Position numbers and translations under genes: made by a program. Positions 1-49,304 of a stretch of 49,304 nt of DNA are shown here, one piece after another; position 1 is the first letter of the stretch; each line of letters opens with the position of its first letter. Under the pieces are notes generated by a model. The model saw nothing but the letters and a program-made list of their open reading frames with translations, ran no database searches and was not told the origin of the DNA. The DNA comes from a virus. The stretch spans positions 1-49,304 of the IMG/VR virus record IMGVR_UViG_3300045977_000284; one strand, given 5' to 3'.

Positions 1-223
1 GCGCAAGGCTGCAAAGCTCGGACTGCAACGGCCGACGTGGCGCGTCTATGAGTCGGAGGCGCAGGGCGCCCTTGCCGCCGGCGTCGGCAAGGACCTGGCC
101 GTCAATCTCTTGGACCTCGATCCCTACATTTCGAGGCACGAGACCTCTTTCGCACATGCGAGCGGGTCATCATCCGTTGCGTTCTTGAGCCCATCCCTCA
201 ACGCCGCGGCCGAGCATCCATAG
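1..223 (+). CDS. C-terminal part of a small hypothetical protein, cut by the window edge
   Basis: An open frame enters at the first base and runs about 73 codons to a TAG at 221-223. Its start lies outside the window as written. Joined to the last 20 bases of the window (ATG at 49285) it becomes one 80-residue frame, so it may cross the joint of a circular molecule. The protein is mixed polar and resembles no family I know. The last 100 bases overlap the 3' end of the gene on the opposite strand, so this end may be shorter in reality. It is plausible but weakly supported. Confidence 0.35.
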   Translation, partial: RKAAKLGLQRPTWRVYESEAQGALAAGVGKDLAVNLLDLDPYISRHETSFAHASGSSSVAFLSPSLNAAAEHP

Positions 224-462
224 CCAACGTCGCTCCTGCGAAACTCCGCTGGCGGATCGACCGGCGGGTCAAAATCGGGGGCGGGAATCACGACCCACTC
301 GTACGCCCCATAATTCGGGTGACCGATCACGAGAACCCATCCATCCATCGAGTATTGGATCGCGTGCACGATCCGCGACTCGGCCAGGTCGATGTAGCGA
401 AACGGCCGATACTCTCGGCGCCTTCGGAAGTGGCTGACGACTTGTTCGATTGTTGGGTTCAT
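124..462 (-). CDS. hypothetical protein, last gene of the leftward operon
   Basis: A 112-residue protein starting MNPTIEQVVSHF. The start is the ATG at 462, which overlaps the TGA of the DUF5131 gene (ATGA) and is preceded by an AGAGGAAC-like ribosome binding site; the frame is open further upstream, but that part lies inside the neighbour. The N-terminus is basic, the middle has alternating hydrophobic residues (GWVLVIGHPNYGAYEWVVI) and a Pro/Asp-rich stretch follows. No family recognised. The coupling suggests it is translated with the DUF5131 gene. Confidence 0.6.
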   Translation of the reverse strand: MNPTIEQVVSHFRRRREYRPFRYIDLAESRIVHAIQYSMDGWVLVIGHPNYGAYEWVVIPAPDFDPPVDPPAEFRRSDVGYGCSAAALRDGLKNATDDDPLACAKEVSCLEM

Positions 463-1370
463 GCTTGTTCCTCTTGGGTGAGTGGTAGAGCGATCTTGGT
501 CCAGCCGTGCTTGGCGCATTGGCGTTGCCGCCTGGCGACGGCCGGGATCGGTTTGCCGTCGCGATAGGTCAAGGGGAAATCTTCACGCCAGCGATTGAGC
601 CGCGGCTCGCCCAGGTCGTGCGCTTCGAACAGGCCGCCGAGGTTGCCTTTGAAAAACACCGGCGTCCGCGTGAAGTCGAGGGTGTCGAGCAGATTGCGAA
701 TGTGCTCCGGATCCGGCTGGAAGTACCGCGGCCCCGAGCTGGCCGCGCCGATCACGATCCAGTCGAGCGGGTGAGCCGTCGTGATCGCCGACGTCAGATC
801 CCAGCTCACCGGCTCGGCGCTCATCCAGACGATATTCTTCGTGGTCTCCTTGACCATGGCGAGGACCTCCAGGCTGCGCTTGAGCATGCCCTCTTGCTGG
901 GACCGGGACAGCCACTTGCCGAGCATCCAGTCCGGGGGCGAGCTGACGCCTACCCAGAGGTTCGGCGGGATGGCGTCCAGGTACTTCAGGAGCTGAGGCG
1001 CCGCCTTGGTCAGTGATTGGTAGGTGTGGTGCGGCGCCTTCTCTATGGCGGCGAGGATCTGCCTGACCTGGTCTTCGGGAACGGACGGCGCAAACATGTC
1101 GCTCATCGAGTCGCAGAAGATCAGGGATGGATCCTCGCCTTTGCTGAGGGCCTTGAGAAGATGAGGACGCCAGTAGTGATGCTTGAACCCGTGCGGGTAA
1201 GCCGCGCTGGCGACTCCGCTCTCCGCCAGGTCCTCCGCGTAGCAGATCGCCACCGTGCCATCGGGCATCTTCCAGCGGCAATCGTGCATGCATCCGCCGG
1301 TGACGTTGCGGGTCTCGTCACACCATTCGATGCCGCGGCCGCCGGTCTTTTCCTTGAACTGAACCGTCAT
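459..1370 (-). CDS. DUF5131 / phage Gp37-Gp68 family protein
   Basis: A protein of about 303 residues matching the phage Gp37/Gp68 (DUF5131) family, whose members carry a radical-SAM-like cysteine cluster and whose biochemical role is not established. Family signs near the N-terminus are IEWCDETRNVTGGC followed by C-x3-C and ICYAEDLAE. Further in are FCDSMSDMFAPSV, LWVGVSS, DWIVIGAASSGPR and TPVFFKGNLGG. Two ATGs lie at 1376 and 1370; the AAGGAG at about 1379-1384 is better spaced for 1370, whereas 1376 gives an ATGA overlap with the AAA ATPase stop. It is translationally coupled to its neighbours on both sides. Confidence 0.85.
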   Translation of the reverse strand: MTVQFKEKTGGRGIEWCDETRNVTGGCMHDCRWKMPDGTVAICYAEDLAESGVASAAYPHGFKHHYWRPHLLKALSKGEDPSLIFCDSMSDMFAPSVPEDQVRQILAAIEKAPHHTYQSLTKAAPQLLKYLDAIPPNLWVGVSSPPDWMLGKWLSRSQQEGMLKRSLEVLAMVKETTKNIVWMSAEPVSWDLTSAITTAHPLDWIVIGAASSGPRYFQPDPEHIRNLLDTLDFTRTPVFFKGNLGGLFEAHDLGEPRLNRWREDFPLTYRDGKPIPAVARRQRQCAKHGWTKIALPLTQEEQA

Positions 1371-1372
1371 GG

Positions 1373-1748
1373 TCATGCTCCTTGCTTGAGTCGCGCCCGG
1401 CGCGTCGCCCAGGCCTTGCGGGCCGCGGCGCCACGATCGGGCTGGTTTGGTTGTATGACAGGAGAGGTTTGCCGGCGTGGGGCGATGGCCAGGCCTGCCC
1501 GCGCCGATCGGACGAAAGGTTCCATCTGCTGCAAAAGACGCCGAAAGCTGGCGTTGCCGTCGGCGTCCTGGATCGGGCCGAAGTCCTCGATGTCGGGGCA
1601 GTCGCTGCGACCGGTTTCCTTGAGCCAGACCAGGCGGGCGAAGTCTTGCAGTTCCGGCTTGAGGAAGAGTGCCGAGGATGCAAACTCCATGATCTCGCAG
1701 CGATCGCGGAGACGCTGAGGCAGCTTGTGCAAGGCGTTCGTGGTGAAG
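1373..1748 (-). pseudogene. AAA ATPase (clamp-loader-like), C-terminal piece, disconnected by IS1595
   Basis: The 3' part of an AAA ATPase gene whose 5' part lies beyond the insertion at 3719-4119. Removing the insertion and one copy of the 8-bp duplication gives a continuous reading ALVIFTTNALHKLPQRLR. This is the typical end of a clamp-loader/RuvB-like ATPase core, including the sensor 1 region (TTN) and the RLRDRC arginine-finger motif. After it come a small helical domain and a basic tail. The piece begins in the insertion footprint and has no start of its own near the join, so it is probably not made in active form. Confidence 0.8.
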
Positions 1749-1756
1749 ATTACGAG
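1749..1756. repeat. target-site duplication, left copy (ATTACGAG)
   Basis: The eight bases ATTACGAG flank the insertion element on its left and recur exactly at 3719-3726 on its right. Eight-base duplications are the usual size for IS1595-family transposition. Confidence 0.95.
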
Positions 1757-1780
1757 GGTAACTACATACTTGGCTCATCA
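1757..1780 (+). repeat. IS terminal inverted repeat, left
   Basis: A 24-bp sequence beginning GGTAACTACATACTTGG, the exact reverse complement of 3695-3718. It forms the left end of the element. Confidence 0.93.
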
Positions 1781-1835
1781 CGCCGATTTCCTTTACGATT
1801 CGTCAGAAAAGAATTTTGAACAAAATCTCCAAAAT

Positions 1836-1908
1836 ATACCTGTTTCATCATTGACATTACGTGATGTGACAGGTATATTATAAGTGTCAGGACAATTGAT
1901 ACCTGACA
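1836..1908 (+). promoter_or_regulatory. IS promoter with overlapping operator-like repeats
   Basis: A near-consensus sigma-70 promoter: TTGACA at 1851-1856, 17 bases, TATATT at 1874-1879. It would drive the rightward IS genes. Overlapping it are inverted copies of ATACCTGT at 1836-1843 and ACAGGTAT at 1869-1876. Just downstream is a second dyad, TGTCAGG at 1885-1891 and CCTGACA at 1902-1908. The spacing around the -35 and -10 suits a repressor that limits transposition, but no repressor has been identified. Confidence 0.7.
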
Positions 1909-1957
1909 ACGCGGCCAACCGGCGATCAGGTTGGAGGACGCTATCTCGGAGAGAAAC

Positions 1958-2197
1958 ATGAACAATTTCAGCGAACTCGCAGCGTGGAACGCCCCCGTGG
2001 CCCGTGAAGGAAACTTCCGCTGCAAAGCATTCAGTGGCGAAGGCGTCAGGCTGAATCGCATCCGCGTCGAGAAGGACGGTTCGGTCTTGGTATGGGATTC
2101 GGTCGCTGGGCATTTCACGACTTGCCACAGTTTGTCGGCAAAAGCTCAAGATCGTCTCCGAGCAAAGATGGCCTTGAGGGGTAGCATCGCGTCGTGA
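1958..2197 (+). CDS. IS passenger: small hypothetical protein
   Basis: A 79-residue protein starting MNNFSELAAWNAPVAREG. The ATG at 1958 is preceded by GGAGAG at good distance and lies about 75 bases downstream of the predicted IS promoter. The middle part (RIRVEKDGSVLVWDSVAGHF) looks like a small beta-rich fold. No family recognised. It is the first frame in the element and may be a regulator or a passenger; function unknown. Confidence 0.6.
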   Translation: MNNFSELAAWNAPVAREGNFRCKAFSGEGVRLNRIRVEKDGSVLVWDSVAGHFTTCHSLSAKAQDRLRAKMALRGSIAS

Positions 2198-2207
2198 TAC
2201 TCCGAGT

Positions 2208-2294
2208 CCCACCGGGGAGCGGCGCAAGCCGCGTTCCGCGCCAGGAGTCGCGGCCCCGACGTAACCATTCGTCCCCCGGTGGGGCGTCCTTTTT
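2208..2294 (+). terminator. branched RNA structure with T-run inside the IS
   Basis: A 10-bp closing stem (CCCACCGGGG at 2208-2217 with CCCCGGTGGG at 2274-2283) encloses two hairpins: GCGGC-GCAA-GCCGC at 2219-2232, with a GNRA-type loop, and CCGCG/CGCGG at 2236-2253. A TTTTT run follows at 2290-2294. It lies between two IS genes. It can act as an intrinsic terminator or attenuator; the three-way shape could also be a cis-regulatory RNA. Confidence 0.55.
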
Positions 2295-2321
2295 CCCAAT
2301 TCAACCAGCATGGAGAAAAAA

Positions 2322-2534
2322 ATGAGCCTGTCCCAGACTATCGCCACGACAATAATCGAAGGCCACGCCGACTTGACCGCCGAAGCTCGCTGGCTCAGCG
2401 CCATCAACGCCGAAATGCTCGAAGCGCTCAAGCTGGCGTACCGTTCGGCCCGCGTTGTGCATGGGGCGCAGAGCGAGCTTTGCGTGCGGCTGGAAAACGT
2501 CATCGCTAAAGCCCAAGGCGGAGTAAAGTCATGA
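2322..2534 (+). CDS. IS passenger: small helical hypothetical protein
   Basis: A 70-residue, mostly helical protein (MSLSQTIATTIIEGHADLTA). The ATG at 2322 has GGAG six bases upstream; another in-frame ATG lies at 2310. Its TGA overlaps the transposase ATG (2531-2534, ATGA), so the two are probably co-translated. It contains an ARWLSAINAEMLEALKLAYR helix and resembles no domain I can name. The coupling suggests an accessory role in transposition or its control. Confidence 0.6.
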   Translation: MSLSQTIATTIIEGHADLTAEARWLSAINAEMLEALKLAYRSARVVHGAQSELCVRLENVIAKAQGGVKS

Positions 2535-3493
2535 ACGAAGGCCCGCAAACGCTCGTCGAGGCAGTACGGTATTTTTCTGATAAGGCCGTCTGCCTCGACT
2601 ATATGAAGCAAATCAAGTGGCCCGATGGCAAAGTCACCTGCGCCAAGTGCGGCGGCGACAACATCGGCATCATCGCGTCGCGCGACATGTTCCAGTGCCG
2701 CGCCTGTCGAAAACAGTTTTCGTGCAAGGTGGACACGATTTTTGAGGATAGCCCTCTCGGATTGGATAAGTGGTTCGTCGCGGTCTGGATGATCGCAAAT
2801 TGCAAGAACGGCGTCAGCAGTTTGGAGCTTCACCGCGCTCTGGGCGTCACCCAGAAAACCGCGTGGTTCATGCTTCACCGGATTCGGCTCGCGATGCGTA
2901 CCGGATCGTTCCGCAAGATGACGGGCGTTGTCGAGAGCGACGAAACTTTCGTTGGCGGTCGCGCGGCCAACATGCACCGCGAGAAACGGGAGCGGACCAT
3001 CACCGGACGCGGCGGAGTCGGCAAGGCAATCGTCCACGGGTTGCTTGAGCGCGGCACTGGCGACGATCCGAGCCAGGTCCGCGCCACCGTCGTGCCGAAC
3101 ACGGAAGCGGAAACGCTCGTCCCCGAAATTCTTCGCAACGTCGAACGCGACACGTTCGTTTGCACGGACGCGCACGCCAGCTACGCCGCTCTCAGTTCGC
3201 GCTACATCCACCAATTCATCGACCATGCCACGCGGTATGTCGCGGGCAAGGTCCACGTCAACGGCCTCGAAAATTTCTGGTCGCTGCTCAAGCGTATGCT
3301 CAAGGGAACTTACGTTGCCGTCGCGCCATTTCACCTGTTCCGCTACCTGGACGAAGAGACGTGGCGATTCAACAATCGGCGCAAGAGGGACGGAGGCCGC
3401 TTCGCGTGGATCATGCGGGGCGTGCTGGGCCGTCGCATCACCTACCGGCAACTGTGCGCGATCGACGATTGCGGATTCATGGGCATCCAATAA
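2531..3493 (+). CDS. tnpA: IS1595-family transposase (ISXO2-like DDE)
   Basis: A 320-residue transposase. It has an N-terminal zinc ribbon (C37-A-K-C40 and C56-R-A-C59), then a helix-turn-helix-like segment (SSLELHRALGVTQKTAW). The DDE RNase-H-fold core shows D137 in VESDETFVGGR, D213 in CTDAHASY and E247 in VNGLENFWSLLKR. The C-terminal YLDEETWRFNNR block is typical of the family. All catalytic residues are present, so it is probably active. The start is fixed by the overlap with the upstream stop. Confidence 0.95.
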   Translation: MNEGPQTLVEAVRYFSDKAVCLDYMKQIKWPDGKVTCAKCGGDNIGIIASRDMFQCRACRKQFSCKVDTIFEDSPLGLDKWFVAVWMIANCKNGVSSLELHRALGVTQKTAWFMLHRIRLAMRTGSFRKMTGVVESDETFVGGRAANMHREKRERTITGRGGVGKAIVHGLLERGTGDDPSQVRATVVPNTEAETLVPEILRNVERDTFVCTDAHASYAALSSRYIHQFIDHATRYVAGKVHVNGLENFWSLLKRMLKGTYVAVAPFHLFRYLDEETWRFNNRRKRDGGRFAWIMRGVLGRRITYRQLCAIDDCGFMGIQ

Positions 3494-3510
3494 CGACACG
3501 GAGGCGAGCC

Positions 3511-3663
3511 ATGTCAGAGCCAGCAAAGCAACCGTTCGGCGGCAAGGCGTTCGACGATCTTGCGCGGAAACTGGCGCACGTTCCCAAGTCGCTCGTCGTT
3601 GCCGCAGAGAAGCGGTACGAAGAACGAAAAAAGGAACGGAAGAAAAAACGGCGGAAATCATAG
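3511..3663 (+). CDS. IS passenger: small basic protein
   Basis: A 50-residue frame starting MSEPAKQPFGGKAFDDLARK and ending in a very lysine/arginine-rich tail (KKERKKKRRKS). A GGAGGCGAGCC binding site stands just before the ATG. It begins 17 bases after the transposase stop and ends 32 bases before the right terminal repeat. The basic tail suggests binding of nucleic acid, but the function is unknown. Confidence 0.5.
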   Translation: MSEPAKQPFGGKAFDDLARKLAHVPKSLVVAAEKRYEERKKERKKKRRKS

Positions 3664-3694
3664 GTCGGCATCGTCCTTGCTTGCAAGCGGCTCA

Positions 3695-3718
3695 TGATGA
3701 GCCAAGTATGTAGTTACC
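3695..3718 (-). repeat. IS terminal inverted repeat, right
   Basis: Exact reverse complement of 1757-1780. It forms the right end of the IS1595-family element and is followed directly by the second ATTACGAG. Confidence 0.93.
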
Positions 3719-3726
3719 ATTACGAG
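3719..3726. repeat. target-site duplication, right copy (ATTACGAG)
   Basis: Identical to 1749-1756 and directly adjacent to the right terminal repeat. Confidence 0.95.
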
Positions 3727-4119
3727 GGCCTGAGCCGGGAGATTCTCAAGAGCGTCGAGCCAGGTGTAGGCGGCGCCGGCCGTCATGGCGTCTGCCTCAT
3801 TGACGATCAGCACGCGCCAGCCGGACCCGCTGAACGGGCGGTGTGCGATCGACTTCATCGCCTGTCGCACGCTATCGCCGGTCTGCTCGCCAGACGTGAT
3901 CTGATGCAGGCCGCCGAACTCGGCCTCGTCGATGGCCACGCCCAGCTCGATCGCCAGGGCGATGGCCGTCGAAGTCTTGCCGGTGCCTGTGCCGCCGGCG
4001 AAGACGAAGGCGCCGGCGTGCGGGGTTTCCAGCCATAGCTTGAGCTGGTGAACGATCCAACTCTGCCCATAGACCGTGTCCAGGCTGCCAGGGCGATAGG
4101 CATCGACGAGGGCTTTCAT
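3719..4119 (-). pseudogene. AAA ATPase (clamp-loader-like), N-terminal piece, truncated by IS1595
   Basis: The 5' part of the AAA ATPase gene. The ATG at 4119 overlaps the stop of the upstream gene. Residues 1-110 give DAYRPGSLDTVYGQ (as in DNA polymerase III gamma/tau and RFC-like loaders), Walker A GGTGTGKTSTA at about 42-52 and a Walker B-like VLIVNEAD at about 103-110, with N in place of the usual first D. The frame reads about 20 residues into the insertion before stopping at 3658. Without the C-terminal half it should lack the sensor and arginine-finger regions. The intact gene was probably a phage replication or recombination ATPase. Confidence 0.82.
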
Positions 4120-4400
4120 TGTCCGGCCCTCCCCTCCTGGTGCGCGCGGGCCTTAGCCGCCTGCTCCAAGAGCTGCTGGGCGAGCTGCTCTGCCTCCGCC
4201 GGAAACAGCATGAGCGTATAGGGACGATCCTTGACGGCCGCCGGCGTGGGTCGGCTGCCTTGCGCGTCCGTATGCTTCTCATTGACTTCCAGGTGCACAC
4301 AGACGCCATAGGCCCATGACAAGCTACCAAGGGAGTAATCGGAAATCTGACTGACCCCGATGCCGTTGTGACGGCGGCGCATGTAGATCGTTTTCTTCAT
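4116..4400 (-). CDS. hypothetical protein
   Basis: A 94-residue protein starting MKKTIYMRRRHNGIGVSQIS. It overlaps both neighbours by ATGA (4397-4400 upstream, 4116-4119 downstream). The first two thirds look like a compact beta-rich fold (SWAYGVCVHLEV, PYTLMLFPAEAEQ). The C-terminus is an alanine/glutamine-rich helix. No family recognised; part of the leftward early operon. Confidence 0.7.
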   Translation of the reverse strand: MKKTIYMRRRHNGIGVSQISDYSLGSLSWAYGVCVHLEVNEKHTDAQGSRPTPAAVKDRPYTLMLFPAEAEQLAQQLLEQAAKARAHQEGRAGQ

Positions 4401-4621
4401 GACCTACCCCCTTGCGCCGCGTCCTCACGCAATTCATCCTTGAGCAAATCGACGACGATTTGCATGTCGCCGATGGCCGCCCTGGTGCTGGTGTAGAGGT
4501 ACGCGAACCCTGTCTCTGCCTGTTCCTGTTCCTCTGTCTCAAGGTTCTCGACTATCAGATTGACCGTTTCCTGCGCACGCTTCAGGTTGCGAAGGATGCG
4601 GCGCTTGAGTTTGTTCTTCAT
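4397..4621 (-). CDS. hypothetical coiled-coil protein
   Basis: A 74-residue, highly helical protein (KRRILRNLKRAQETVNLIV, then ENLETEEQEQAETG) ending in QIVVDLLKDELREDAAQGG. The heptad-like pattern suggests a coiled coil or helical bundle. It overlaps the flanking genes at 4618-4621 and 4397-4400 by ATGA. No family recognised. Confidence 0.7.
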   Translation of the reverse strand: MKNKLKRRILRNLKRAQETVNLIVENLETEEQEQAETGFAYLYTSTRAAIGDMQIVVDLLKDELREDAAQGGRS

Positions 4622-5043
4622 GACTGACCGCTGCCTTTCTTCCTGCGGGCCTTGCGCGCCTTCGCCGCCGCCTTGCTCGCCGCGCGAGCCGCTTCCGACG
4701 TGAAGCCGATCTGCTCGCCGCGGGCCTTGCGGGCCTGCGCCGCTTCCTTGCCGATCCGCTTGCGGATCGAGAGGGTGAGCGATTCACGCTGCCGGGCGAT
4801 CGCGTCCGCGGCGGCCGGCGGGATGGCGAGGCGGACGCTGCCGGTGTCGTCCACGTACTGAATGAAAATGGTGTCGCCCTGCTCGCGCTGGCGAAAGGTT
4901 TGGATGATGAACGTCTGGCTGGCGCCGATGATCGCCGAGTGCTGACTCACCGTCGACGGCTTTGTCTTGGCGACGTCGGGCAGGTCCGTCAGCGCCCCCA
5001 TCATCCGATCGAACTTGTCAACCGTTCTGTACTCCTCTGGCAT
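4618..5043 (-). CDS. hypothetical protein with basic alanine-rich tail
   Basis: A 141-residue protein starting MPEEYRTVDKFDRMM. The ATG at 5043 follows GGAGGATCAACC, and that ribosome binding site lies in the 3' end of the twister-like element. The frame is open further up, but that part reads through the RNA element. The first 90 residues include a beta-like segment (FIIQTFRQREQGDTIFIQYV). The C-terminal 50 residues are alanine/arginine/lysine-rich (SKAAAKARKARRKKGSG), as in nucleic-acid-binding tails. Family unknown. Confidence 0.75.
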   Translation of the reverse strand: MPEEYRTVDKFDRMMGALTDLPDVAKTKPSTVSQHSAIIGASQTFIIQTFRQREQGDTIFIQYVDDTGSVRLAIPPAAADAIARQRESLTLSIRKRIGKEAAQARKARGEQIGFTSEAARAASKAAAKARKARRKKGSGQS

Positions 5044-5046
5044 GGT

Positions 5047-5170
5047 TGATCCTCCGGGCTTGCAACCGGCCGGCGAAGTGCCGGGCCGCATTAAACCGGA
5101 CGTGTGCCGTTTGCCGTCTTGCCCTTGCGGGCTCTTGGGGTCTCGGGCACACGCCGGTTTGCTCTGCGTC
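5047..5170 (-). ncRNA. twister-like self-cleaving ribozyme, copy 1
   Basis: Read on the minus strand the segment has GCAGAGC, a long hairpin, then UUUAAUGCGGC, a 5-bp hairpin, then CCGGUUGCAAGCCCGG. These are the conserved blocks I recall for twister ribozymes, in a permuted order with stem P1 closed by a loop. P1 pairs AAACCGGCGTGTGCC with GGCACACG-T-CCGGTTT (one bulged T). The P3-like hairpin is CCGGC-ACTTC-GCCGG. By analogy, cleavage would fall between U at 5093 and A at 5092, about 50 bases upstream of the ATG at 5043. Assignment rests on remembered consensus and on comparison with copy 2. Confidence 0.75.
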
Positions 5171-5363
5171 ATGCCGACCTGGATCGTCGGCCGGACTTCA
5201 CTTCCTCTTCGGGGGTGACCGATTCCTCTGGCGGCTGCCAAAGCAACACCAGGGGCGCCTTGTCGGTCTGATCCGATCCGAGCTTGCGGGCCGCGTCGTT
5301 GACGCCGGCGAGAATGGACTCCTCGCTCCGACGACGCAGCCATGAAAAGAACGTGGTGAACAT
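5169..5363 (-). CDS. hypothetical small protein between two ribozymes
   Basis: A 64-residue protein starting MFTTFFSWLRRRSEESILAG. The ATG at 5363 has GGAGGATCGATC just upstream, provided by the second twister-like element. The N-terminus is amphipathic with aromatic residues. A central LVLLWQPPEESVTPEE segment and a basic C-terminus (KSGRRSRSA) follow. No family recognised. Its stop overlaps the start of the next ribozyme-like element by about two bases. Confidence 0.6.
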   Translation of the reverse strand: MFTTFFSWLRRRSEESILAGVNDAARKLGSDQTDKAPLVLLWQPPEESVTPEEEVKSGRRSRSA

Positions 5364-5366
5364 GAT

Positions 5367-5448
5367 CGATCCTCCGGGCTTGCAACCGGCGTCCGACGTG
5401 GACGGCCGCATTAAGCCGAGGGCTTCCCTGCCCCGGCTTGCTCTGCGT
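5367..5448 (-). ncRNA. twister-like self-cleaving ribozyme, copy 2
   Basis: It has the same ordered blocks as copy 1: GCAGAGCAA, P1 hairpin, UUAAUGCGGC, short hairpin, CCGGUUGCAAGCCCGG, then GGAGGATC and an ATG. P1 here is AAGCCG-GGGC paired with GCCC-T-CGGCTT, with a bulged T at the same place. The short hairpin is CGTCC-ACGTC-GGACG. Compared with copy 1, three of its five base pairs changed on both sides and still pair. That is covariation expected of a selected RNA stem. Predicted cleavage lies between U 5413 and A 5412. The element starts right after the TAA of the DUF932 gene. Confidence 0.77.
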
Positions 5449-6387
5449 TTAGCTGGCCATTGCCATCGCGATTTCAAGGGCCGTCCGATTGACCTTCGCG
5501 GAGTCGCCAAACCAGAGGGATTCGAGGCGGCCGTCCTGGCTCTTGCCGCGCGAGTAAGAGAGGTATTCCGTCACGGCGTTGTAACCCGCCCAGAGGGTTC
5601 CCTTGACGCCGGCCATGTCATTGCCGCGGCCGCTGGTATAGAAGGCCTCGACCGCGTCGAAGATTTTCTGGGTGACGGGCTTGACCTCTTCCGTAGCGTC
5701 GAAGCCGAAAACCTTGCGAACGAACTTGTGCAGGTCCTTGCGGCTGATCTTCTTCTTGGCGAGCTGGCGGTATTGCTGGGCCGTCGCCTCGAACTCGCTG
5801 TTCGCCGTGTTCATGACGTCGCGGAGGGAATCAAGCGTCTGCACCACGTTGCCGAAATGTAGGCAGCGGATCAGCTTGCTGGCCCGGTCGCGATGAGCCA
5901 GGGTAAGCGTGTTGTTGCAGACGACGCGGATCGGCGTGAAGCCGACGCGGACCGATTGCGTGCCGTCGTGAGAATTGGAGAGCAGCACGAACTTCTCGAC
6001 CTTATCGCCGGGGACGATCTCGCTGGCGTTGCTCTTGATCTTGCCGAGCACCCAGACCTTCTTGCCTTCATCCAGGCTGCCGGCGGTGTGCAGCTCGACT
6101 TCGCCGGCATCGAGCAAGGGCTGGAACCATGCGAACGCTTCCGCGTTTTGCAGGACGTGATAGGAAGGCCCGACGACGCCGAGAATCTTGCCGTCCGATT
6201 CGCGATAGGTCGCCCGGTGGCTGACCTTGATGCCTTCCTTCGTGAAGAGAGGTTTGACGCCAACTTTCCAGTTCAGGCCGGCCGCCTCGATCCCCTTCTC
6301 GACTGTCGGGGGAGCGTCGAGCTTGACGCCGAGGCCGTGCCAGGGGATCTGTCCAACGTAGGTCATGGTTTCGATCATGTGAGCCAT
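5449..6387 (-). CDS. DUF932 (phage/plasmid-like, TIGR03299-type) protein
   Basis: A 312-residue protein of the DUF932 family, common in phages and plasmids and of unknown biochemistry. Family marks are MTYVGQIPWHGLG near the start, the internal VKPLFT and VVGPSYHVLQNAEAF blocks, VGFTPIRVVCNNTL near the centre and GTLWAGYNAVTEYLSY near the end. The length is normal and the frame intact. The start ATG at 6387 has GAAAGGTGCTCTGCA upstream. It probably belongs to the early leftward operon, with a twister-like ribozyme directly after its stop. Confidence 0.9.
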   Translation of the reverse strand: MAHMIETMTYVGQIPWHGLGVKLDAPPTVEKGIEAAGLNWKVGVKPLFTKEGIKVSHRATYRESDGKILGVVGPSYHVLQNAEAFAWFQPLLDAGEVELHTAGSLDEGKKVWVLGKIKSNASEIVPGDKVEKFVLLSNSHDGTQSVRVGFTPIRVVCNNTLTLAHRDRASKLIRCLHFGNVVQTLDSLRDVMNTANSEFEATAQQYRQLAKKKISRKDLHKFVRKVFGFDATEEVKPVTQKIFDAVEAFYTSGRGNDMAGVKGTLWAGYNAVTEYLSYSRGKSQDGRLESLWFGDSAKVNRTALEIAMAMAS

Positions 6388-6436
6388 TGCAGAGCACCTT
6401 TCGAGAAAAAGAAGTAGTGGGCGAATCTTGTTTGCG

Positions 6437-6655
6437 TTAGCTGTTGTGGAGCTTGCCGTCCCAGATCAGGTCGAGGGCATCGCCGATCATCGTGCCGGCC
6501 ATGAACCCGAGCGGACCAAAGCCGACACAGCCGATGAGGCACACGGCCACAACCGACAGCGTGAGCTTTGCCCCGAACTTCGCCGAGGCGGCCAGGTGAG
6601 CCAGCTCCTCGCGATCGGTCTTGTTTGGCTTCAGCAGGTTCAGGATGGTCTTCAT
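6437..6655 (-). CDS. small membrane protein
   Basis: A 72-residue protein starting MKTILNLLKPNKTDREEL, with AAGGAGATGAAAC before the ATG. After a short charged cytoplasmic segment, residues of about 31-56 (LTLSVVAVCLIGCVGFGPLG and the following FMAGTMIGDAL) form one or two membrane segments with glycines. It is the first gene of the leftward operon, 48 bases from the predicted promoter. Function unknown; an early membrane-acting host-takeover or exclusion protein would fit. Confidence 0.65.
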   Translation of the reverse strand: MKTILNLLKPNKTDREELAHLAASAKFGAKLTLSVVAVCLIGCVGFGPLGFMAGTMIGDALDLIWDGKLHNS

Positions 6656-6702
6656 GTTTCATCTCCTTGATACAAAGTGTTATTCGTCATGAAGTTAAAT
6701 AT

Positions 6703-6730
6703 ATTTTACCCTCTGGGGAAAAACTTTCAA
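6703..6730 (-). promoter_or_regulatory. candidate leftward (early) promoter
   Basis: On the minus strand TTGAAA (6730-6725) is followed after 16 bases by TAAAAT (6708-6703). It lies in the AT-rich gap between the divergent leftward and rightward operons. The start codon of the first leftward gene is 48 bases downstream. The gap also holds a small dyad, CCGCAT near 6753 and ATGCGG near 6774, that could be an operator. Confidence 0.5.
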
Positions 6731-6890
6731 GAAGAGAACAGGAAAATTTGCCCGCATCGGCAATTTTTAATAAATGCGGCTTTGGCGTGGTGAATCGCGG
6801 GAAACGAGAGGGAAGGTATTGCCCTGGCGGGAAAATATTTTTCGGGCAGGCCGGTGGATTGCGGGCCGAAAAGCGGATACGATTGCAAGC

Positions 6891-7097
6891 ATGGACGACT
6901 TGATTTCGACCGCCGAGGCGGCCCAGATTCTCGACGTAACCCCTCGCGCCGTGCGGTGGTATTACAACTATCGCGGCTTGCCCGGGCGCGAGCTGGCCGG
7001 CCGCCTGCTCTTCCTGCGCGGCGACGTGGAGAAGTACGTCAAGCCGAAGATCACCGGCCGGCCGCCGAAAAAGAAACGGCACGCCAAGCGCCGCTAG
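6891..7097 (+). CDS. excisionase/MerR-like helix-turn-helix DNA-binding protein
   Basis: A 68-residue protein starting MDDLISTAEAAQILDVTPRA. This is the classic winged helix-turn-helix of excisionase and MerR-type small proteins (helix 1 STAEAAQILDV, recognition helix TPRAVRWYYNY, wing LLFLRGDVEKYV) with a basic tail (GRPPKKKRHAKRR). The ATG at 6891 fits the domain edge; the frame is open upstream, but that stretch is the promoter gap. It is the first gene of the rightward operon and divergent from the leftward one, so it may regulate the switch or assist excision. Confidence 0.75.
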   Translation: MDDLISTAEAAQILDVTPRAVRWYYNYRGLPGRELAGRLLFLRGDVEKYVKPKITGRPPKKKRHAKRR

Positions 7098-7138
7098 AAA
7101 AAAAATCGGGTATGTTTGGGGAAACGGAGATCTCCCCC

Positions 7139-7612
7139 ATGCCCCGCGGTCGCCCTCCCAAGGTAAGGCTTCACGTGCCTGATTCCGCGCCGCAGCCGCT
7201 GGCCGGCGTGCCGGAGTGCCCTGCTCATCTCTCGCTGTTCCAGCAAGAAGTTTGGCGCGAGCTGGTCCGCGTCCTTGCACCGACCGGGCTCTTGACCCAG
7301 GCCGACACTTTCGTCATGGAAGAATTCTGCGTCGTCTATGAAACGTGGCGCGAGTCTCGCGCGTGGCTCGCGGCGCCGCCGCCGGCGGAGTGGGGCAAGC
7401 GCGGCAAAAAGGTATTGCCAGGCACGAGCGGTTTTTATCAGAATCCATGGCAGGCCATCTGCAACCGGGCCGCCGAGGACCTGCGCAAGATCTCCGATCG
7501 GCTGGGCCTCGATCCGGCAGCTCGCCAACGGCTGCACACCGAGGTCGGCCCGAAGCCGATGGCCGATGATCCCAAAGCTCGCTTCTTCCGCTCGCGCGAG
7601 GGCATTGGATGA
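7139..7612 (+). CDS. terS: phage terminase small subunit, P27 family
   Basis: A 157-residue protein with the P27/Terminase_4 pattern: MPRGRPPKVRLH, then CPAHLSLFQQEVWRELVRVL, GLLTQADTFVMEEFC, and a C-terminal RKISDRLGLDPAARQRL. It recognises the packaging site and hands DNA to the large subunit. The start at 7139 sits behind GGAG within a perfect GGAGATCTCC palindrome; an in-frame ATG also exists at 7112. The gene is four genes before the large terminase, a normal neighbourhood with small insertions. Confidence 0.85.
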   Translation: MPRGRPPKVRLHVPDSAPQPLAGVPECPAHLSLFQQEVWRELVRVLAPTGLLTQADTFVMEEFCVVYETWRESRAWLAAPPPAEWGKRGKKVLPGTSGFYQNPWQAICNRAAEDLRKISDRLGLDPAARQRLHTEVGPKPMADDPKARFFRSREGIG

Positions 7613-7776
7613 GCGACGACTCGGAAGCTCCGAACTTCACGCCGGCGAATGCCGCGGCCGGCTGCCTGTTGCTGGCGTGCGGCTTCCTGGCCCTCATCGC
7701 CTTGTGCGTGCCGACCGCGTTCATCTCGCTCAAATACGTCGTCGTCTGCTGGCGCCTCATTGGTCCCTTGGAGTAA
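7609..7776 (+). CDS. small membrane protein
   Basis: A 55-residue frame starting MSDDSEAPNFTPANAAAG. Its ATG overlaps the stop of the small terminase gene (ATGA at 7609-7612). Residues 18-47 are almost wholly hydrophobic (GCLLLACGFLALIALCVPTA, then FISLKYVVV), giving one or two membrane spans. No family recognised. The tight coupling supports real translation. Confidence 0.55.
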   Translation: MSDDSEAPNFTPANAAAGCLLLACGFLALIALCVPTAFISLKYVVVCWRLIGPLE

Positions 7777-7782
7777 CCGTCA

Positions 7783-8685
7783 ATGCTTGCTCTCCTTCGC
7801 GATCTCGGCTACCCCGAGCTGGCGCCGGCCGACGCCAACGATTCGACGCGGCCCTTCTGGTCCGTGGTCATTCCGGTCTGCGGCCGGATGAAGTATCTGT
7901 CGGAGTGCTTCAACAGCGTCTGGAAGCAATCGCGTGGCCCGGCGCACATGGAGATCCTCATCGTCAACTCCGGCGAGTTCCTGCTCGGCGACTATTGCTT
8001 TCCCGCCACCGTCAAGCATTTCCAAGACGATCTCGGCGCCATCCGGAATTGGAATCGCGCGATCGGCCTCACGCGCGGCCGCTGGATTCACTTGCTGCAC
8101 GATGACGACTATGTCTTGCCGGGTTTCTATGCCGCGCTCGAACGCATGAGTCCCAGCGCCGGCGTGGCGTCCACGGGATACGAGAATGAGGACGGCAACT
8201 TCACGATCACCTTCAGTAAGCGAATCGCTCCCGAGCGAGGGGTTCTCGATCGCCCAGCCTGGCTCAACCGGATCGGCGTGGCCAATCATCTGAATCCGCC
8301 GGCCGTCGTCGTCGCTCGATCGACGTACGAGCACATCGGCCTCTATCATCCCGATCTTGGCTACTGTCCGGACTGGGAGCTGTACAAGCGAGCCGCGTGC
8401 TTCTTCGATTGGTGGAATGAGCCCGGCTTGCTGGCCCGGTACCGGCAGCATGATCAGAGCGGCACGCTGACGGCCGACTTGATACAAAAGTACCGGGCCG
8501 CCCGGCAGGCCATCGCACTGTCGGAGCGATACTACCCGGCGAAGATCGCCGCCGAGGTCGCGAGTCAGTCCCGGCACTTCTGGTACGAACTGGCTCTGGT
8601 CGATTCCCTGAACCGGGCCCGCAACGGCGATCACGGCGTTGCCGCCGGCATCTTGCGCGAGGCGGCCCAGCTCCTGGAGGGTTGA
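7783..8685 (+). CDS. glycosyltransferase family 2 (GT-A fold)
   Basis: A 300-residue GT-A glycosyltransferase. The nucleotide-binding start is PFWSVVIPVCGRMKYLSEC at about 24-42. The acceptor-side GAIRNWNRAIGLTRGRWI precedes the metal-binding LLHDDDY at about 104-110 (DXD-type). A C-terminal WELYKRAACF and RYRQHDQSGT block follows. It would transfer a sugar from a nucleotide-sugar to an acceptor on phage or host. It lies between the two terminase genes, an unusual place for such an enzyme, and the first of three glycosyltransferases in the late operon. Confidence 0.88.
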   Translation: MLALLRDLGYPELAPADANDSTRPFWSVVIPVCGRMKYLSECFNSVWKQSRGPAHMEILIVNSGEFLLGDYCFPATVKHFQDDLGAIRNWNRAIGLTRGRWIHLLHDDDYVLPGFYAALERMSPSAGVASTGYENEDGNFTITFSKRIAPERGVLDRPAWLNRIGVANHLNPPAVVVARSTYEHIGLYHPDLGYCPDWELYKRAACFFDWWNEPGLLARYRQHDQSGTLTADLIQKYRAARQAIALSERYYPAKIAAEVASQSRHFWYELALVDSLNRARNGDHGVAAGILREAAQLLEG

Positions 8686-8688
8686 CCG

Positions 8689-9066
8689 ATGGGGCACTAT
8701 CGAGGGCGAGCGGCTCACAAGGCCCGCAAGGCCAGGCGCCGGCGCATGGTCAGCGAAGGTCCGAAGGTCACTATCGGGATCGACCTCGCGACGATGGGTG
8801 ACTTTTCAGCGTGGTGCTCGATGTTCGTCGATAGCGTCAAAGGCATTCTGGTCCAGGCTTGTCAGGCTTTCAGCGCAATTGCTGAAGCTGTGCGAAGAGC
8901 CGTGCTCCCGATCACGCAGTATTGGAGTCAGCTTTCAAGCTGGCCGGCGGCCGATGATCCTGGCGAGGCGCTGACGCTGGCCCAGCTTCGCGAGACGGCC
9001 GCCGGCGACGGCTGCGCGATGCCGCATGTCCGATTCACTTCCGAAGGCGGCTTCTCCCTGAACTGA
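8689..9066 (+). CDS. hypothetical protein
   Basis: A 125-residue protein starting MGHYRGRAAHKARKARRRRM, a strongly basic N-terminus. A hydrophobic beta-like stretch follows (VTIGIDLATMGDFSAWCSMF), then a helical central part. No family recognised. It lies three bases after the glycosyltransferase stop and before the large terminase. Confidence 0.6.
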   Translation: MGHYRGRAAHKARKARRRRMVSEGPKVTIGIDLATMGDFSAWCSMFVDSVKGILVQACQAFSAIAEAVRRAVLPITQYWSQLSSWPAADDPGEALTLAQLRETAAGDGCAMPHVRFTSEGGFSLN

Positions 9067-9094
9067 TCCGCGCGAACATCGGGTAGTCTTGTGC

Positions 9095-10936
9095 ATGGGC
9101 AAGCTCCCGCACAAGCACTGCTACCTGCCCGCCAAGATTCCCAAGGCCTGGCGGGATCTCCTTCTTCTCCTGCCCGGCTACGATTCGATCGTCACCGCGG
9201 AGGATGCCTGGTTCGACGCCCAGGCCGCGCAGTTCGCCATCGACTTTATCGAAGAGTGTCTCAAGCACGTCGAAGGCCTGGTCGCCGGCAAGCCGTTCAT
9301 TTTGGGGCCCTGGCAGAAATCGATCATCGCCAACCTGTTCGGCTGGAAGCGACGCGATGCCGGCGGCAACATCGTCCGCCGCTATCGCGAGATGCTGCTC
9401 TACGTCGCGCGCAAGAACGGCAAGACGCCCCTCGTCGCGGCGATCGCTCTCCTCGTCTTCTTCACCGATGCCGAGCGCGGCCAGCAAGGATCGATCGCGG
9501 CGACGGACAAGAAACAGGCGGCCAAGTTATTCCGCCACTGCCGCGGCATGATCGAGCGCGAGCCCGCGCTCAAGAGCCGCTGCAAGGTATTCGGCGGATC
9601 GTCGCTCGCCGGCCAGGCCCAGGCGATCGTACGCGAAGAGGATGACAGCTACCTCGAAATCATCTCGGCTGATTCATCTGGCAAGCACGGCGGCAACCCT
9701 CACCTGGTCATCATCGATGAGCTGCATGAACAGAAGAGCCCCGAGCTGGTCGAGACGCTGGAGTCATCCTTTGTCTCGGCCAACCGCATCCAGCCGCTGT
9801 TCATCTGCATCACGACGGCGGACTATGACCGGCCGTCCATTTGCAACCGCAAATACGAACGCGCCTCGAAGATCGCCGAGGGATCGATGGCGATTCGCCG
9901 CGGCGTGCCGGCCAGCCAGGTCATCACCGATCAGCAGTTCTTGCCGGTGATCTATGAAGTGCCGCGCGATGCCGACTGGCGCGACGAAACGCAATGGCAT
10001 AAGGCCAATCCCAATCTCGGCGTCTCGGTCGATCTGCATGCGCTGCGAGTCAAGTGCAAGCGGGCCCAGGAAGTTCCCGCTGAAGAGAACGGTTTCCGCC
10101 GGCTGTACCTCAATCAGAAAACATCGACGGCCGAGCGCCTGATTCCGCTCTGGCACTGGGACTCCTGTTGCGATGACATCGAGCTCGCCTCGCTGAAGGG
10201 GCGCGACTGCCACGCGGCCCTCGACATCGGCTCCATGTCAGACTTCACGGCGCTGGTCCGGCTCTTCCCTCATGACGACGCCCAGGAAGTCCAGGTCGCT
10301 GCGGATCCAGCCCCGCCGCCGGCGGAGGTGGAAGCAGCTTGCGACGCCAACGGCGAGCCGCCGCCGCTGCCTGTGCGGACGATCATCCGTCGCAGTTACA
10401 CCGTGCTGGCGAATTTCTGGCTGCCGGAAGAGCCCGTCAAACGCGATGCGCGCATGACGCAGATCATCGACGGCTGGCGAAAGGAGAGCCTGATAAGAAC
10501 GACGCCCGGAAATAGTGTAGACTATGACATGGTTTTGGAGAACATCATCCAGCTCCTCGAACCATACCAGCTCGTGGACTTTGCCTTCGACCGCGGCTTC
10601 CAGGGGGGGCAAATGGGCACGAACCTGATGAAGACGTACGGCGACAAAGTCTTTTCATTCCCGCAAGGCATTCTGTCGATGAATGCACCGTTCCGCGAAT
10701 TCCTCGAGCTGCTGGCCGTCAAGCGCCTGCATCATCAAGGCAACGCGGTCATGCGGTGGATGGTGGGGAACGTCGTCGCCGAGCGTCGCGGCGGTCTGAT
10801 GAAGCCGAGCAAGGATAAATCGCCGGAGAAGATCGACGGCGTTACGGCCCTGGTCATGGCGATCGGCCGGGCTCTCTTCGCGGCCGCCAATGCTCCTCGC
10901 AGCGTGTACGACAAGCGGGGCATCATCAGCCTGTGA
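9095..10936 (+). CDS. terL: phage terminase large subunit (HK97-type)
   Basis: A 613-residue packaging motor. The N-terminal ATPase shows a deviant Walker A, VARKNGKTPLVAA, at about 104-116 and Walker B LVIIDELHE at 204-212, followed by coupling motif ITTADY. The C-terminal RNase-H-like nuclease shows AALDIGSMSDFTALVRLF at about 374-391 and VDFAFDRGFQGGQMGTN further on. Length and order match the Terminase_1 family of HK97-like siphophages. The ATG at 9095 is preferred over an upstream TTG. It cleaves concatemers and fills proheads. Confidence 0.95.
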   Translation: MGKLPHKHCYLPAKIPKAWRDLLLLLPGYDSIVTAEDAWFDAQAAQFAIDFIEECLKHVEGLVAGKPFILGPWQKSIIANLFGWKRRDAGGNIVRRYREMLLYVARKNGKTPLVAAIALLVFFTDAERGQQGSIAATDKKQAAKLFRHCRGMIEREPALKSRCKVFGGSSLAGQAQAIVREEDDSYLEIISADSSGKHGGNPHLVIIDELHEQKSPELVETLESSFVSANRIQPLFICITTADYDRPSICNRKYERASKIAEGSMAIRRGVPASQVITDQQFLPVIYEVPRDADWRDETQWHKANPNLGVSVDLHALRVKCKRAQEVPAEENGFRRLYLNQKTSTAERLIPLWHWDSCCDDIELASLKGRDCHAALDIGSMSDFTALVRLFPHDDAQEVQVAADPAPPPAEVEAACDANGEPPPLPVRTIIRRSYTVLANFWLPEEPVKRDARMTQIIDGWRKESLIRTTPGNSVDYDMVLENIIQLLEPYQLVDFAFDRGFQGGQMGTNLMKTYGDKVFSFPQGILSMNAPFREFLELLAVKRLHHQGNAVMRWMVGNVVAERRGGLMKPSKDKSPEKIDGVTALVMAIGRALFAAANAPRSVYDKRGIISL

Positions 10937-10953
10937 TCGAAAAGGAACGCGAA

Positions 10954-11181
10954 ATGCGCGGGCTTATCTGGGACATACTGCTGATCGCCGGCGCCTCCCT
11001 GGTCGTAGCCGGCCTTGCCTTCATTTACTGGCCCGCGGCGATGATCGTGGCGGGGATTCTTCTTGTCGCGCTCGGCGTGTATGGAACCTGGCTGGAGGCC
11101 AGGCCGCCGGCAGCTCCTGCCGAGGGGGCCGAGCGCGAAGCGGACGAACCGGCAAAGGCCGCCTCATCATGGGACTCCTGA
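10954..11181 (+). CDS. small two-span membrane protein
   Basis: A 75-residue protein starting MRGLIWDILLIAGASLVVAG, with AAGGAACGCGAA before the ATG at 10954. A GTG start at 10933, overlapping the terminase stop, is also possible. Two close membrane segments span residues 5-45 (with FIYWPAAMIVAGILLVALGV). An acidic, Ala/Pro/Glu-rich tail overlaps the portal start. Function unknown. Confidence 0.6.
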   Translation: MRGLIWDILLIAGASLVVAGLAFIYWPAAMIVAGILLVALGVYGTWLEARPPAAPAEGAEREADEPAKAASSWDS

Positions 11182-12911
11182 CCGCACTCTTTCAACGTCG
11201 CTCGATCGAGAATCCCAGCACCCCTCTTTCATCGCCCGACGATTGGCTGTACGGCGCGCTCGGCGCCGGCAAGTCCTCTTCCGGCGTCAACGTCAACCGG
11301 GAAACCGCACTCACCTACTCGCCGTTCTGGCGCGGCGTCAATCTGATCTCCAAAGACGTTGGCAAGCTCCCCTGCAAGACGGAGCGGCGCGAGGGCCGGG
11401 CCTGGGTCGAAGCCACCGAACATTCGGCATATGGCCTCCTGCGCCACAAGGCCAACGACGCCATGACGGCGATGGTGTTTCGGACCACGCTGCAAGGGCA
11501 TGCACTCTGCGAAGGGAACGGCTACGCCTACATCTGGCGCAACGGGGCCGGCGAGCCCGACTATGAAGCCGGCGGCCTGACGATCCTGAACCCGCGGCAG
11601 GTAACGCCGATCCGCTACAACGGCACGCTCTGGTACATCTACCAATTCCAGACGGGCGAGACGCGCAGGCTCCCCTACACCGACGTCATTCACATCAAGG
11701 GCTTTTCGTTCGATGGCCTGATTGGCTACAACCTGGTGCACAAGGCCCGCGAGTGTCTCGGCCTGGCGATGGGCCGCGAGGTCTACGCCTCCGTCTTCTT
11801 CCGCAACGCGGCCATTCCCAAGGTCGTGATCCAGGTTCCCAAAGGCCACAAGATGAGCCCGGAGGCAGTCACCAATCTGCGCACGTCCTGGGAGCGCATG
11901 CACTCGGGGCTCGAACAGTCTCACCGGACCGCCGTTCTGGAGGAAGGCGCCGAGGCCAAGATTCTCTCTTTCTCCGCACGCGATACGCAACTCATCGAAG
12001 GCGAGAAGATCAGCTTCATTCACGTCGCCAACATTCTCGGTCTGCCGCCGCACAAAGTCGGCGGCGAGGGACGCACGGCCTACGCGAGCCTCGAAATGGA
12101 GAACCAGGCCTACCTTGATGAAGGGCTCGACACCTGGCTGGTGACTCACGAAGAGGAATACCGCGACAAGATGCTGACGGAGCAAGAGAAGCGAAAGGAC
12201 TCGCATCGCGTCCGCTTCAGCCGCAAGGACCTGCTGCGCGCCAACCTGACCAACCGCGGCGGCTTCTATGTGCAGATGCTTCAGAACGGCGTCTTCTGCC
12301 CGGATGACGTCCTCATCGAAGAAGGCATGAATCCGCAGCCCAACGGGATCGGCGCCAAGTACTATCGCCCCGGCAACGTGGCGATCGTCGGCGACGATGG
12401 CGTGATTACTCCCGTGCTCGCCCCGCCATATCCGGCGGGTCCAGCTGAAGAGCCGCCGGCGGATGACCCGGCCGACAAGCCGCCGGTCAAGAAGCCATCG
12501 GCCGACCCCGCCGCCGATGACGAGGCGGAAGAGGAAGAGAAGAAAAAGAAGACCCTCGCCGGCGCCGTCCGGGCCATGTTCTCCGGAGCTGCTCGGCGCA
12601 TGGCTCGCCGCGTCGGTATGCAAGCCGAGCGGGCCGCGCATGACGGCAAACGCTATGAGGCCTGGCTGGATGAACTCCGGGGCCAGAACGAAGAGACGAT
12701 CCGCGAGGCGTTCGAGCCGCTCGAAGAAGCGATCGCGGCCATGGGGGGGAAGCGAGGCGCGGCGCCGTGGATCCTGGAGCGCATGCGCTCGGAATTCGCC
12801 GACCTGGCTGAACGCTGCACGCCGGCCAGGCTGCCGGGCGAGGCGGCCGCCCTTTCCGCTCGACTCACGCAGGACCTTCCTGCCGAGGCCGTCGAGTCCT
12901 TCTTCCGCTGA
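11169..12911 (+). CDS. phage portal protein (HK97 family) with long C-terminal extension
   Basis: A 580-residue portal. Typical marks are ALTYSPFWRGVNLISKDVGK near 45-64, LLRHKANDAMTAMVFR, ALCEGNGYAYIWRN, DVIHIKGFSFDGLIGYN and ILGLPPHKVGGEGRTAY. It forms the dodecameric ring through which DNA enters and on which the head is built. After about residue 400 come a Pro/Asp/Lys-rich linker (PPADDPADKPPVKKPSADP, then EEEEKKKK) and a helical domain of about 130 residues, longer than many portals. The start overlaps the end of the membrane gene. Confidence 0.93.
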   Translation: MGLLTALFQRRSIENPSTPLSSPDDWLYGALGAGKSSSGVNVNRETALTYSPFWRGVNLISKDVGKLPCKTERREGRAWVEATEHSAYGLLRHKANDAMTAMVFRTTLQGHALCEGNGYAYIWRNGAGEPDYEAGGLTILNPRQVTPIRYNGTLWYIYQFQTGETRRLPYTDVIHIKGFSFDGLIGYNLVHKARECLGLAMGREVYASVFFRNAAIPKVVIQVPKGHKMSPEAVTNLRTSWERMHSGLEQSHRTAVLEEGAEAKILSFSARDTQLIEGEKISFIHVANILGLPPHKVGGEGRTAYASLEMENQAYLDEGLDTWLVTHEEEYRDKMLTEQEKRKDSHRVRFSRKDLLRANLTNRGGFYVQMLQNGVFCPDDVLIEEGMNPQPNGIGAKYYRPGNVAIVGDDGVITPVLAPPYPAGPAEEPPADDPADKPPVKKPSADPAADDEAEEEEKKKKTLAGAVRAMFSGAARRMARRVGMQAERAAHDGKRYEAWLDELRGQNEETIREAFEPLEEAIAAMGGKRGAAPWILERMRSEFADLAERCTPARLPGEAAALSARLTQDLPAEAVESFFR

Positions 12912-12929
12912 GGCGGCCCAGGGTCCGGC

Positions 12930-13358
12930 GTGCCCGGGCCGTGCCCCGAGGGAGGAGATAAGGGAACCAAGGGGATCTTTGCCAAGGCGAAGGACCAGGC
13001 CGCCAGCCTGGTCAAGCTGGTCGCCAAGCTGCCGGTCAAGGCCGCGACGGCGGCCCGCGACAAGATCGCCGCGAAGTACAAGCAGGCCGAGAACCGCTAT
13101 GGCCGCAAGATGGCGATCGCCATCATCGCCGCCGGCGTGGCAGGCCTCCCGCTGCCGGTACCGGGATCGTCGCTCCTCCTGGCCGCGCCGCTGATCGCCG
13201 CCGGCGAGGCTTACCGGGCGCTCAGCTCCAAGCGCGACGACGAGGACCCGGAGGATTACACCGAAGACGAGTTGATGGAACGCGGCAAGAAATGGCTGCA
13301 AGAAATCCTCGACGACTGGCGCGAGAACGACGTGCCGAAACTGGAGAAGGAAGACTAG
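12930..13358 (+). CDS. hypothetical protein with hydrophobic core
   Basis: A frame of about 142 residues beginning with GTG at 12930. No ATG is available near the start and the best GGAGGAG lies inside, at 12951-12957, so the start is uncertain. A lysine/alanine-rich helical N-terminus precedes a hydrophobic segment (MAIAIIAAGVAGLPLPVPGS, then SLLLAAPLIAAG) and an acidic helical C-terminus. It lies between portal and protease genes. Family not recognised. Confidence 0.55.
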   Translation: MPGPCPEGGDKGTKGIFAKAKDQAASLVKLVAKLPVKAATAARDKIAAKYKQAENRYGRKMAIAIIAAGVAGLPLPVPGSSLLLAAPLIAAGEAYRALSSKRDDEDPEDYTEDELMERGKKWLQEILDDWRENDVPKLEKED

Positions 13359-13360
13359 CA

Positions 13361-13439
13361 CCGTCGGCAGCACCGGTGGGATCCACGGTGCTGCAGGAGC
13401 GTTACGCTTCAGCCCGCGATCGGCGGGCAAAGCGTAACG
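13361..13439 (+). repeat. hairpin pair with a 40-bp palindromic repeat, copy A
   Basis: Two strong hairpins precede the small HTH gene. The first pairs GCAGCACCG with CGGTGCTGC. The second, 13400-13439, is a 40-bp near-perfect palindrome (CGTTACGCTT...AAGCGTAACG with an inner GCCCGC/GCGGGC). The second recurs at 37640-37679 with three differences. No T-run follows, so it is not a standard terminator. Each copy stands 17 bases before a start codon. Confidence 0.75.
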
Positions 13440-13456
13440 ATTGAAAGGACACTGGC

Positions 13457-13675
13457 ATGAGGCATCTCAGCGTGGTTCACAAGGCCAAGATCGGCAAGGC
13501 CGTCCGCAAGCTCACCGATGAGCAGGTCCGCGAAGCGCGGCGGCTGCTCGAAGAATACCCTGCCCGGGAAGTGGCTCTGAAATTCCGCGTGCACCCGGCC
13601 ACGCTTTACGGCATCAAATCCGGACGCCGCTATGGGCACGTGCCGGATCAGCCCCCAACTGAGGAACCGACATGA
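13457..13675 (+). CDS. small helix-turn-helix protein
   Basis: A 72-residue protein starting MRHLSVVHKAKIGKAVRKLT. The segment LTDEQVREARRLLEEYPARE, then VALKFRVHPATLYGIKSGRRY, is a helix-turn-helix as in resolvase/Hin-type and HNH-linked DNA readers (VALKFRVHPATLY as recognition part). GAAAGGACACTGGC precedes the ATG. It overlaps the protease gene (ATGA at 13672-13675). A small DNA-binding regulator inside the head operon. Confidence 0.7.
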   Translation: MRHLSVVHKAKIGKAVRKLTDEQVREARRLLEEYPAREVALKFRVHPATLYGIKSGRRYGHVPDQPPTEEPT

Positions 13676-14748
13676 ACGCCCCATTGATCGAACGCCGCAT
13701 CTTGAACCTGGCCGCCTGCCCCATCGCCCTCGAAAAGCGCACGAGCGCCGACGGCAAGGAGAAGCAAGTTTTCACCGGCTACGCCGCCGTCTTCTTCGAC
13801 GCCGGCGATCCCGGCACGGAGTATCCCCTCTATCCCGGCATGCGCGAGCGCGTCATGCCGACGTGCTTCGATCGGGCCATCCGCGAGGGGCAGGACATTC
13901 GCGGCCTCTTGAACCACGAGCCCGACAACCTGCTGGGCCGCTGCTCGTCGGGAACCATGCGCGTGAGCGTGGACAAGCGCGGCCTGCGCTATGAGATCGA
14001 CTACGATCCGGACGATGCCGATCATCAGCGCGTCATGGCCAAGATGAAGCGCGGCGACTTGACCGGTTCGAGCTTCAGTTTTCGCGTCGCTCCCAATGGC
14101 CAGAAGTTCTCCCCGGGCGGACCTGACGCCGACGATATCCGCGAGCTGCATGACGTCGATGTCCTCGACGTCGGCCCCGTCACGTTCCCGGCCTACAGCT
14201 CGACGACGTCGGGGACCCGGGCCGCCGGCGAGGAAGCCGAACTGCGGTCGCTCTGCCAGGACGCCCAGGCCCTGCAGCGCGGCGCCGTCAAGTATGCCGA
14301 GGGACCGGCGATCCGCGAGGACAAGTGGGACCAGGACGCGGCCCTGGAACGCGTGCAGCGCTGGGCCCACGAAGGCGACCGCATGAACTTCCAGAAATAC
14401 TCCCGCGCCTTCGGCCATCACGACGGCAGCGCCACGGAGGCCGGCTTCCGGCTGCTGCATCACGACGTGCGCGACGGCAAGCTCCACGTCCATGAAGGCG
14501 CCGTCGCCCGCTGCTTGCGCCTGCTCGATTCGGAAGGGGGCGGCGGAGTCCCCGAGGCCGATCGCGCGGCGTGCCGCTCTCATCTCGAACGTCACCAGTC
14601 GGCCTGGCAAGACGACGAGGAAGACGAGGACCTGGAGGGCGAGGGCGAGGGCGACGCCGATCGGGACGAAGAGGACGGCGACGACGAACGCAAGCGCACG
14701 CTCGAACAGAAGCGCATGCGCCTCCGCCTGGCCGACGCCGAGGCGTGA
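13672..14748 (+). CDS. HK97-family prohead protease with C-terminal extension
   Basis: A 358-residue protein. The first 190 residues are the S78 prohead protease: FTGYAAVFFDAGDPG, the catalytic His in GLLNHEPDNLLGR (about H82) and the Ser in GDLTGSSFSFRV (about S133-S135), then DVDVLDVGPVTFPAY. It cleaves the capsid delta domain during maturation. The remaining part includes KWDQDAALERVQRWA, a YSRAFGHHDG block and a helical LERHQSAW end. Such post-protease extensions occur in relatives. It ends in an acidic Glu/Asp run and basic tail. Confidence 0.9.
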   Translation: MNAPLIERRILNLAACPIALEKRTSADGKEKQVFTGYAAVFFDAGDPGTEYPLYPGMRERVMPTCFDRAIREGQDIRGLLNHEPDNLLGRCSSGTMRVSVDKRGLRYEIDYDPDDADHQRVMAKMKRGDLTGSSFSFRVAPNGQKFSPGGPDADDIRELHDVDVLDVGPVTFPAYSSTTSGTRAAGEEAELRSLCQDAQALQRGAVKYAEGPAIREDKWDQDAALERVQRWAHEGDRMNFQKYSRAFGHHDGSATEAGFRLLHHDVRDGKLHVHEGAVARCLRLLDSEGGGGVPEADRAACRSHLERHQSAWQDDEEDEDLEGEGEGDADRDEEDGDDERKRTLEQKRMRLRLADAEA

Positions 14749-15008
14749 GGTATTTTCCAGGCCGCCGAGAAAAATTCGCATCGCGATTTGACCGGCGGCC
14801 AAAACTCGCGTACGGTTTCCCCAGAACCAACTCGGCCCTGCTCGCTGCTCTCGTCTAATCGTGGCGGCGAACACGGGCTCCGCAGGACACCTCGACTGTC
14901 TAATCGGCGAGATCCTGTCAGCGATCGGTCCAAACGACCTGTCGCCGGCGGACTCGCCGGAGTCATTTTCCGGCAGCTTTCCACGGCGACGCATTCCGGG
15001 GAAAGCCC
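14749..15008 (+). promoter_or_regulatory. 260-base leader of the major capsid gene
   Basis: No convincing gene lies here. A GC hairpin CCGGCG-GACT-CGCCGG stands near 14945-14960 and is followed by CATTTTCCGG, which could be a weak terminator or leader structure. The ATG of the capsid gene follows GGGGAAAGCCC. A long leader before the capsid gene is common where capsid mRNA is made or stabilised separately. Confidence 0.35.
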
Positions 15009-16388
15009 ATGCCCGTCACCGCCAAAGAACTTCGTGAAAAACGAGCCGCCCTCGCCAAGCAAGCGCGCGGCATTCTCGATAAGGCCGAGGCCGAAAAACG
15101 GGACCTGACCGCCGAAGAGCGCCAGGCCTGGGACCGCATCATGGGCGGCAACGATCCGCAAGGCAATCGCGTCGTCGGCGAGGAAGAGCGGCTCAAGAGC
15201 CAGATCGACACGCTCGAACGCCAGGAGCGTTTCGAAGACGAGATGAAAAACCCGATCGGCGGCAACCGCGGAAACGGCGGGCCCGGCCGGGAAGACGGCC
15301 CCGCCGGCGGCCAGCAAGGGGTCACCGAGGAGCAACGGGCCCTGGCGATGCAGGCCTGGGTCCTCAACGGCCGCGGCCAGGAGCTGCGCGATGAACATCG
15401 CGAGGCCTGCCGCGCAACCGGCATCAACTATCGCTCGAACGAGCTGGTGCTCAATCTGCGGCGCGACAATTACGCCCGCATGCGCTACACCTATACCGGC
15501 CTCGAACAGCGGGCCGGTTCGGCGTTGCCCCAGGCCACGGCCCTGATCGCCTCCGGCGGCGCCCTGGTTCCCGAAGGGTTCATCAACAACGTCGAGATCG
15601 CCTTGCTGCAGTACGGCGGCATCCGCAACGTCGCCGACGTCATGCGCACCGAGAGCGGCAATGATCTCCCCTGGCCGACCGTGAACGACACGGCCGTCAA
15701 GGGCCGGCGTCTGGCCGAAAACGCCCAGATCAACACCAAGGACATCACGTTCGGCGTGTGCACCTTCCGCGCCTACCTCTACACGTCGGACATCGTCCTT
15801 GTTCCGGTTTCGCTGATTCAGGACGCGGCCATCAACCTGTCAAACCTCGTCGGCTCGCTGTGCGGCGAACGCATCGGCCGCATCCAGTCCGACGAGTTCA
15901 CCACGCACACCGGCAACGCCGGCCCGATGGGCATCGTCCCGGCCGCCACCTCCGGGGTCAGCGCAGCCGTCGCCACGGCGATCGCCGCCGACGATCTCTA
16001 CTCGCTCAAGCATTCCGTCGATCCGGCGTACCGCAAGGGCGCCCAGTTCATGATGCATGACTCGATCCTGCTCGCCATCAAGAAGCTCAAGGACGGCATG
16101 GGCCGCTATCTGTGGCAGGCCAGCCTGGCGGGCGGCTCGCCCGACACGCTCGACGGCGACCCGATCCAGATCAATCAGTCGATGGACTCGACCCTGGCCA
16201 GCGGCAAGAAGCCGGTCCTCTATGGCCAGCTCTCGAAATACAAGATCCGCGACGTCGGCGAGATCCGGCTCCGCCGCCTCGTCGAGCGCTACGCGGACCT
16301 CGACCAGGAGGCCTTCCTGTGCCTGATGCGCTCGGACGGCAACCTGCTCGACGCCGGCACGCATCCGGTGAAGTACATCGCCAACTAA
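15009..16388 (+). CDS. major capsid protein (HK97 fold)
   Basis: A 459-residue capsid protein. Residues 1-80 form a charged coiled-coil delta (scaffold) domain (ELREKRAALAKQARGILDKA). After a Gly-rich linker and a helical part the HK97 core begins near 170 (QATALIASGGALVPEGF, then YGGIRNVADVMRTESGNDLP). RRLAENAQIN, TSDIVLVPVSLIQDAAI and a C-terminal VKYIAN follow. The delta domain would be removed by the upstream protease. Typical order and length for the family. Confidence 0.95.
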   Translation: MPVTAKELREKRAALAKQARGILDKAEAEKRDLTAEERQAWDRIMGGNDPQGNRVVGEEERLKSQIDTLERQERFEDEMKNPIGGNRGNGGPGREDGPAGGQQGVTEEQRALAMQAWVLNGRGQELRDEHREACRATGINYRSNELVLNLRRDNYARMRYTYTGLEQRAGSALPQATALIASGGALVPEGFINNVEIALLQYGGIRNVADVMRTESGNDLPWPTVNDTAVKGRRLAENAQINTKDITFGVCTFRAYLYTSDIVLVPVSLIQDAAINLSNLVGSLCGERIGRIQSDEFTTHTGNAGPMGIVPAATSGVSAAVATAIAADDLYSLKHSVDPAYRKGAQFMMHDSILLAIKKLKDGMGRYLWQASLAGGSPDTLDGDPIQINQSMDSTLASGKKPVLYGQLSKYKIRDVGEIRLRRLVERYADLDQEAFLCLMRSDGNLLDAGTHPVKYIAN

Positions 16389-16454
16389 GCCGGTCCCGAC
16401 GCCCAGGGGACTGGCAGATATTTCGCTCGCGTTTGTTTGATCGAAAGGGATCTG

Positions 16455-16694
16455 ATGAAGTTTCTGAAATTCAACTCGCCGATCGCCGGCCGCAACTTCG
16501 CCATCTCTCCGGGCGACGTTGTCGAATGGCCCGACGATGAAGAGGCCGGGCGGATGATCGATCGGGGCATCGCCGACGAGTTGACGCCCGACGCCGCCGA
16601 GGCCGCGGCCCGCGCCGCCGGCCGACCGGTTCGGCACAGGCCGGTGGAAACGGCCACGGCCCGCAAGGCGCCGGAGAAGGCCGTCGCCCGCTAG
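16455..16694 (+). CDS. hypothetical protein after capsid gene
   Basis: A 79-residue protein starting MKFLKFNSPIAGRNFAISPG, with GAAAGGGATCTG before the ATG at 16455 (a TTG at 16437 is possible). The small beta-like N-terminal half (FAISPGDVVEWPDDEEAGRM) resembles the short 'capsid-adjacent' proteins seen in HK97-like phages. The C-terminus is Ala/Arg-rich. Function unknown. Confidence 0.65.
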   Translation: MKFLKFNSPIAGRNFAISPGDVVEWPDDEEAGRMIDRGIADELTPDAAEAAARAAGRPVRHRPVETATARKAPEKAVAR

Positions 16695-16761
16695 CCGCCG
16701 CTCGAGCACCACTCGAATCGGCGAGGTACGATCGCACTCGAACTCCCAAAGGGGATTGCCC

Positions 16762-17199
16762 ATGTTTCTGAACTTCCTCAAGCATGTGAAAGTCGTCCGC
16801 TGCATGAACGCCGTTGCTGCCGGCAACGGGGATACGCAGACCTCCAGCACGTTCGCGATGGACGGCTTCGACTCGGTCTGCGTCGTCGCCGAGCTGGGGC
16901 CCGTCGTCGATGCCGCCGTCGCCACTCTGCGCGTGCAGGACGGCTCTCTCTCGAACGGCTCCGACGCGGCCAACATCTCGGGCGCCTCCGCGGCCCTCAC
17001 TGGGGCCACGTCGAGCAACACGAACCTGGTCGTCGATGTGCAGCGGCCGCAGACCGAGTACATCACGGTCACTCTCCAGCGGGCGACCCAGAACATCACG
17101 ATCAACGGCATCACCGCGTACCTCTACAACGCGAAGAATGTGCCGGTGACTCAGCCGGCCAGCGTTTCCGCCTCCGCGATTGTGCTGGCGAACTCGTAA
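16762..17199 (+). CDS. hypothetical beta-rich virion protein, possible head decoration
   Basis: A 145-residue protein starting MFLNFLKHVKVVRCMNAVAA, with AAAGGGG before the ATG. Almost the whole protein is Ser/Thr/Asn/Ala-rich with alternating beta strands (DSVCVVAELGPVVDAAVATL, EYITVTLQRATQNITINGIT), as in small capsid-binding or decoration proteins. It follows the major capsid gene, where decoration genes usually lie. No family recognised; the role is inferred from position and composition. Confidence 0.6.
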   Translation: MFLNFLKHVKVVRCMNAVAAGNGDTQTSSTFAMDGFDSVCVVAELGPVVDAAVATLRVQDGSLSNGSDAANISGASAALTGATSSNTNLVVDVQRPQTEYITVTLQRATQNITINGITAYLYNAKNVPVTQPASVSASAIVLANS

Positions 17200-17260
17200 T
17201 CGGAAATCAACTCCGCCCGCGGCGGATTCTCGATAGGCCTCGAATGCAGGAGTATCGCTC

Positions 17261-17812
17261 ATGGCAACGACCGAAGCCGGACATGCCTCCAACCGATCGT
17301 ATTTCGATCGGGACGGCATTCTGCATCTCAATGGCGCATCGATCGCGCTGGATGAATCCGGGACGTCCCTGAGCCCAACGGAAGCCAGCTACCTGGAAGG
17401 CATCACTCCGGGAACCGTGGCGGCAAGCAAGGCAGTCATCGCCGACGCCAATGGCGCCGTCGATACGCTTACGATCCTGACGGCCCTGGTCATGAGCGGC
17501 AAGCTGCGATTCAAGACGTCGGCTGTCGCCGCCGCCGGCTCCGGCCAGGCCAACGGCGGATCGCTCAATACCGGCTTCAATCAGGTCACCGGGGCCGACA
17601 ACACGACCTGCGTCGTCTTGCCGGCGCCGGCCGCCGGCGAGTTTGTCGCCGTCAAGAATACAGTCAGCGGGAAGAATCTCCCGGTCTACCCGAGCGCGAA
17701 CGTGGCCATTGATGCCAGCAGTGTCAACGCCGCGGTGAACCAGGCGAGCTTGGAGATCGCGATCTACATCGCCCACAACACAACGCAGTGGTACAAGCTG
17801 AAGGGCGCGTGA
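17261..17812 (+). CDS. head fibre / decoration-like protein
   Basis: A 183-residue protein. Its N-terminal part carries the phrase SPTEASYLEGITPGTVAASK followed by AVIADANGAVDTLTIL. This phrase recurs in phage head-fibre and decoration proteins that show aeLnyL-G-tpGtvtAsKav-vd blocks. The C-terminal part is beta-rich (NTTCVVLPAPAAGEFVAVKN, YPSANVAIDASSVNAA). It probably sits on the capsid surface. Its TGA overlaps the next ATG (TGATG). Confidence 0.65.
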   Translation: MATTEAGHASNRSYFDRDGILHLNGASIALDESGTSLSPTEASYLEGITPGTVAASKAVIADANGAVDTLTILTALVMSGKLRFKTSAVAAAGSGQANGGSLNTGFNQVTGADNTTCVVLPAPAAGEFVAVKNTVSGKNLPVYPSANVAIDASSVNAAVNQASLEIAIYIAHNTTQWYKLKGA

Positions 17813-18186
17813 TGTTCATTCAGCGCGTCGCCGTGTCCCTGACGACGGACGCCGGCGGCAACAACACGAGCTACTCGGACAATCTCACCGGGCGTCTGAC
17901 CGGTGTCGTTGTTTCGATCCCGAACTCGGGCGGCATCGCCAACACGGCGAACTTCGCCATCACGGCGGAGGCGACGGCCGAGCCGGTCGTGACCCTGACC
18001 AACGTCGCGACGTCGGCGCCCTACTACCCGCGCGTCCAGGTGCATGACAACGTGGGCGCCGGCAAGACTTACGACGGCACGCGCAAGGTAGCCGAGCCGG
18101 TTTCGCTCGCCAACGATCGGGTCAAGATCGTCCTCACCGGCGGAGGAAACACCAAGTCGGTGATCGTGATGTTGATCGTGGAATAG
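17812..18186 (+). CDS. hypothetical beta-rich virion protein
   Basis: A 124-residue protein starting MFIQRVAVSLTTDAGGNNTS. It has repeated short strands (LTGRLTGVVVSIPN, PVVTLTNVATSAPYYPRVQV, RVKIVLTGGGNTKSVIVMLI). It overlaps the upstream stop (TGATG at 17810-17814). Composition and position suggest another capsid- or connector-associated protein. Similar small proteins near the head genes of siphophages have no proven role. Confidence 0.6.
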   Translation: MFIQRVAVSLTTDAGGNNTSYSDNLTGRLTGVVVSIPNSGGIANTANFAITAEATAEPVVTLTNVATSAPYYPRVQVHDNVGAGKTYDGTRKVAEPVSLANDRVKIVLTGGGNTKSVIVMLIVE

Positions 18187-18197
18187 GAGCGAACGGT

Positions 18198-19112
18198 GTG
18201 GCAGTCGCGACCAAAGTTTTGTTGCAGCCGGCCGGCGAGCCTCTGACGCTCGCCGAGGCCAAGCTGGCTTGCCGCATCGACGCGGACATCACGGCCGAGG
18301 ATGACACCCTCGCAAATCTGATCACGACCGCTCGCTCTTACATCGAAGACACGCAAGGCAAGTGCCTGATCTCACAGACGATCCTCGTCAGCATGGATCG
18401 CTTCCCGAGGGCGGGACAGATCGGCTACTTGGAAAACGGCTTCATCGGCAGCGATCGCGGAGGCATCGGCAACCGGATCGGCATCACGGAACTGAGCGCC
18501 AACTGGATCGATCGAGCCACCATCCGCTTGCCGCGCAACCCCGTGCAGGCTGTGCTGGCCGTGCAATACACGGACCAGGACAACACGCTGCAAACGCTCG
18601 ATGCGAGCCTGTACCGCGTGGATTACATGAGCGACCCGGCCCGGTTGATGCCGACCTTCGGCAACTACTGGCCGCTCATCATCCAGCAGACGCAGGCCCT
18701 CAAGGTCCGCATGGTAGCCGGCTACGGGCCTTCGACCTCGATCGCCGCGGCGATCACGACGACGGGCTCCCAGGCAGTGACTCCGGGAAGCATGGTCGGG
18801 ATCTACGCGCAGGACCTGACGACTGATCCGGTTAACCCCGGTACTGTCCTGGCGATCGACACGGGGAAGAATCGCGAGCTGGTCAACGTGACGGCAGTCA
18901 CGGGAGCGACCTTCACCGCGACCTTCAACAAGACACACGCGGCCGGCTGCATCGTCCAGGGCGGCATTCCCGAGACGATCCGCGGTCGCATGAAAATGCT
19001 CGTCGCCCATTGGTTTCGCAACCGGGAAGCTGTTACTCCCGGCAACTATGGAACGATGCCGCTTGGCGCTGACGCTCTCGGCGCTGCGGCGTGGAACGGA
19101 GAGTTGACCTGA
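18198..19112 (+). CDS. head-tail connector protein (gp6/phiE125 gp8-like) with insert
   Basis: A 304-residue protein starting at GTG 18198, after TAGGAGCGAACG. The N-terminus EPLTLAEAKLACRID, then EDDTLANLITTARSYIEDTQ and ISQTILVSMDRFP, is the phage connector family that forms the ring under the portal. The C-terminal IRGRMKMLVAHWFRNREAVT is also typical. The central part (about residues 180-255) is an extra beta-rich insert (TTTGSQAVTPGSMVGIYAQD), so it is longer than the usual 190-220 residues. The stop overlaps the next ATG (TGATG). Confidence 0.85.
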   Translation: MAVATKVLLQPAGEPLTLAEAKLACRIDADITAEDDTLANLITTARSYIEDTQGKCLISQTILVSMDRFPRAGQIGYLENGFIGSDRGGIGNRIGITELSANWIDRATIRLPRNPVQAVLAVQYTDQDNTLQTLDASLYRVDYMSDPARLMPTFGNYWPLIIQQTQALKVRMVAGYGPSTSIAAAITTTGSQAVTPGSMVGIYAQDLTTDPVNPGTVLAIDTGKNRELVNVTAVTGATFTATFNKTHAAGCIVQGGIPETIRGRMKMLVAHWFRNREAVTPGNYGTMPLGADALGAAAWNGELT

Positions 19113-19921
19113 TGCGTTTTGCCCTCGTGATGCCGCGCTACAACGAGCAATGTACGTTTGAAGCGGCGACTGCTTTTTACCATCCACTCAAGGCCGGATC
19201 GCCGAATCGAGTCGTAACGCCGATTAGCCCGGCGTCCTCGCTGCTCGCCTGCTGTTTCAACATGGGCTGGACTCATGCCCTGGACCGATTTGAAGCCGGC
19301 GACATCGACGCCTTCGCCATGATCCATTCCGATCAAGCGCCCGAGCCAGGCTGGCTCGACATCCTGCATGACGAACTGATCGCCAGCGGCGCCGACATAA
19401 TGAGCGCCGTCTGCCCGATCAAGGACGATCGCGGCCTGACCTCGACGGCCGTCGATGACTCCGGCTGCACCTGGCGGCCGCGGCGTCTGACCATGCACGA
19501 AATCCTGATGCTCCCAACGACGTTCACCGATGCCGACGTCGGCGGCGAGCTGCTGCTCAACACCGGCCTTTGGATTTGCAAGCTGGGTCCGTGGGCTCTG
19601 GAAAAGAATCCGGACGGCTCGCTCAAGCATTGCTTCCGGATCACGGACATGTGCCGCAAGGAAGGCGATCGCCACGTTGCCCGCGTCCAGCCGGAGGATT
19701 GGGACTTCTCCCGCCAGCTCCGCCGCGCCGGCCTGAAGCTGGGGGCGACCCGGGCCGTGCAGCTCAATCACTGGGGCGCGACGCGCTATCCCAACTTCGA
19801 GAAGTGGGGCTGGGAAGAGGACCTGCAAAACGGGCCGAATGCATCCTGGCGCAAGCCGGCGGATCCCGCCCCGGCGGAACCGGCGGCGCCAGCTGCTGAG
19901 CCGGAATTGGTTGGGACGTGA
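19112..19921 (+). CDS. GT-A-like glycosyltransferase
   Basis: A 269-residue protein starting MRFALVMPRYNEQCTFEAAT. It has the N-terminal strand of a nucleotide-sugar enzyme (LVMPRYNEQ) and a DAFAMIHSDQAPEPGWLDIL block. There HSDQ stands where a DXD-type metal motif would be, so the usual DXD is incomplete. Later come GGELLLNTGLWICKLGPWAL and WDFSRQLRRAGLKLG, then a Pro/Ala-rich tail. It resembles glycosyltransferases found in phage structural operons. It is sandwiched between two connector genes and coupled to both (TGATG, GTGA), an odd place for an enzyme. Confidence 0.75.
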   Translation: MRFALVMPRYNEQCTFEAATAFYHPLKAGSPNRVVTPISPASSLLACCFNMGWTHALDRFEAGDIDAFAMIHSDQAPEPGWLDILHDELIASGADIMSAVCPIKDDRGLTSTAVDDSGCTWRPRRLTMHEILMLPTTFTDADVGGELLLNTGLWICKLGPWALEKNPDGSLKHCFRITDMCRKEGDRHVARVQPEDWDFSRQLRRAGLKLGATRAVQLNHWGATRYPNFEKWGWEEDLQNGPNASWRKPADPAPAEPAAPAAEPELVGT

Positions 19922-20484
19922 GAAGCGATCGATTCAACATCGACGCCGGCGACCTCGACAAGCGCGTCGATATCGAGCAATCCGCCATCGGGGCCGCGGA
20001 CAGCCGCGGCCATCCGGCGATTACCTGGAGCGTCCTGGTCGCCGACGCGGCCTGCAAGATCGAGACGCCGAACGCCGGCAAGATCGAGAAAGTTCGCCAG
20101 CTTGTGCCGACGGCGACGCATGTCGTCGAGATGCGTTTTCGGAGGCTCAGCGAAGAGCGCCATCGCCTGGCCCTTTACTCCGTGGCGGCGGCCCTCAACG
20201 GCGGGATCAACAACTCGACGAACACGGTTGTCGTCGATTCGGCTGCGCTGATCACCAAGGGCGCGGTCTTGAAAGTGGACTCGGAGCTGATGCAGGTGAC
20301 CGCGATCGCCAGCTTGAGCCTGACGGTTTCACGGGGATATGGCGGCTCGACGGCGGCGGCCCATGCGACGGGAGTCAACGTCCTGCGCAAGCGCGTGCTG
20401 AACATCGGCCATCAGGAAGACGTGGGCGAGCAGCACGTGAAAGTCATCCTGACCTGCACGGAGCTGAAGGGAGCTACGGCGTGA
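19918..20484 (+). CDS. head-tail adaptor / head-closure protein with inserted domain
   Basis: A 188-residue protein starting at GTG 19918 (GTGA overlap with the upstream stop). The N-terminal DLDKRVDIEQSAIGAADSRG and the ITWSVLVADAACKIETPNAG block match the phage head-tail joining family (gp7/SPP1 gp16-like). Between about residues 90 and 155 it carries an extra beta-rich module ending VSRGYGGSTAAAHATGVNVL. A similar module occurs in the tail protein at 27398. The final strand HVKVILTCTE belongs to the adaptor core. Confidence 0.75.
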   Translation: MRSDRFNIDAGDLDKRVDIEQSAIGAADSRGHPAITWSVLVADAACKIETPNAGKIEKVRQLVPTATHVVEMRFRRLSEERHRLALYSVAAALNGGINNSTNTVVVDSAALITKGAVLKVDSELMQVTAIASLSLTVSRGYGGSTAAAHATGVNVLRKRVLNIGHQEDVGEQHVKVILTCTELKGATA

Positions 20485-20485
20485 T

Positions 20486-20992
20486 ATGGCCAGCATCGTG
20501 ATGACGGGCGACGTCGAGCTGCAGCGGATGACCCGGGACCTGATGTCGCAGGGAAAGCATGGCAAGAAGATTTTCCGCAAGGGCCTGCGTGCGGGCGCGA
20601 AGATCGTCGCCAAGGATACCAAGGCGACTTTCCCGCGCAAGAGCGGCCGGGCCGCGGCCAGCGTCAAGGTCAAGGCCATGAAGCGCAGCCGGACGCGCGT
20701 AGGGTTTCGCGTGTCCGTGTTCGCGACGGCGAATTCGGGACGGTGGAAGGAAGCGCCCTACCCGATGTTCCTGGAGCGCGGGACCAAGAAGCACGTGCGC
20801 GGCAAGCGAGTCCGGAAGAGCTATGGCAAGGGCGGCGTTGTGAAGGACTCGACCAAGTATGACGCGGCGCCGACGCACGTCGCGGCCCAGCACAACGTCG
20901 AAAAGAGCCTGGCTCGCAGCGGCCCGCAGGCCCAGCAGACGATCCTGAAGACCTGCGCCGCCGAGCTGGAGAAGTTATCGATCAAGGGTTGA
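20486..20992 (+). CDS. HK97 gp10-like neck / minor tail protein
   Basis: A 168-residue protein starting MASIVMTGDVELQRMTRDLM. It has the gp10/head-tail family layout: GLRAGAKIVAKDTKATFPRK (helix then SGR loop), beta strands (RTRVGFRVSVFATANSG), PYPMFLERGTKKH and a C-terminal helix (ILKTCAAELEKLSIK). It is highly basic. It would connect head closure and tail tube. Confidence 0.8.
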   Translation: MASIVMTGDVELQRMTRDLMSQGKHGKKIFRKGLRAGAKIVAKDTKATFPRKSGRAAASVKVKAMKRSRTRVGFRVSVFATANSGRWKEAPYPMFLERGTKKHVRGKRVRKSYGKGGVVKDSTKYDAAPTHVAAQHNVEKSLARSGPQAQQTILKTCAAELEKLSIKG

Positions 20993-20996
20993 AGCG

Positions 20997-21392
20997 ATGA
21001 TCGACGAAGATTTCCGCCACAAGCTGGCCGCCTTGCTGCCAAGCGTTACGGCCATCGAGAAAGGCGTGGTGAGCAGCGGCCAGCCGCCAACGCGGGTTTA
21101 CTTCCAGCGGCAGACGGAGAACCAGGACCTGTTTCAGAACGGCTCGGCGTGCAACAAGACCACGGTCTTCGACGTCGAGGTCGCCGCGCTCAACGACGAC
21201 GCCACGACGCAGAGCATGGCAGACACGCTCAAGAACGCCCTCAACGGATTCCAGGGAGCATTCGGATCGGCAAACAATAGTTGGGCGCTCGGAATGTTCG
21301 TGTCCGATCACACGGACGAATACGAGCCGCGCCTGCTCGACGCTGACGAAGGTTACACCATCGCGACCTTCCAGGTTGAAGTCATCACATAA
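20997..21392 (+). CDS. tail terminator-like (DUF3168-type) protein
   Basis: A 131-residue protein starting MIDEDFRHKLAALLPSVTAI. The alternating strand-helix plan (PPTRVYFQRQTENQDLF, TTVFDVEVAALNDDATTQ, ADTLKNALNGFQGAFG, and a final YTIATFQVEV) matches the tail-completion proteins placed between gp10-like neck proteins and the tail tube. It would cap the tail tube and set its join to the head. Confidence 0.75.
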   Translation: MIDEDFRHKLAALLPSVTAIEKGVVSSGQPPTRVYFQRQTENQDLFQNGSACNKTTVFDVEVAALNDDATTQSMADTLKNALNGFQGAFGSANNSWALGMFVSDHTDEYEPRLLDADEGYTIATFQVEVIT

Positions 21393-21406
21393 GAAGGGGA
21401 ACGCCC

Positions 21407-21865
21407 ATGGCACTCGCTCGACGAATCGGTCTCGGCATCACGATCGGCATCGATCGTACCGGCAGCAACAACTTCACCACCCTCGGCTATCTCGTCGGCG
21501 GCCTGAAGCGCGGCACCGGCAAGGCCCAGGTCATTGAATGCCCGATCGCCACTGACACCTACATCCCGAAGGGAAAGGGGCAGATCACGCCGGGACAAAC
21601 CAAATTCAAGATCTACTACGATCCCAGCGACTCCTCGAACACCAACAACAGCCGGCTGCTCGCAGCGGCCCTGGCCGACACTGGCCCTCCCGGGACGGAA
21701 GCCAACTTCAAAGTCACCTACCCGGCCGTCGGCGCGGTGAACGCGCTGTCGGAGACCTTCAAGGGCTGGGTCACCGATCTCGGTGACCTCGACCTGGACG
21801 TCAAGAGCCCCACCGTCGCGGACGTCACCGTGGACATCTCCGGCGATCCGGGCCTGCAAACCTAA
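21407..21865 (+). CDS. major tail tube protein
   Basis: A 152-residue beta-rich protein: MALARRIGLGITIGIDRTGS, then FTTLGYLVGGLKRGTGKAQV, a KIYYDPSDSSNTNNSRLLAA block and FKVTYPAVGAVNALSETFKG, ending DVTVDISGDPGLQT. This is the plan of phage tail tube subunits, and the gene lies between tail terminator and chaperone genes. AAGAAGGGGAACGCCC precedes the ATG. Many copies would stack to form the tail. Confidence 0.85.
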   Translation: MALARRIGLGITIGIDRTGSNNFTTLGYLVGGLKRGTGKAQVIECPIATDTYIPKGKGQITPGQTKFKIYYDPSDSSNTNNSRLLAAALADTGPPGTEANFKVTYPAVGAVNALSETFKGWVTDLGDLDLDVKSPTVADVTVDISGDPGLQT

Positions 21866-21930
21866 TTCGGCGGCATCGTCGCCGCCGAACGGTGGAGTAC
21901 TCGCTCGCAATCTGAACCGCAGAGGATCGA

Positions 21931-22302
21931 ATGTCTCAGCATCAGCTCTATCAGAAAGGCTCCTCGCCCAACAAGGCGAAGCTCAAGCGCGAGCAGTTTT
22001 TCCTTGGACCCGAACACGGTCCGGGCGTTTGCGTTTACGTGCGCGGCCTGACGCGCGTCGAGGTCGATCAGCACATGGCGCAGATCGAGGACCTCAAGGA
22101 CAAGAACAAGAGCGAGTCCGAACGCAAGCTGGCCGGCTACTTCCTGATGGCCTGCTGTCTGGTCGATTCGGAAGGCGCCAAGATGTTCGACGATGCCGAG
22201 GACGTGGAAAGGAACTTCGATGTTTCGGCCAGCGACTTTGTCAAGATCATGGACGTGATCAATCGGCTCAGCGGGCTCGACAAGGATCGCTCAAAAAACT
22301 AA
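21931..22302 (+). CDS. tail assembly chaperone (G-like)
   Basis: A 123-residue protein starting MSQHQLYQKGSSPNKAKLKR, helical in its second half (KLAGYFLMACCLVDSEGAKM) and ending DRSKN. Placed between the tail tube and tape measure genes like the lambda G protein, it holds the tape measure during tail assembly. The canonical slippery heptamer A-AAA-AAC (22293-22299) lies directly before its TAA, so a share of ribosomes would shift -1 to make the longer form with the frame at 22299-22610. Confidence 0.85.
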   Translation: MSQHQLYQKGSSPNKAKLKREQFFLGPEHGPGVCVYVRGLTRVEVDQHMAQIEDLKDKNKSESERKLAGYFLMACCLVDSEGAKMFDDAEDVERNFDVSASDFVKIMDVINRLSGLDKDRSKN

Positions 22303-22335
22303 CCGCGGCAGAGGCGATTATGTTCCACCTCTGCC
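22293..22335 (+). promoter_or_regulatory. programmed -1 frameshift signal
   Basis: Slippery heptamer AAAAAAC (22293-22299, read A AAA AAC in the chaperone frame), then TAA. After 7 bases a perfect 8-bp stem follows, GGCAGAGG (22307-22314) with CCTCTGCC (22328-22335), with a 13-base loop. Spacing and stem suit stimulation of -1 slippage. Confidence 0.85.
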
Positions 22336-22610
22336 TTGCCCTGGGTCGATTGCATCCGGACCATCTGCGCGAGGAGCTGACGGCAGGCCAGCTCGAAGAC
22401 TGGTATCAGTACTTCCGCCAATTCAACCCGAGCCCCGCCCGGCTTGACATCGTTTTCGCCAAGCTCTGTGCGGACTTCAACAACGTGCACCTCAAGGAAG
22501 GCGAGCCGGAACTCCACCCAATCGACCTTCTGCCCTGGATGGACCCGTTCGAAGGCGATGACGAGAACTTGACGGTCGAAGACGTGCTGCGCGAATGCGG
22601 ACTGAGATAA
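22299..22610 (+). CDS. tail assembly chaperone, T extension reached by -1 frameshift
   Basis: A 103-residue extension in the -1 frame, entered by slippage at 22293-22299: it reads LTAAEAIMFHLCLALGRLHP. It then shows a helical domain (HLREELTAGQLEDWYQYFRQ), and ends ENLTVEDVLRECGLR. The fusion product would be about 226 residues (GT type). An ATG at 22320 could start it alone, but it has no good binding site. The layout G, GT, tape measure is that of lambda and HK97. Confidence 0.85.
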   Translation, partial: LTAAEAIMFHLCLALGRLHPDHLREELTAGQLEDWYQYFRQFNPSPARLDIVFAKLCADFNNVHLKEGEPELHPIDLLPWMDPFEGDDENLTVEDVLRECGLR

Positions 22611-22617
22611 GTAGCCC

Positions 22618-25239
22618 ATGGCCATCATCGGCGTCCTTAACACTCTGATTCAGGCCGACACTTCAGCTTTCGACAAGGGAATGAAAAAAGTCAGCGGCGG
22701 CGTTTCGGACCTGAGTGAGAACGTGCGCGCCCACTCGACCGGCATCTCCGAAAGCCTGAACGCCATGGGCCAGCTCAGCGGCCTTGGCGGCGGCATCAGC
22801 GGCGCGATCGGCAAGGTGACCACGTTCGCCAATCAGGTCAAGACGATCGTCGCCGGCACGTCGGCCGTTTTCAATTCGCTTGCCTTCAAAATCGTAGAAC
22901 CATTCACCAGCGTCGGCTCGATGCTCGGCGGCGTTGCCCTGAACATTGGCAAGGTGCTTGCTACCGGCATCATCATCGGCCTGGCGTCGATTGTCACGAC
23001 GGCGATCCCGGAGGTGCTCGGCTTCTTTGTGTCCGCGGGAGTCGGCGCCGTCACCGCGCTGGTGCGCGGCTGGATGGCGCTTGTGGGACCCTTCTTCAGC
23101 TTCGCCTTCAACCTCATCAGCACTCTGGCGGGGATGCTGACCAACACGATTTCGAGCGCGTTCAATGCCGTCGTCAACGGCATGTTCGGAGCGGCGGCGA
23201 ATGCCACCACGTTTGTCGGAGGCTTGCTGGCTAACATTCCGACCGGGGGACTCCTGATCGTCATTGGCCTGATCACGACCATCGTCACCGCCATTGGCGC
23301 CGTCGCCGCCGCGGTCCTAGGCCTGGGAGTCCTCTCCGTCATTCCGGCGGCATTCACGACGGCGTTTGCCGGGCTGGGAGCAACCCTTCTCTTCATGCTT
23401 CCAGCGCTCGCTGAAGTCGGCGTTGGCGTGGCCGCTTTGATCGCCACGCTGAGCGCTGGCGTCGCCACGATCGGGCTGGTGACCGGCGGCTTGCTCGCCG
23501 CCGCGGCCGCGGCCGTCGGCTTCACGGTCAAGCTGTGGAGCATGGCGAGCGCCGGGGCCAAGGCAATCGAGACCATCTATGACCTGGCCAACAACCTCGA
23601 TCTCGCCAGCTCGGCCCTGGTCGCCTTCAGCATGGCGCCGGGTGTCAACGGGATCGAAGGCATCGGCAATTCCATGTTCCGGCTGCAATCGTCCCTGGAA
23701 AACATCAGCCCTGCCGCACGAGATGCACTGCGCAGCATGCAGGTCGACTTGAACGACCTGAGCGGCGCCAGCGGCGCCGAGCAGATCCGCATGCTGGCCG
23801 ATGGCTACCTGCGGCTCGAGGGCCAGGCGGCCCGGGCCGGCGCCGCCAGGGCGATCTTCGGACGCGGCGGCATGGGCATGATGGACATACTCGAGCAGGG
23901 AGCGGAAGGACTGGATCGGCTGACCGAGCGGGCCGAACGATTCGGACTCATGTTCACCGAGAGCCAGGCCGGGGCGATCCGGCGAGCCAACTTCGAGTGG
24001 CGGGGATTTAGCCAGGCCATGGAGGGAATCGAACGTCAGTCGGCGATCATGTTCGCGCCGCTGTGGGAGTGGCTCGGCAAGATCGGCGGCCAGATCGGTG
24101 AGTATGTCGTCGGCCAGTTCAAGACCTTCACCGAATTCGTGAAGGTTGCAACCCCCGATATCCAGCGCGTGTTTACCAGGCTCTGGGATTCGATTCAGGA
24201 AGGCGTTTCTGCATTGTCGCAGATGTTCCAGGACGCTACCGCTGAATGGGGCCTGTCCTTCAACAGCATGGCCGACGTCGGCCTGGTCGCTCTGGCGGCC
24301 GTCGTCGTCGCTTTCGAGGAGATCGATACGACGTGGGACCTCGTCAAAACGAGCCTGCAAATCGGCTGGTTGACGTTCCTGAATTTCTTGAAGACTCCGC
24401 TCATCTCGGCCGTCGCCGGCATCCTGGGTGTCTGGGACAGCCTCCCCATGGCCTGGCAAGTGCTGACCGGCACAATCAAGAGAGCGTTCCTCGTGCTCCT
24501 GCGCGACACCCTCCGGGAGACAGCAATCTGGGCTAACTCGATCTTGATATACACCGACCCACGCAGGCTGGCTGACGCCGCACGCAATGCCCTGGCGAAC
24601 GGCGAGAGCGTGCACGCGTATCTTGCTCACCGTTCCAGGCGGGAAGTTGAAGCAGCGGCCGGCGGCCTGCTTGGCGATTTGAATCGCATGGTATCCAACT
24701 TGGACAACCTTGGGGAAGTCGGCTCCCGGCAGATAGCTGCCAACATTCGTGCCAGACAAGCAGAACTGAGCGGTGAGATGTCCGAACAGCTTCGAGGCGT
24801 TGCTCAGCACATGCCCGACATGATCGCCCTCGCTTTGAATTCGGCCGCTGAAGCGATCGGACCAGGCTGGCTTAGCGGCATCGATGAGCAACTGGAAGAA
24901 CTTACGGACCACTGGGAGACGGCCATGGGATTCATGGGCATGAATGTCCAGGGCATGGCCGATCGCTGGCGAGCTGCTCTGCGCTCGGTGAGTAATGAAG
25001 CACAGCAGACAGCCAACACCGCCGCACGTCAGTCGATCACCATGACGCGGGCGGTCACCGGTCATGAGGCGGCCCTGGAAGGCGGCGAGAAAGCCTTCTC
25101 GTTGCTGTTCGGTTCGAGCAGCAATCAAAACTTCTACCAGAAAGCGACGATGGAAGCCGTCCGCCGCGGCAACGTGGATCTCGGCGCCATCCGCCGCGCC
25201 TTTGAACAGGCCCCGCCCATCCGCCGGGCCCGCATTTGA
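22618..25239 (+). CDS. tape measure protein
   Basis: An 873-residue protein that sets tail length and takes part in DNA entry. The start MAIIGVLNTLIQADTSAFDK is typical of tape measures. The N-terminal third holds several hydrophobic segments with repeated glycine/alanine (GIIIGLASIVTTAIPEVLGF, IVIGLITTIVTAIGAVAAAV, AFAGLGATLLFMLPALAEVG). Then come long amphipathic helices and an Ala/Gln-rich C-terminus (NEAQQTANTAARQSITMTRA). By the usual 1.5 angstrom per residue, the tail would be about 130 nm. Confidence 0.93.
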   Translation: MAIIGVLNTLIQADTSAFDKGMKKVSGGVSDLSENVRAHSTGISESLNAMGQLSGLGGGISGAIGKVTTFANQVKTIVAGTSAVFNSLAFKIVEPFTSVGSMLGGVALNIGKVLATGIIIGLASIVTTAIPEVLGFFVSAGVGAVTALVRGWMALVGPFFSFAFNLISTLAGMLTNTISSAFNAVVNGMFGAAANATTFVGGLLANIPTGGLLIVIGLITTIVTAIGAVAAAVLGLGVLSVIPAAFTTAFAGLGATLLFMLPALAEVGVGVAALIATLSAGVATIGLVTGGLLAAAAAAVGFTVKLWSMASAGAKAIETIYDLANNLDLASSALVAFSMAPGVNGIEGIGNSMFRLQSSLENISPAARDALRSMQVDLNDLSGASGAEQIRMLADGYLRLEGQAARAGAARAIFGRGGMGMMDILEQGAEGLDRLTERAERFGLMFTESQAGAIRRANFEWRGFSQAMEGIERQSAIMFAPLWEWLGKIGGQIGEYVVGQFKTFTEFVKVATPDIQRVFTRLWDSIQEGVSALSQMFQDATAEWGLSFNSMADVGLVALAAVVVAFEEIDTTWDLVKTSLQIGWLTFLNFLKTPLISAVAGILGVWDSLPMAWQVLTGTIKRAFLVLLRDTLRETAIWANSILIYTDPRRLADAARNALANGESVHAYLAHRSRREVEAAAGGLLGDLNRMVSNLDNLGEVGSRQIAANIRARQAELSGEMSEQLRGVAQHMPDMIALALNSAAEAIGPGWLSGIDEQLEELTDHWETAMGFMGMNVQGMADRWRAALRSVSNEAQQTANTAARQSITMTRAVTGHEAALEGGEKAFSLLFGSSSNQNFYQKATMEAVRRGNVDLGAIRRAFEQAPPIRRARI

Positions 25240-25248
25240 GGTCGCCCC

Positions 25249-26571
25249 ATGGCCGTCGTCGGACAAGCAGCGTTCACGGGGAAAGTCACCGGCTCTTTCG
25301 AGCTGGGCAAGTACGTCGTTCGCGCCTATTACCGCGTCATCGTCAACTCGCGCGCCGATGGTCCGATCACCGTGGCCAGTGCGCCCGGCCTCCCCGCGCT
25401 CTATTCCTCGTACGAACTCGGCAACGAATCGAACGATGAAATGCTCCTGCGGCGGTTCGAGTGCGATCGCCAGGGCGACGTCGCGACGATGACCTGGGAA
25501 GTCGTTGCAGTCTATGAGACGCCGCCAACCAAGGAAGAGAAGAGCACCGGCAACACGGGCGGAGGAACGGGGCGTGAGAAGGCCGGAGAGTTTCTCAATC
25601 CATTGCTGGAGATGCCGCTCGTCAAGTGGCATTCCACCAACCGCGAATCACTCATCACTCAAATTTACGACAACACGACCGGGATCTTCAAGCCGTGCAC
25701 GTCGAGCAATGGCGAGGTGTATGATCCGCCGCCGAAGTTCATCGACGGCTATGACCAGCTCGAAATCACCCGCAATGAATCGATCAGCTATCCGCAGCCG
25801 CAGACGGCGATCCTGTACAAGAACGCCGTCAACACCGATCGCTTTTGGGGACAGGCGCCAGGCATTTGGCGATGCGACAAGATTTCTCCCGAGCGCCAAG
25901 AGCGACAGATCCCGAGCGGCGGCCGCTTCCCGTTTCTGCGCACGACCTACATCTTCGAAGCGAATCCTGCCGGCTGGGATCTTTCGTTGATGGACTACGG
26001 CACGTTCTATCTCGAAGAAGACCCGCGCAATGCCAATCCGCTAGCGCTCGGATCGTTTCCGGTGCAAAAACGCCGGTTCATGACGGAGGACAATCATCCG
26101 ACCAGCGGCGCCCTGAACGGCCGCGGCGGGCCGCTGGCCCAGAAGATCGAAGTGCAAATCGTCGATTCGGCGTCGAGCGTGTTCACGATTGCCGCAACGA
26201 CACCTTCGATCAAGTTTCAAAGCGGCGACCTGGTCCAACTCTCCAACACCGGCGGCCGCCTCAACAGCGTGAAGGCGATCGGAGGCCGGACGGTGCAAAA
26301 CCCTGCCCCGAACTATCCGATGGGCCTGACGCAAGGCGGCGTCTATTACGTCACCAACCCCGGAGATACCGCGAGCGGCGGACAGGAATTCGACCTCTCC
26401 CCGGTCAAGCCAACCGCGGCCAACTCGAGCGGCCAGAAACTCCGCGTCAACGACGACGGCACGGGCACGCACTACATCAGCCAGCCCGGCGTCTTCTTCA
26501 CCATCCGACCCTACAAGCGTCTTCCCTTCGCCCGGCTCGCGTTGCCGCAAGGGTTCGCTCAAGTGCAATGA
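25249..26571 (+). CDS. hypothetical tail / baseplate protein
   Basis: A 440-residue protein starting MAVVGQAAFTGKVTGSFELG. It is beta-rich throughout (KYVVRAYYRVIVNSRADGPI; TTYIFEANPAGWDLSLMDYG; a jelly-roll-like late part SSVFTIAATTPSIKFQSGDL). It follows the tape measure where distal tail and baseplate proteins are encoded, and may be the distal tail or hub piece. No family recognised; the assignment rests on order and composition. Confidence 0.65.
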   Translation: MAVVGQAAFTGKVTGSFELGKYVVRAYYRVIVNSRADGPITVASAPGLPALYSSYELGNESNDEMLLRRFECDRQGDVATMTWEVVAVYETPPTKEEKSTGNTGGGTGREKAGEFLNPLLEMPLVKWHSTNRESLITQIYDNTTGIFKPCTSSNGEVYDPPPKFIDGYDQLEITRNESISYPQPQTAILYKNAVNTDRFWGQAPGIWRCDKISPERQERQIPSGGRFPFLRTTYIFEANPAGWDLSLMDYGTFYLEEDPRNANPLALGSFPVQKRRFMTEDNHPTSGALNGRGGPLAQKIEVQIVDSASSVFTIAATTPSIKFQSGDLVQLSNTGGRLNSVKAIGGRTVQNPAPNYPMGLTQGGVYYVTNPGDTASGGQEFDLSPVKPTAANSSGQKLRVNDDGTGTHYISQPGVFFTIRPYKRLPFARLALPQGFAQVQ

Positions 26572-26579
26572 GGTTACCC

Positions 26580-27398
26580 ATGGCAGATGAAATCCAGATC
26601 GGCGTCAACCTGACCGTGCTCAACCCGAGCGACGGCAGCGGCTTTGCTGATCCCCTGAATTTTCAGACGTCGCTCACCCAGAACGACACCGGGTTCCACG
26701 CCGACATCATCGAGGTCCCGATCGCGGCGGCATCGACGGTCATTCAAAAATCCACGCAGAAGCCCTCCGTCATCGCGGCGACGACAGCGGCCCTGCCGGC
26801 CTGCACCTACGCCAATGGCGCCTCCGGCGTCGGGGCCACTCTCACCGGAAATGCCAACGGCGCCCTGGCCGCGCAGGACGGTATTACGCTCGCCGTCAAT
26901 CAGCTTCTTCTCGTGAAGGACCAGGCAGCCGGATTGCAAAACGGCATCTATGTCCTGACGCAGCTCGGGGACGGCAGCAACCCGTTTATCCTCACACGCA
27001 TCACGCAAATGGACACGACCGGGGAATTCGTCGGCACGTTCACCAGCGTAATCAGCGGCACGGTCAACGGAGGCACGAACTGGAACTGCACCAACGCCAG
27101 CGCGCCCACTGTCGGCACCACGGCCATCACATTCGCAAAATCCGCTTCCGGAACGTCGCTGAATCTCGGCAACATCACGACGCCCGGATTCATGTACATG
27201 CAGAATCTCGATACCGCGAACTCCGCGCATTGGGGGCCGGCGGTAAGCGGCATCATGATTCCCATGGGCACAATCGGCGCCGGCGAGCCGGCCGGGCCGA
27301 TTCGAATCTATCCCGGCGTTGACATCCGCATGCTCGGGGACAATTCGGACGCCAACACGGTGTCTGTGGCGATCCTCTACAAGCTGCACAGCGACTGA
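26580..27398 (+). CDS. tail fibre-like protein with phage collar/fibre repeat
   Basis: A 272-residue protein starting MADEIQIGVNLTVLNPSDGS, with TGAGGT before the ATG. Residues 60-200 contain the recurring phage fibre module: PACTYANGASGVGATLTGNA, then QDGITLAVNQLLLVKDQAAG, LQNGIYVLTQLGDGSNPF, ILTRITQMDTTGEF and GGTNWNCTNASAPTVGTTAI. This module is known in siphophage tail fibres and receptor-side proteins. The C-terminus is a compact beta domain. It probably forms part of the tail tip. TGA overlaps the next ATG. Confidence 0.8.
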   Translation: MADEIQIGVNLTVLNPSDGSGFADPLNFQTSLTQNDTGFHADIIEVPIAAASTVIQKSTQKPSVIAATTAALPACTYANGASGVGATLTGNANGALAAQDGITLAVNQLLLVKDQAAGLQNGIYVLTQLGDGSNPFILTRITQMDTTGEFVGTFTSVISGTVNGGTNWNCTNASAPTVGTTAITFAKSASGTSLNLGNITTPGFMYMQNLDTANSAHWGPAVSGIMIPMGTIGAGEPAGPIRIYPGVDIRMLGDNSDANTVSVAILYKLHSD

Positions 27399-29389
27399 TG
27401 TCGGACGAAGCTCTATACGGCCTTGATGCCGAGACGGTCGATTGGCTGCACCAGCTCAGGGACACTACGCGCGGCGTGCGTATGCGCCAGGGCGAGACCC
27501 AGCGCCAGCCGGCGCCAGGGTTCCATCAAGTAGAAAAGTACCTCGCCCTGACGACGTCGGCGATCTCCGCGGCGACTGTCGCCGACACAACGCTTGCCAC
27601 CCTTGCCAGCGATATCAACAGCTCTGCGCAGTCGCTCACTGTGTCATCGACGGCCAGCATGCCGACCGGCAGGATGTTCGTGTTGTCGATCGGATTCGAG
27701 AAGATCCTGGTGACCGCGATCGTGAGCTCGACGGTCATCAACGCGGTCCGAGGCTACGATTCCACGACGGCCGCTGGCCATTCGAATGGAGCCGCCTTGT
27801 CGAACCGCCAGACAACGCTCGGCTCCGGCTCCGTCCTGCTCAGTCGCGCATTAAGGATTCCCTCAAGCGCATACATCACCGATGAAACGCACTATCAGCG
27901 GATGACAGCGTACAATCCCGGCGGCGAATCCATCGCGGCAGGGATTTACGTGAGCCTGTCGAGGGAGCCCCATTCCGGCCTGTTGCTCGCCGAGAACGCG
28001 TGGACACCAGCCCTACCGGCAGGAACAGGCAGCGGGTCGCTTCAATGTGGTTGTCCGTGCACCTCAGCACCAGGGCCTTATTGCTTCACGCTGGCTGGCT
28101 TGACCGATGGCAACGTGCAGTTCCCGGGCGTTTGCGAGAGCCTGAATCGAGACTGGACACTATCAGGAGGTGGCTGTTCTTTCAGCGAAACGATCGACAC
28201 GGGATGCGTGGACAACAATCTCGTACGAGCGACGATGATCTTCCAGGGTGGATCAGTATGCAGATGGGTGCTTGAGTTCTACTCCGTCAACTATGGCAAT
28301 CTCATTGCGCGATACGCGGTCTCCGTGGCCGCTTCCCTTGCCTGGGACTGCCTCACCGATCTCGTTTTTGACCTGGTAAGCGTCAACACCAATTCCGGCG
28401 ATTACTGCTACTTCTGCGCTGGCTGGCCGGCTACCATCACGGTCAGCCCATGCCCGGGCGCCGCACTCCCGACAATCGACTTCTCCGATGTTGACGTCTG
28501 CGCTGACGGAACGACGCTAGTGATCACGGGGACAAATTTCACGAGTCCCGCCAGCTCGAACACAGTCACCTTGACCGATTCAGGCGATGTGGACGTGCCC
28601 TGCACGGTAGATAGCGGCACAACCACAAGCTTGTCACTTACGTTGACGTCGCCGCCGATCGGCAACCTCGGCGAGCTGACAGCAACTGTCTCTAACGCGA
28701 ACGGGACGAGCGACGAAGTGCAAGTCGCAACGGTAATCGACTGTGGCGGCATCACCGTTGCTTTCTTGGGCTCTTTGGCAACGGGCGCCGAAGAAACCTC
28801 ATTGACGTTTCCCTTGGAAGATGTTGAGGGCCTTCTCGTTGTCGATCTTGGCGTTTTGGCTCTTGGCTTGACTCCAACGGTCGAGTTCGACGGCGACGCG
28901 ATGGATTTGGATTCATCTGTCCCGGTCGGCGGCTCTGACACGGCAACGCAATACCGCTATAGTCTCGCCGTGAGTGGACCTGTCAGCGGCGATCTTGTTG
29001 TAACGCTCGCCTCGGCGAAATGGATGGGTGTGCTGGTTCACATGGTCACTGGCTTGGCGGATGATGCCTTGGATCAAGTCGGCACAAGCGCGGGCACGTC
29101 CTCCAATCCGACTACGAACAGCATCACAACTACAACTGCTGCCGAAATCATCATCGCAACGGCGCTTGTGCGGCGCGATGGGAAAACCATCGACTCGGCA
29201 GATTGGACAAACTCATTTTCGGGCATGTTCTTTGACCCGTTCATGGGCATTTGCGACACCGCTGACGAACACGAAATGGTGGCGGCTTACCGGATTGTGG
29301 GGGAAACTGGCTCCTACAGCACGCAGGTTAGCAACATCTACACGACTGTGCCGAACAAGTGGGCGACGATCATAGGCTCCTATTCATGA
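27398..29389 (+). CDS. large tail protein with IPT/TIG-like domain (adhesin-like)
   Basis: A 663-residue protein. Residues 1-150 form an N-terminal tail-attachment part that includes a module ending INAVRGYDSTTAAGHSNGAA, similar to an insert in the head-closure protein. A cysteine-rich central part (SLQCGCPCTSAPGPYCF; GGGCSFSETIDTGCVDN) precedes an immunoglobulin-like IPT/TIG domain near 365-450 (LVITGTNFTSPASSNTVTLT, ELTATVSNANGTSDEVQV). A final beta domain of about 210 residues (TSSNPTTNSITTTTAAEIII) ends with SNIYTTVPNKWATIIGSYS. It is a good candidate receptor-binding tail protein. Confidence 0.75.
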   Translation: MSDEALYGLDAETVDWLHQLRDTTRGVRMRQGETQRQPAPGFHQVEKYLALTTSAISAATVADTTLATLASDINSSAQSLTVSSTASMPTGRMFVLSIGFEKILVTAIVSSTVINAVRGYDSTTAAGHSNGAALSNRQTTLGSGSVLLSRALRIPSSAYITDETHYQRMTAYNPGGESIAAGIYVSLSREPHSGLLLAENAWTPALPAGTGSGSLQCGCPCTSAPGPYCFTLAGLTDGNVQFPGVCESLNRDWTLSGGGCSFSETIDTGCVDNNLVRATMIFQGGSVCRWVLEFYSVNYGNLIARYAVSVAASLAWDCLTDLVFDLVSVNTNSGDYCYFCAGWPATITVSPCPGAALPTIDFSDVDVCADGTTLVITGTNFTSPASSNTVTLTDSGDVDVPCTVDSGTTTSLSLTLTSPPIGNLGELTATVSNANGTSDEVQVATVIDCGGITVAFLGSLATGAEETSLTFPLEDVEGLLVVDLGVLALGLTPTVEFDGDAMDLDSSVPVGGSDTATQYRYSLAVSGPVSGDLVVTLASAKWMGVLVHMVTGLADDALDQVGTSAGTSSNPTTNSITTTTAAEIIIATALVRRDGKTIDSADWTNSFSGMFFDPFMGICDTADEHEMVAAYRIVGETGSYSTQVSNIYTTVPNKWATIIGSYS

Positions 29390-31239
29390 CACGATTGCTC
29401 AAGCTCCAGGTTGTCTGTGCCCACTACCGTTATCGCGGCAGTCGCTATGTCTGTACGCACGATCTGCACGGCGGCGAATGCAAGCCGGCGTTGGACGGCG
29501 ACCTGCAGAAGTGTCCGGACTTCAAACGAGTCTACCGCAAAGGCGAGCAACCAACCAAGCTTCCCACACTGCCTTGCGTCCATCTGGGCCAGCCGATGCG
29601 GCGCGACGACGGGCTTCGCGAGACGATCGAATGCCCGCCGTGCAGCGAAAAAGCTGGCAAGCCGATCAACAAGGCCGTTCACGCCTGCGCGGTTCATGGG
29701 CGCTGTATCACAGATGGGGCGGCCGATGGCATTGCGTCTTGTGGCAGGTGCAATGACTATTCGACGGAATTATTTCAACTGACCGTGAACGCCGCTGGGA
29801 TCGGCGACCACCTCGCGGCGGCGAGCATCGCCGCCGCGTGGAAGGATCGCAACCCCGGCAAGAAACTTCATATCGTCGGCATGTCGCGCCAATGGATCGA
29901 GCTTTTCGACGGTGTTTGCGATTCGCTGGCAACGACGCATTTCGAGGACTTGAATCAATGGCGTGAGAAAGTAACGCCAGGCTCCACCCCGATCTACGCC
30001 GCGCTCAATGACCGGGGCGGACTGCACTTCATCGAAGCCGCCGCCAAGATTCCGTTGACGGAGCGCAAGCGACCGACCACCCGTCCGCTGCCGACCGAGG
30101 CCGAGAAGTGGGCGCAGCAATTTCGCGGCTGCGTGATCCTTGCGCCGATCTCGCTCGGCTCAGGCGCGGGCCGCAACTGGCTCATGTCGCACTGGCTCGT
30201 ACTTGAGAGAATGCTGAACGAGCACGGCTTGCAATGCGTGGCAATCGGATCGGGAACCGATGCGCACAAACTCGCCGGTTTTCGCGGCCAGCAGATTTGC
30301 GGCAGACCGGCCGCGCACGTCGCCGCGCTGATGAAAGTCGCCGCGTGCGTCGTCTCGAATGAATCAGGCATGGGCCATCTGGCCGGAGCGCTCAACGTGC
30401 CCGCTATCGTTCTGGCGGCACAGCTCATCGCCGCGCCGATCTACGCCGCGTGGGCATCTGTGCGAATCATACAGGGTCCGCTTGCATGCGGTGGATGCCG
30501 ATGGACCGGTCCAAACTGGAAAGGCCACTGCGACACTCTTTGCGCTAACCTCAACTCGATAACCCCGGACGTCGTTTTGTCTGCTGTGATGGAAACGGCG
30601 GCTATCGAACCGCCATTTGTTCTTGATCGCTCGTTGGACCAAAAGATAAAAAACCATGTTTCAAAGTTGCTCCTGTCGGTAAAGCCGGCCGACGACAAGC
30701 CAGTGACCTGCGTTGATAGACGACCGACCATGCGAGCATTCATGCGGGAGATCATCAAGAGGGAGAATCCGTTTGTTGTCGAGACAGGATGCCAACGCGC
30801 GCCTCTCGACTACGGCGCGGGGATGGCCACCTCGATTATTGGCCTGCTTCTTTCTGGCCATGGCGGTCAGATGGTGAGCATCGACTTGAACCGCGAGTTC
30901 GCCGAGTTTTGCAAAAAGACCGTCAAGGGGCTTCCGGTCGATGTTGTCGTCAATCACAGCCACGATTGGTTCCATGCGTGGACTGGTCGAAAAATCGATG
31001 CTCTCTACCTCGATTCCCAGGATACGTGGGACGAAGGCTTCGAGGATTGCAACCTTGAAGAAGCCAAGCTGGCTATGCGGCATCTGGAAGACGACGCCGT
31101 CGTCATGATCGACGACACCTGGCGGGTCGAAGACGGATGGACTGGAAAAGGACGCAAGACGGTCCCTTGGCTGCTCGCCCAGGGCTTCACGATCCTTCTT
31201 GAAGGGAATTGGCAAGTCGTCCTGAAGCGTCGGTCTTGA
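29386..31239 (+). CDS. fused Cys-rich / GT-B (GT9-like) glycosyltransferase / methyltransferase
   Basis: A 617-residue three-part protein; its ATG overlaps the upstream stop (ATGA at 29386-29389). Residues 1-125 are Cys/His-rich (CAHYRYRGSRYVCTHDLHGG, IECPPCSEKAG, HACAVHGRC, CGRC). Residues 130-430 resemble GT9 heptosyltransferases (NAAGIGDHLAAASIAAAW near the start; CVVSNESGMGHLAGALNVPA as the sugar-nucleotide loop). Residues 440-617 resemble Methyltransf_24-type SAM enzymes (VVETGCQRAPLDYGAGMATS, VSIDLNREFAEFC, IDALYLDSQDTWDEG, VVMIDDTW). It probably builds and methylates a surface or virion glycan. Confidence 0.82.
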   Translation: MTRLLKLQVVCAHYRYRGSRYVCTHDLHGGECKPALDGDLQKCPDFKRVYRKGEQPTKLPTLPCVHLGQPMRRDDGLRETIECPPCSEKAGKPINKAVHACAVHGRCITDGAADGIASCGRCNDYSTELFQLTVNAAGIGDHLAAASIAAAWKDRNPGKKLHIVGMSRQWIELFDGVCDSLATTHFEDLNQWREKVTPGSTPIYAALNDRGGLHFIEAAAKIPLTERKRPTTRPLPTEAEKWAQQFRGCVILAPISLGSGAGRNWLMSHWLVLERMLNEHGLQCVAIGSGTDAHKLAGFRGQQICGRPAAHVAALMKVAACVVSNESGMGHLAGALNVPAIVLAAQLIAAPIYAAWASVRIIQGPLACGGCRWTGPNWKGHCDTLCANLNSITPDVVLSAVMETAAIEPPFVLDRSLDQKIKNHVSKLLLSVKPADDKPVTCVDRRPTMRAFMREIIKRENPFVVETGCQRAPLDYGAGMATSIIGLLLSGHGGQMVSIDLNREFAEFCKKTVKGLPVDVVVNHSHDWFHAWTGRKIDALYLDSQDTWDEGFEDCNLEEAKLAMRHLEDDAVVMIDDTWRVEDGWTGKGRKTVPWLLAQGFTILLEGNWQVVLKRRS

Positions 31240-31573
31240 GCGGAAGAAGCGCCAGAAGCGAACAGACGACCGGAGGCCAGTTCTCGGCGCGAATGTCGGA
31301 GATGTGTGAGATCAGGGCAGGCGCGATCTTGTCCCAGCCGACCCGTTCTCTTTCCAGATGGCCCAGGATATCGGAGGTCTGGACGTCGCGAGCGATTCCC
31401 AGAAGTGCATCCTGGAGCGGATGCGGAGGCGCCTTGAGGGCCTGGCCGGCCGGGCTCGGCGATCCCGCCGATGCTTGCCGGCGATCGAAACGGAGGATCA
31501 GCCAGACTCCGATCGCGACGGCGCCATGAGATAGCACGGCAAGGAATGCCTCAAGGCTCATGCATCGAAGCAT
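31187..31573 (-). CDS. small membrane-anchored protein on the opposite strand
   Basis: A 128- or 124-residue frame (ATG at 31573, or 31561), with GAGGTAGGTGGCGT before the first. An N-terminal membrane segment (AFLAVLSHGAVAIGVWLILR) is followed by a basic stretch and a helical soluble part (ARDVQTSDILGHLERERVGW). Its 3' end overlaps the convergent upstream gene by 53 bases. The frame has plausible codon and residue use and no competing frame on the plus strand looks real. Function unknown. Confidence 0.45.
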   Translation of the reverse strand: MLRCMSLEAFLAVLSHGAVAIGVWLILRFDRRQASAGSPSPAGQALKAPPHPLQDALLGIARDVQTSDILGHLERERVGWDKIAPALISHISDIRAENWPPVVCSLLALLPLKTDASGRLANSLQEGS

Positions 31574-31695
31574 ACGCCACCTACCTCGTCTGATGCCAGA
31601 GCTTTTTCCGTCCGCGCGGCTGAAAGTCGTGTAGAGTTGTTTGTCTCGCTCGGTCACCCAGCTCGATTGAGCGACTAGATCGCCACAGGTCAACG

Positions 31696-32115
31696 ATGCG
31701 CAAGAGACAAATCGCGGTCCCATGTGCGACCAAGAGGGCGCCTCTGGAAGATCGCGTTATTCGCTACAGGAAGCGCACGCCGGACGGATCGGACTTGAGC
31801 ACTGAAGAAACAGCATTCGGCCGCGCTGTCCATGATTACAAGCGTGAGCATCGAATCCCGGCGCCATCCTGGAAAGAGGTACTCAGCGTGCTTGACTCGC
31901 TGGGCTATTCGTTGGTCGAGGTCGAGACTGGCCGAGCAAGCCAATCTCTGGATGAGCGAGCGGCAAGATTCACGCTCGAAATGAAACGGTACATGCGCGA
32001 CAACCGCCGGCCGTTTCCAGCGTTCAGCGAAGTCCTGGCGGTCGCTCGATCGCTCGGCTATCGCAAACTGGCCTGGCCGGAAGATGTCACCGTGCAGCCT
32101 TGCATCAGCGCCTAA
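31696..32115 (+). CDS. hypothetical protein with internal duplication
   Basis: A 139-residue basic protein. Two similar units of about 36 residues appear: FGRAVHDYKREHRIPAPSWK with VLSVLDSLGYSLVEV, and FTLEMKRYMRDNRRPFPAFS with VLAVARSLGYRKLAW. Each is helix, Pro turn, helix, then a GY strand, suggestive of a DNA- or protein-binding repeat. It begins the last stretch of the late operon, divergent from the small membrane gene. Family not recognised. Confidence 0.6.
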   Translation: MRKRQIAVPCATKRAPLEDRVIRYRKRTPDGSDLSTEETAFGRAVHDYKREHRIPAPSWKEVLSVLDSLGYSLVEVETGRASQSLDERAARFTLEMKRYMRDNRRPFPAFSEVLAVARSLGYRKLAWPEDVTVQPCISA

Positions 32116-32139
32116 AGATCCTCAGCGCCCGAGGTTCTT

Positions 32140-32391
32140 ATGATCGAAATCACCGTGCCTCCGATCGTCATTGCATTTCTGCTTTGGATCCTTCGCACGT
32201 TCATCAATCCGAATGCTCCTCTGCCTCTGCCGCCGGAGATTCCAGAAGCGGCGAAAGCCATCGCGGCCAACGCCAACAAATGGGGATCGGTCGCCGACTT
32301 GATCTTGAGCTGGAATCTCCCCGTCGCCTTCGGGGCAGGTGCCTTGCTTGCGTGGTTCCTATGTGCCCTACTCTCACGGAGACCCTCATGA
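32140..32391 (+). CDS. small two-span membrane protein, holin candidate
   Basis: An 83-residue protein starting MIEITVPPIVIAFLLWILRT. Two membrane segments (residues 6-21 and 60-78, NLPVAFGAGALLAWFLCALL) are joined by a Pro/Ala-rich loop (PNAPLPLPPEIPEAAKAIAA). It ends with a basic tail (SRRPS). Its ATGA overlap with the exported protease-like protein, and its size, make it a holin candidate, but there is no family evidence. Confidence 0.6.
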   Translation: MIEITVPPIVIAFLLWILRTFINPNAPLPLPPEIPEAAKAIAANANKWGSVADLILSWNLPVAFGAGALLAWFLCALLSRRPS

Positions 32392-33047
32392 AGAAGATCG
32401 CCATTGCCATCGTCTCGCTCGCGCTCGTGATGCATGTTCATGCCCAGCCTGAAAAGTCCGGCGCCTCAGTCGGCGGCAAGATCGCTCCGGACAAGGCGAC
32501 CGAAATACAGGTCGATTTGCCAGGCAGCCTCCACATGCAAAACACCGGCGGATCGGACGGGGCAGGCCTCTGCGTCTTTACCTCGATCAGCCATGCGGCC
32601 AGATGGCAGCATGTCGAGCTGCTCGAAAACTTCCGCGATTGGATGAAGCGATATCCGGGCGGATCGTGGCCTGAAAAGACGGCGCAGAAGATCAAGCAGA
32701 TTGCGAAGGAGAAGGGGGTCCCAGAACCTCAATACGTCCAGGTCGAAGGGGGCCGCGAGGTCCTCGACGTGATCCGAGCTGCTCTCAAATCCGGACGCAT
32801 GCCTGGAGTCACCTATTCATACTCTCCGACCGGACGCTACGGCGGCCGCAAGATTGCGCACATGGTCAATATCGTGCACCTGGACGATAGGTACGCCGCG
32901 ATCCTCGACAACAATTACATCACGCCGGCGGAGAACGCGTACGAGTGGATTTCCGTCGATGACTTTCTGAGAACCTTCACAGGCGGCCGATCCGGCTGGA
33001 CGATCATCTTGCTCGACACCGGCCCGCCGCCCCTTCCCTGGAATTGA
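32388..33047 (+). CDS. exported papain-like cysteine peptidase candidate
   Basis: A 219-residue protein with a signal peptide (MKKIAIAIVSLALVMHVHAQ, cut after AHA or HAQ). The mature part shows GAGLCVFTSISHAARW, with a Cys in the place of a papain-like nucleophile before a helix. Near the end come AHMVNIVHLDDRYAAILDNN, with His in a strand and Asn/Asp ten residues later. This is a Cys-His-Asn/Asp order of papain/C39-type folds. Following a holin candidate, it may act as a lysis enzyme or process an exported target. Confidence 0.6.
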   Translation: MKKIAIAIVSLALVMHVHAQPEKSGASVGGKIAPDKATEIQVDLPGSLHMQNTGGSDGAGLCVFTSISHAARWQHVELLENFRDWMKRYPGGSWPEKTAQKIKQIAKEKGVPEPQYVQVEGGREVLDVIRAALKSGRMPGVTYSYSPTGRYGGRKIAHMVNIVHLDDRYAAILDNNYITPAENAYEWISVDDFLRTFTGGRSGWTIILLDTGPPPLPWN

Positions 33048-33050
33048 GCC

Positions 33051-33827
33051 ATGAAAAAAGGACTCGCCCCCCTCGCCATCGTGCTCTTGCTCGTTGTCAC
33101 TGCGTGCGCATGCGCGCAGTTTCGCTTTCGCCTTTTCCGTCCGCGCTGCTCATCGGGAAGCTGCGAGCTTGTGCCATATCACGTCCAGCCGGCCGATGAA
33201 AGCACCCAGCCCGATGGCGTGCAACCACCGCCCGACCCGAAGCCTGAACCGGTTGAGAAGAAGGGCGAGCCGGCGATCGAGAATTTCGGCGTCGATTGCA
33301 CCAAGCTCTCGGCCGGCCGCGCCTTCGTCAACGGCCGCGAGGTGACGATGCAGCATGCTCTCGGCGTCATCAGCGGACAGATTCCCGACGACTCACAGAA
33401 GCTTCGCTTGACCGTGATCGGAAGCGACGCCGAACGCGGGCCGGTGCTCGAGGCGCTGGCCAAGCTCGAACCTTCGGTGCGGGAACGATTGGCGCCCTGG
33501 AGTGTGCGACCGGATCATTGGTCTTTGAAAGATGGAGTGACGGGACAGACGCTGTTCAAGGTAGACGGCCGGCCAACCGTTTACTTGCAGGCTCCGGATG
33601 GGAAAGTGCTGCACAGGCAAGACGACTTCAAAGGCCCGGATGACTTCCAGGCCATACGCAAGGCGATCAAAAGCTATGACGCCGGCAAAGACGTAGATCT
33701 CCGCAAGACGCCCGCGCCCGACGACAAGAAGGCGCCAACGCCGGCGGCCCCTGCAATCTCACCGTGGCTGCTGATTGGCGGCGCCGCGGCTTTGTTTCTA
33801 TTCCTCCGTTCACAAGGAACACTCTGA
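33051..33827 (+). CDS. lipoprotein with thioredoxin-like part and C-terminal membrane anchor
   Basis: A 258-residue protein with a lipoprotein signal (VLLLVVTACACAQF; lipobox VTAC) and a Pro-rich linker (PDGVQPPPDPKPEPVEKKGE). About 100 residues end with GRPTVYLQAPDGKVLHRQDD, then FKGPDDFQAIRKAIKSY, which resembles a thioredoxin-fold end without a CxxC. The C-terminal SPWLLIGGAAALFLFLRSQG would be a second membrane anchor. Anchored at both ends, it could span the periplasm like a spanin, which is speculative. Confidence 0.6.
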   Translation: MKKGLAPLAIVLLLVVTACACAQFRFRLFRPRCSSGSCELVPYHVQPADESTQPDGVQPPPDPKPEPVEKKGEPAIENFGVDCTKLSAGRAFVNGREVTMQHALGVISGQIPDDSQKLRLTVIGSDAERGPVLEALAKLEPSVRERLAPWSVRPDHWSLKDGVTGQTLFKVDGRPTVYLQAPDGKVLHRQDDFKGPDDFQAIRKAIKSYDAGKDVDLRKTPAPDDKKAPTPAAPAISPWLLIGGAAALFLFLRSQGTL

Positions 33828-34093
33828 TGCCCCCCATCGACTACACCCATTTGATCGCAGCCGTCGTCGGCTGGATCCTTACGCTCCTTTACAACCGCAT
33901 GAGGCCGCCGGTGCCAGGCCCGGGCCCCGCGCCGAATCCGGTGAATCCGATTAGCCCGCTGCCGGTGAATCCGCTGCTGCCGGGTGGACTGCAGATCGGC
34001 AATGGCCAGCTTCTTTCCTTGCTGCTTGCCGCGCTGATGGCCAAACCTCCGCAGCCGATCCAGGTCCCGAGCCAAGAGCAGCCGAGCCAGTAG
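33827..34093 (+). CDS. small membrane protein, Pro-rich
   Basis: An 88-residue protein starting MPPIDYTHLIAAVVGWILTL, coupled to the upstream gene (TGATG at 33825-33829). A membrane segment (YTHLIAAVVGWILTLLYNR) is followed by a Pro-rich linker (PPVPGPGPAPNPVNPISPLP), a second hydrophobic stretch (GQLLSLLLAALMA) and a polar tail. It is the last gene of the late operon before the terminator. Possibly part of a holin/anti-holin set; not recognised. Confidence 0.55.
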   Translation: MPPIDYTHLIAAVVGWILTLLYNRMRPPVPGPGPAPNPVNPISPLPVNPLLPGGLQIGNGQLLSLLLAALMAKPPQPIQVPSQEQPSQ

Positions 34094-34178
34094 GCGACTA
34101 CCTCCGGGGGGCCGCCGGCCGGGGAACTTTTCGTGCACCACCACGCGCGAAATGGGATGCCGGCGGCTCCTTCTTGAC

Positions 34179-34209
34179 ACATGCCGTTGAACGGGTGAAC
34201 GCGGCATGT
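34179..34209. repeat. 8-bp dyad in the late-operon 3' region
   Basis: ACATGCCG (34179-34186) and CGGCATGT (34202-34209) face each other across 15 bases. It may be part of the terminator complex or an operator. Nothing else in 34094-34212 resembles a gene. Confidence 0.35.
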
Positions 34210-34212
34210 ACC

Positions 34213-34281
34213 GGGCGGGGGCTTCCTTGGAGGAAGCGGCCTAGTCGGCACGTCGTCGATCAACGCCCGCCCGACTTTTTT
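34213..34281 (+). terminator. rho-independent terminator of the late operon
   Basis: GGGCGGG (34213-34219) pairs with CCCGCCC (34266-34272), enclosing the hairpin GCTTCCT-TGG-AGGAAGC (34221-34237). TTTTTT follows at 34276-34281. It stands between the late operon and the convergent integrase gene. The enclosed loop is long, so the active terminator may be only part of it. Confidence 0.6.
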
Positions 34282-34383
34282 CAACGAGACTCAACGGGGG
34301 CCGCCGACAGGGGAAAGACAAAGACCCCTGAAAGGTGCTCCGCTTGGCAGGCGCGAGTTTCGGCGGCTTCCCGTTGTTTGCTC

Positions 34384-35406
34384 TCATGCAGCCATTTTCA
34401 GCTTCGCCGCTTGTGCCGCGGCCATCGCCTGGGCACGGCGCTCCAGCCTCTCCAGTTCTATGATCTCCATGCCGTTGCGCAAGTGCGATACTTGCAGATG
34501 CTGGTACCGTCGCGTCGTTCGCGCGGACGTATGGCCCATGATGGCCATGACGATCGCCGTAGGGACGCCGGCTGCAAGCGCTAGTGTCGCCACGCTATGA
34601 CGAAGGGTATATGCCACGATGTTTTCCAGCTTGACATCGTCCTCGCACAGTTTCTTTCTGAGGCGGCGAAAACGACATCGCACCGCGTTGCCAGTCCAGC
34701 GCTTACCCTGCGAGTTACAAAACACCGGCCCTTCGAGCGATGGGGCTCGTCGCCTGAGTCGCAGCAACAATCGCCCAAGACGCCGGTTCACGAGAAGAAT
34801 GCGCGGCTCGGTCGGATCTTCACGACGCTCCCTCGCCTTGTAATCGCGGATGATGAAGATTGCCCGGCCGGCAGACAATGCCTCCTCGATCGTTTGGCGC
34901 GGCTTCTCCGGCAACAGCATCTCCCAATCGAGGCCGCGGATTTCCTGGGGCCGTGCCATCGTCTCACGCATGGCCATGAGGAAATCGCGAAACTCCCGCT
35001 CGCCGGGTCGGATGAGCATACCGCCGTGCCATCTCTCCGACTCCGGATGCTGCCCAGACTTGCGCAGCCAGCCGGCCAGCTCTCGCGGCGACAGTATCCG
35101 TGTGCGCTGGCCGGCGGCCGGCTTGGGGACTCGTGCAAAGACGTTGCGTCGAACCAGCTCGGCGTCATCCTTGGCCCACTGAAAGAGCCGCTGCACTGCC
35201 TGAACCTCATGCCAGGTCCTCCCCCAAGTTGAGAGATGGATCGGCTTGAAACTCCGAAGCGGCATATTGCCGAACTTAGCTCCGCGTTTGTGCTTCCTGG
35301 CTTGCGCGAAGCGGTGAAGAATGCGGCGATAGCCATTCGTGGTGGATGGGCGGCGGGCGTTTTCGCACCACTTCAGGAACGCCGCGATCAAACTGCTGAG
35401 ACGCAT
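34384..35406 (-). CDS. int: phage integrase, tyrosine recombinase
   Basis: A 340-residue tyrosine recombinase with an N-terminal core-binding part (GYRRILHRFAQARKHKRGAK). The catalytic domain shows R152 in ARPQEIRGLDW, R269-H270 in AYTLRHSVATLAL (tyrosine replaces the usual first His), H292 in IMGHTSARTT and the nucleophile Y301 in RYQHLQ. It would integrate the phage at the tRNA-type site immediately upstream (35519-35599). Its ATG at 35406 has GAAAGG upstream. It is convergent with the late operon. Confidence 0.9.
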   Translation of the reverse strand: MRLSSLIAAFLKWCENARRPSTTNGYRRILHRFAQARKHKRGAKFGNMPLRSFKPIHLSTWGRTWHEVQAVQRLFQWAKDDAELVRRNVFARVPKPAAGQRTRILSPRELAGWLRKSGQHPESERWHGGMLIRPGEREFRDFLMAMRETMARPQEIRGLDWEMLLPEKPRQTIEEALSAGRAIFIIRDYKARERREDPTEPRILLVNRRLGRLLLRLRRRAPSLEGPVFCNSQGKRWTGNAVRCRFRRLRKKLCEDDVKLENIVAYTLRHSVATLALAAGVPTAIVMAIMGHTSARTTRRYQHLQVSHLRNGMEIIELERLERRAQAMAAAQAAKLKMAA

Positions 35407-35518
35407 GGAGAAGGCCTTTCGAGGTTGAGCGTTGCCTGCTGCCGGGCGATGGGGCGAACGCCTGGACAGCCTTCATTCTTACCTCACCACGCAAAAACCT
35501 CAGTTTGATTTCGGTCGT

Positions 35519-35599
35519 TTGGGCGGTAAAATAGCCCATCGGCTAGACCTGCTTGATGGGGTTCAAGAGGTCGCTGGTTCGAATCCAGTCGCCCCGACT
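35519..35599 (+). other. attP-like segment derived from tRNA-Pro(GGG)
   Basis: The stretch from about 35551 resembles the 3' half of tRNA-Pro(GGG): CTTGA-TGGGGT-TCAAG anticodon arm, AGGTC, T-arm GCTGG-TTCGAAT-CCAGT and acceptor CGCCCCG plus A. The anticodon loop has 6 instead of 7 bases (one A fewer than the usual CTTGAATGGGG), so it is not a functional tRNA here. The 5' side (TTGGGCG...TAGCC-CATC-GGCTA) is not tRNA-like in sequence but can pair. Next to the integrase gene, this is the expected layout of an attP whose core matches the host tRNA 3' end. Confidence 0.65.
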
Positions 35600-35616
35600 G
35601 CCGGACACCGTCCGGC
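35600..35616 (+). repeat. hairpin just after the tRNA-like segment
   Basis: GCCGGAC-ACC-GTCCGGC, a perfect 7-bp stem with a 3-base loop, directly follows the tRNA-like 3' end. It could be the terminator part of a carried-over tRNA gene or an integrase/Xis-related structure. The rest of 35617-35779 shows no gene. Confidence 0.45.
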
Positions 35617-35779
35617 GTCGTTGCCGCCTTCATTGGTGTCAGCGATTACTCTCAGGCCCGGAGTTGCGTGTTTTGATCGCACGCACACTGCCGGGCCATT
35701 TTTCATTTCGAGGTTGATGCCTGGCGAGTTGCCTATCAAATTCATCGGCCGGCCGGCACTTTGGAGATGATGGAAAAGG

Positions 35780-36403
35780 CTAGTCGGGAACGACAACGCC
35801 CTTCAGCTCGCGACGATTCTTCTCGAACTTGTCCAGCGATCGTTCGGTTACGACCAGGTAGGCCGCCCGCGGGGAGGCCACGTCCGTTGCCTTGTACGTG
35901 GCGCCCATGAAGTCAACCGTATAGGTTACGCCGTCCCAGCCGCGGACGACGGTATAGGCGTCCTCGTTGGATTCTCGCTTGAAGCTGATCTTTGTTCCTT
36001 GCTCGAAGCTCATCACCATGAGGCTGGTGCCCTTCTTGTCCGTGGAAGAGCTGACGCACATTCCCGGTGTGTCGCGACTGATCACGACTTCCTCGATTGT
36101 CTGGCCGCCCTTGAAATGGACAAGTTTGCCGGCGACGCGGCCCTTCTTCTCGTCCTCCTTGCTGACCTCTCGTGTGATTGTCAGGTCCGCGGCAAGGTAA
36201 TACTGAAGCGTCGGGAACTCGCGCTCGCTGATCTTATACTTGTCGATCAGCTCTTGATTGAACTTGCTCTTGGTAAGCTGCTCACTGCCGGTCTTGCCCT
36301 GATCCGGCTTGATCGGGGCAAAGTTGCCTCCGCCGCCGCCACAGCAACAGGCCATCAGGTTGAAACCGATGATCGCCAAAAGAAGTGCGATGTAACGAGG
36401 CAT
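35780..36403 (-). CDS. lipoprotein, probable lysogenic conversion gene
   Basis: A 207-residue protein with a lipoprotein signal: MPRYIALLLAIIGFNLMACC, Cys at 19-21, then a glycine run. The mature part is mixed beta (LQYYLAADLTITREVSKEDE, KLVHFKGGQTIEEVVISRDT, WDGVTYTVDFMGATYKATDV). No family recognised. It lies alone between attP and the next operon, oriented opposite to its right neighbour. Such genes beside attP are often expressed from the prophage, for example in exclusion of other phages; that role is inferred only. Confidence 0.65.
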   Translation of the reverse strand: MPRYIALLLAIIGFNLMACCCGGGGGNFAPIKPDQGKTGSEQLTKSKFNQELIDKYKISEREFPTLQYYLAADLTITREVSKEDEKKGRVAGKLVHFKGGQTIEEVVISRDTPGMCVSSSTDKKGTSLMVMSFEQGTKISFKRESNEDAYTVVRGWDGVTYTVDFMGATYKATDVASPRAAYLVVTERSLDKFEKNRRELKGVVVPD

Positions 36404-36459
36404 GGTCTACTCCGAGTAGGGAAGTAGGAAGTAGGCAAAAACCGGAGTTGATTGTATCG

Positions 36460-36496
36460 CCGGATTCGGCGTTGCCAGCTGCGAATCGGATTTTTT
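36460..36496 (+). terminator. candidate rho-independent terminator, plus strand
   Basis: CCGGATTCG (36460-36468) pairs with CGAATCGG (36482-36489), with one bulged G, and ATTTTTT follows. No rightward gene ends directly before it, so it may block readthrough entering from the attP side. The rest of 36404-36713 shows no clear gene; it should hold the promoters of the divergent lipoprotein and methylase genes. Confidence 0.45.
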
Positions 36497-36713
36497 CGGG
36501 GATTGAAATAGGCTGGCTGAGCCCGTAGAATTTCGCCGACCCGTCAAATTTCCCTCCATCTCGATCCTGATCAATGCCGGCTGTGTTGGCTGGTAAGGAA
36601 GAGCTTGGCCCGGAATGGCACGGATGTCGAGGGCCGATTCCATGGCCTCCGCCAAACGCATCTCTGCACGCACCTCCCGTTATCACGTTGCTGACAAACT
36701 CGAAACGTTCTCG

Positions 36714-37457
36714 ATGAACGGCTATCCCGGTTCGAAGGGAGGAAGCGGAGTTGCCGAGAAGATCATCCGTGAGATGCGGCCTCACCAGGTCTATATCGAG
36801 GGCTTCGCGGGCAAAGCGGCCGTCTGGCGCAAGAAGCTGCCGGCAGCAAAGACAATTCTCATCGACAAAGACCCCATGTGCTGCAATCGGCTCCGATCGT
36901 ACATCGCCAGGCATGGCGGTGACGACGTCGAAGTCATCCAGGGCGATGCGTTAAAGATTCTTCCGTCCCATCGGGCCGTGAAAGCCCACACGCTTGTCTA
37001 TCTCGATCCCCCGTATCTCCGTGAGACGCGCACGAAGAAGCGACTTTTCGATCATGAACTGTGCTCGCCGGAGGCCCACAACGCCATTCTCGACGTCGCC
37101 ATGGCGCTCGACTGCATGGTGATGATCTCCGGCTATGAGTCGGCACTCTATGAAAGGCGTCTCAAGAGTTGGCGCCTGGTGACGTTCAACACCATGACGC
37201 ATGGCGGGCCACGCGTGGAGCATCTCTGGTGCAACTTCACCGAGCCTGACATCTTGCATGATCCGCGCTGGGTCGGTGGGAATTACCGCGATCGAGAGAA
37301 CCTCAAGAAGCAACAGCTACGTTGGGCCGAACGCTTTCGCGGAATGGATGCGCGGCGGCGACAGGCGATCGCCCTGGCACTCATCAATGTCGATCGAGTA
37401 GCGGTGGAAGCGGCGATGCGGACCGCACCGGCCATCGCGGCGATGCTCGAGGAGTGA
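36714..37457 (+). CDS. Dam-like DNA N6-adenine methyltransferase (D12 class)
   Basis: A 247-residue methylase. Motif I-like NGYPGSKGGSGVAEKII is at the start, VYIEGFAGKAAVWRKKLPAA (FAGKAA in place of FxGxG) and a catalytic LVYLDPPYLRETR (DPPY) follow, and a later MVMISGYES completes the D12-class order. It would methylate adenine in the phage's own DNA for protection from restriction or replication control. The ATG at 36714 places motif I in the usual spot; the frame is open up to 36615, where an AAGGAAG-like site could serve a longer form. Confidence 0.85.
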   Translation: MNGYPGSKGGSGVAEKIIREMRPHQVYIEGFAGKAAVWRKKLPAAKTILIDKDPMCCNRLRSYIARHGGDDVEVIQGDALKILPSHRAVKAHTLVYLDPPYLRETRTKKRLFDHELCSPEAHNAILDVAMALDCMVMISGYESALYERRLKSWRLVTFNTMTHGGPRVEHLWCNFTEPDILHDPRWVGGNYRDRENLKKQQLRWAERFRGMDARRRQAIALALINVDRVAVEAAMRTAPAIAAMLEE

Positions 37458-37460
37458 CCA

Positions 37461-37637
37461 ATGACGACACCTTTTCACAAACGCTATCGCCGCAACACGA
37501 CGTGCCTCTTCTGCGAGATAACTCTCCCGGAGGAGAAACGTGCGCACGCCAAGTATTGCAACGCGGCGTGCAAGCAAGGCTTTTGGCGTCTGCGTCAGAA
37601 GCTCCGCGCTCAGATTCGTCAGAACTACCCGTCCTAG
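37461..37637 (+). CDS. small zinc-ribbon protein
   Basis: A 58-residue frame (MTTPFHKRYRRNTTCLFCEI), three bases after the methylase stop. It has CLFC and YCNAAC, i.e. C-x2-C then C-x3-C, followed by KQGFWRLRQKLR. This is a small zinc ribbon that resembles the gene at 44450 (C-x2-C, C-x3-C, then a basic helix). It ends three bases before the palindromic repeat copy B. Confidence 0.65.
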   Translation: MTTPFHKRYRRNTTCLFCEITLPEEKRAHAKYCNAACKQGFWRLRQKLRAQIRQNYPS

Positions 37638-37639
37638 AT

Positions 37640-37679
37640 CGTTACGGTTCAGCCGCCGATCGGCGGGCAAAGCGTAACG
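37640..37679 (+). repeat. 40-bp palindromic repeat, copy B
   Basis: This 40-bp imperfect palindrome (CGTTACGGTT...AAGCGTAACG with inner GCCGATCGGC) matches 13400-13439 with only three differences. It stands 17 bases before the ATG of the next gene, as copy A does before its gene. Confidence 0.75.
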
Positions 37680-37696
37680 CTAACGGAGCGAACCTG

Positions 37697-37948
37697 ATGA
37701 ACAAGAAACTTCTCCCTCGAAAGACGCATCTGATTCAGATGTTCGGCGATCCGGACCGCCGCGGCTGTTGCTTCTTTGCCGACTGGTGGCGCGAACCAAC
37801 ACAGGGCGGAGTCATTGCGGCCCGCATTCGCTACGCCAATCTCGAATCGTACATCATCGACCTGCGCAGGCGAGGCTGGCATGTGAAGGTTTCTCTCAGC
37901 CGGCGATTCCGAAATCTGAAGGCCATTTATCGAGATACTCCCTCATGA
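37697..37948 (+). CDS. hypothetical small protein
   Basis: An 83-residue basic protein starting MNKKLLPRKTHLIQMFGDPD. It includes RRGCCFFADWWREPTQGGVI and a strand-helix stretch YANLESYIIDLRRRGWHVKV. Its stop overlaps the next ATG (ATGA at 37945-37948). No family recognised. It lies behind the palindromic repeat. Confidence 0.6.
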   Translation: MNKKLLPRKTHLIQMFGDPDRRGCCFFADWWREPTQGGVIAARIRYANLESYIIDLRRRGWHVKVSLSRRFRNLKAIYRDTPS

Positions 37949-39234
37949 TTCAGCTCGGCTTTGAAGTCGGCTCCGGCGAGCCCGTCACGATCCCCTTGCG
38001 GCATACCGTCATCACCGGTCAGACGCAGGAGGCCGGCAAGACGACGGCTCTCGAAGCGATGATCGCTCGGACCAAGCTGACCGGCCTGGTGTTTGTCACC
38101 AAGCGCGGCGAGGGGAGCTTTCAGAATGCACGCCGCATCGATCCGTATTTTCGCGAGCAAGCCGACTGGCAGTTTGTCGCCTCGATCCTCGAAGCCAGCC
38201 GCGGCGAGAAGCTGAAGTTCGAGCGGGCCTGGATCATCCGTGCAAGCAAAGGGGCTCGCTCGCTGGCCGATGTGCAGCGCAATGTCCGCGCGGCGATGGA
38301 GAAAGCGAAGGGGCTGTCGGCCGACGTGTACCTCACTCTCGATGCCTACCTCGATGCCGTCGTTCCCCAGATCGAGCGAGTCCACTGGGCGAAGTCGGTC
38401 GAGCTGCAGCCTGGCCTCAACGCGATGGACCTGTCAGGCCTGAACGTCGAGATGCAACACCTGGTCATCCGATCGGCGATCGATTGGGTGCTGACTCACG
38501 CGAGCGATACGATCGTCGTCGTGCCAGAGGCCTGGAAGTTCATTCCACAAGGCCGCGGCACACCGGTGAAGCTGGCGGCGGAGGCCTTCATTCGCCAGGC
38601 GGCCGGCCTGCACAATTACCTCTGGCTCGACAGCCAGGATATCGCCGGCGTCGAGAAGATCATCTTGAAGAGTGTGCCATTGTGGATTCTTGGCGTGCAG
38701 CGAGAGGCGAATGAGGTTAAGCGAACGCTCGCACAGATCCCGGCCGGCTTCAAGAAGCCGAGGCCGGAAGAGATCGCAACGCTGGGCCTGGGTGAGTTTT
38801 TCGTCTGCCACGGCAAGCACATCACCAAGGTCTACGTCCAGCCGGCCTGGATGAGCGCAGACGAAGCGAAGGCCATCGCCCGCGGCGAGCGGTCGATCGA
38901 CCAGGCCGGGCGCCGTCCATCATCGCGGCCGACGGTGCGGGATCCCGAGGTCAGAGAATCCAAATCTTTCGCGAAGGAGGATGAAATGAACCCCGTGCAG
39001 GAAAAGAAACTCGATGAGATTCTGGACTTCATACGCCGGGCGTCTGCACAGTCGGCCGCCAACGCCGCGGCTAACGGTGTAGCAGACGGTGAGGGCCCCG
39101 GCGTGGCTCTGGCCGATGAAGAATCGCTCTATCAACGATTCAAGCAACGAAAGTGCTGGCGATCGACAATGAGATGGAAGTCACCGTCGAACGCAAGACG
39201 ATCCAGACGGATGAAACCAATGCGCTCGGCATGA
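37945..39234 (+). CDS. HerA/FtsK-like P-loop ATPase
   Basis: A 429-residue ATPase. Walker A-like ITGQTQEAGKTTALEAM lies at about residues 25-41 and a Walker B-like TIVVVPEAWKFIPQG in the centre (P-E in place of D-E). Later come GLHNYLWLDSQDIAGVEKII and a sensor-like LWILGVQREANEVKR. Such proteins act as DNA pumps or helicase-like motors. At the end, an AAGGAGGATGAA and ATG at 38986 could start a shorter in-frame product. The last 27 residues look like out-of-frame reading of the overlapping next gene. Confidence 0.75.
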   Translation: MIQLGFEVGSGEPVTIPLRHTVITGQTQEAGKTTALEAMIARTKLTGLVFVTKRGEGSFQNARRIDPYFREQADWQFVASILEASRGEKLKFERAWIIRASKGARSLADVQRNVRAAMEKAKGLSADVYLTLDAYLDAVVPQIERVHWAKSVELQPGLNAMDLSGLNVEMQHLVIRSAIDWVLTHASDTIVVVPEAWKFIPQGRGTPVKLAAEAFIRQAAGLHNYLWLDSQDIAGVEKIILKSVPLWILGVQREANEVKRTLAQIPAGFKKPRPEEIATLGLGEFFVCHGKHITKVYVQPAWMSADEAKAIARGERSIDQAGRRPSSRPTVRDPEVRESKSFAKEDEMNPVQEKKLDEILDFIRRASAQSAANAAANGVADGEGPGVALADEESLYQRFKQRKCWRSTMRWKSPSNARRSRRMKPMRSA

Positions 39235-39443
39235 TCGCGATTCTCCTAAAGGAAGGCTTCTTCAAGGAGACGGTGAAATCCGGGGATGCGTGGCGCGAGC
39301 TAAAGCGACGCTGGGCCTATGGCGGCATCTCCGCGCGCGTGTATGAGCAGCTCGAAAAGCTGACGGCGATGAATTTCGTCACGCGCGAAGACGACGGCTA
39401 CAAGGCCGTGCCCGGCATGAAGGTAAACATCATGACCAAGTAG
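39153..39443 (+). CDS. small winged-helix-like protein overlapping the ATPase end
   Basis: A frame of about 96 residues starting at GTG 39153 (or ATG 39174). It reads MEVTVERKTIQTDETNALGM, then a helix-turn-helix-like KSGDAWRELKRRWAYGGISA and EQLEKLTAMNFVTREDDGYK. The pattern resembles a small winged helix. It overlaps the ATPase frame by 82 bases in the -1 frame, has no strong binding site and may be reached by a frameshift or by coupling. Function unknown. Confidence 0.55.
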   Translation: MLAIDNEMEVTVERKTIQTDETNALGMIAILLKEGFFKETVKSGDAWRELKRRWAYGGISARVYEQLEKLTAMNFVTREDDGYKAVPGMKVNIMTK

Positions 39444-39585
39444 CTTCCTGGAAGTAACGCCAGACACGCAGGTATGGCCGGAGAATCGCTACTTCGGTTC
39501 TTGATCAACGCGGAATTTTCGACGCCCGTCATTCAGCGGCAATTGCAACCGAGCCGAAAAAAACCTATGCTGAATGAGCGGCGAT
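39444..39585 (+). other. non-coding stretch with hairpins
   Basis: No gene seen. Hairpins: CCGGAG/CTTCGG (39478-39497) and CATTCAGC/GCTGAATG (39530-39576). They lead into the tRNA-like and structured RNA region and may belong to it. Confidence 0.4.
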
Positions 39586-39654
39586 TACCCCCGTCAGGAA
39601 TCGAACCTGAGTCCCGGGCTTAGCAGGCATGGGCCTGAATCCATCAGCGGGGGC
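39586..39654 (-). tRNA. degenerate tRNA-Ser(GCT)-like element
   Basis: On the minus strand: acceptor GCCCCCG/CGGGGGT (7 pairs, one G-U), T-arm TCAGG-TTCGATT-CCTGA, an anticodon-type loop CTGCTAA (anticodon GCT at 39624-39622), discriminator A. But the anticodon stem CATGC/GCCCG has two mismatches, the D-arm is shortened (ATGG/CCAT only) and there is no long variable arm as a real tRNA-Ser would have. So it may be a tRNA remnant or a tRNA-like structure rather than a working tRNA. A plus-strand terminator follows. Confidence 0.4.
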
Positions 39655-39663
39655 TGAGCCGCG

Positions 39664-39700
39664 GCCGGCCGGGGCTCAATCCCGACCGGCTTTTCTTTTT
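39664..39700 (+). terminator. rho-independent terminator
   Basis: GCCGG (39664-39668) with CCGGC (39686-39690) and an inner CGGGG/TCCCG, loop CTCAA, then TTTTCTTTTT. It would end rightward transcripts from the ATPase and winged-helix genes before the structured RNA. Confidence 0.7.
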
Positions 39701-39746
39701 GTTTGGAACGTATCAGATCGACTGATCCGTTCGCAAGTTGCTCGTT

Positions 39747-40025
39747 GGGTTGCAATCAGGGAAAAACCGTTGTAGACTTGCTTCACGCAGACCCGATCTG
39801 CAACCCACTCCGAGGGGTTCAAGCGGCCGACGTGTTGCAAGCACGATCGGCCGCAGCCATTTCTGGCTTGCAAAAACTCTACACCATGAACCCCGGTAAA
39901 AAAAACGCTCGGGGAAAAATAATGCGCAAGCAGCTGGCCTCGCCAGGTCTGCCGGTGAGAGATCTGCGGTGGGCCCAAACGGCGAGGCCGGCGGTGCCAG
40001 CTGCGCTATTGGCTTGCGTTTTTTT
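39747..40025 (+). ncRNA. large structured RNA candidate, pseudoknotted, ends in T7
   Basis: No real gene is seen here, but strong nested pairings are. (a) GGGTTGCA/TGCAACCC (39747-39754 with 39799-39806). (b) GGGGTTCA/TGAACCCC (39814-39821 with 39887-39894). (c) Inside (b), a 12-bp stem 39823-39834 with 39842-39854, one bulged A, and loop TTGCAAG (39835-39841) exactly complementary to CTTGCAA at 39867-39873, a pseudoknot. (d) A stem of 6+5+9 bp: CGCAAG/CTTGCG, CAGCT/AGCTG, GGCCTCGCC/GGCGAGGCC (39925-39944 with 39981-40018), with TTTTTTT at 40019-40025. Type unknown; it resembles the large ornate phage RNAs only in general style. Confidence 0.65.
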
Positions 40026-40074
40026 CGCGTCCATGCGACAATCGCCACGCCTTGCGAACCCCTGCCTTGCCGAT

Positions 40075-40126
40075 GGTCGGGAATGGATTCGAACAGGCTG
40101 AGCCGTGGATTTTTCCGCGGCTCAGC
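40075..40126. other. tRNA 3'-end-like fragment and strong hairpin
   Basis: On the minus strand TTCGAATCCATTCCCGACCA looks like a T-loop, acceptor and CCA end of a tRNA-Pro-like gene, but no T-stem pairing and no 5' part are seen. Overlapping it is a 12-bp hairpin GCTGAGCCGTGG-ATTTTT-CCGCGGCTCAGC (40097-40126). In 40127-40340 there is one minus-strand frame of 68 codons (40127-40333) that could be a small protein, but I do not call it. Confidence 0.35.
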
Positions 40127-40484
40127 TCATTTCTTGAACCTGGTGATACCGCCAGAAATGCCGATGCCCGCACACATGTTTATCTTGACCACGATTGCGT
40201 AGGCGGGATAAGATGGCCCGCGACAGACCGATACCAGCCGCGCGGAAGCGATCTTCTGCAAGGCTCCCAGATCAACGACGGCAATTTCGCCGGCGATGGG
40301 AAAGGCAGGCTCTGTCCTTAGTTGAGGGCGCATCGATGCGCTTCACTCCCTCGTTTTGGCTTCGCGTCCAGCGAAGCTCCTGTCTCCGTTTTTCCACCAA
40401 ACATCGAAGACGCCAGCCGTATCAGGACCGCAAGCCGCGGCCGATCGCCAACTGCGCGCGCCGAGCTTTGAAAGGGGGTGCGTG

Positions 40485-40820
40485 ATGCAATACCAAACTG
40501 CACACGGCATCGCCACGGTTGCGCTCTGGAAACTCTTGAAGCTGTTCAAGGCGGTCATGGAATCCAGAATGACACTCGAATCCAAGCGATTCGCTCTCCG
40601 CAGCATCCGCGACGGGCTGCATGAAGCCTGTCTGCAATTCGAAGCCCACGAAGGCGCCAACGAGCAAGAGGACATCTACCTTCCTCTCTTCGATGCCCTC
40701 TCCTTCCTCAATCAAGCCCTTGGTTCACCCGAGATGGATGAGATGATCGTGCGCGCCGCGTACGATCTGCTGACCGAGCTGGACGGCCAACTGAAGGCCG
40801 CTCCTGCCGTCCCTGTTTAA
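40485..40820 (+). CDS. hypothetical helical protein
   Basis: A 111-residue helical protein starting MQYQTAHGIATVALWKLLKL. Its ATG at 40485 is preceded by GAAAGGGGGTGCGTG. It includes KRFALRSIRDGLHEACLQFE and an acidic central part; the C-terminus is LDGQLKAAPAVPV. No family recognised. First gene of the rightward replication block. Confidence 0.6.
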   Translation: MQYQTAHGIATVALWKLLKLFKAVMESRMTLESKRFALRSIRDGLHEACLQFEAHEGANEQEDIYLPLFDALSFLNQALGSPEMDEMIVRAAYDLLTELDGQLKAAPAVPV

Positions 40821-40843
40821 CCGCGCGCAAAGGAGTCCTGGTC

Positions 40844-41251
40844 ATGTTGTCCACCGACAAGAAAATCGAGCGGGATGCCATGGAGTGGTTCACCGCCGTC
40901 ACCGAGAACGGAGTATTCGATGAGATCATGCAATCCGTGGTCAGCGATCTTGTGCCGTACGCGAGGGCCGCCGCGGCCCGTGCCAATCGGCGACTGGTGG
41001 CCACGCAGGACAACGAGATGATGCTCGTGCGCCTGGGCGCCACGCTGCAAAGGCTGGCGACGACGTTCGAGGACATCTCACTGAATCCTGACATGATGGC
41101 CGTCGCCGGCACGTCGGCACAGGACATCTTGCACGCGATCACGGACATCCACGATTGGCTCTACCTCCTCGATCACCGCGAGGATGCCATGCCGCAAGCC
41201 GTCGTCGCGCCGTCGGCCGCCGCGGTCATGGCGAATGGCGGCGTCCCGTAG
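40844..41251 (+). CDS. hypothetical helical protein
   Basis: A 135-residue helical protein starting MLSTDKKIERDAMEWFTAVT, with CAAAGGAGTCCTGGTC before the ATG. It includes ARAAAARANRRLVATQDNEM and ILHAITDIHDWLYLLDHRED. Size and composition resemble the previous gene; perhaps an interacting pair. No family recognised. 41252-41529 holds no clear gene; the AT-rich CATAATAC near 41437 could be part of the primase promoter. Confidence 0.6.
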   Translation: MLSTDKKIERDAMEWFTAVTENGVFDEIMQSVVSDLVPYARAAAARANRRLVATQDNEMMLVRLGATLQRLATTFEDISLNPDMMAVAGTSAQDILHAITDIHDWLYLLDHREDAMPQAVVAPSAAAVMANGGVP

Positions 41252-41529
41252 CTCGCCGTCGATCGGCCTGCTGCTGAGCTGGCGTGCCACCTCTCGCCAG
41301 GTGCGAACTCAGGGCAGGCCAATCGATCGCGAGACCAAGGCCGCCGGGATCCCGGAATCGGAAGCAAGAAGTAGCCGGCGCGTCGCCGGCTGCGATCCCC
41401 AAAAACGGACCCGGCGGCTTTCCAAAAAACGACCCATAATACAAAAAATCCCCTAGTCAAAATACGCCGCGAAGTGAAGGCGTGTACAGTAAAAACGAGC
41501 TGCGGCAAACAGCTCTAGGAGCTTGCGTC

Positions 41530-43662
41530 ATGGAAGAGAAAAGCGTTTCTTCTTCTTCTTACTTTTCTTCTGGGGCATCAACCGAAGCCGCGCCGAAAAC
41601 AGCCGCCGCGCAAGCTTCGTTTCTCTACTTCGATGAGTGGAAGAACCTGCTCTACCGAGCAGACTACGATACCGACTCACAGGTTCGCTACCTCGTCAAA
41701 GTCGCCGATGGCTGCTGGACCGAGCGGACCCCCGAGCTGCAGGTGCCGTACAACCTGCCCGAGCTTTACGAGCGGCGAGACTCCGTCATCGTTCTCACCG
41801 GCGATGAGTTTGACGTCGAGGCTCTTCGCTCGCTAGGTGTCGTGGCGACATGCGGCTTGCCTCATCTCAACGGCGGTTACTTTCCCAAAGAGTGGGCGCG
41901 GCACTTTGTTGGCCGCGGGGTAGTCATCCTCGAAAGCCCATTCCTCTGGCATCGCGACATCTGCACCCAGGCGATCGAGGTCCTGAAGGGGATCGCAGAA
42001 TACGTCTCCTTGATTGTCCCGCCAGACATCGAGGTCATCGACACTCCCTTTGGACCGCAAAAGGAGCGCATCTATCAGTGGCTCTTGCGGAAGTCCTTCA
42101 CACGGCAAGCGTTCTCCGAGTGGGCCTTCTCCGAGGCTGCCAAGGATCGCTCCGTCGCGATCGTAGAGGAAATCGCCGGCCTCACGGAACTGAAGGAGCA
42201 TCGCGGCGATGCATACGAGGGAGGCAGTCCTCAGACGGACGAAGAGAAATTCGAGCGCTATGAGGCGACCTGGAAGCCGTTCCCCATTGATGCACTTCCG
42301 CTGATCGTGCGCCAGTTTGTTGCCGAAGTGTCCCACGCTCTGATGGTCGATCCAGCCGCTGTCGCCTTGCCGGCCTTGGTTGCGATCGCCGGCTGCATCG
42401 GCAATTCGCGCGTCCTGCGCCTCAAGAGCACGTGGTCCGAACCGGCCATCATGTTCGGTTGCCTGATCGGCGATCCTTCTTCCCGCAAGTCCGCCGCCAT
42501 GAAGGCCGCCATCGCGGCCGTGAAAAGATGGGACGGCGGCAAGCTCACCGAATGGAACGCGGCAATGGATCAGTTCGAACATGAGAATGCACGCTGGCAT
42601 GCAGCGAACGGCAAAGAAGCCAAGGAACAGGGCCTTTCCCTGTCGCCGCCTAAAGCGCCGACCAGGCGGCGAATCCTGGTATCGAACATCACCGTCGAGA
42701 CATTCATTCCGCGGCTCGCCGAAAACCCGCGCGGCTTGCTTGTGTGTCGCGACGAGCTGCGCGGCTGGTTCGCCTCCTTTGGACAGTACGCCAAGTCCGG
42801 CGCCGGCGCCGACGAATGCTTCTGGCTGGAGTGTTTTCTCGGGGATGAGTATCACTACGATCGCAAGACTGGCGAACACACGTCGATCCGAATCAGCAAT
42901 CTGGTCGGTAGTGTCATCGGCACGATCCAGCCAGGCATGTGGCGCCGCATCAGCGTGCAGGACATGTTTGACTCGGGAATGATGGGACGCATCCTCACGG
43001 TCTATCCCCCCAAGCTGCTTTCAACCTTCGATTCCTTCGAGCCCTCGCCGGAGATCGTGCATCTCTACGAGAACCTTTTGAACGCGTTGATCGGGCTCGA
43101 CTATGACCGGTCTCTCGATCGCGACTGGAAGCCACGGCCGATGATCTTCACACCCGAGGCGCTTCAGCTCTGGACCACATGGGATAACGTCGCGCGGAAA
43201 GAACAACATGCGGCTGAAGGGGAGATCGCCGCGATGCTCGGAAAGATGGAAGCGTATTGTGCCCGATTCGCTCTTTGCTTCGCGGTCTGCGACCTGGTCA
43301 TGGGGGGAATGGAAGACATCGTGGAAGCGCGTCATGTGCAGAGCGCGATCAAGCTTTACGATTGGTTCATTCACGAAGCCGAGCGCAACTACGCGATCGC
43401 CGACATGAGTGACCTCGAATCGGAAGAGGCCAGGGTCATCCAGAAGATTCACTCTCTTGGTGGCTCCATCACGCCGCGGGAGTTGTGGGCTTCGAACCGG
43501 CGGCGATGGAAGGACACTCAACGGGCCAAGGAGCGGCTCGATCACATGGCAGGCATCCGCATCCAGGATGGCCGGGAAATCGTCCTGGCCGGCGCTGTGC
43601 TTAGGCGCGTGCAGACGAGCCCGACCGGCTTCCGTTACTACCTCAAAGGTGGTGAGAAATGA
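41530..43662 (+). CDS. DUF3987-type primase-helicase with degenerate TOPRIM-like N-terminus
   Basis: A 710-residue protein. AGGAG eight bases before the ATG at 41530 fixes the start. Residues 1-30 are a Ser/Ala-rich leader. Residues 60-180 follow the TOPRIM plan (SVIVLTGDEFDVEALRSLGV, VVATCGLPHLNGGYF, RGVVILESPFLWHRDICTQA) but lack its usual acidic residues. Residues 250-610 match DUF3987 (P-loop IGDPSSRKSAAMKAAIAAV, then NITVETFIPRLAENPRGLLV, CRDELRGWFASFGQY, GSVIGTIQPGMWRR). The C-terminus has a winged-helix-like LGGSITPRELWASNRRRWKD. Probable DNA replication initiator/helicase of the phage. Confidence 0.82.
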   Translation: MEEKSVSSSSYFSSGASTEAAPKTAAAQASFLYFDEWKNLLYRADYDTDSQVRYLVKVADGCWTERTPELQVPYNLPELYERRDSVIVLTGDEFDVEALRSLGVVATCGLPHLNGGYFPKEWARHFVGRGVVILESPFLWHRDICTQAIEVLKGIAEYVSLIVPPDIEVIDTPFGPQKERIYQWLLRKSFTRQAFSEWAFSEAAKDRSVAIVEEIAGLTELKEHRGDAYEGGSPQTDEEKFERYEATWKPFPIDALPLIVRQFVAEVSHALMVDPAAVALPALVAIAGCIGNSRVLRLKSTWSEPAIMFGCLIGDPSSRKSAAMKAAIAAVKRWDGGKLTEWNAAMDQFEHENARWHAANGKEAKEQGLSLSPPKAPTRRRILVSNITVETFIPRLAENPRGLLVCRDELRGWFASFGQYAKSGAGADECFWLECFLGDEYHYDRKTGEHTSIRISNLVGSVIGTIQPGMWRRISVQDMFDSGMMGRILTVYPPKLLSTFDSFEPSPEIVHLYENLLNALIGLDYDRSLDRDWKPRPMIFTPEALQLWTTWDNVARKEQHAAEGEIAAMLGKMEAYCARFALCFAVCDLVMGGMEDIVEARHVQSAIKLYDWFIHEAERNYAIADMSDLESEEARVIQKIHSLGGSITPRELWASNRRRWKDTQRAKERLDHMAGIRIQDGREIVLAGAVLRRVQTSPTGFRYYLKGGEK

Positions 43663-43685
43663 TACACATTTCTAGATTTCGGGGT

Positions 43686-43935
43686 TTAGGCGCGCCTGCG
43701 CGCCTGCGCGCCTGCGCGCCTGAGATTTCAGGACTTACGTCGATTCCAGGCGCGCAGGCGCGCTCAAACCCACATCGCCAAACCTTAAGCTATTGGACTT
43801 ACGTCGCAGATTCTGAATGCACATCGCCGCAAGTCGTTTGCACCATTCACCTTTTCTGGGTTAGCGCGCGCCAGGCGCGCCTGGAACCGTTTTCCAGACG
43901 CGCAGGCGCGCAGGCGCGCAGGCGCGCAAAAACCC
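43686..43935. repeat. iteron-like repeats, replication origin candidate
   Basis: Four head-to-tail CGCGCCTG copies (43691-43722). Two reverse-orientation CAGGCGCG copies (43747-43762). A 14-bp palindrome CCAGGCGCGCCTGG (43871-43884). Three more CAGGCGCG copies (43903-43926). A 12-bp direct repeat GGACTTACGTCG at about 43731 and 43797. No gene lies here. It directly follows the primase-helicase gene, where many phages and plasmids carry origins bound by the initiator. Confidence 0.65.
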
Positions 43936-43966
43936 AGAAACCCAAAAGGAGAAGTCATGACACGAG

Positions 43967-44128
43967 ATGAGAGCGCAGCGAGATTTCGATTTCGATGAAA
44001 GCGCGAAGGGCACGGATCGGCACGGGCTTGAGAGCATAGCAACGTCCATTATGTGCCTGGCTTATGCCGTTGGGGCAGTTGCGATCCAGTTAGAACGGGC
44101 GAACGACATTGAGCAAGAAAAAGAATGA
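43967..44128 (+). CDS. small hypothetical protein
   Basis: A 53-residue frame starting MRAQRDFDFDESAKGTDRHG; the ATG at 43967 is 12 bases after GGAGAAG. A short hydrophobic stretch (SIATSIMCLAYAVGAVAIQL) precedes an acidic end (ERANDIEQEKE). Its stop overlaps a possible ATG of the next gene. Unknown. Confidence 0.45.
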   Translation: MRAQRDFDFDESAKGTDRHGLESIATSIMCLAYAVGAVAIQLERANDIEQEKE

Positions 44129-44136
44129 GGGAAGCC

Positions 44137-44439
44137 ATGAAGCCGATCCCCGACATGTCGCTCCAGGAGCTGCAGCAGGCCTGCTGGCAGCTCAAGAAAA
44201 TGATTCGGTTCATTGGCGAGCTCTATATGAAGCCGCACTTGATCTCGATCGGGCCGCCCACCGATCGCAAGACGTCATCCATCGAAATGGCGGCCGCATG
44301 GTCCGAAGGCGAGCTGCCTTGGCAGCGTGCATCAGGCAACGCGATCTGTCCAAAGTGTGGACTCGAGTACTTCGATCACCCGGCGGTCTTTGAACACATT
44401 CTGCACCTGGCATGCGACGGCCGGCTGCTCAAGCTGTGA
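44137..44439 (+). CDS. hypothetical protein with a zinc-finger-like C-terminus
   Basis: A 100-residue protein starting MKPIPDMSLQELQQACWQLK, with GGGAAGCC before the ATG (an ATG at 44125 overlapping the upstream stop is possible). The helical N-terminal part contains KMIRFIGELYMKPHLISIGP. The end NAICPKCGLEYFDHPAVFEH plus ILHLAC has C-x2-C followed by H and H/C, like a zinc finger. No family recognised. Confidence 0.6.
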   Translation: MKPIPDMSLQELQQACWQLKKMIRFIGELYMKPHLISIGPPTDRKTSSIEMAAAWSEGELPWQRASGNAICPKCGLEYFDHPAVFEHILHLACDGRLLKL

Positions 44440-44449
44440 GGCTGCGGCG

Positions 44450-44662
44450 ATGGCAAGGGGCAAAGGGATCAAGCGGCGCGTGTGCTATTGCCAGACGTGC
44501 CGAAAGGATTTCCTGGCGTGCCGTGAGGACGCTGTGAGCTGCTCGGCCAAGTGCAGGAAGGCCCGCAATCGTTTGCTCGGGGGAAGCATCAAGGCTGTCA
44601 CAGAAATGCCGGACGAGTCGCCCGGCTTATCTGTGACCAAGCGGGAAGGAGAAGGCCAATGA
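44450..44662 (+). CDS. small zinc-ribbon protein
   Basis: A 70-residue protein starting MARGKGIKRRVCYCQTCRKD. Cysteine pattern: CYC-x2-C, then SCSAKC, followed by a basic helix (RKARNRLLGG). It resembles the protein at 37461 in plan. Its TGA overlaps the next ATG (ATGA at 44659-44662). Probably a nucleic-acid-binding or protein-docking ribbon. Confidence 0.6.
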   Translation: MARGKGIKRRVCYCQTCRKDFLACREDAVSCSAKCRKARNRLLGGSIKAVTEMPDESPGLSVTKREGEGQ

Positions 44663-44922
44663 CTCGGAAGGTTACTAAAGCCGTTTTGACGTGCACCGAC
44701 AAGGGCTATCGGTGGGACATCTACTGCGGCGAGGCGATCGCGGCGACGAAGGAGATGCGCCTGACTGATACCGGCGCCAAGGCCACCGTCAAGGGCGATC
44801 CTCTCGAATGCGTCGAGATGGACTTGCATGACGCGATTGAAACCAACGATCCCTACGAAGTCGCGCGGGCTCTTGAGCTGGGGCAGATCGTCGCCGATCC
44901 GATCAAGGAGTCCGCGCGATGA
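44659..44922 (+). CDS. hypothetical protein
   Basis: An 87-residue protein starting MTRKVTKAVLTCTDKGYRWD. A small beta-rich N-terminal half (VLTCTDKGYRWDIYCGEAIA) precedes an acidic helical end (MDLHDAIETNDPYEVARALE). It overlaps both neighbours by ATGA. No family recognised. Confidence 0.6.
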   Translation: MTRKVTKAVLTCTDKGYRWDIYCGEAIAATKEMRLTDTGAKATVKGDPLECVEMDLHDAIETNDPYEVARALELGQIVADPIKESAR

Positions 44923-45959
44923 TCGTCAACGGTCAAATTCGGCACAAGCACTGGACGCCGGCGGAAGATGCCGAGCTGCGCGAGCGATGCCGGCGGCATG
45001 AGAACTTCCGCGACATAGCCAAGGCCATGAGCCGGCCGCCGCGTGGAGTCACTTGGCGCATGATGCATCTCGGATTAGTCGCGCGTGAATGGACGCCCGA
45101 GGAAGACGCACGCATGCGCGAAGCCTATGGCCACATGCCAAGGCGCCAGCTCGCCGCAGAGCTGCATCGCTCTGAATTGGCCATCAAATGCCGGGCTCAG
45201 ACTCTTGGTCTCCGCCATCCCATCCGTTGGACGGCCGAGCAAATCGCAATCGTTCGCGAGCTGTGGCCCACGCAAACAGCGGCACAAATCGCCGCCAGGT
45301 TTCCCGGTCGAAGGCCATCGGCGATCCATAGTCTTGCCCAGCAAGTTGGTCTCCCTTCCAAGTGTGAGCGACATGACGATGAAACCGTCAATGCTGTCAA
45401 ACGGATGCACGCGGCGGGGAAACCTATCCGCGTGATCGCCAAGAAACTCGGACTCACCTACGACTCCGTGAAGGGCCTTCAGGACCGATTCAAGCTGCCC
45501 ACGATCACCGACGTCGAAAGCAAGCGCCAAGGCGTCAAGACGCAGTTGCGCCGGCTAGGACTAAAGTCTCTCGCCGAGCTGCGATCCCGCGCCCACAAAA
45601 AGTTCGTCCTTGAAAACGGCTGGCCGGCCGAGTGGCAACTCCGCGTGCGTGAAGTTCAGATACTGAATTTCTTGATCGCTCATGGGCCCAGCACGGCCCG
45701 TCAGATCGCCGAGGCGATCGGCGCCAACACCGATCGCGCCTTCCGAACTGGATATCCACGCCGTGTCTTACTGACCGACTCCGGACGCGACGGCACCTAC
45801 ACGGCCTCGCTACTCAAAAAGAACCTCATCATCCGAACTGAACGGCGGGCAAAGGGGGCCCCGGCTCGCCGCCTGCCATGCCTTTATCATCCCAGCGCTG
45901 AAACCATCGCTTATTTCGAGGAACATCATGGAAGCAACACTCACAGCCAGCCAGCGTGA
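44919..45959 (+). CDS. regulator with three SANT/Myb-like repeats and a winged helix
   Basis: A 346-residue protein. Three consecutive SANT/Myb-like repeats begin at about residues 9, 56 and 102: KHWTPAEDAELRERCRRHEN, REWTPEEDARMREAYGHMPR, IRWTAEQIAIVRELWPTQTA, each followed by an IA-x-R helix. A further helix-turn-helix (RVIAKKLGLTYDSVKGLQDR) follows at 155-180. The C-terminal part (LIAHGPSTARQIAEAIGANT) looks like a winged helix. It would bind DNA as a phage transcription regulator. It overlaps the sigma-like gene by 32 bases. Confidence 0.75.
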   Translation: MIVNGQIRHKHWTPAEDAELRERCRRHENFRDIAKAMSRPPRGVTWRMMHLGLVAREWTPEEDARMREAYGHMPRRQLAAELHRSELAIKCRAQTLGLRHPIRWTAEQIAIVRELWPTQTAAQIAARFPGRRPSAIHSLAQQVGLPSKCERHDDETVNAVKRMHAAGKPIRVIAKKLGLTYDSVKGLQDRFKLPTITDVESKRQGVKTQLRRLGLKSLAELRSRAHKKFVLENGWPAEWQLRVREVQILNFLIAHGPSTARQIAEAIGANTDRAFRTGYPRRVLLTDSGRDGTYTASLLKKNLIIRTERRAKGAPARRLPCLYHPSAETIAYFEEHHGSNTHSQPA

Positions 45960-46590
45960 ATTGGTCGAGCTGCACGCCAATCTGCCGGAGTTTGTCGCCC
46001 GATTAGTGGCGAAGAATGGCGACGTGGAAGAAGCTGAGAGCGTCGCCACGCAAGGCCTCTTGCGCGCGGCCATGCGTTATGACTCAAGCCGCGGAGAGTT
46101 CAAGCCCTTCGCGATCGTGGTGATGAAGGGCGAGATATTCAGGGCACTAAGCAAGCGCCGGGAGCGAGTTTCGCTTGACGCCATCGTGTCTGAAGATGGA
46201 GAAGGCACGCCACTCGCCGACCTCGTCGCTATCGACCGCCGTTCCCTATCGCCGATCGATCAGGCCGACAACAACGAACAGAAGGATCGCCTCGTCAAGA
46301 CGCTCAAGCGAAGCAAGTCAATCACACTTAAGGAATGCCGCGAGCGAACGCCGGTCCCGGTCCGGCTCGGCGAGTATTACGAACAGATGCGCGAAGCCGT
46401 TTGCGATTCCGTCAGTGCCGAGGACGTTGGTGAGATCATGCAGGCGTTGCTGGCAAAGGCCAAGGCCGGCGACGTGGCGGCCGCCAAGCTCGTGCTGCAT
46501 CAGGTCGCTGGACCGGCCGCCCCTCGCGTGATTCAGTGCATCGAGGCCAAGACGGTCACTCTTTCGGACCTGGATGAAGCGTCTGAATAA
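45928..46590 (+). CDS. sigma-70 region 2-like protein
   Basis: A 220-residue protein. Residues 40-85 (ATQGLLRAAMRYDSSRGEFK, then PFAIVVMKGEIFRALSKRRE) match sigma-70 region 2 (GLxrA-x-ryDpsrG-x-F-x-x-fA-x-x-x-i-rgeI-r-al-r). An acidic middle follows (IVSEDGEGTPLADLVAIDRR). No clear region 4 helix-turn-helix is seen; the C-terminal 80 residues are helical and end DLDEASE. It could be a phage sigma factor for late genes or a relative that binds RNA polymerase. It follows the SANT regulator directly. Confidence 0.68.
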   Translation: MEATLTASQRELVELHANLPEFVARLVAKNGDVEEAESVATQGLLRAAMRYDSSRGEFKPFAIVVMKGEIFRALSKRRERVSLDAIVSEDGEGTPLADLVAIDRRSLSPIDQADNNEQKDRLVKTLKRSKSITLKECRERTPVPVRLGEYYEQMREAVCDSVSAEDVGEIMQALLAKAKAGDVAAAKLVLHQVAGPAAPRVIQCIEAKTVTLSDLDEASE

Positions 46591-46641
46591 CCCCGATCGG
46601 CAACACCATCGCCGCCGGCGGTGGGATCCGGAGGAACGATC

Positions 46642-47016
46642 ATGATTCTGTTTCCAGGCAACCGCACACCCGAAGCGATCCAGGCCATCAACGACGGCTG
46701 CCAGGTCCTCGAGCTGTGGGACAAGTCGTTCACGATGGGGCCCGATGCACCGGCATGCTTTCGCGGCAAGGACTTCGCGAAGCTTTACGACAACGACAAG
46801 GAGCGGCTCATCAAGACGGCTCGCCGGCTGGGCGTGCGCGTGATCGTCGTCGATTGCGAGGATCAACCCGGGCGCCAGCATGTCGATCTTGTTGGCGGCC
46901 CGATGCGAAAGGCGGTCAACGCGGCCGACCACCTGCCCTTCTGGTTTGACCGCGACGGCCTGTGGGTGGATCAGGATTGGTACCAAAACCTCGTTGAAAA
47001 GTTGAGCAAGAAATGA
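46642..47016 (+). CDS. hypothetical protein
   Basis: A 124-residue protein starting MILFPGNRTPEAIQAINDGC, with GGAGGAACGATC before the ATG. It includes YDNDKERLIKTARRLGVRVI and VDCEDQPGRQHVDLVGGPMR, an alpha/beta pattern. Its TGA overlaps the Mom-like ATG (47013-47016). It may assist the Mom-like enzyme next door, but the coupling is the only evidence. Family not recognised. Confidence 0.65.
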   Translation: MILFPGNRTPEAIQAINDGCQVLELWDKSFTMGPDAPACFRGKDFAKLYDNDKERLIKTARRLGVRVIVVDCEDQPGRQHVDLVGGPMRKAVNAADHLPFWFDRDGLWVDQDWYQNLVEKLSKK

Positions 47017-47720
47017 GCAAGCCATTCCTCAGACTGAAGCCGGCAATCGATGCCGAGTCGCGCGAGTGGGCTGCGCAAATGGTGATCGAGAATCACTACC
47101 TGCATACCAGGCCCGATCCGCGCACGCGGCCGCTGTGCTACCTTGTCGAGATCAACGACGTCTACCCGGTCGGCTGCCTCTGGTTCGGACGTCCGGAAAG
47201 CACCCGTTGCTACGTCGGCGGGTTGACCTACGGCAGCCTGGCTGACGTCCAGGCCGGCCGGGCCGCCCACGATCGTTGGGAGGTCCTCAACCTCTCCCGC
47301 GTCTGGTTCAGCGCGGACGTGCAGGCCGGCGGCCGTCTCCATGACCCCAAGTATCTCCCCGGGTTTGTCGATCGCCGCGGCGTCTTCCGTTCGACCCTGG
47401 CTTCCACGGCGATCGCGGCCGCCCTGGCAAGGATCGGGTTCGATTACCTCAATGCCTATCTGCCTTGCTTCCTCGAACAGCCGTACGTCATCCGCGCCGT
47501 GCTGAGCTACTGCAACACGTATTTGCATCGCGGCGTGATCTACCGGGCGGCCGGCTTCAGCCTGGCTCGCGCGAACAAGGAAGGAATCGAGACGTGGTGG
47601 ACGCCTGCCGTGTTGCCGTTGACCGAGCTGCAAGATCGCGTCATCCGCCGGCTGAGCAAGAGAGATCCCCGTGCGAAGCGTATTCGTGCGGCGGCTGCCG
47701 GACTCGCCGCACAGAGATAG
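47013..47720 (+). CDS. Mom-like DNA modification acyltransferase (GNAT fold)
   Basis: A 235-residue protein with the plan of phage Mom-like GNAT proteins. It has an N-terminal MVIENHYLHTRPDPRTRPL and VYPVGCLWFGRPESTRC. The middle is WEVLNLSRVWFSADVQAGGR (compare Mom's ELSRLWV-type block), then TLASTAIAAALARIGFDYLN. The end YCNTYLHRGVIYRAAGFSLA is the typical last strand and helix. Phage Mu Mom converts adenine to a carbamoylmethyl-type derivative that blocks restriction. A homologous role is inferred. Confidence 0.65.
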   Translation: MSKPFLRLKPAIDAESREWAAQMVIENHYLHTRPDPRTRPLCYLVEINDVYPVGCLWFGRPESTRCYVGGLTYGSLADVQAGRAAHDRWEVLNLSRVWFSADVQAGGRLHDPKYLPGFVDRRGVFRSTLASTAIAAALARIGFDYLNAYLPCFLEQPYVIRAVLSYCNTYLHRGVIYRAAGFSLARANKEGIETWWTPAVLPLTELQDRVIRRLSKRDPRAKRIRAAAAGLAAQR

Positions 47721-47722
47721 GT

Positions 47723-47750
47723 AAAAAAACGGGTTAGATGGAACTAACCC
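47723..47750 (-). terminator. minus-strand terminator-like hairpin
   Basis: GGGTTAG/CTAACCC (47731-47737 with 47744-47750, 6-base loop). On the minus strand it is followed by TTTTTTT (47729-47723). It would stop leftward transcription, although no leftward gene is seen to its right. Confidence 0.5.
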
Positions 47751-47799
47751 CCACCGCGATCAACGAAGCTCTGAAGCATCAACGACGAAAGGGATATCC

Positions 47800-48309
47800 A
47801 TGGATTTCAGAATCGCCAATGCCGTTTCTCCGCTTCGCGCGCTCTGTGAAGAGGTCAAGAAGATCCTCTCGAAAGGCACAATCGACTATATGGTTGTTAT
47901 TTCGGATGAAGACGAAATGGCTTTCGCGAGTAACGATAATCGAGATGGACAAATTGCCTATCTGACGCGCGTGCTCGAAAAGCTGGAAGCAAGCTCGCGA
48001 AAAGCAATCAAGGCAAAGGCACAGCGGAGAAGAGCTGGAGAGGCAGTTCTTTCCGGCGTGCTCGAACTTTTCGCCGCAAGCGATGAGAGCCTTGCCGCCA
48101 GTGCTACGACTACCAAGGGGATGTGGCGCGAACTCATATGCCGGGAAATCGGAAGGCGAAGTCGCTTAAAGAAACTGGAGAGACATGCAGCACTGATGGA
48201 AAAAGAAATGCTCGCGACGCGGCGGGCGCTCTCTATTCTGACCGCGGATCAATTGGCCCAGGTCCGCCGATTAACGCATGATCTTCTTAACCAAGGAGAT
48301 CGGAAATGA
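47800..48309 (+). CDS. hypothetical helical protein
   Basis: A 169-residue protein starting MDFRIANAVSPLRALCEEVK, with AAAGGGATATCC before the ATG. After a short beta part (TIDYMVVISDEDEMAFASND) it is almost wholly helical with charged heptads (SRLKKLERHAALMEKEMLAT). Possibly a coiled-coil DNA-binding or structural protein. No family recognised. Confidence 0.6.
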   Translation: MDFRIANAVSPLRALCEEVKKILSKGTIDYMVVISDEDEMAFASNDNRDGQIAYLTRVLEKLEASSRKAIKAKAQRRRAGEAVLSGVLELFAASDESLAASATTTKGMWRELICREIGRRSRLKKLERHAALMEKEMLATRRALSILTADQLAQVRRLTHDLLNQGDRK

Positions 48310-48351
48310 TTAATCGACCGCATCGGGCGCCAGCGGCGGGTATGCTTGTGC

Positions 48352-49056
48352 ATGTCCGATGCCCTGAACGAGCAAGAGAAACTCCGCGCGGCGGCCCTCA
48401 AGGCGTGGGAGACACGTCGCCAGCGGAAGTCCGGTGCGCAGAAGGCGCCAGACAAGTCGCAGGAAGAGAAGAAGGCCAAGCGCCGGAGTCTGCCGCAGAT
48501 CTTCAGCGACGAGGACATCGAGTCCTTCGCCGCGACGGCGGCGGCGATCATTGCCGCGGCCAAGTCGCCGGCCAGGAAACACAAGGCGCGCCGGGACCTG
48601 GTGATGTACAGCATGGGCCGCTACGCCGGCCTGCGCGTTTCCGAGTTTCGCAAGCTGCACGTGCCCGACGTCGACCTGGAGGGGGGCTGGCTCTTCATCA
48701 TCAAGAGCAAGAACGGCGTCGATCGCAACATCCCGATTGCCGAGAAGCTCCTGCCTCTGCTGCGCGATTGGATCGGGGATCGCCGATCGGGGCTCGTCTT
48801 CCCGGGCCGCGGCGCCGGCGGCAAGCTATCGGATCGGACCTGGCAACGACGCATCAAGGCTTTGGCGCAGGCCGCGAATGTGGTCAAGCGCACCACCCCG
48901 CATCGCCTGCGGCACACTTTCGCCACCAATTACCTCGAAATCAATGGCAACATCCGCGAGGTCCAGGAGTTGCTCGGGCATTCGAGCGTGCAAACGACGG
49001 AGATCTACGCCCATGTGAAGCCTGGACGAACCAAGCGCGGCGTGGATCGGCTGTGA
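48352..49056 (+). CDS. short tyrosine recombinase (XerC/D-like)
   Basis: A 234-residue recombinase. The catalytic set is complete: R95 in YAGLRVSEFR, Lys near 118-120 (IIKSKNGVDR), H184 and R187 in PHRLRHTFAT, H210 in LLGHSSVQTT and Y219 in EIYAHV. The N-terminal 45 residues are basic and lysine-rich (KAPDKSQEEKKAKRRSLPQI), and there is no room for a full core-binding domain. The ATG at 48352 lacks a strong binding site. It may resolve multimers or act as a second recombinase besides the integrase. Confidence 0.85.
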   Translation: MSDALNEQEKLRAAALKAWETRRQRKSGAQKAPDKSQEEKKAKRRSLPQIFSDEDIESFAATAAAIIAAAKSPARKHKARRDLVMYSMGRYAGLRVSEFRKLHVPDVDLEGGWLFIIKSKNGVDRNIPIAEKLLPLLRDWIGDRRSGLVFPGRGAGGKLSDRTWQRRIKALAQAANVVKRTTPHRLRHTFATNYLEINGNIREVQELLGHSSVQTTEIYAHVKPGRTKRGVDRL

Positions 49057-49078
49057 CCAATTTGAAAGGAATCCACCA

Positions 49079-49282
49079 ATGAAAGCCGAAGAAGCTCTAC
49101 TCAAGTGCGCATTCATCGTAGGATCCGTTCTGATGCTGAGTCTGGATGAGATCGATTCCGCTGCGGCGATCGAGGGCCTTAGACCCGAATATCGCGACCA
49201 GATTCTTGCGATCAAGAGGTGCAGGGTTTCTCTTGATGAAGCATTGGCCGCGGCATGGAAGGGGACGCCGAAAATAGGCTGA
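49079..49282 (+). CDS. hypothetical small protein
   Basis: A 67-residue protein starting MKAEEALLKCAFIVGSVLML, with AAAGGAATCCACC before the ATG. It is mainly helical (DQILAIKRCRVSLDEALAAA). It follows the recombinase by 22 bases; its stop is 2 bases before the candidate joint-crossing ATG at 49285. Family not recognised. Confidence 0.55.
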   Translation: MKAEEALLKCAFIVGSVLMLSLDEIDSAAAIEGLRPEYRDQILAIKRCRVSLDEALAAAWKGTPKIG

Positions 49283-49284
49283 AA

Positions 49285-49304
49285 ATGTCGCATTTGGTAC
49301 AAAA
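49285..49304 (+). CDS. start of a frame that runs off the window end
   Basis: ATG at 49285 followed by six open codons to the last base. If the molecule is circular, the frame continues in phase into bases 1-223, giving an 80-residue protein. No strong binding site stands in front (GGCTGAAA). Confidence 0.3.

Follow-up and report, generated by a model that had tools for sequence, protein, structure and literature searches.

Here we describe two segments on the minus strand of an early phage operon that, from their sequence and predicted fold, are with near certainty type-P5 twister ribozymes (RF02684), a circular permutation of the twister fold, and we propose, at a probability of roughly 0.6, that they split the early mRNA between its cistrons. 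Both lie in a 49.3-kb virus record of 61% G+C, the whole of which is called the window below. The record encodes the TerL terminase of a tailed phage, whose closest matches among deposited-phage terminases are about 36% identical, and a DNA similarity search against deposited phages returned no relevant match.

The assignment draws on covariance-model scores and on the presence of the elements that define the family. Against the RF02684 gathering score of 37.6 bits, copy 1 lies above and copy 2 lies 0.2 bits below, with a local E of 3.7e-6 in 701 bases (Table 1); a faster-filter search of the whole genome returned a shorter and weaker match for copy 2, at 21.8 bits. The low score of copy 2 arises because its long P1 hairpin is an insertion relative to the model, and a sensitive scan aligned all 58 model positions. 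Using the helices, pseudoknots and U-A cleavage step described for twister (PMC5408937), we found in both copies helices P1, P2 and P4 in the P5 order (CGCAGAG-P1 hairpin-UAAUGC...CCGGU..CAAGCCCGG), a T1 pseudoknot between L1 and L4 (GCA:UGC), a T2 pseudoknot between the GC of L2 and the GC of L4, a U-A step with its conserved A at the 3' edge of P1, and the conserved L4 guanine within an intact CAAG. P2 (CGCA/UGCG) and P4 (CCGG/CCGG) are common to both, and the defining twister sequence elements are complete in each. Compared with RF02684, sequence, P1, P2, P4, T1, T2, block order and the U-A step are the same and nothing essential differs, the local peculiarities being the unusually long P1 of copy 2 and a P4 3' strand that merges with the Shine-Dalgarno sequence.

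A preliminary description had recognised ordered twister-like blocks in these segments, and all of them are found in both copies where it placed them: each copy opens with CGCAGAGCA followed by a P1 hairpin with a single bulged U, and the window contains TTAATGCGGC-N-GCCGGTTGCAAGCCCGG exactly two times, against 0 expected from 100 shuffles. The covariation it had pointed to holds as well, since three pairs of the 5-bp P3 hairpin are altered on both sides (CGUCC/GGACG in copy 1, CCGGC/GCCGG in copy 2), and the P1 stems differ in length and sequence while pairing is kept. Its twister-type reading is supported, the covariance-model hit it had asked for being above the gathering score for copy 1 and 0.2 bits short of it for copy 2, and is narrowed to type P5; its two predicted cut positions are correctly placed, and the "about 50 bases" it allowed to the next gene correspond to leaders of 49 nt in both cases (5412..5364 and 5092..5044), each ending in GGAGG-N7-ATG. 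Judged from family membership, both copies very probably self-cleave. The core of copy 2 is that of copy 1, with a P1 hairpin about 40 nt larger that holds an inner GCCC-GCAA-GGGC hairpin; no match was found for this large structured insert (5093-5160, minus strand), which could be a protein or ligand site. A search of the window for further divergent twister cores gave 12 matches at up to 3 mismatches, not above chance.

Table 1. Features of the ribozyme-bearing operon, in window coordinates.
Feature	Position	Strand	Basis or remark
Weak sigma-70-like site	6730-6703	-	10/12, consensus match only
First operon gene, 72 aa	6437..6655	-	ORF
DUF932 (PF06067) protein, 312 aa	5449..6387	-	Pfam E 5.7e-54
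Twister-P5 copy 1, 74 nt	5374..5447	-	RF02684 48.8 bits; fold; T1/T2 after PMC5408937
Copy 1 P2	CGCA 5447-5444 / UGCG 5410-5407	-	
Copy 1 T1	GCA 5441-5439 : UGC 5384-5382	-	
Copy 1 P1 hairpin	about 5438-5414	-	
Copy 1 predicted cleavage site U5413/A5412	5412..5413	-	Inferred from conserved twister U-A step
Copy 1 T2	GC 5406-5405 : GC 5379-5378	-	
Copy 1 P3	5404-5400/5394-5390	-	
Copy 1 P4	CCGG 5389-5386 / CCGG 5377-5374	-	
Shine-Dalgarno GGAGG of 64-aa ORF	5371..5375	-	Leading two G shared with the end of copy 1 P4
64-aa ORF, between both ribozymes	5169..5363	-	ORF; start ATG 5363
Twister-P5 copy 2, 115 nt	5054..5168	-	RF02684 37.4 bits; fold z = -3.05
Copy 2 predicted cleavage site U5093/A5092	5092..5093	-	Inferred from conserved twister U-A step
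Shine-Dalgarno GGAGG of 141-aa gene	5051..5055	-	Overlaps copy 2 P4 likewise (two G)
141-aa gene, downstream of copy 2	4618..5043	-	Start ATG 5043; homologues in other phages, 47-64% identity
74-aa, 94-aa and clamp-loader-like ORFs	3658..4621	-	ORF coordinates; clamp loader PHROG E 1.2e-17

The operon runs on the minus strand from about 6655 to 3658 and includes a DUF932 gene and a clamp-loader gene besides small genes; the ribozymes lie in two of its gaps. Both ribozymes occupy the two non-overlapping junctions downstream of the DUF932 gene: the stop codon of that gene (TAA, 5451-5449) lies 1 nt ahead of copy 1, and that of the 64-aa ORF (TGA, 5171-5169) directly abuts copy 2 with 0 nt between them. 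The 141-aa, 74-aa, 94-aa and clamp-loader genes follow one another with 4-nt overlaps at each junction, all free of ribozymes. With ribozymes at these two gaps and 4-nt overlaps further downstream, the operon reads as translationally coupled blocks parted by ribozymes. A specific tie between the ribozyme and the 141-aa gene was considered and rejected, as orthologues in four other phages have no ribozyme upstream; the ribozyme is thus not bound to any one gene. Neither Pfam nor PHROG gave a match for the 64-aa ORF, and a pattern search of viral contigs found no relative. At the far end of the operon, the clamp-loader gene seems to be cut short by an IS1595/ISXO2-type insertion (1757-3718; transposase 2531-3493), which is bounded by perfect 24-nt terminal inverted repeats (1757-1780 and 3695-3718).

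Relatives of the two ribozymes come for the most part from environmental phages. One pattern scan found twister cores in 97 viral contigs and a P5-specific scan in 80; bacterial genomes or MAGs supplied 19 stretches (Planctomycetota, Acidobacteria and relatives, Clostridia and others). Both variable pairs of T1 are kept in 22 of 27 distinct core rows (shuffle mean 6.3, maximum 13 in 2000 shuffles); the T1 letters were not part of the first pattern scan. By pair counting, the T1 covariation score was 0.220 versus 0.066 (0/500 shuffles), slid versions scoring far lower. The first P2 pair covaries too, and T2 is invariant as GC:GC and thus receives no covariation support from the relatives. In L209 and L210 (records G057 and G066), copies with a P2 of GCC/GGC or GGU/ACC stand beside normal GCA/UGC copies in the same operon; such rewiring of P2 by compensation, together with stems that diverged with pairing kept, argues for selection on structure.

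Twister-like RNAs with an altered T1 arrangement were additionally observed in array gaps of two phages (L227, minus strand, about 2614 and 1594; L217, minus strand, 4888-4953). They share CAGG-NNN, G|AAAUG and GGU-NNN-UA elements (CAGGNNN ... GGUNNNUA), and their T1 is complementary in 3/3 copies (CGA:UCG twice, UGA:UCA), with a compensated T2 (GC:GC, GA:UC). In a whole-record search one copy scored 36.3 bits as Twister-P5, just under gathering, and the other two went unreported. This RNA looks like a rewired twister variant and not a new class; by a strict pattern it is confined to these two phages.

The arrangement in the window belongs to a wider pattern of multi-copy arrays. Searching whole virus records with the Rfam model, we found arrays of 2 to 9 copies in many phage records, with 9 copies in G057 and G066, 8 in G038 and G056, 7 in G025 and G044, and 6 in G021, G028 and G039; because these records were picked for containing one or more P5 sites, the proportion bearing arrays should not be read as a population estimate. 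The same model found no Twister-P5 copies in 14 control genomes. Array copies, one to a gap, lie nearly all on one strand, the single exception being in G034. Across 20 array regions and the window, ribozyme junctions have a median gap of 93 nt (n=99) and ribozyme-free junctions one of 13 nt (n=92; 55 at 20 nt or less, 34 overlapping). Furthermore, other ribozyme classes share these arrays: a type II hammerhead sits one nucleotide from a stop codon in the L223 array, and two pistol ribozymes occur in the L228 array. L003 encodes an orthologue of the 141-aa gene (52% identity), and after the gene that follows it a type II hammerhead abuts a stop codon. Genes downstream of array ribozymes are mostly small and without assignment; the few matches are to early functions, namely a UvrD-like helicase, DUF932, ArdC and PAPS reductase. 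DUF932 as a standing partner of the arrays was rejected as a rule, being present in 5 of 28 records scanned (window included). By position, three loose gaps within arrays that show strong hairpins but match nothing in Rfam (in array-strand coordinates, L228 2157-2257, L221 2455-2536 and L216 5551-5603) are candidates for unrecognised ribozymes. Four DUF932-bearing virus contigs (L007, L009, L013 and L017) encode a permuted tmRNA, L017 also having a dense tRNA cluster.

Where the ribozyme sits relative to the upstream stop codon is similarly patterned. Scoring a stop as at the edge or inside the core when the longest upstream ORF ended between -3 and +2 relative to the ribozyme's first base, or at position +10 (the UGA inside GCAGAGUGA), we found such placement at 57 of 97 P5 sites outside the window, as against 1 of 68 P1-type twisters and 2.7% of random same-strand positions, with the caveats that ORF calling followed simple rules and that related phages contribute non-independent sites. 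Some stops lie within the ribozyme (L212, L219, L226 and L145; in the T1 UGA or within P1), where coding sequence and ribozyme overlap. Stop abutment could reflect plain compactness of phage genomes; that reading is weakened because P1-type twisters mostly keep a distance of about 17-33 nt from the preceding stop, a space that often holds an additional hairpin (62/72). Given abutment in P5 and the spacer hairpin in the P1 type, the upstream product would in both types end in a hairpin soon after its stop. In the relatives, the median distance between cut and start codon is 56 nt.

Taken together, these observations are best accounted for by cistron separation, because the predicted cuts fall at gene boundaries, mostly leave tight junctions alone, and can be supplied by different ribozyme classes in the same place; the earlier proposal that cleavage would cut a polycistronic mRNA likewise fits the gene layout and the relatives. 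Each ribozyme would fold during or after transcription and, as its family membership implies, cut the U-A step just 3' of P1, leaving three translation units: the 72-aa and DUF932 genes, the 64-aa ORF alone, and the 141-aa, 74-aa, 94-aa and clamp-loader genes. The upstream product would carry a stable hairpin soon after its stop and a 2',3'-cyclic phosphate end, and the post-cut 3' ends are predicted by folding to carry P1 hairpins of -17 and -34 kcal/mol. The downstream product would have a 5'-OH end, followed by a 49-nt leader that includes P3, P4 and the Shine-Dalgarno sequence. Such cuts would uncouple neighbouring cistrons, with stability and translation set per unit. As bacterial RNA decay generally works, hairpins at 3' termini together with 5'-OH ends could give each mRNA its own half-life. 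The benefit to the phage could lie in separate half-lives of this kind, or in the prevention of coupled translation.

An alternative that we consider unlikely, if the strongest of those weighed, is that these are genuine ribozymes whose main job is translational control, such that folding, cutting or a ribosome paused at the stop times translation of the next gene. The overlap of GGAGG with two G of P4 in both window copies suits this idea, as does the stop at or inside the 5' core strand of most P5 relatives, where a terminating ribosome would cover CGCAGAG; yet the P4/Shine-Dalgarno overlap is absent from the other P5 sites listed, most of which have a linker, and predicted Shine-Dalgarno accessibility scarcely changes on cutting, with no clear gain afterwards in folding predictions that ignore pseudoknots. 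A bolder reading, somewhat more doubtful still, would have the stop-codon placement let the terminating ribosome cover the CGCAGAG strand and delay folding; cleavage would then report upstream translation, ribosomes would govern the cutting of whole early operons into their cistrons, and any self-cleaving class would be able to serve.

We give about the same low standing to the possibility that the ribozyme module has simply been duplicated within genomes into gene gaps with little benefit to the phage. The same T1 letters recur in 14 of 27 within-record pairs, against 22% between records, leaders are near-identical within L145 and within the window, and orthologous loci lack ribozymes, all as duplication would have it; the stems nevertheless diverge yet stay paired and P2 is compensated, which points to selection on structure, and unrelated ribozyme classes fill equivalent gaps. 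That the segments are non-cleaving, twister-shaped leaders, decayed ribozymes that persist as hairpins of the 5'-UTR or as stabilisers of the mRNA, is very improbable, for although copy 2 falls just under the score cut-off, neither copy has lost any conserved core letter or either pseudoknot, and the cores are identical while the stems have diverged.

Precedents exist both for the permuted fold and for clustered phage ribozymes. Circular permutation of twister has been described (PMC5408937, PMC10085705). Clustered prophage hammerheads, some of which cleave in vitro and in E. coli, were proposed to process transcripts into operon- or gene-length mRNAs (Perreault et al., 2011; PMC3088659), and those clusters likewise place several ribozymes around single genes or short blocks in phage operons. 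The present case, with two coding-strand ribozymes between genes of one operon in the window and up to 9 in relatives, differs in that the ribozyme is twister and not hammerhead, in the mixed twister, hammerhead and pistol arrays, and in the stop abutment and the contrast between tight and ribozyme junctions documented here across phages. Weinberg and co-workers found hammerhead, twister and pistol ribozymes near the same phage genes and near each other (PMC10085705, PMC4604425), and the reason for the enrichment of twister and hammerhead near phage genes was stated as unknown (PMC10085705); here, the placement of P5 twisters relative to stop and start codons has been measured. Neither twister-P5 arrays nor the stop-codon rule turned up in a literature search, with priority uncertain as the two founding twister papers were outside that search. 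Clustered phage ribozymes have thus been known since 2011, and the twister arrays and the stop-codon rule extend that kind.

For more than ten years, the purpose of self-cleaving ribozymes in phages and bacteria has been called unknown. The pair in the window and the arrays of its relatives point to one cut per loose junction, right after the stop, by a ribozyme whose class is exchangeable. If they do split the early mRNA between cistrons, this reading predicts 5'-OH and cyclic-phosphate ends at the positions named above and separate fates for neighbouring cistrons.
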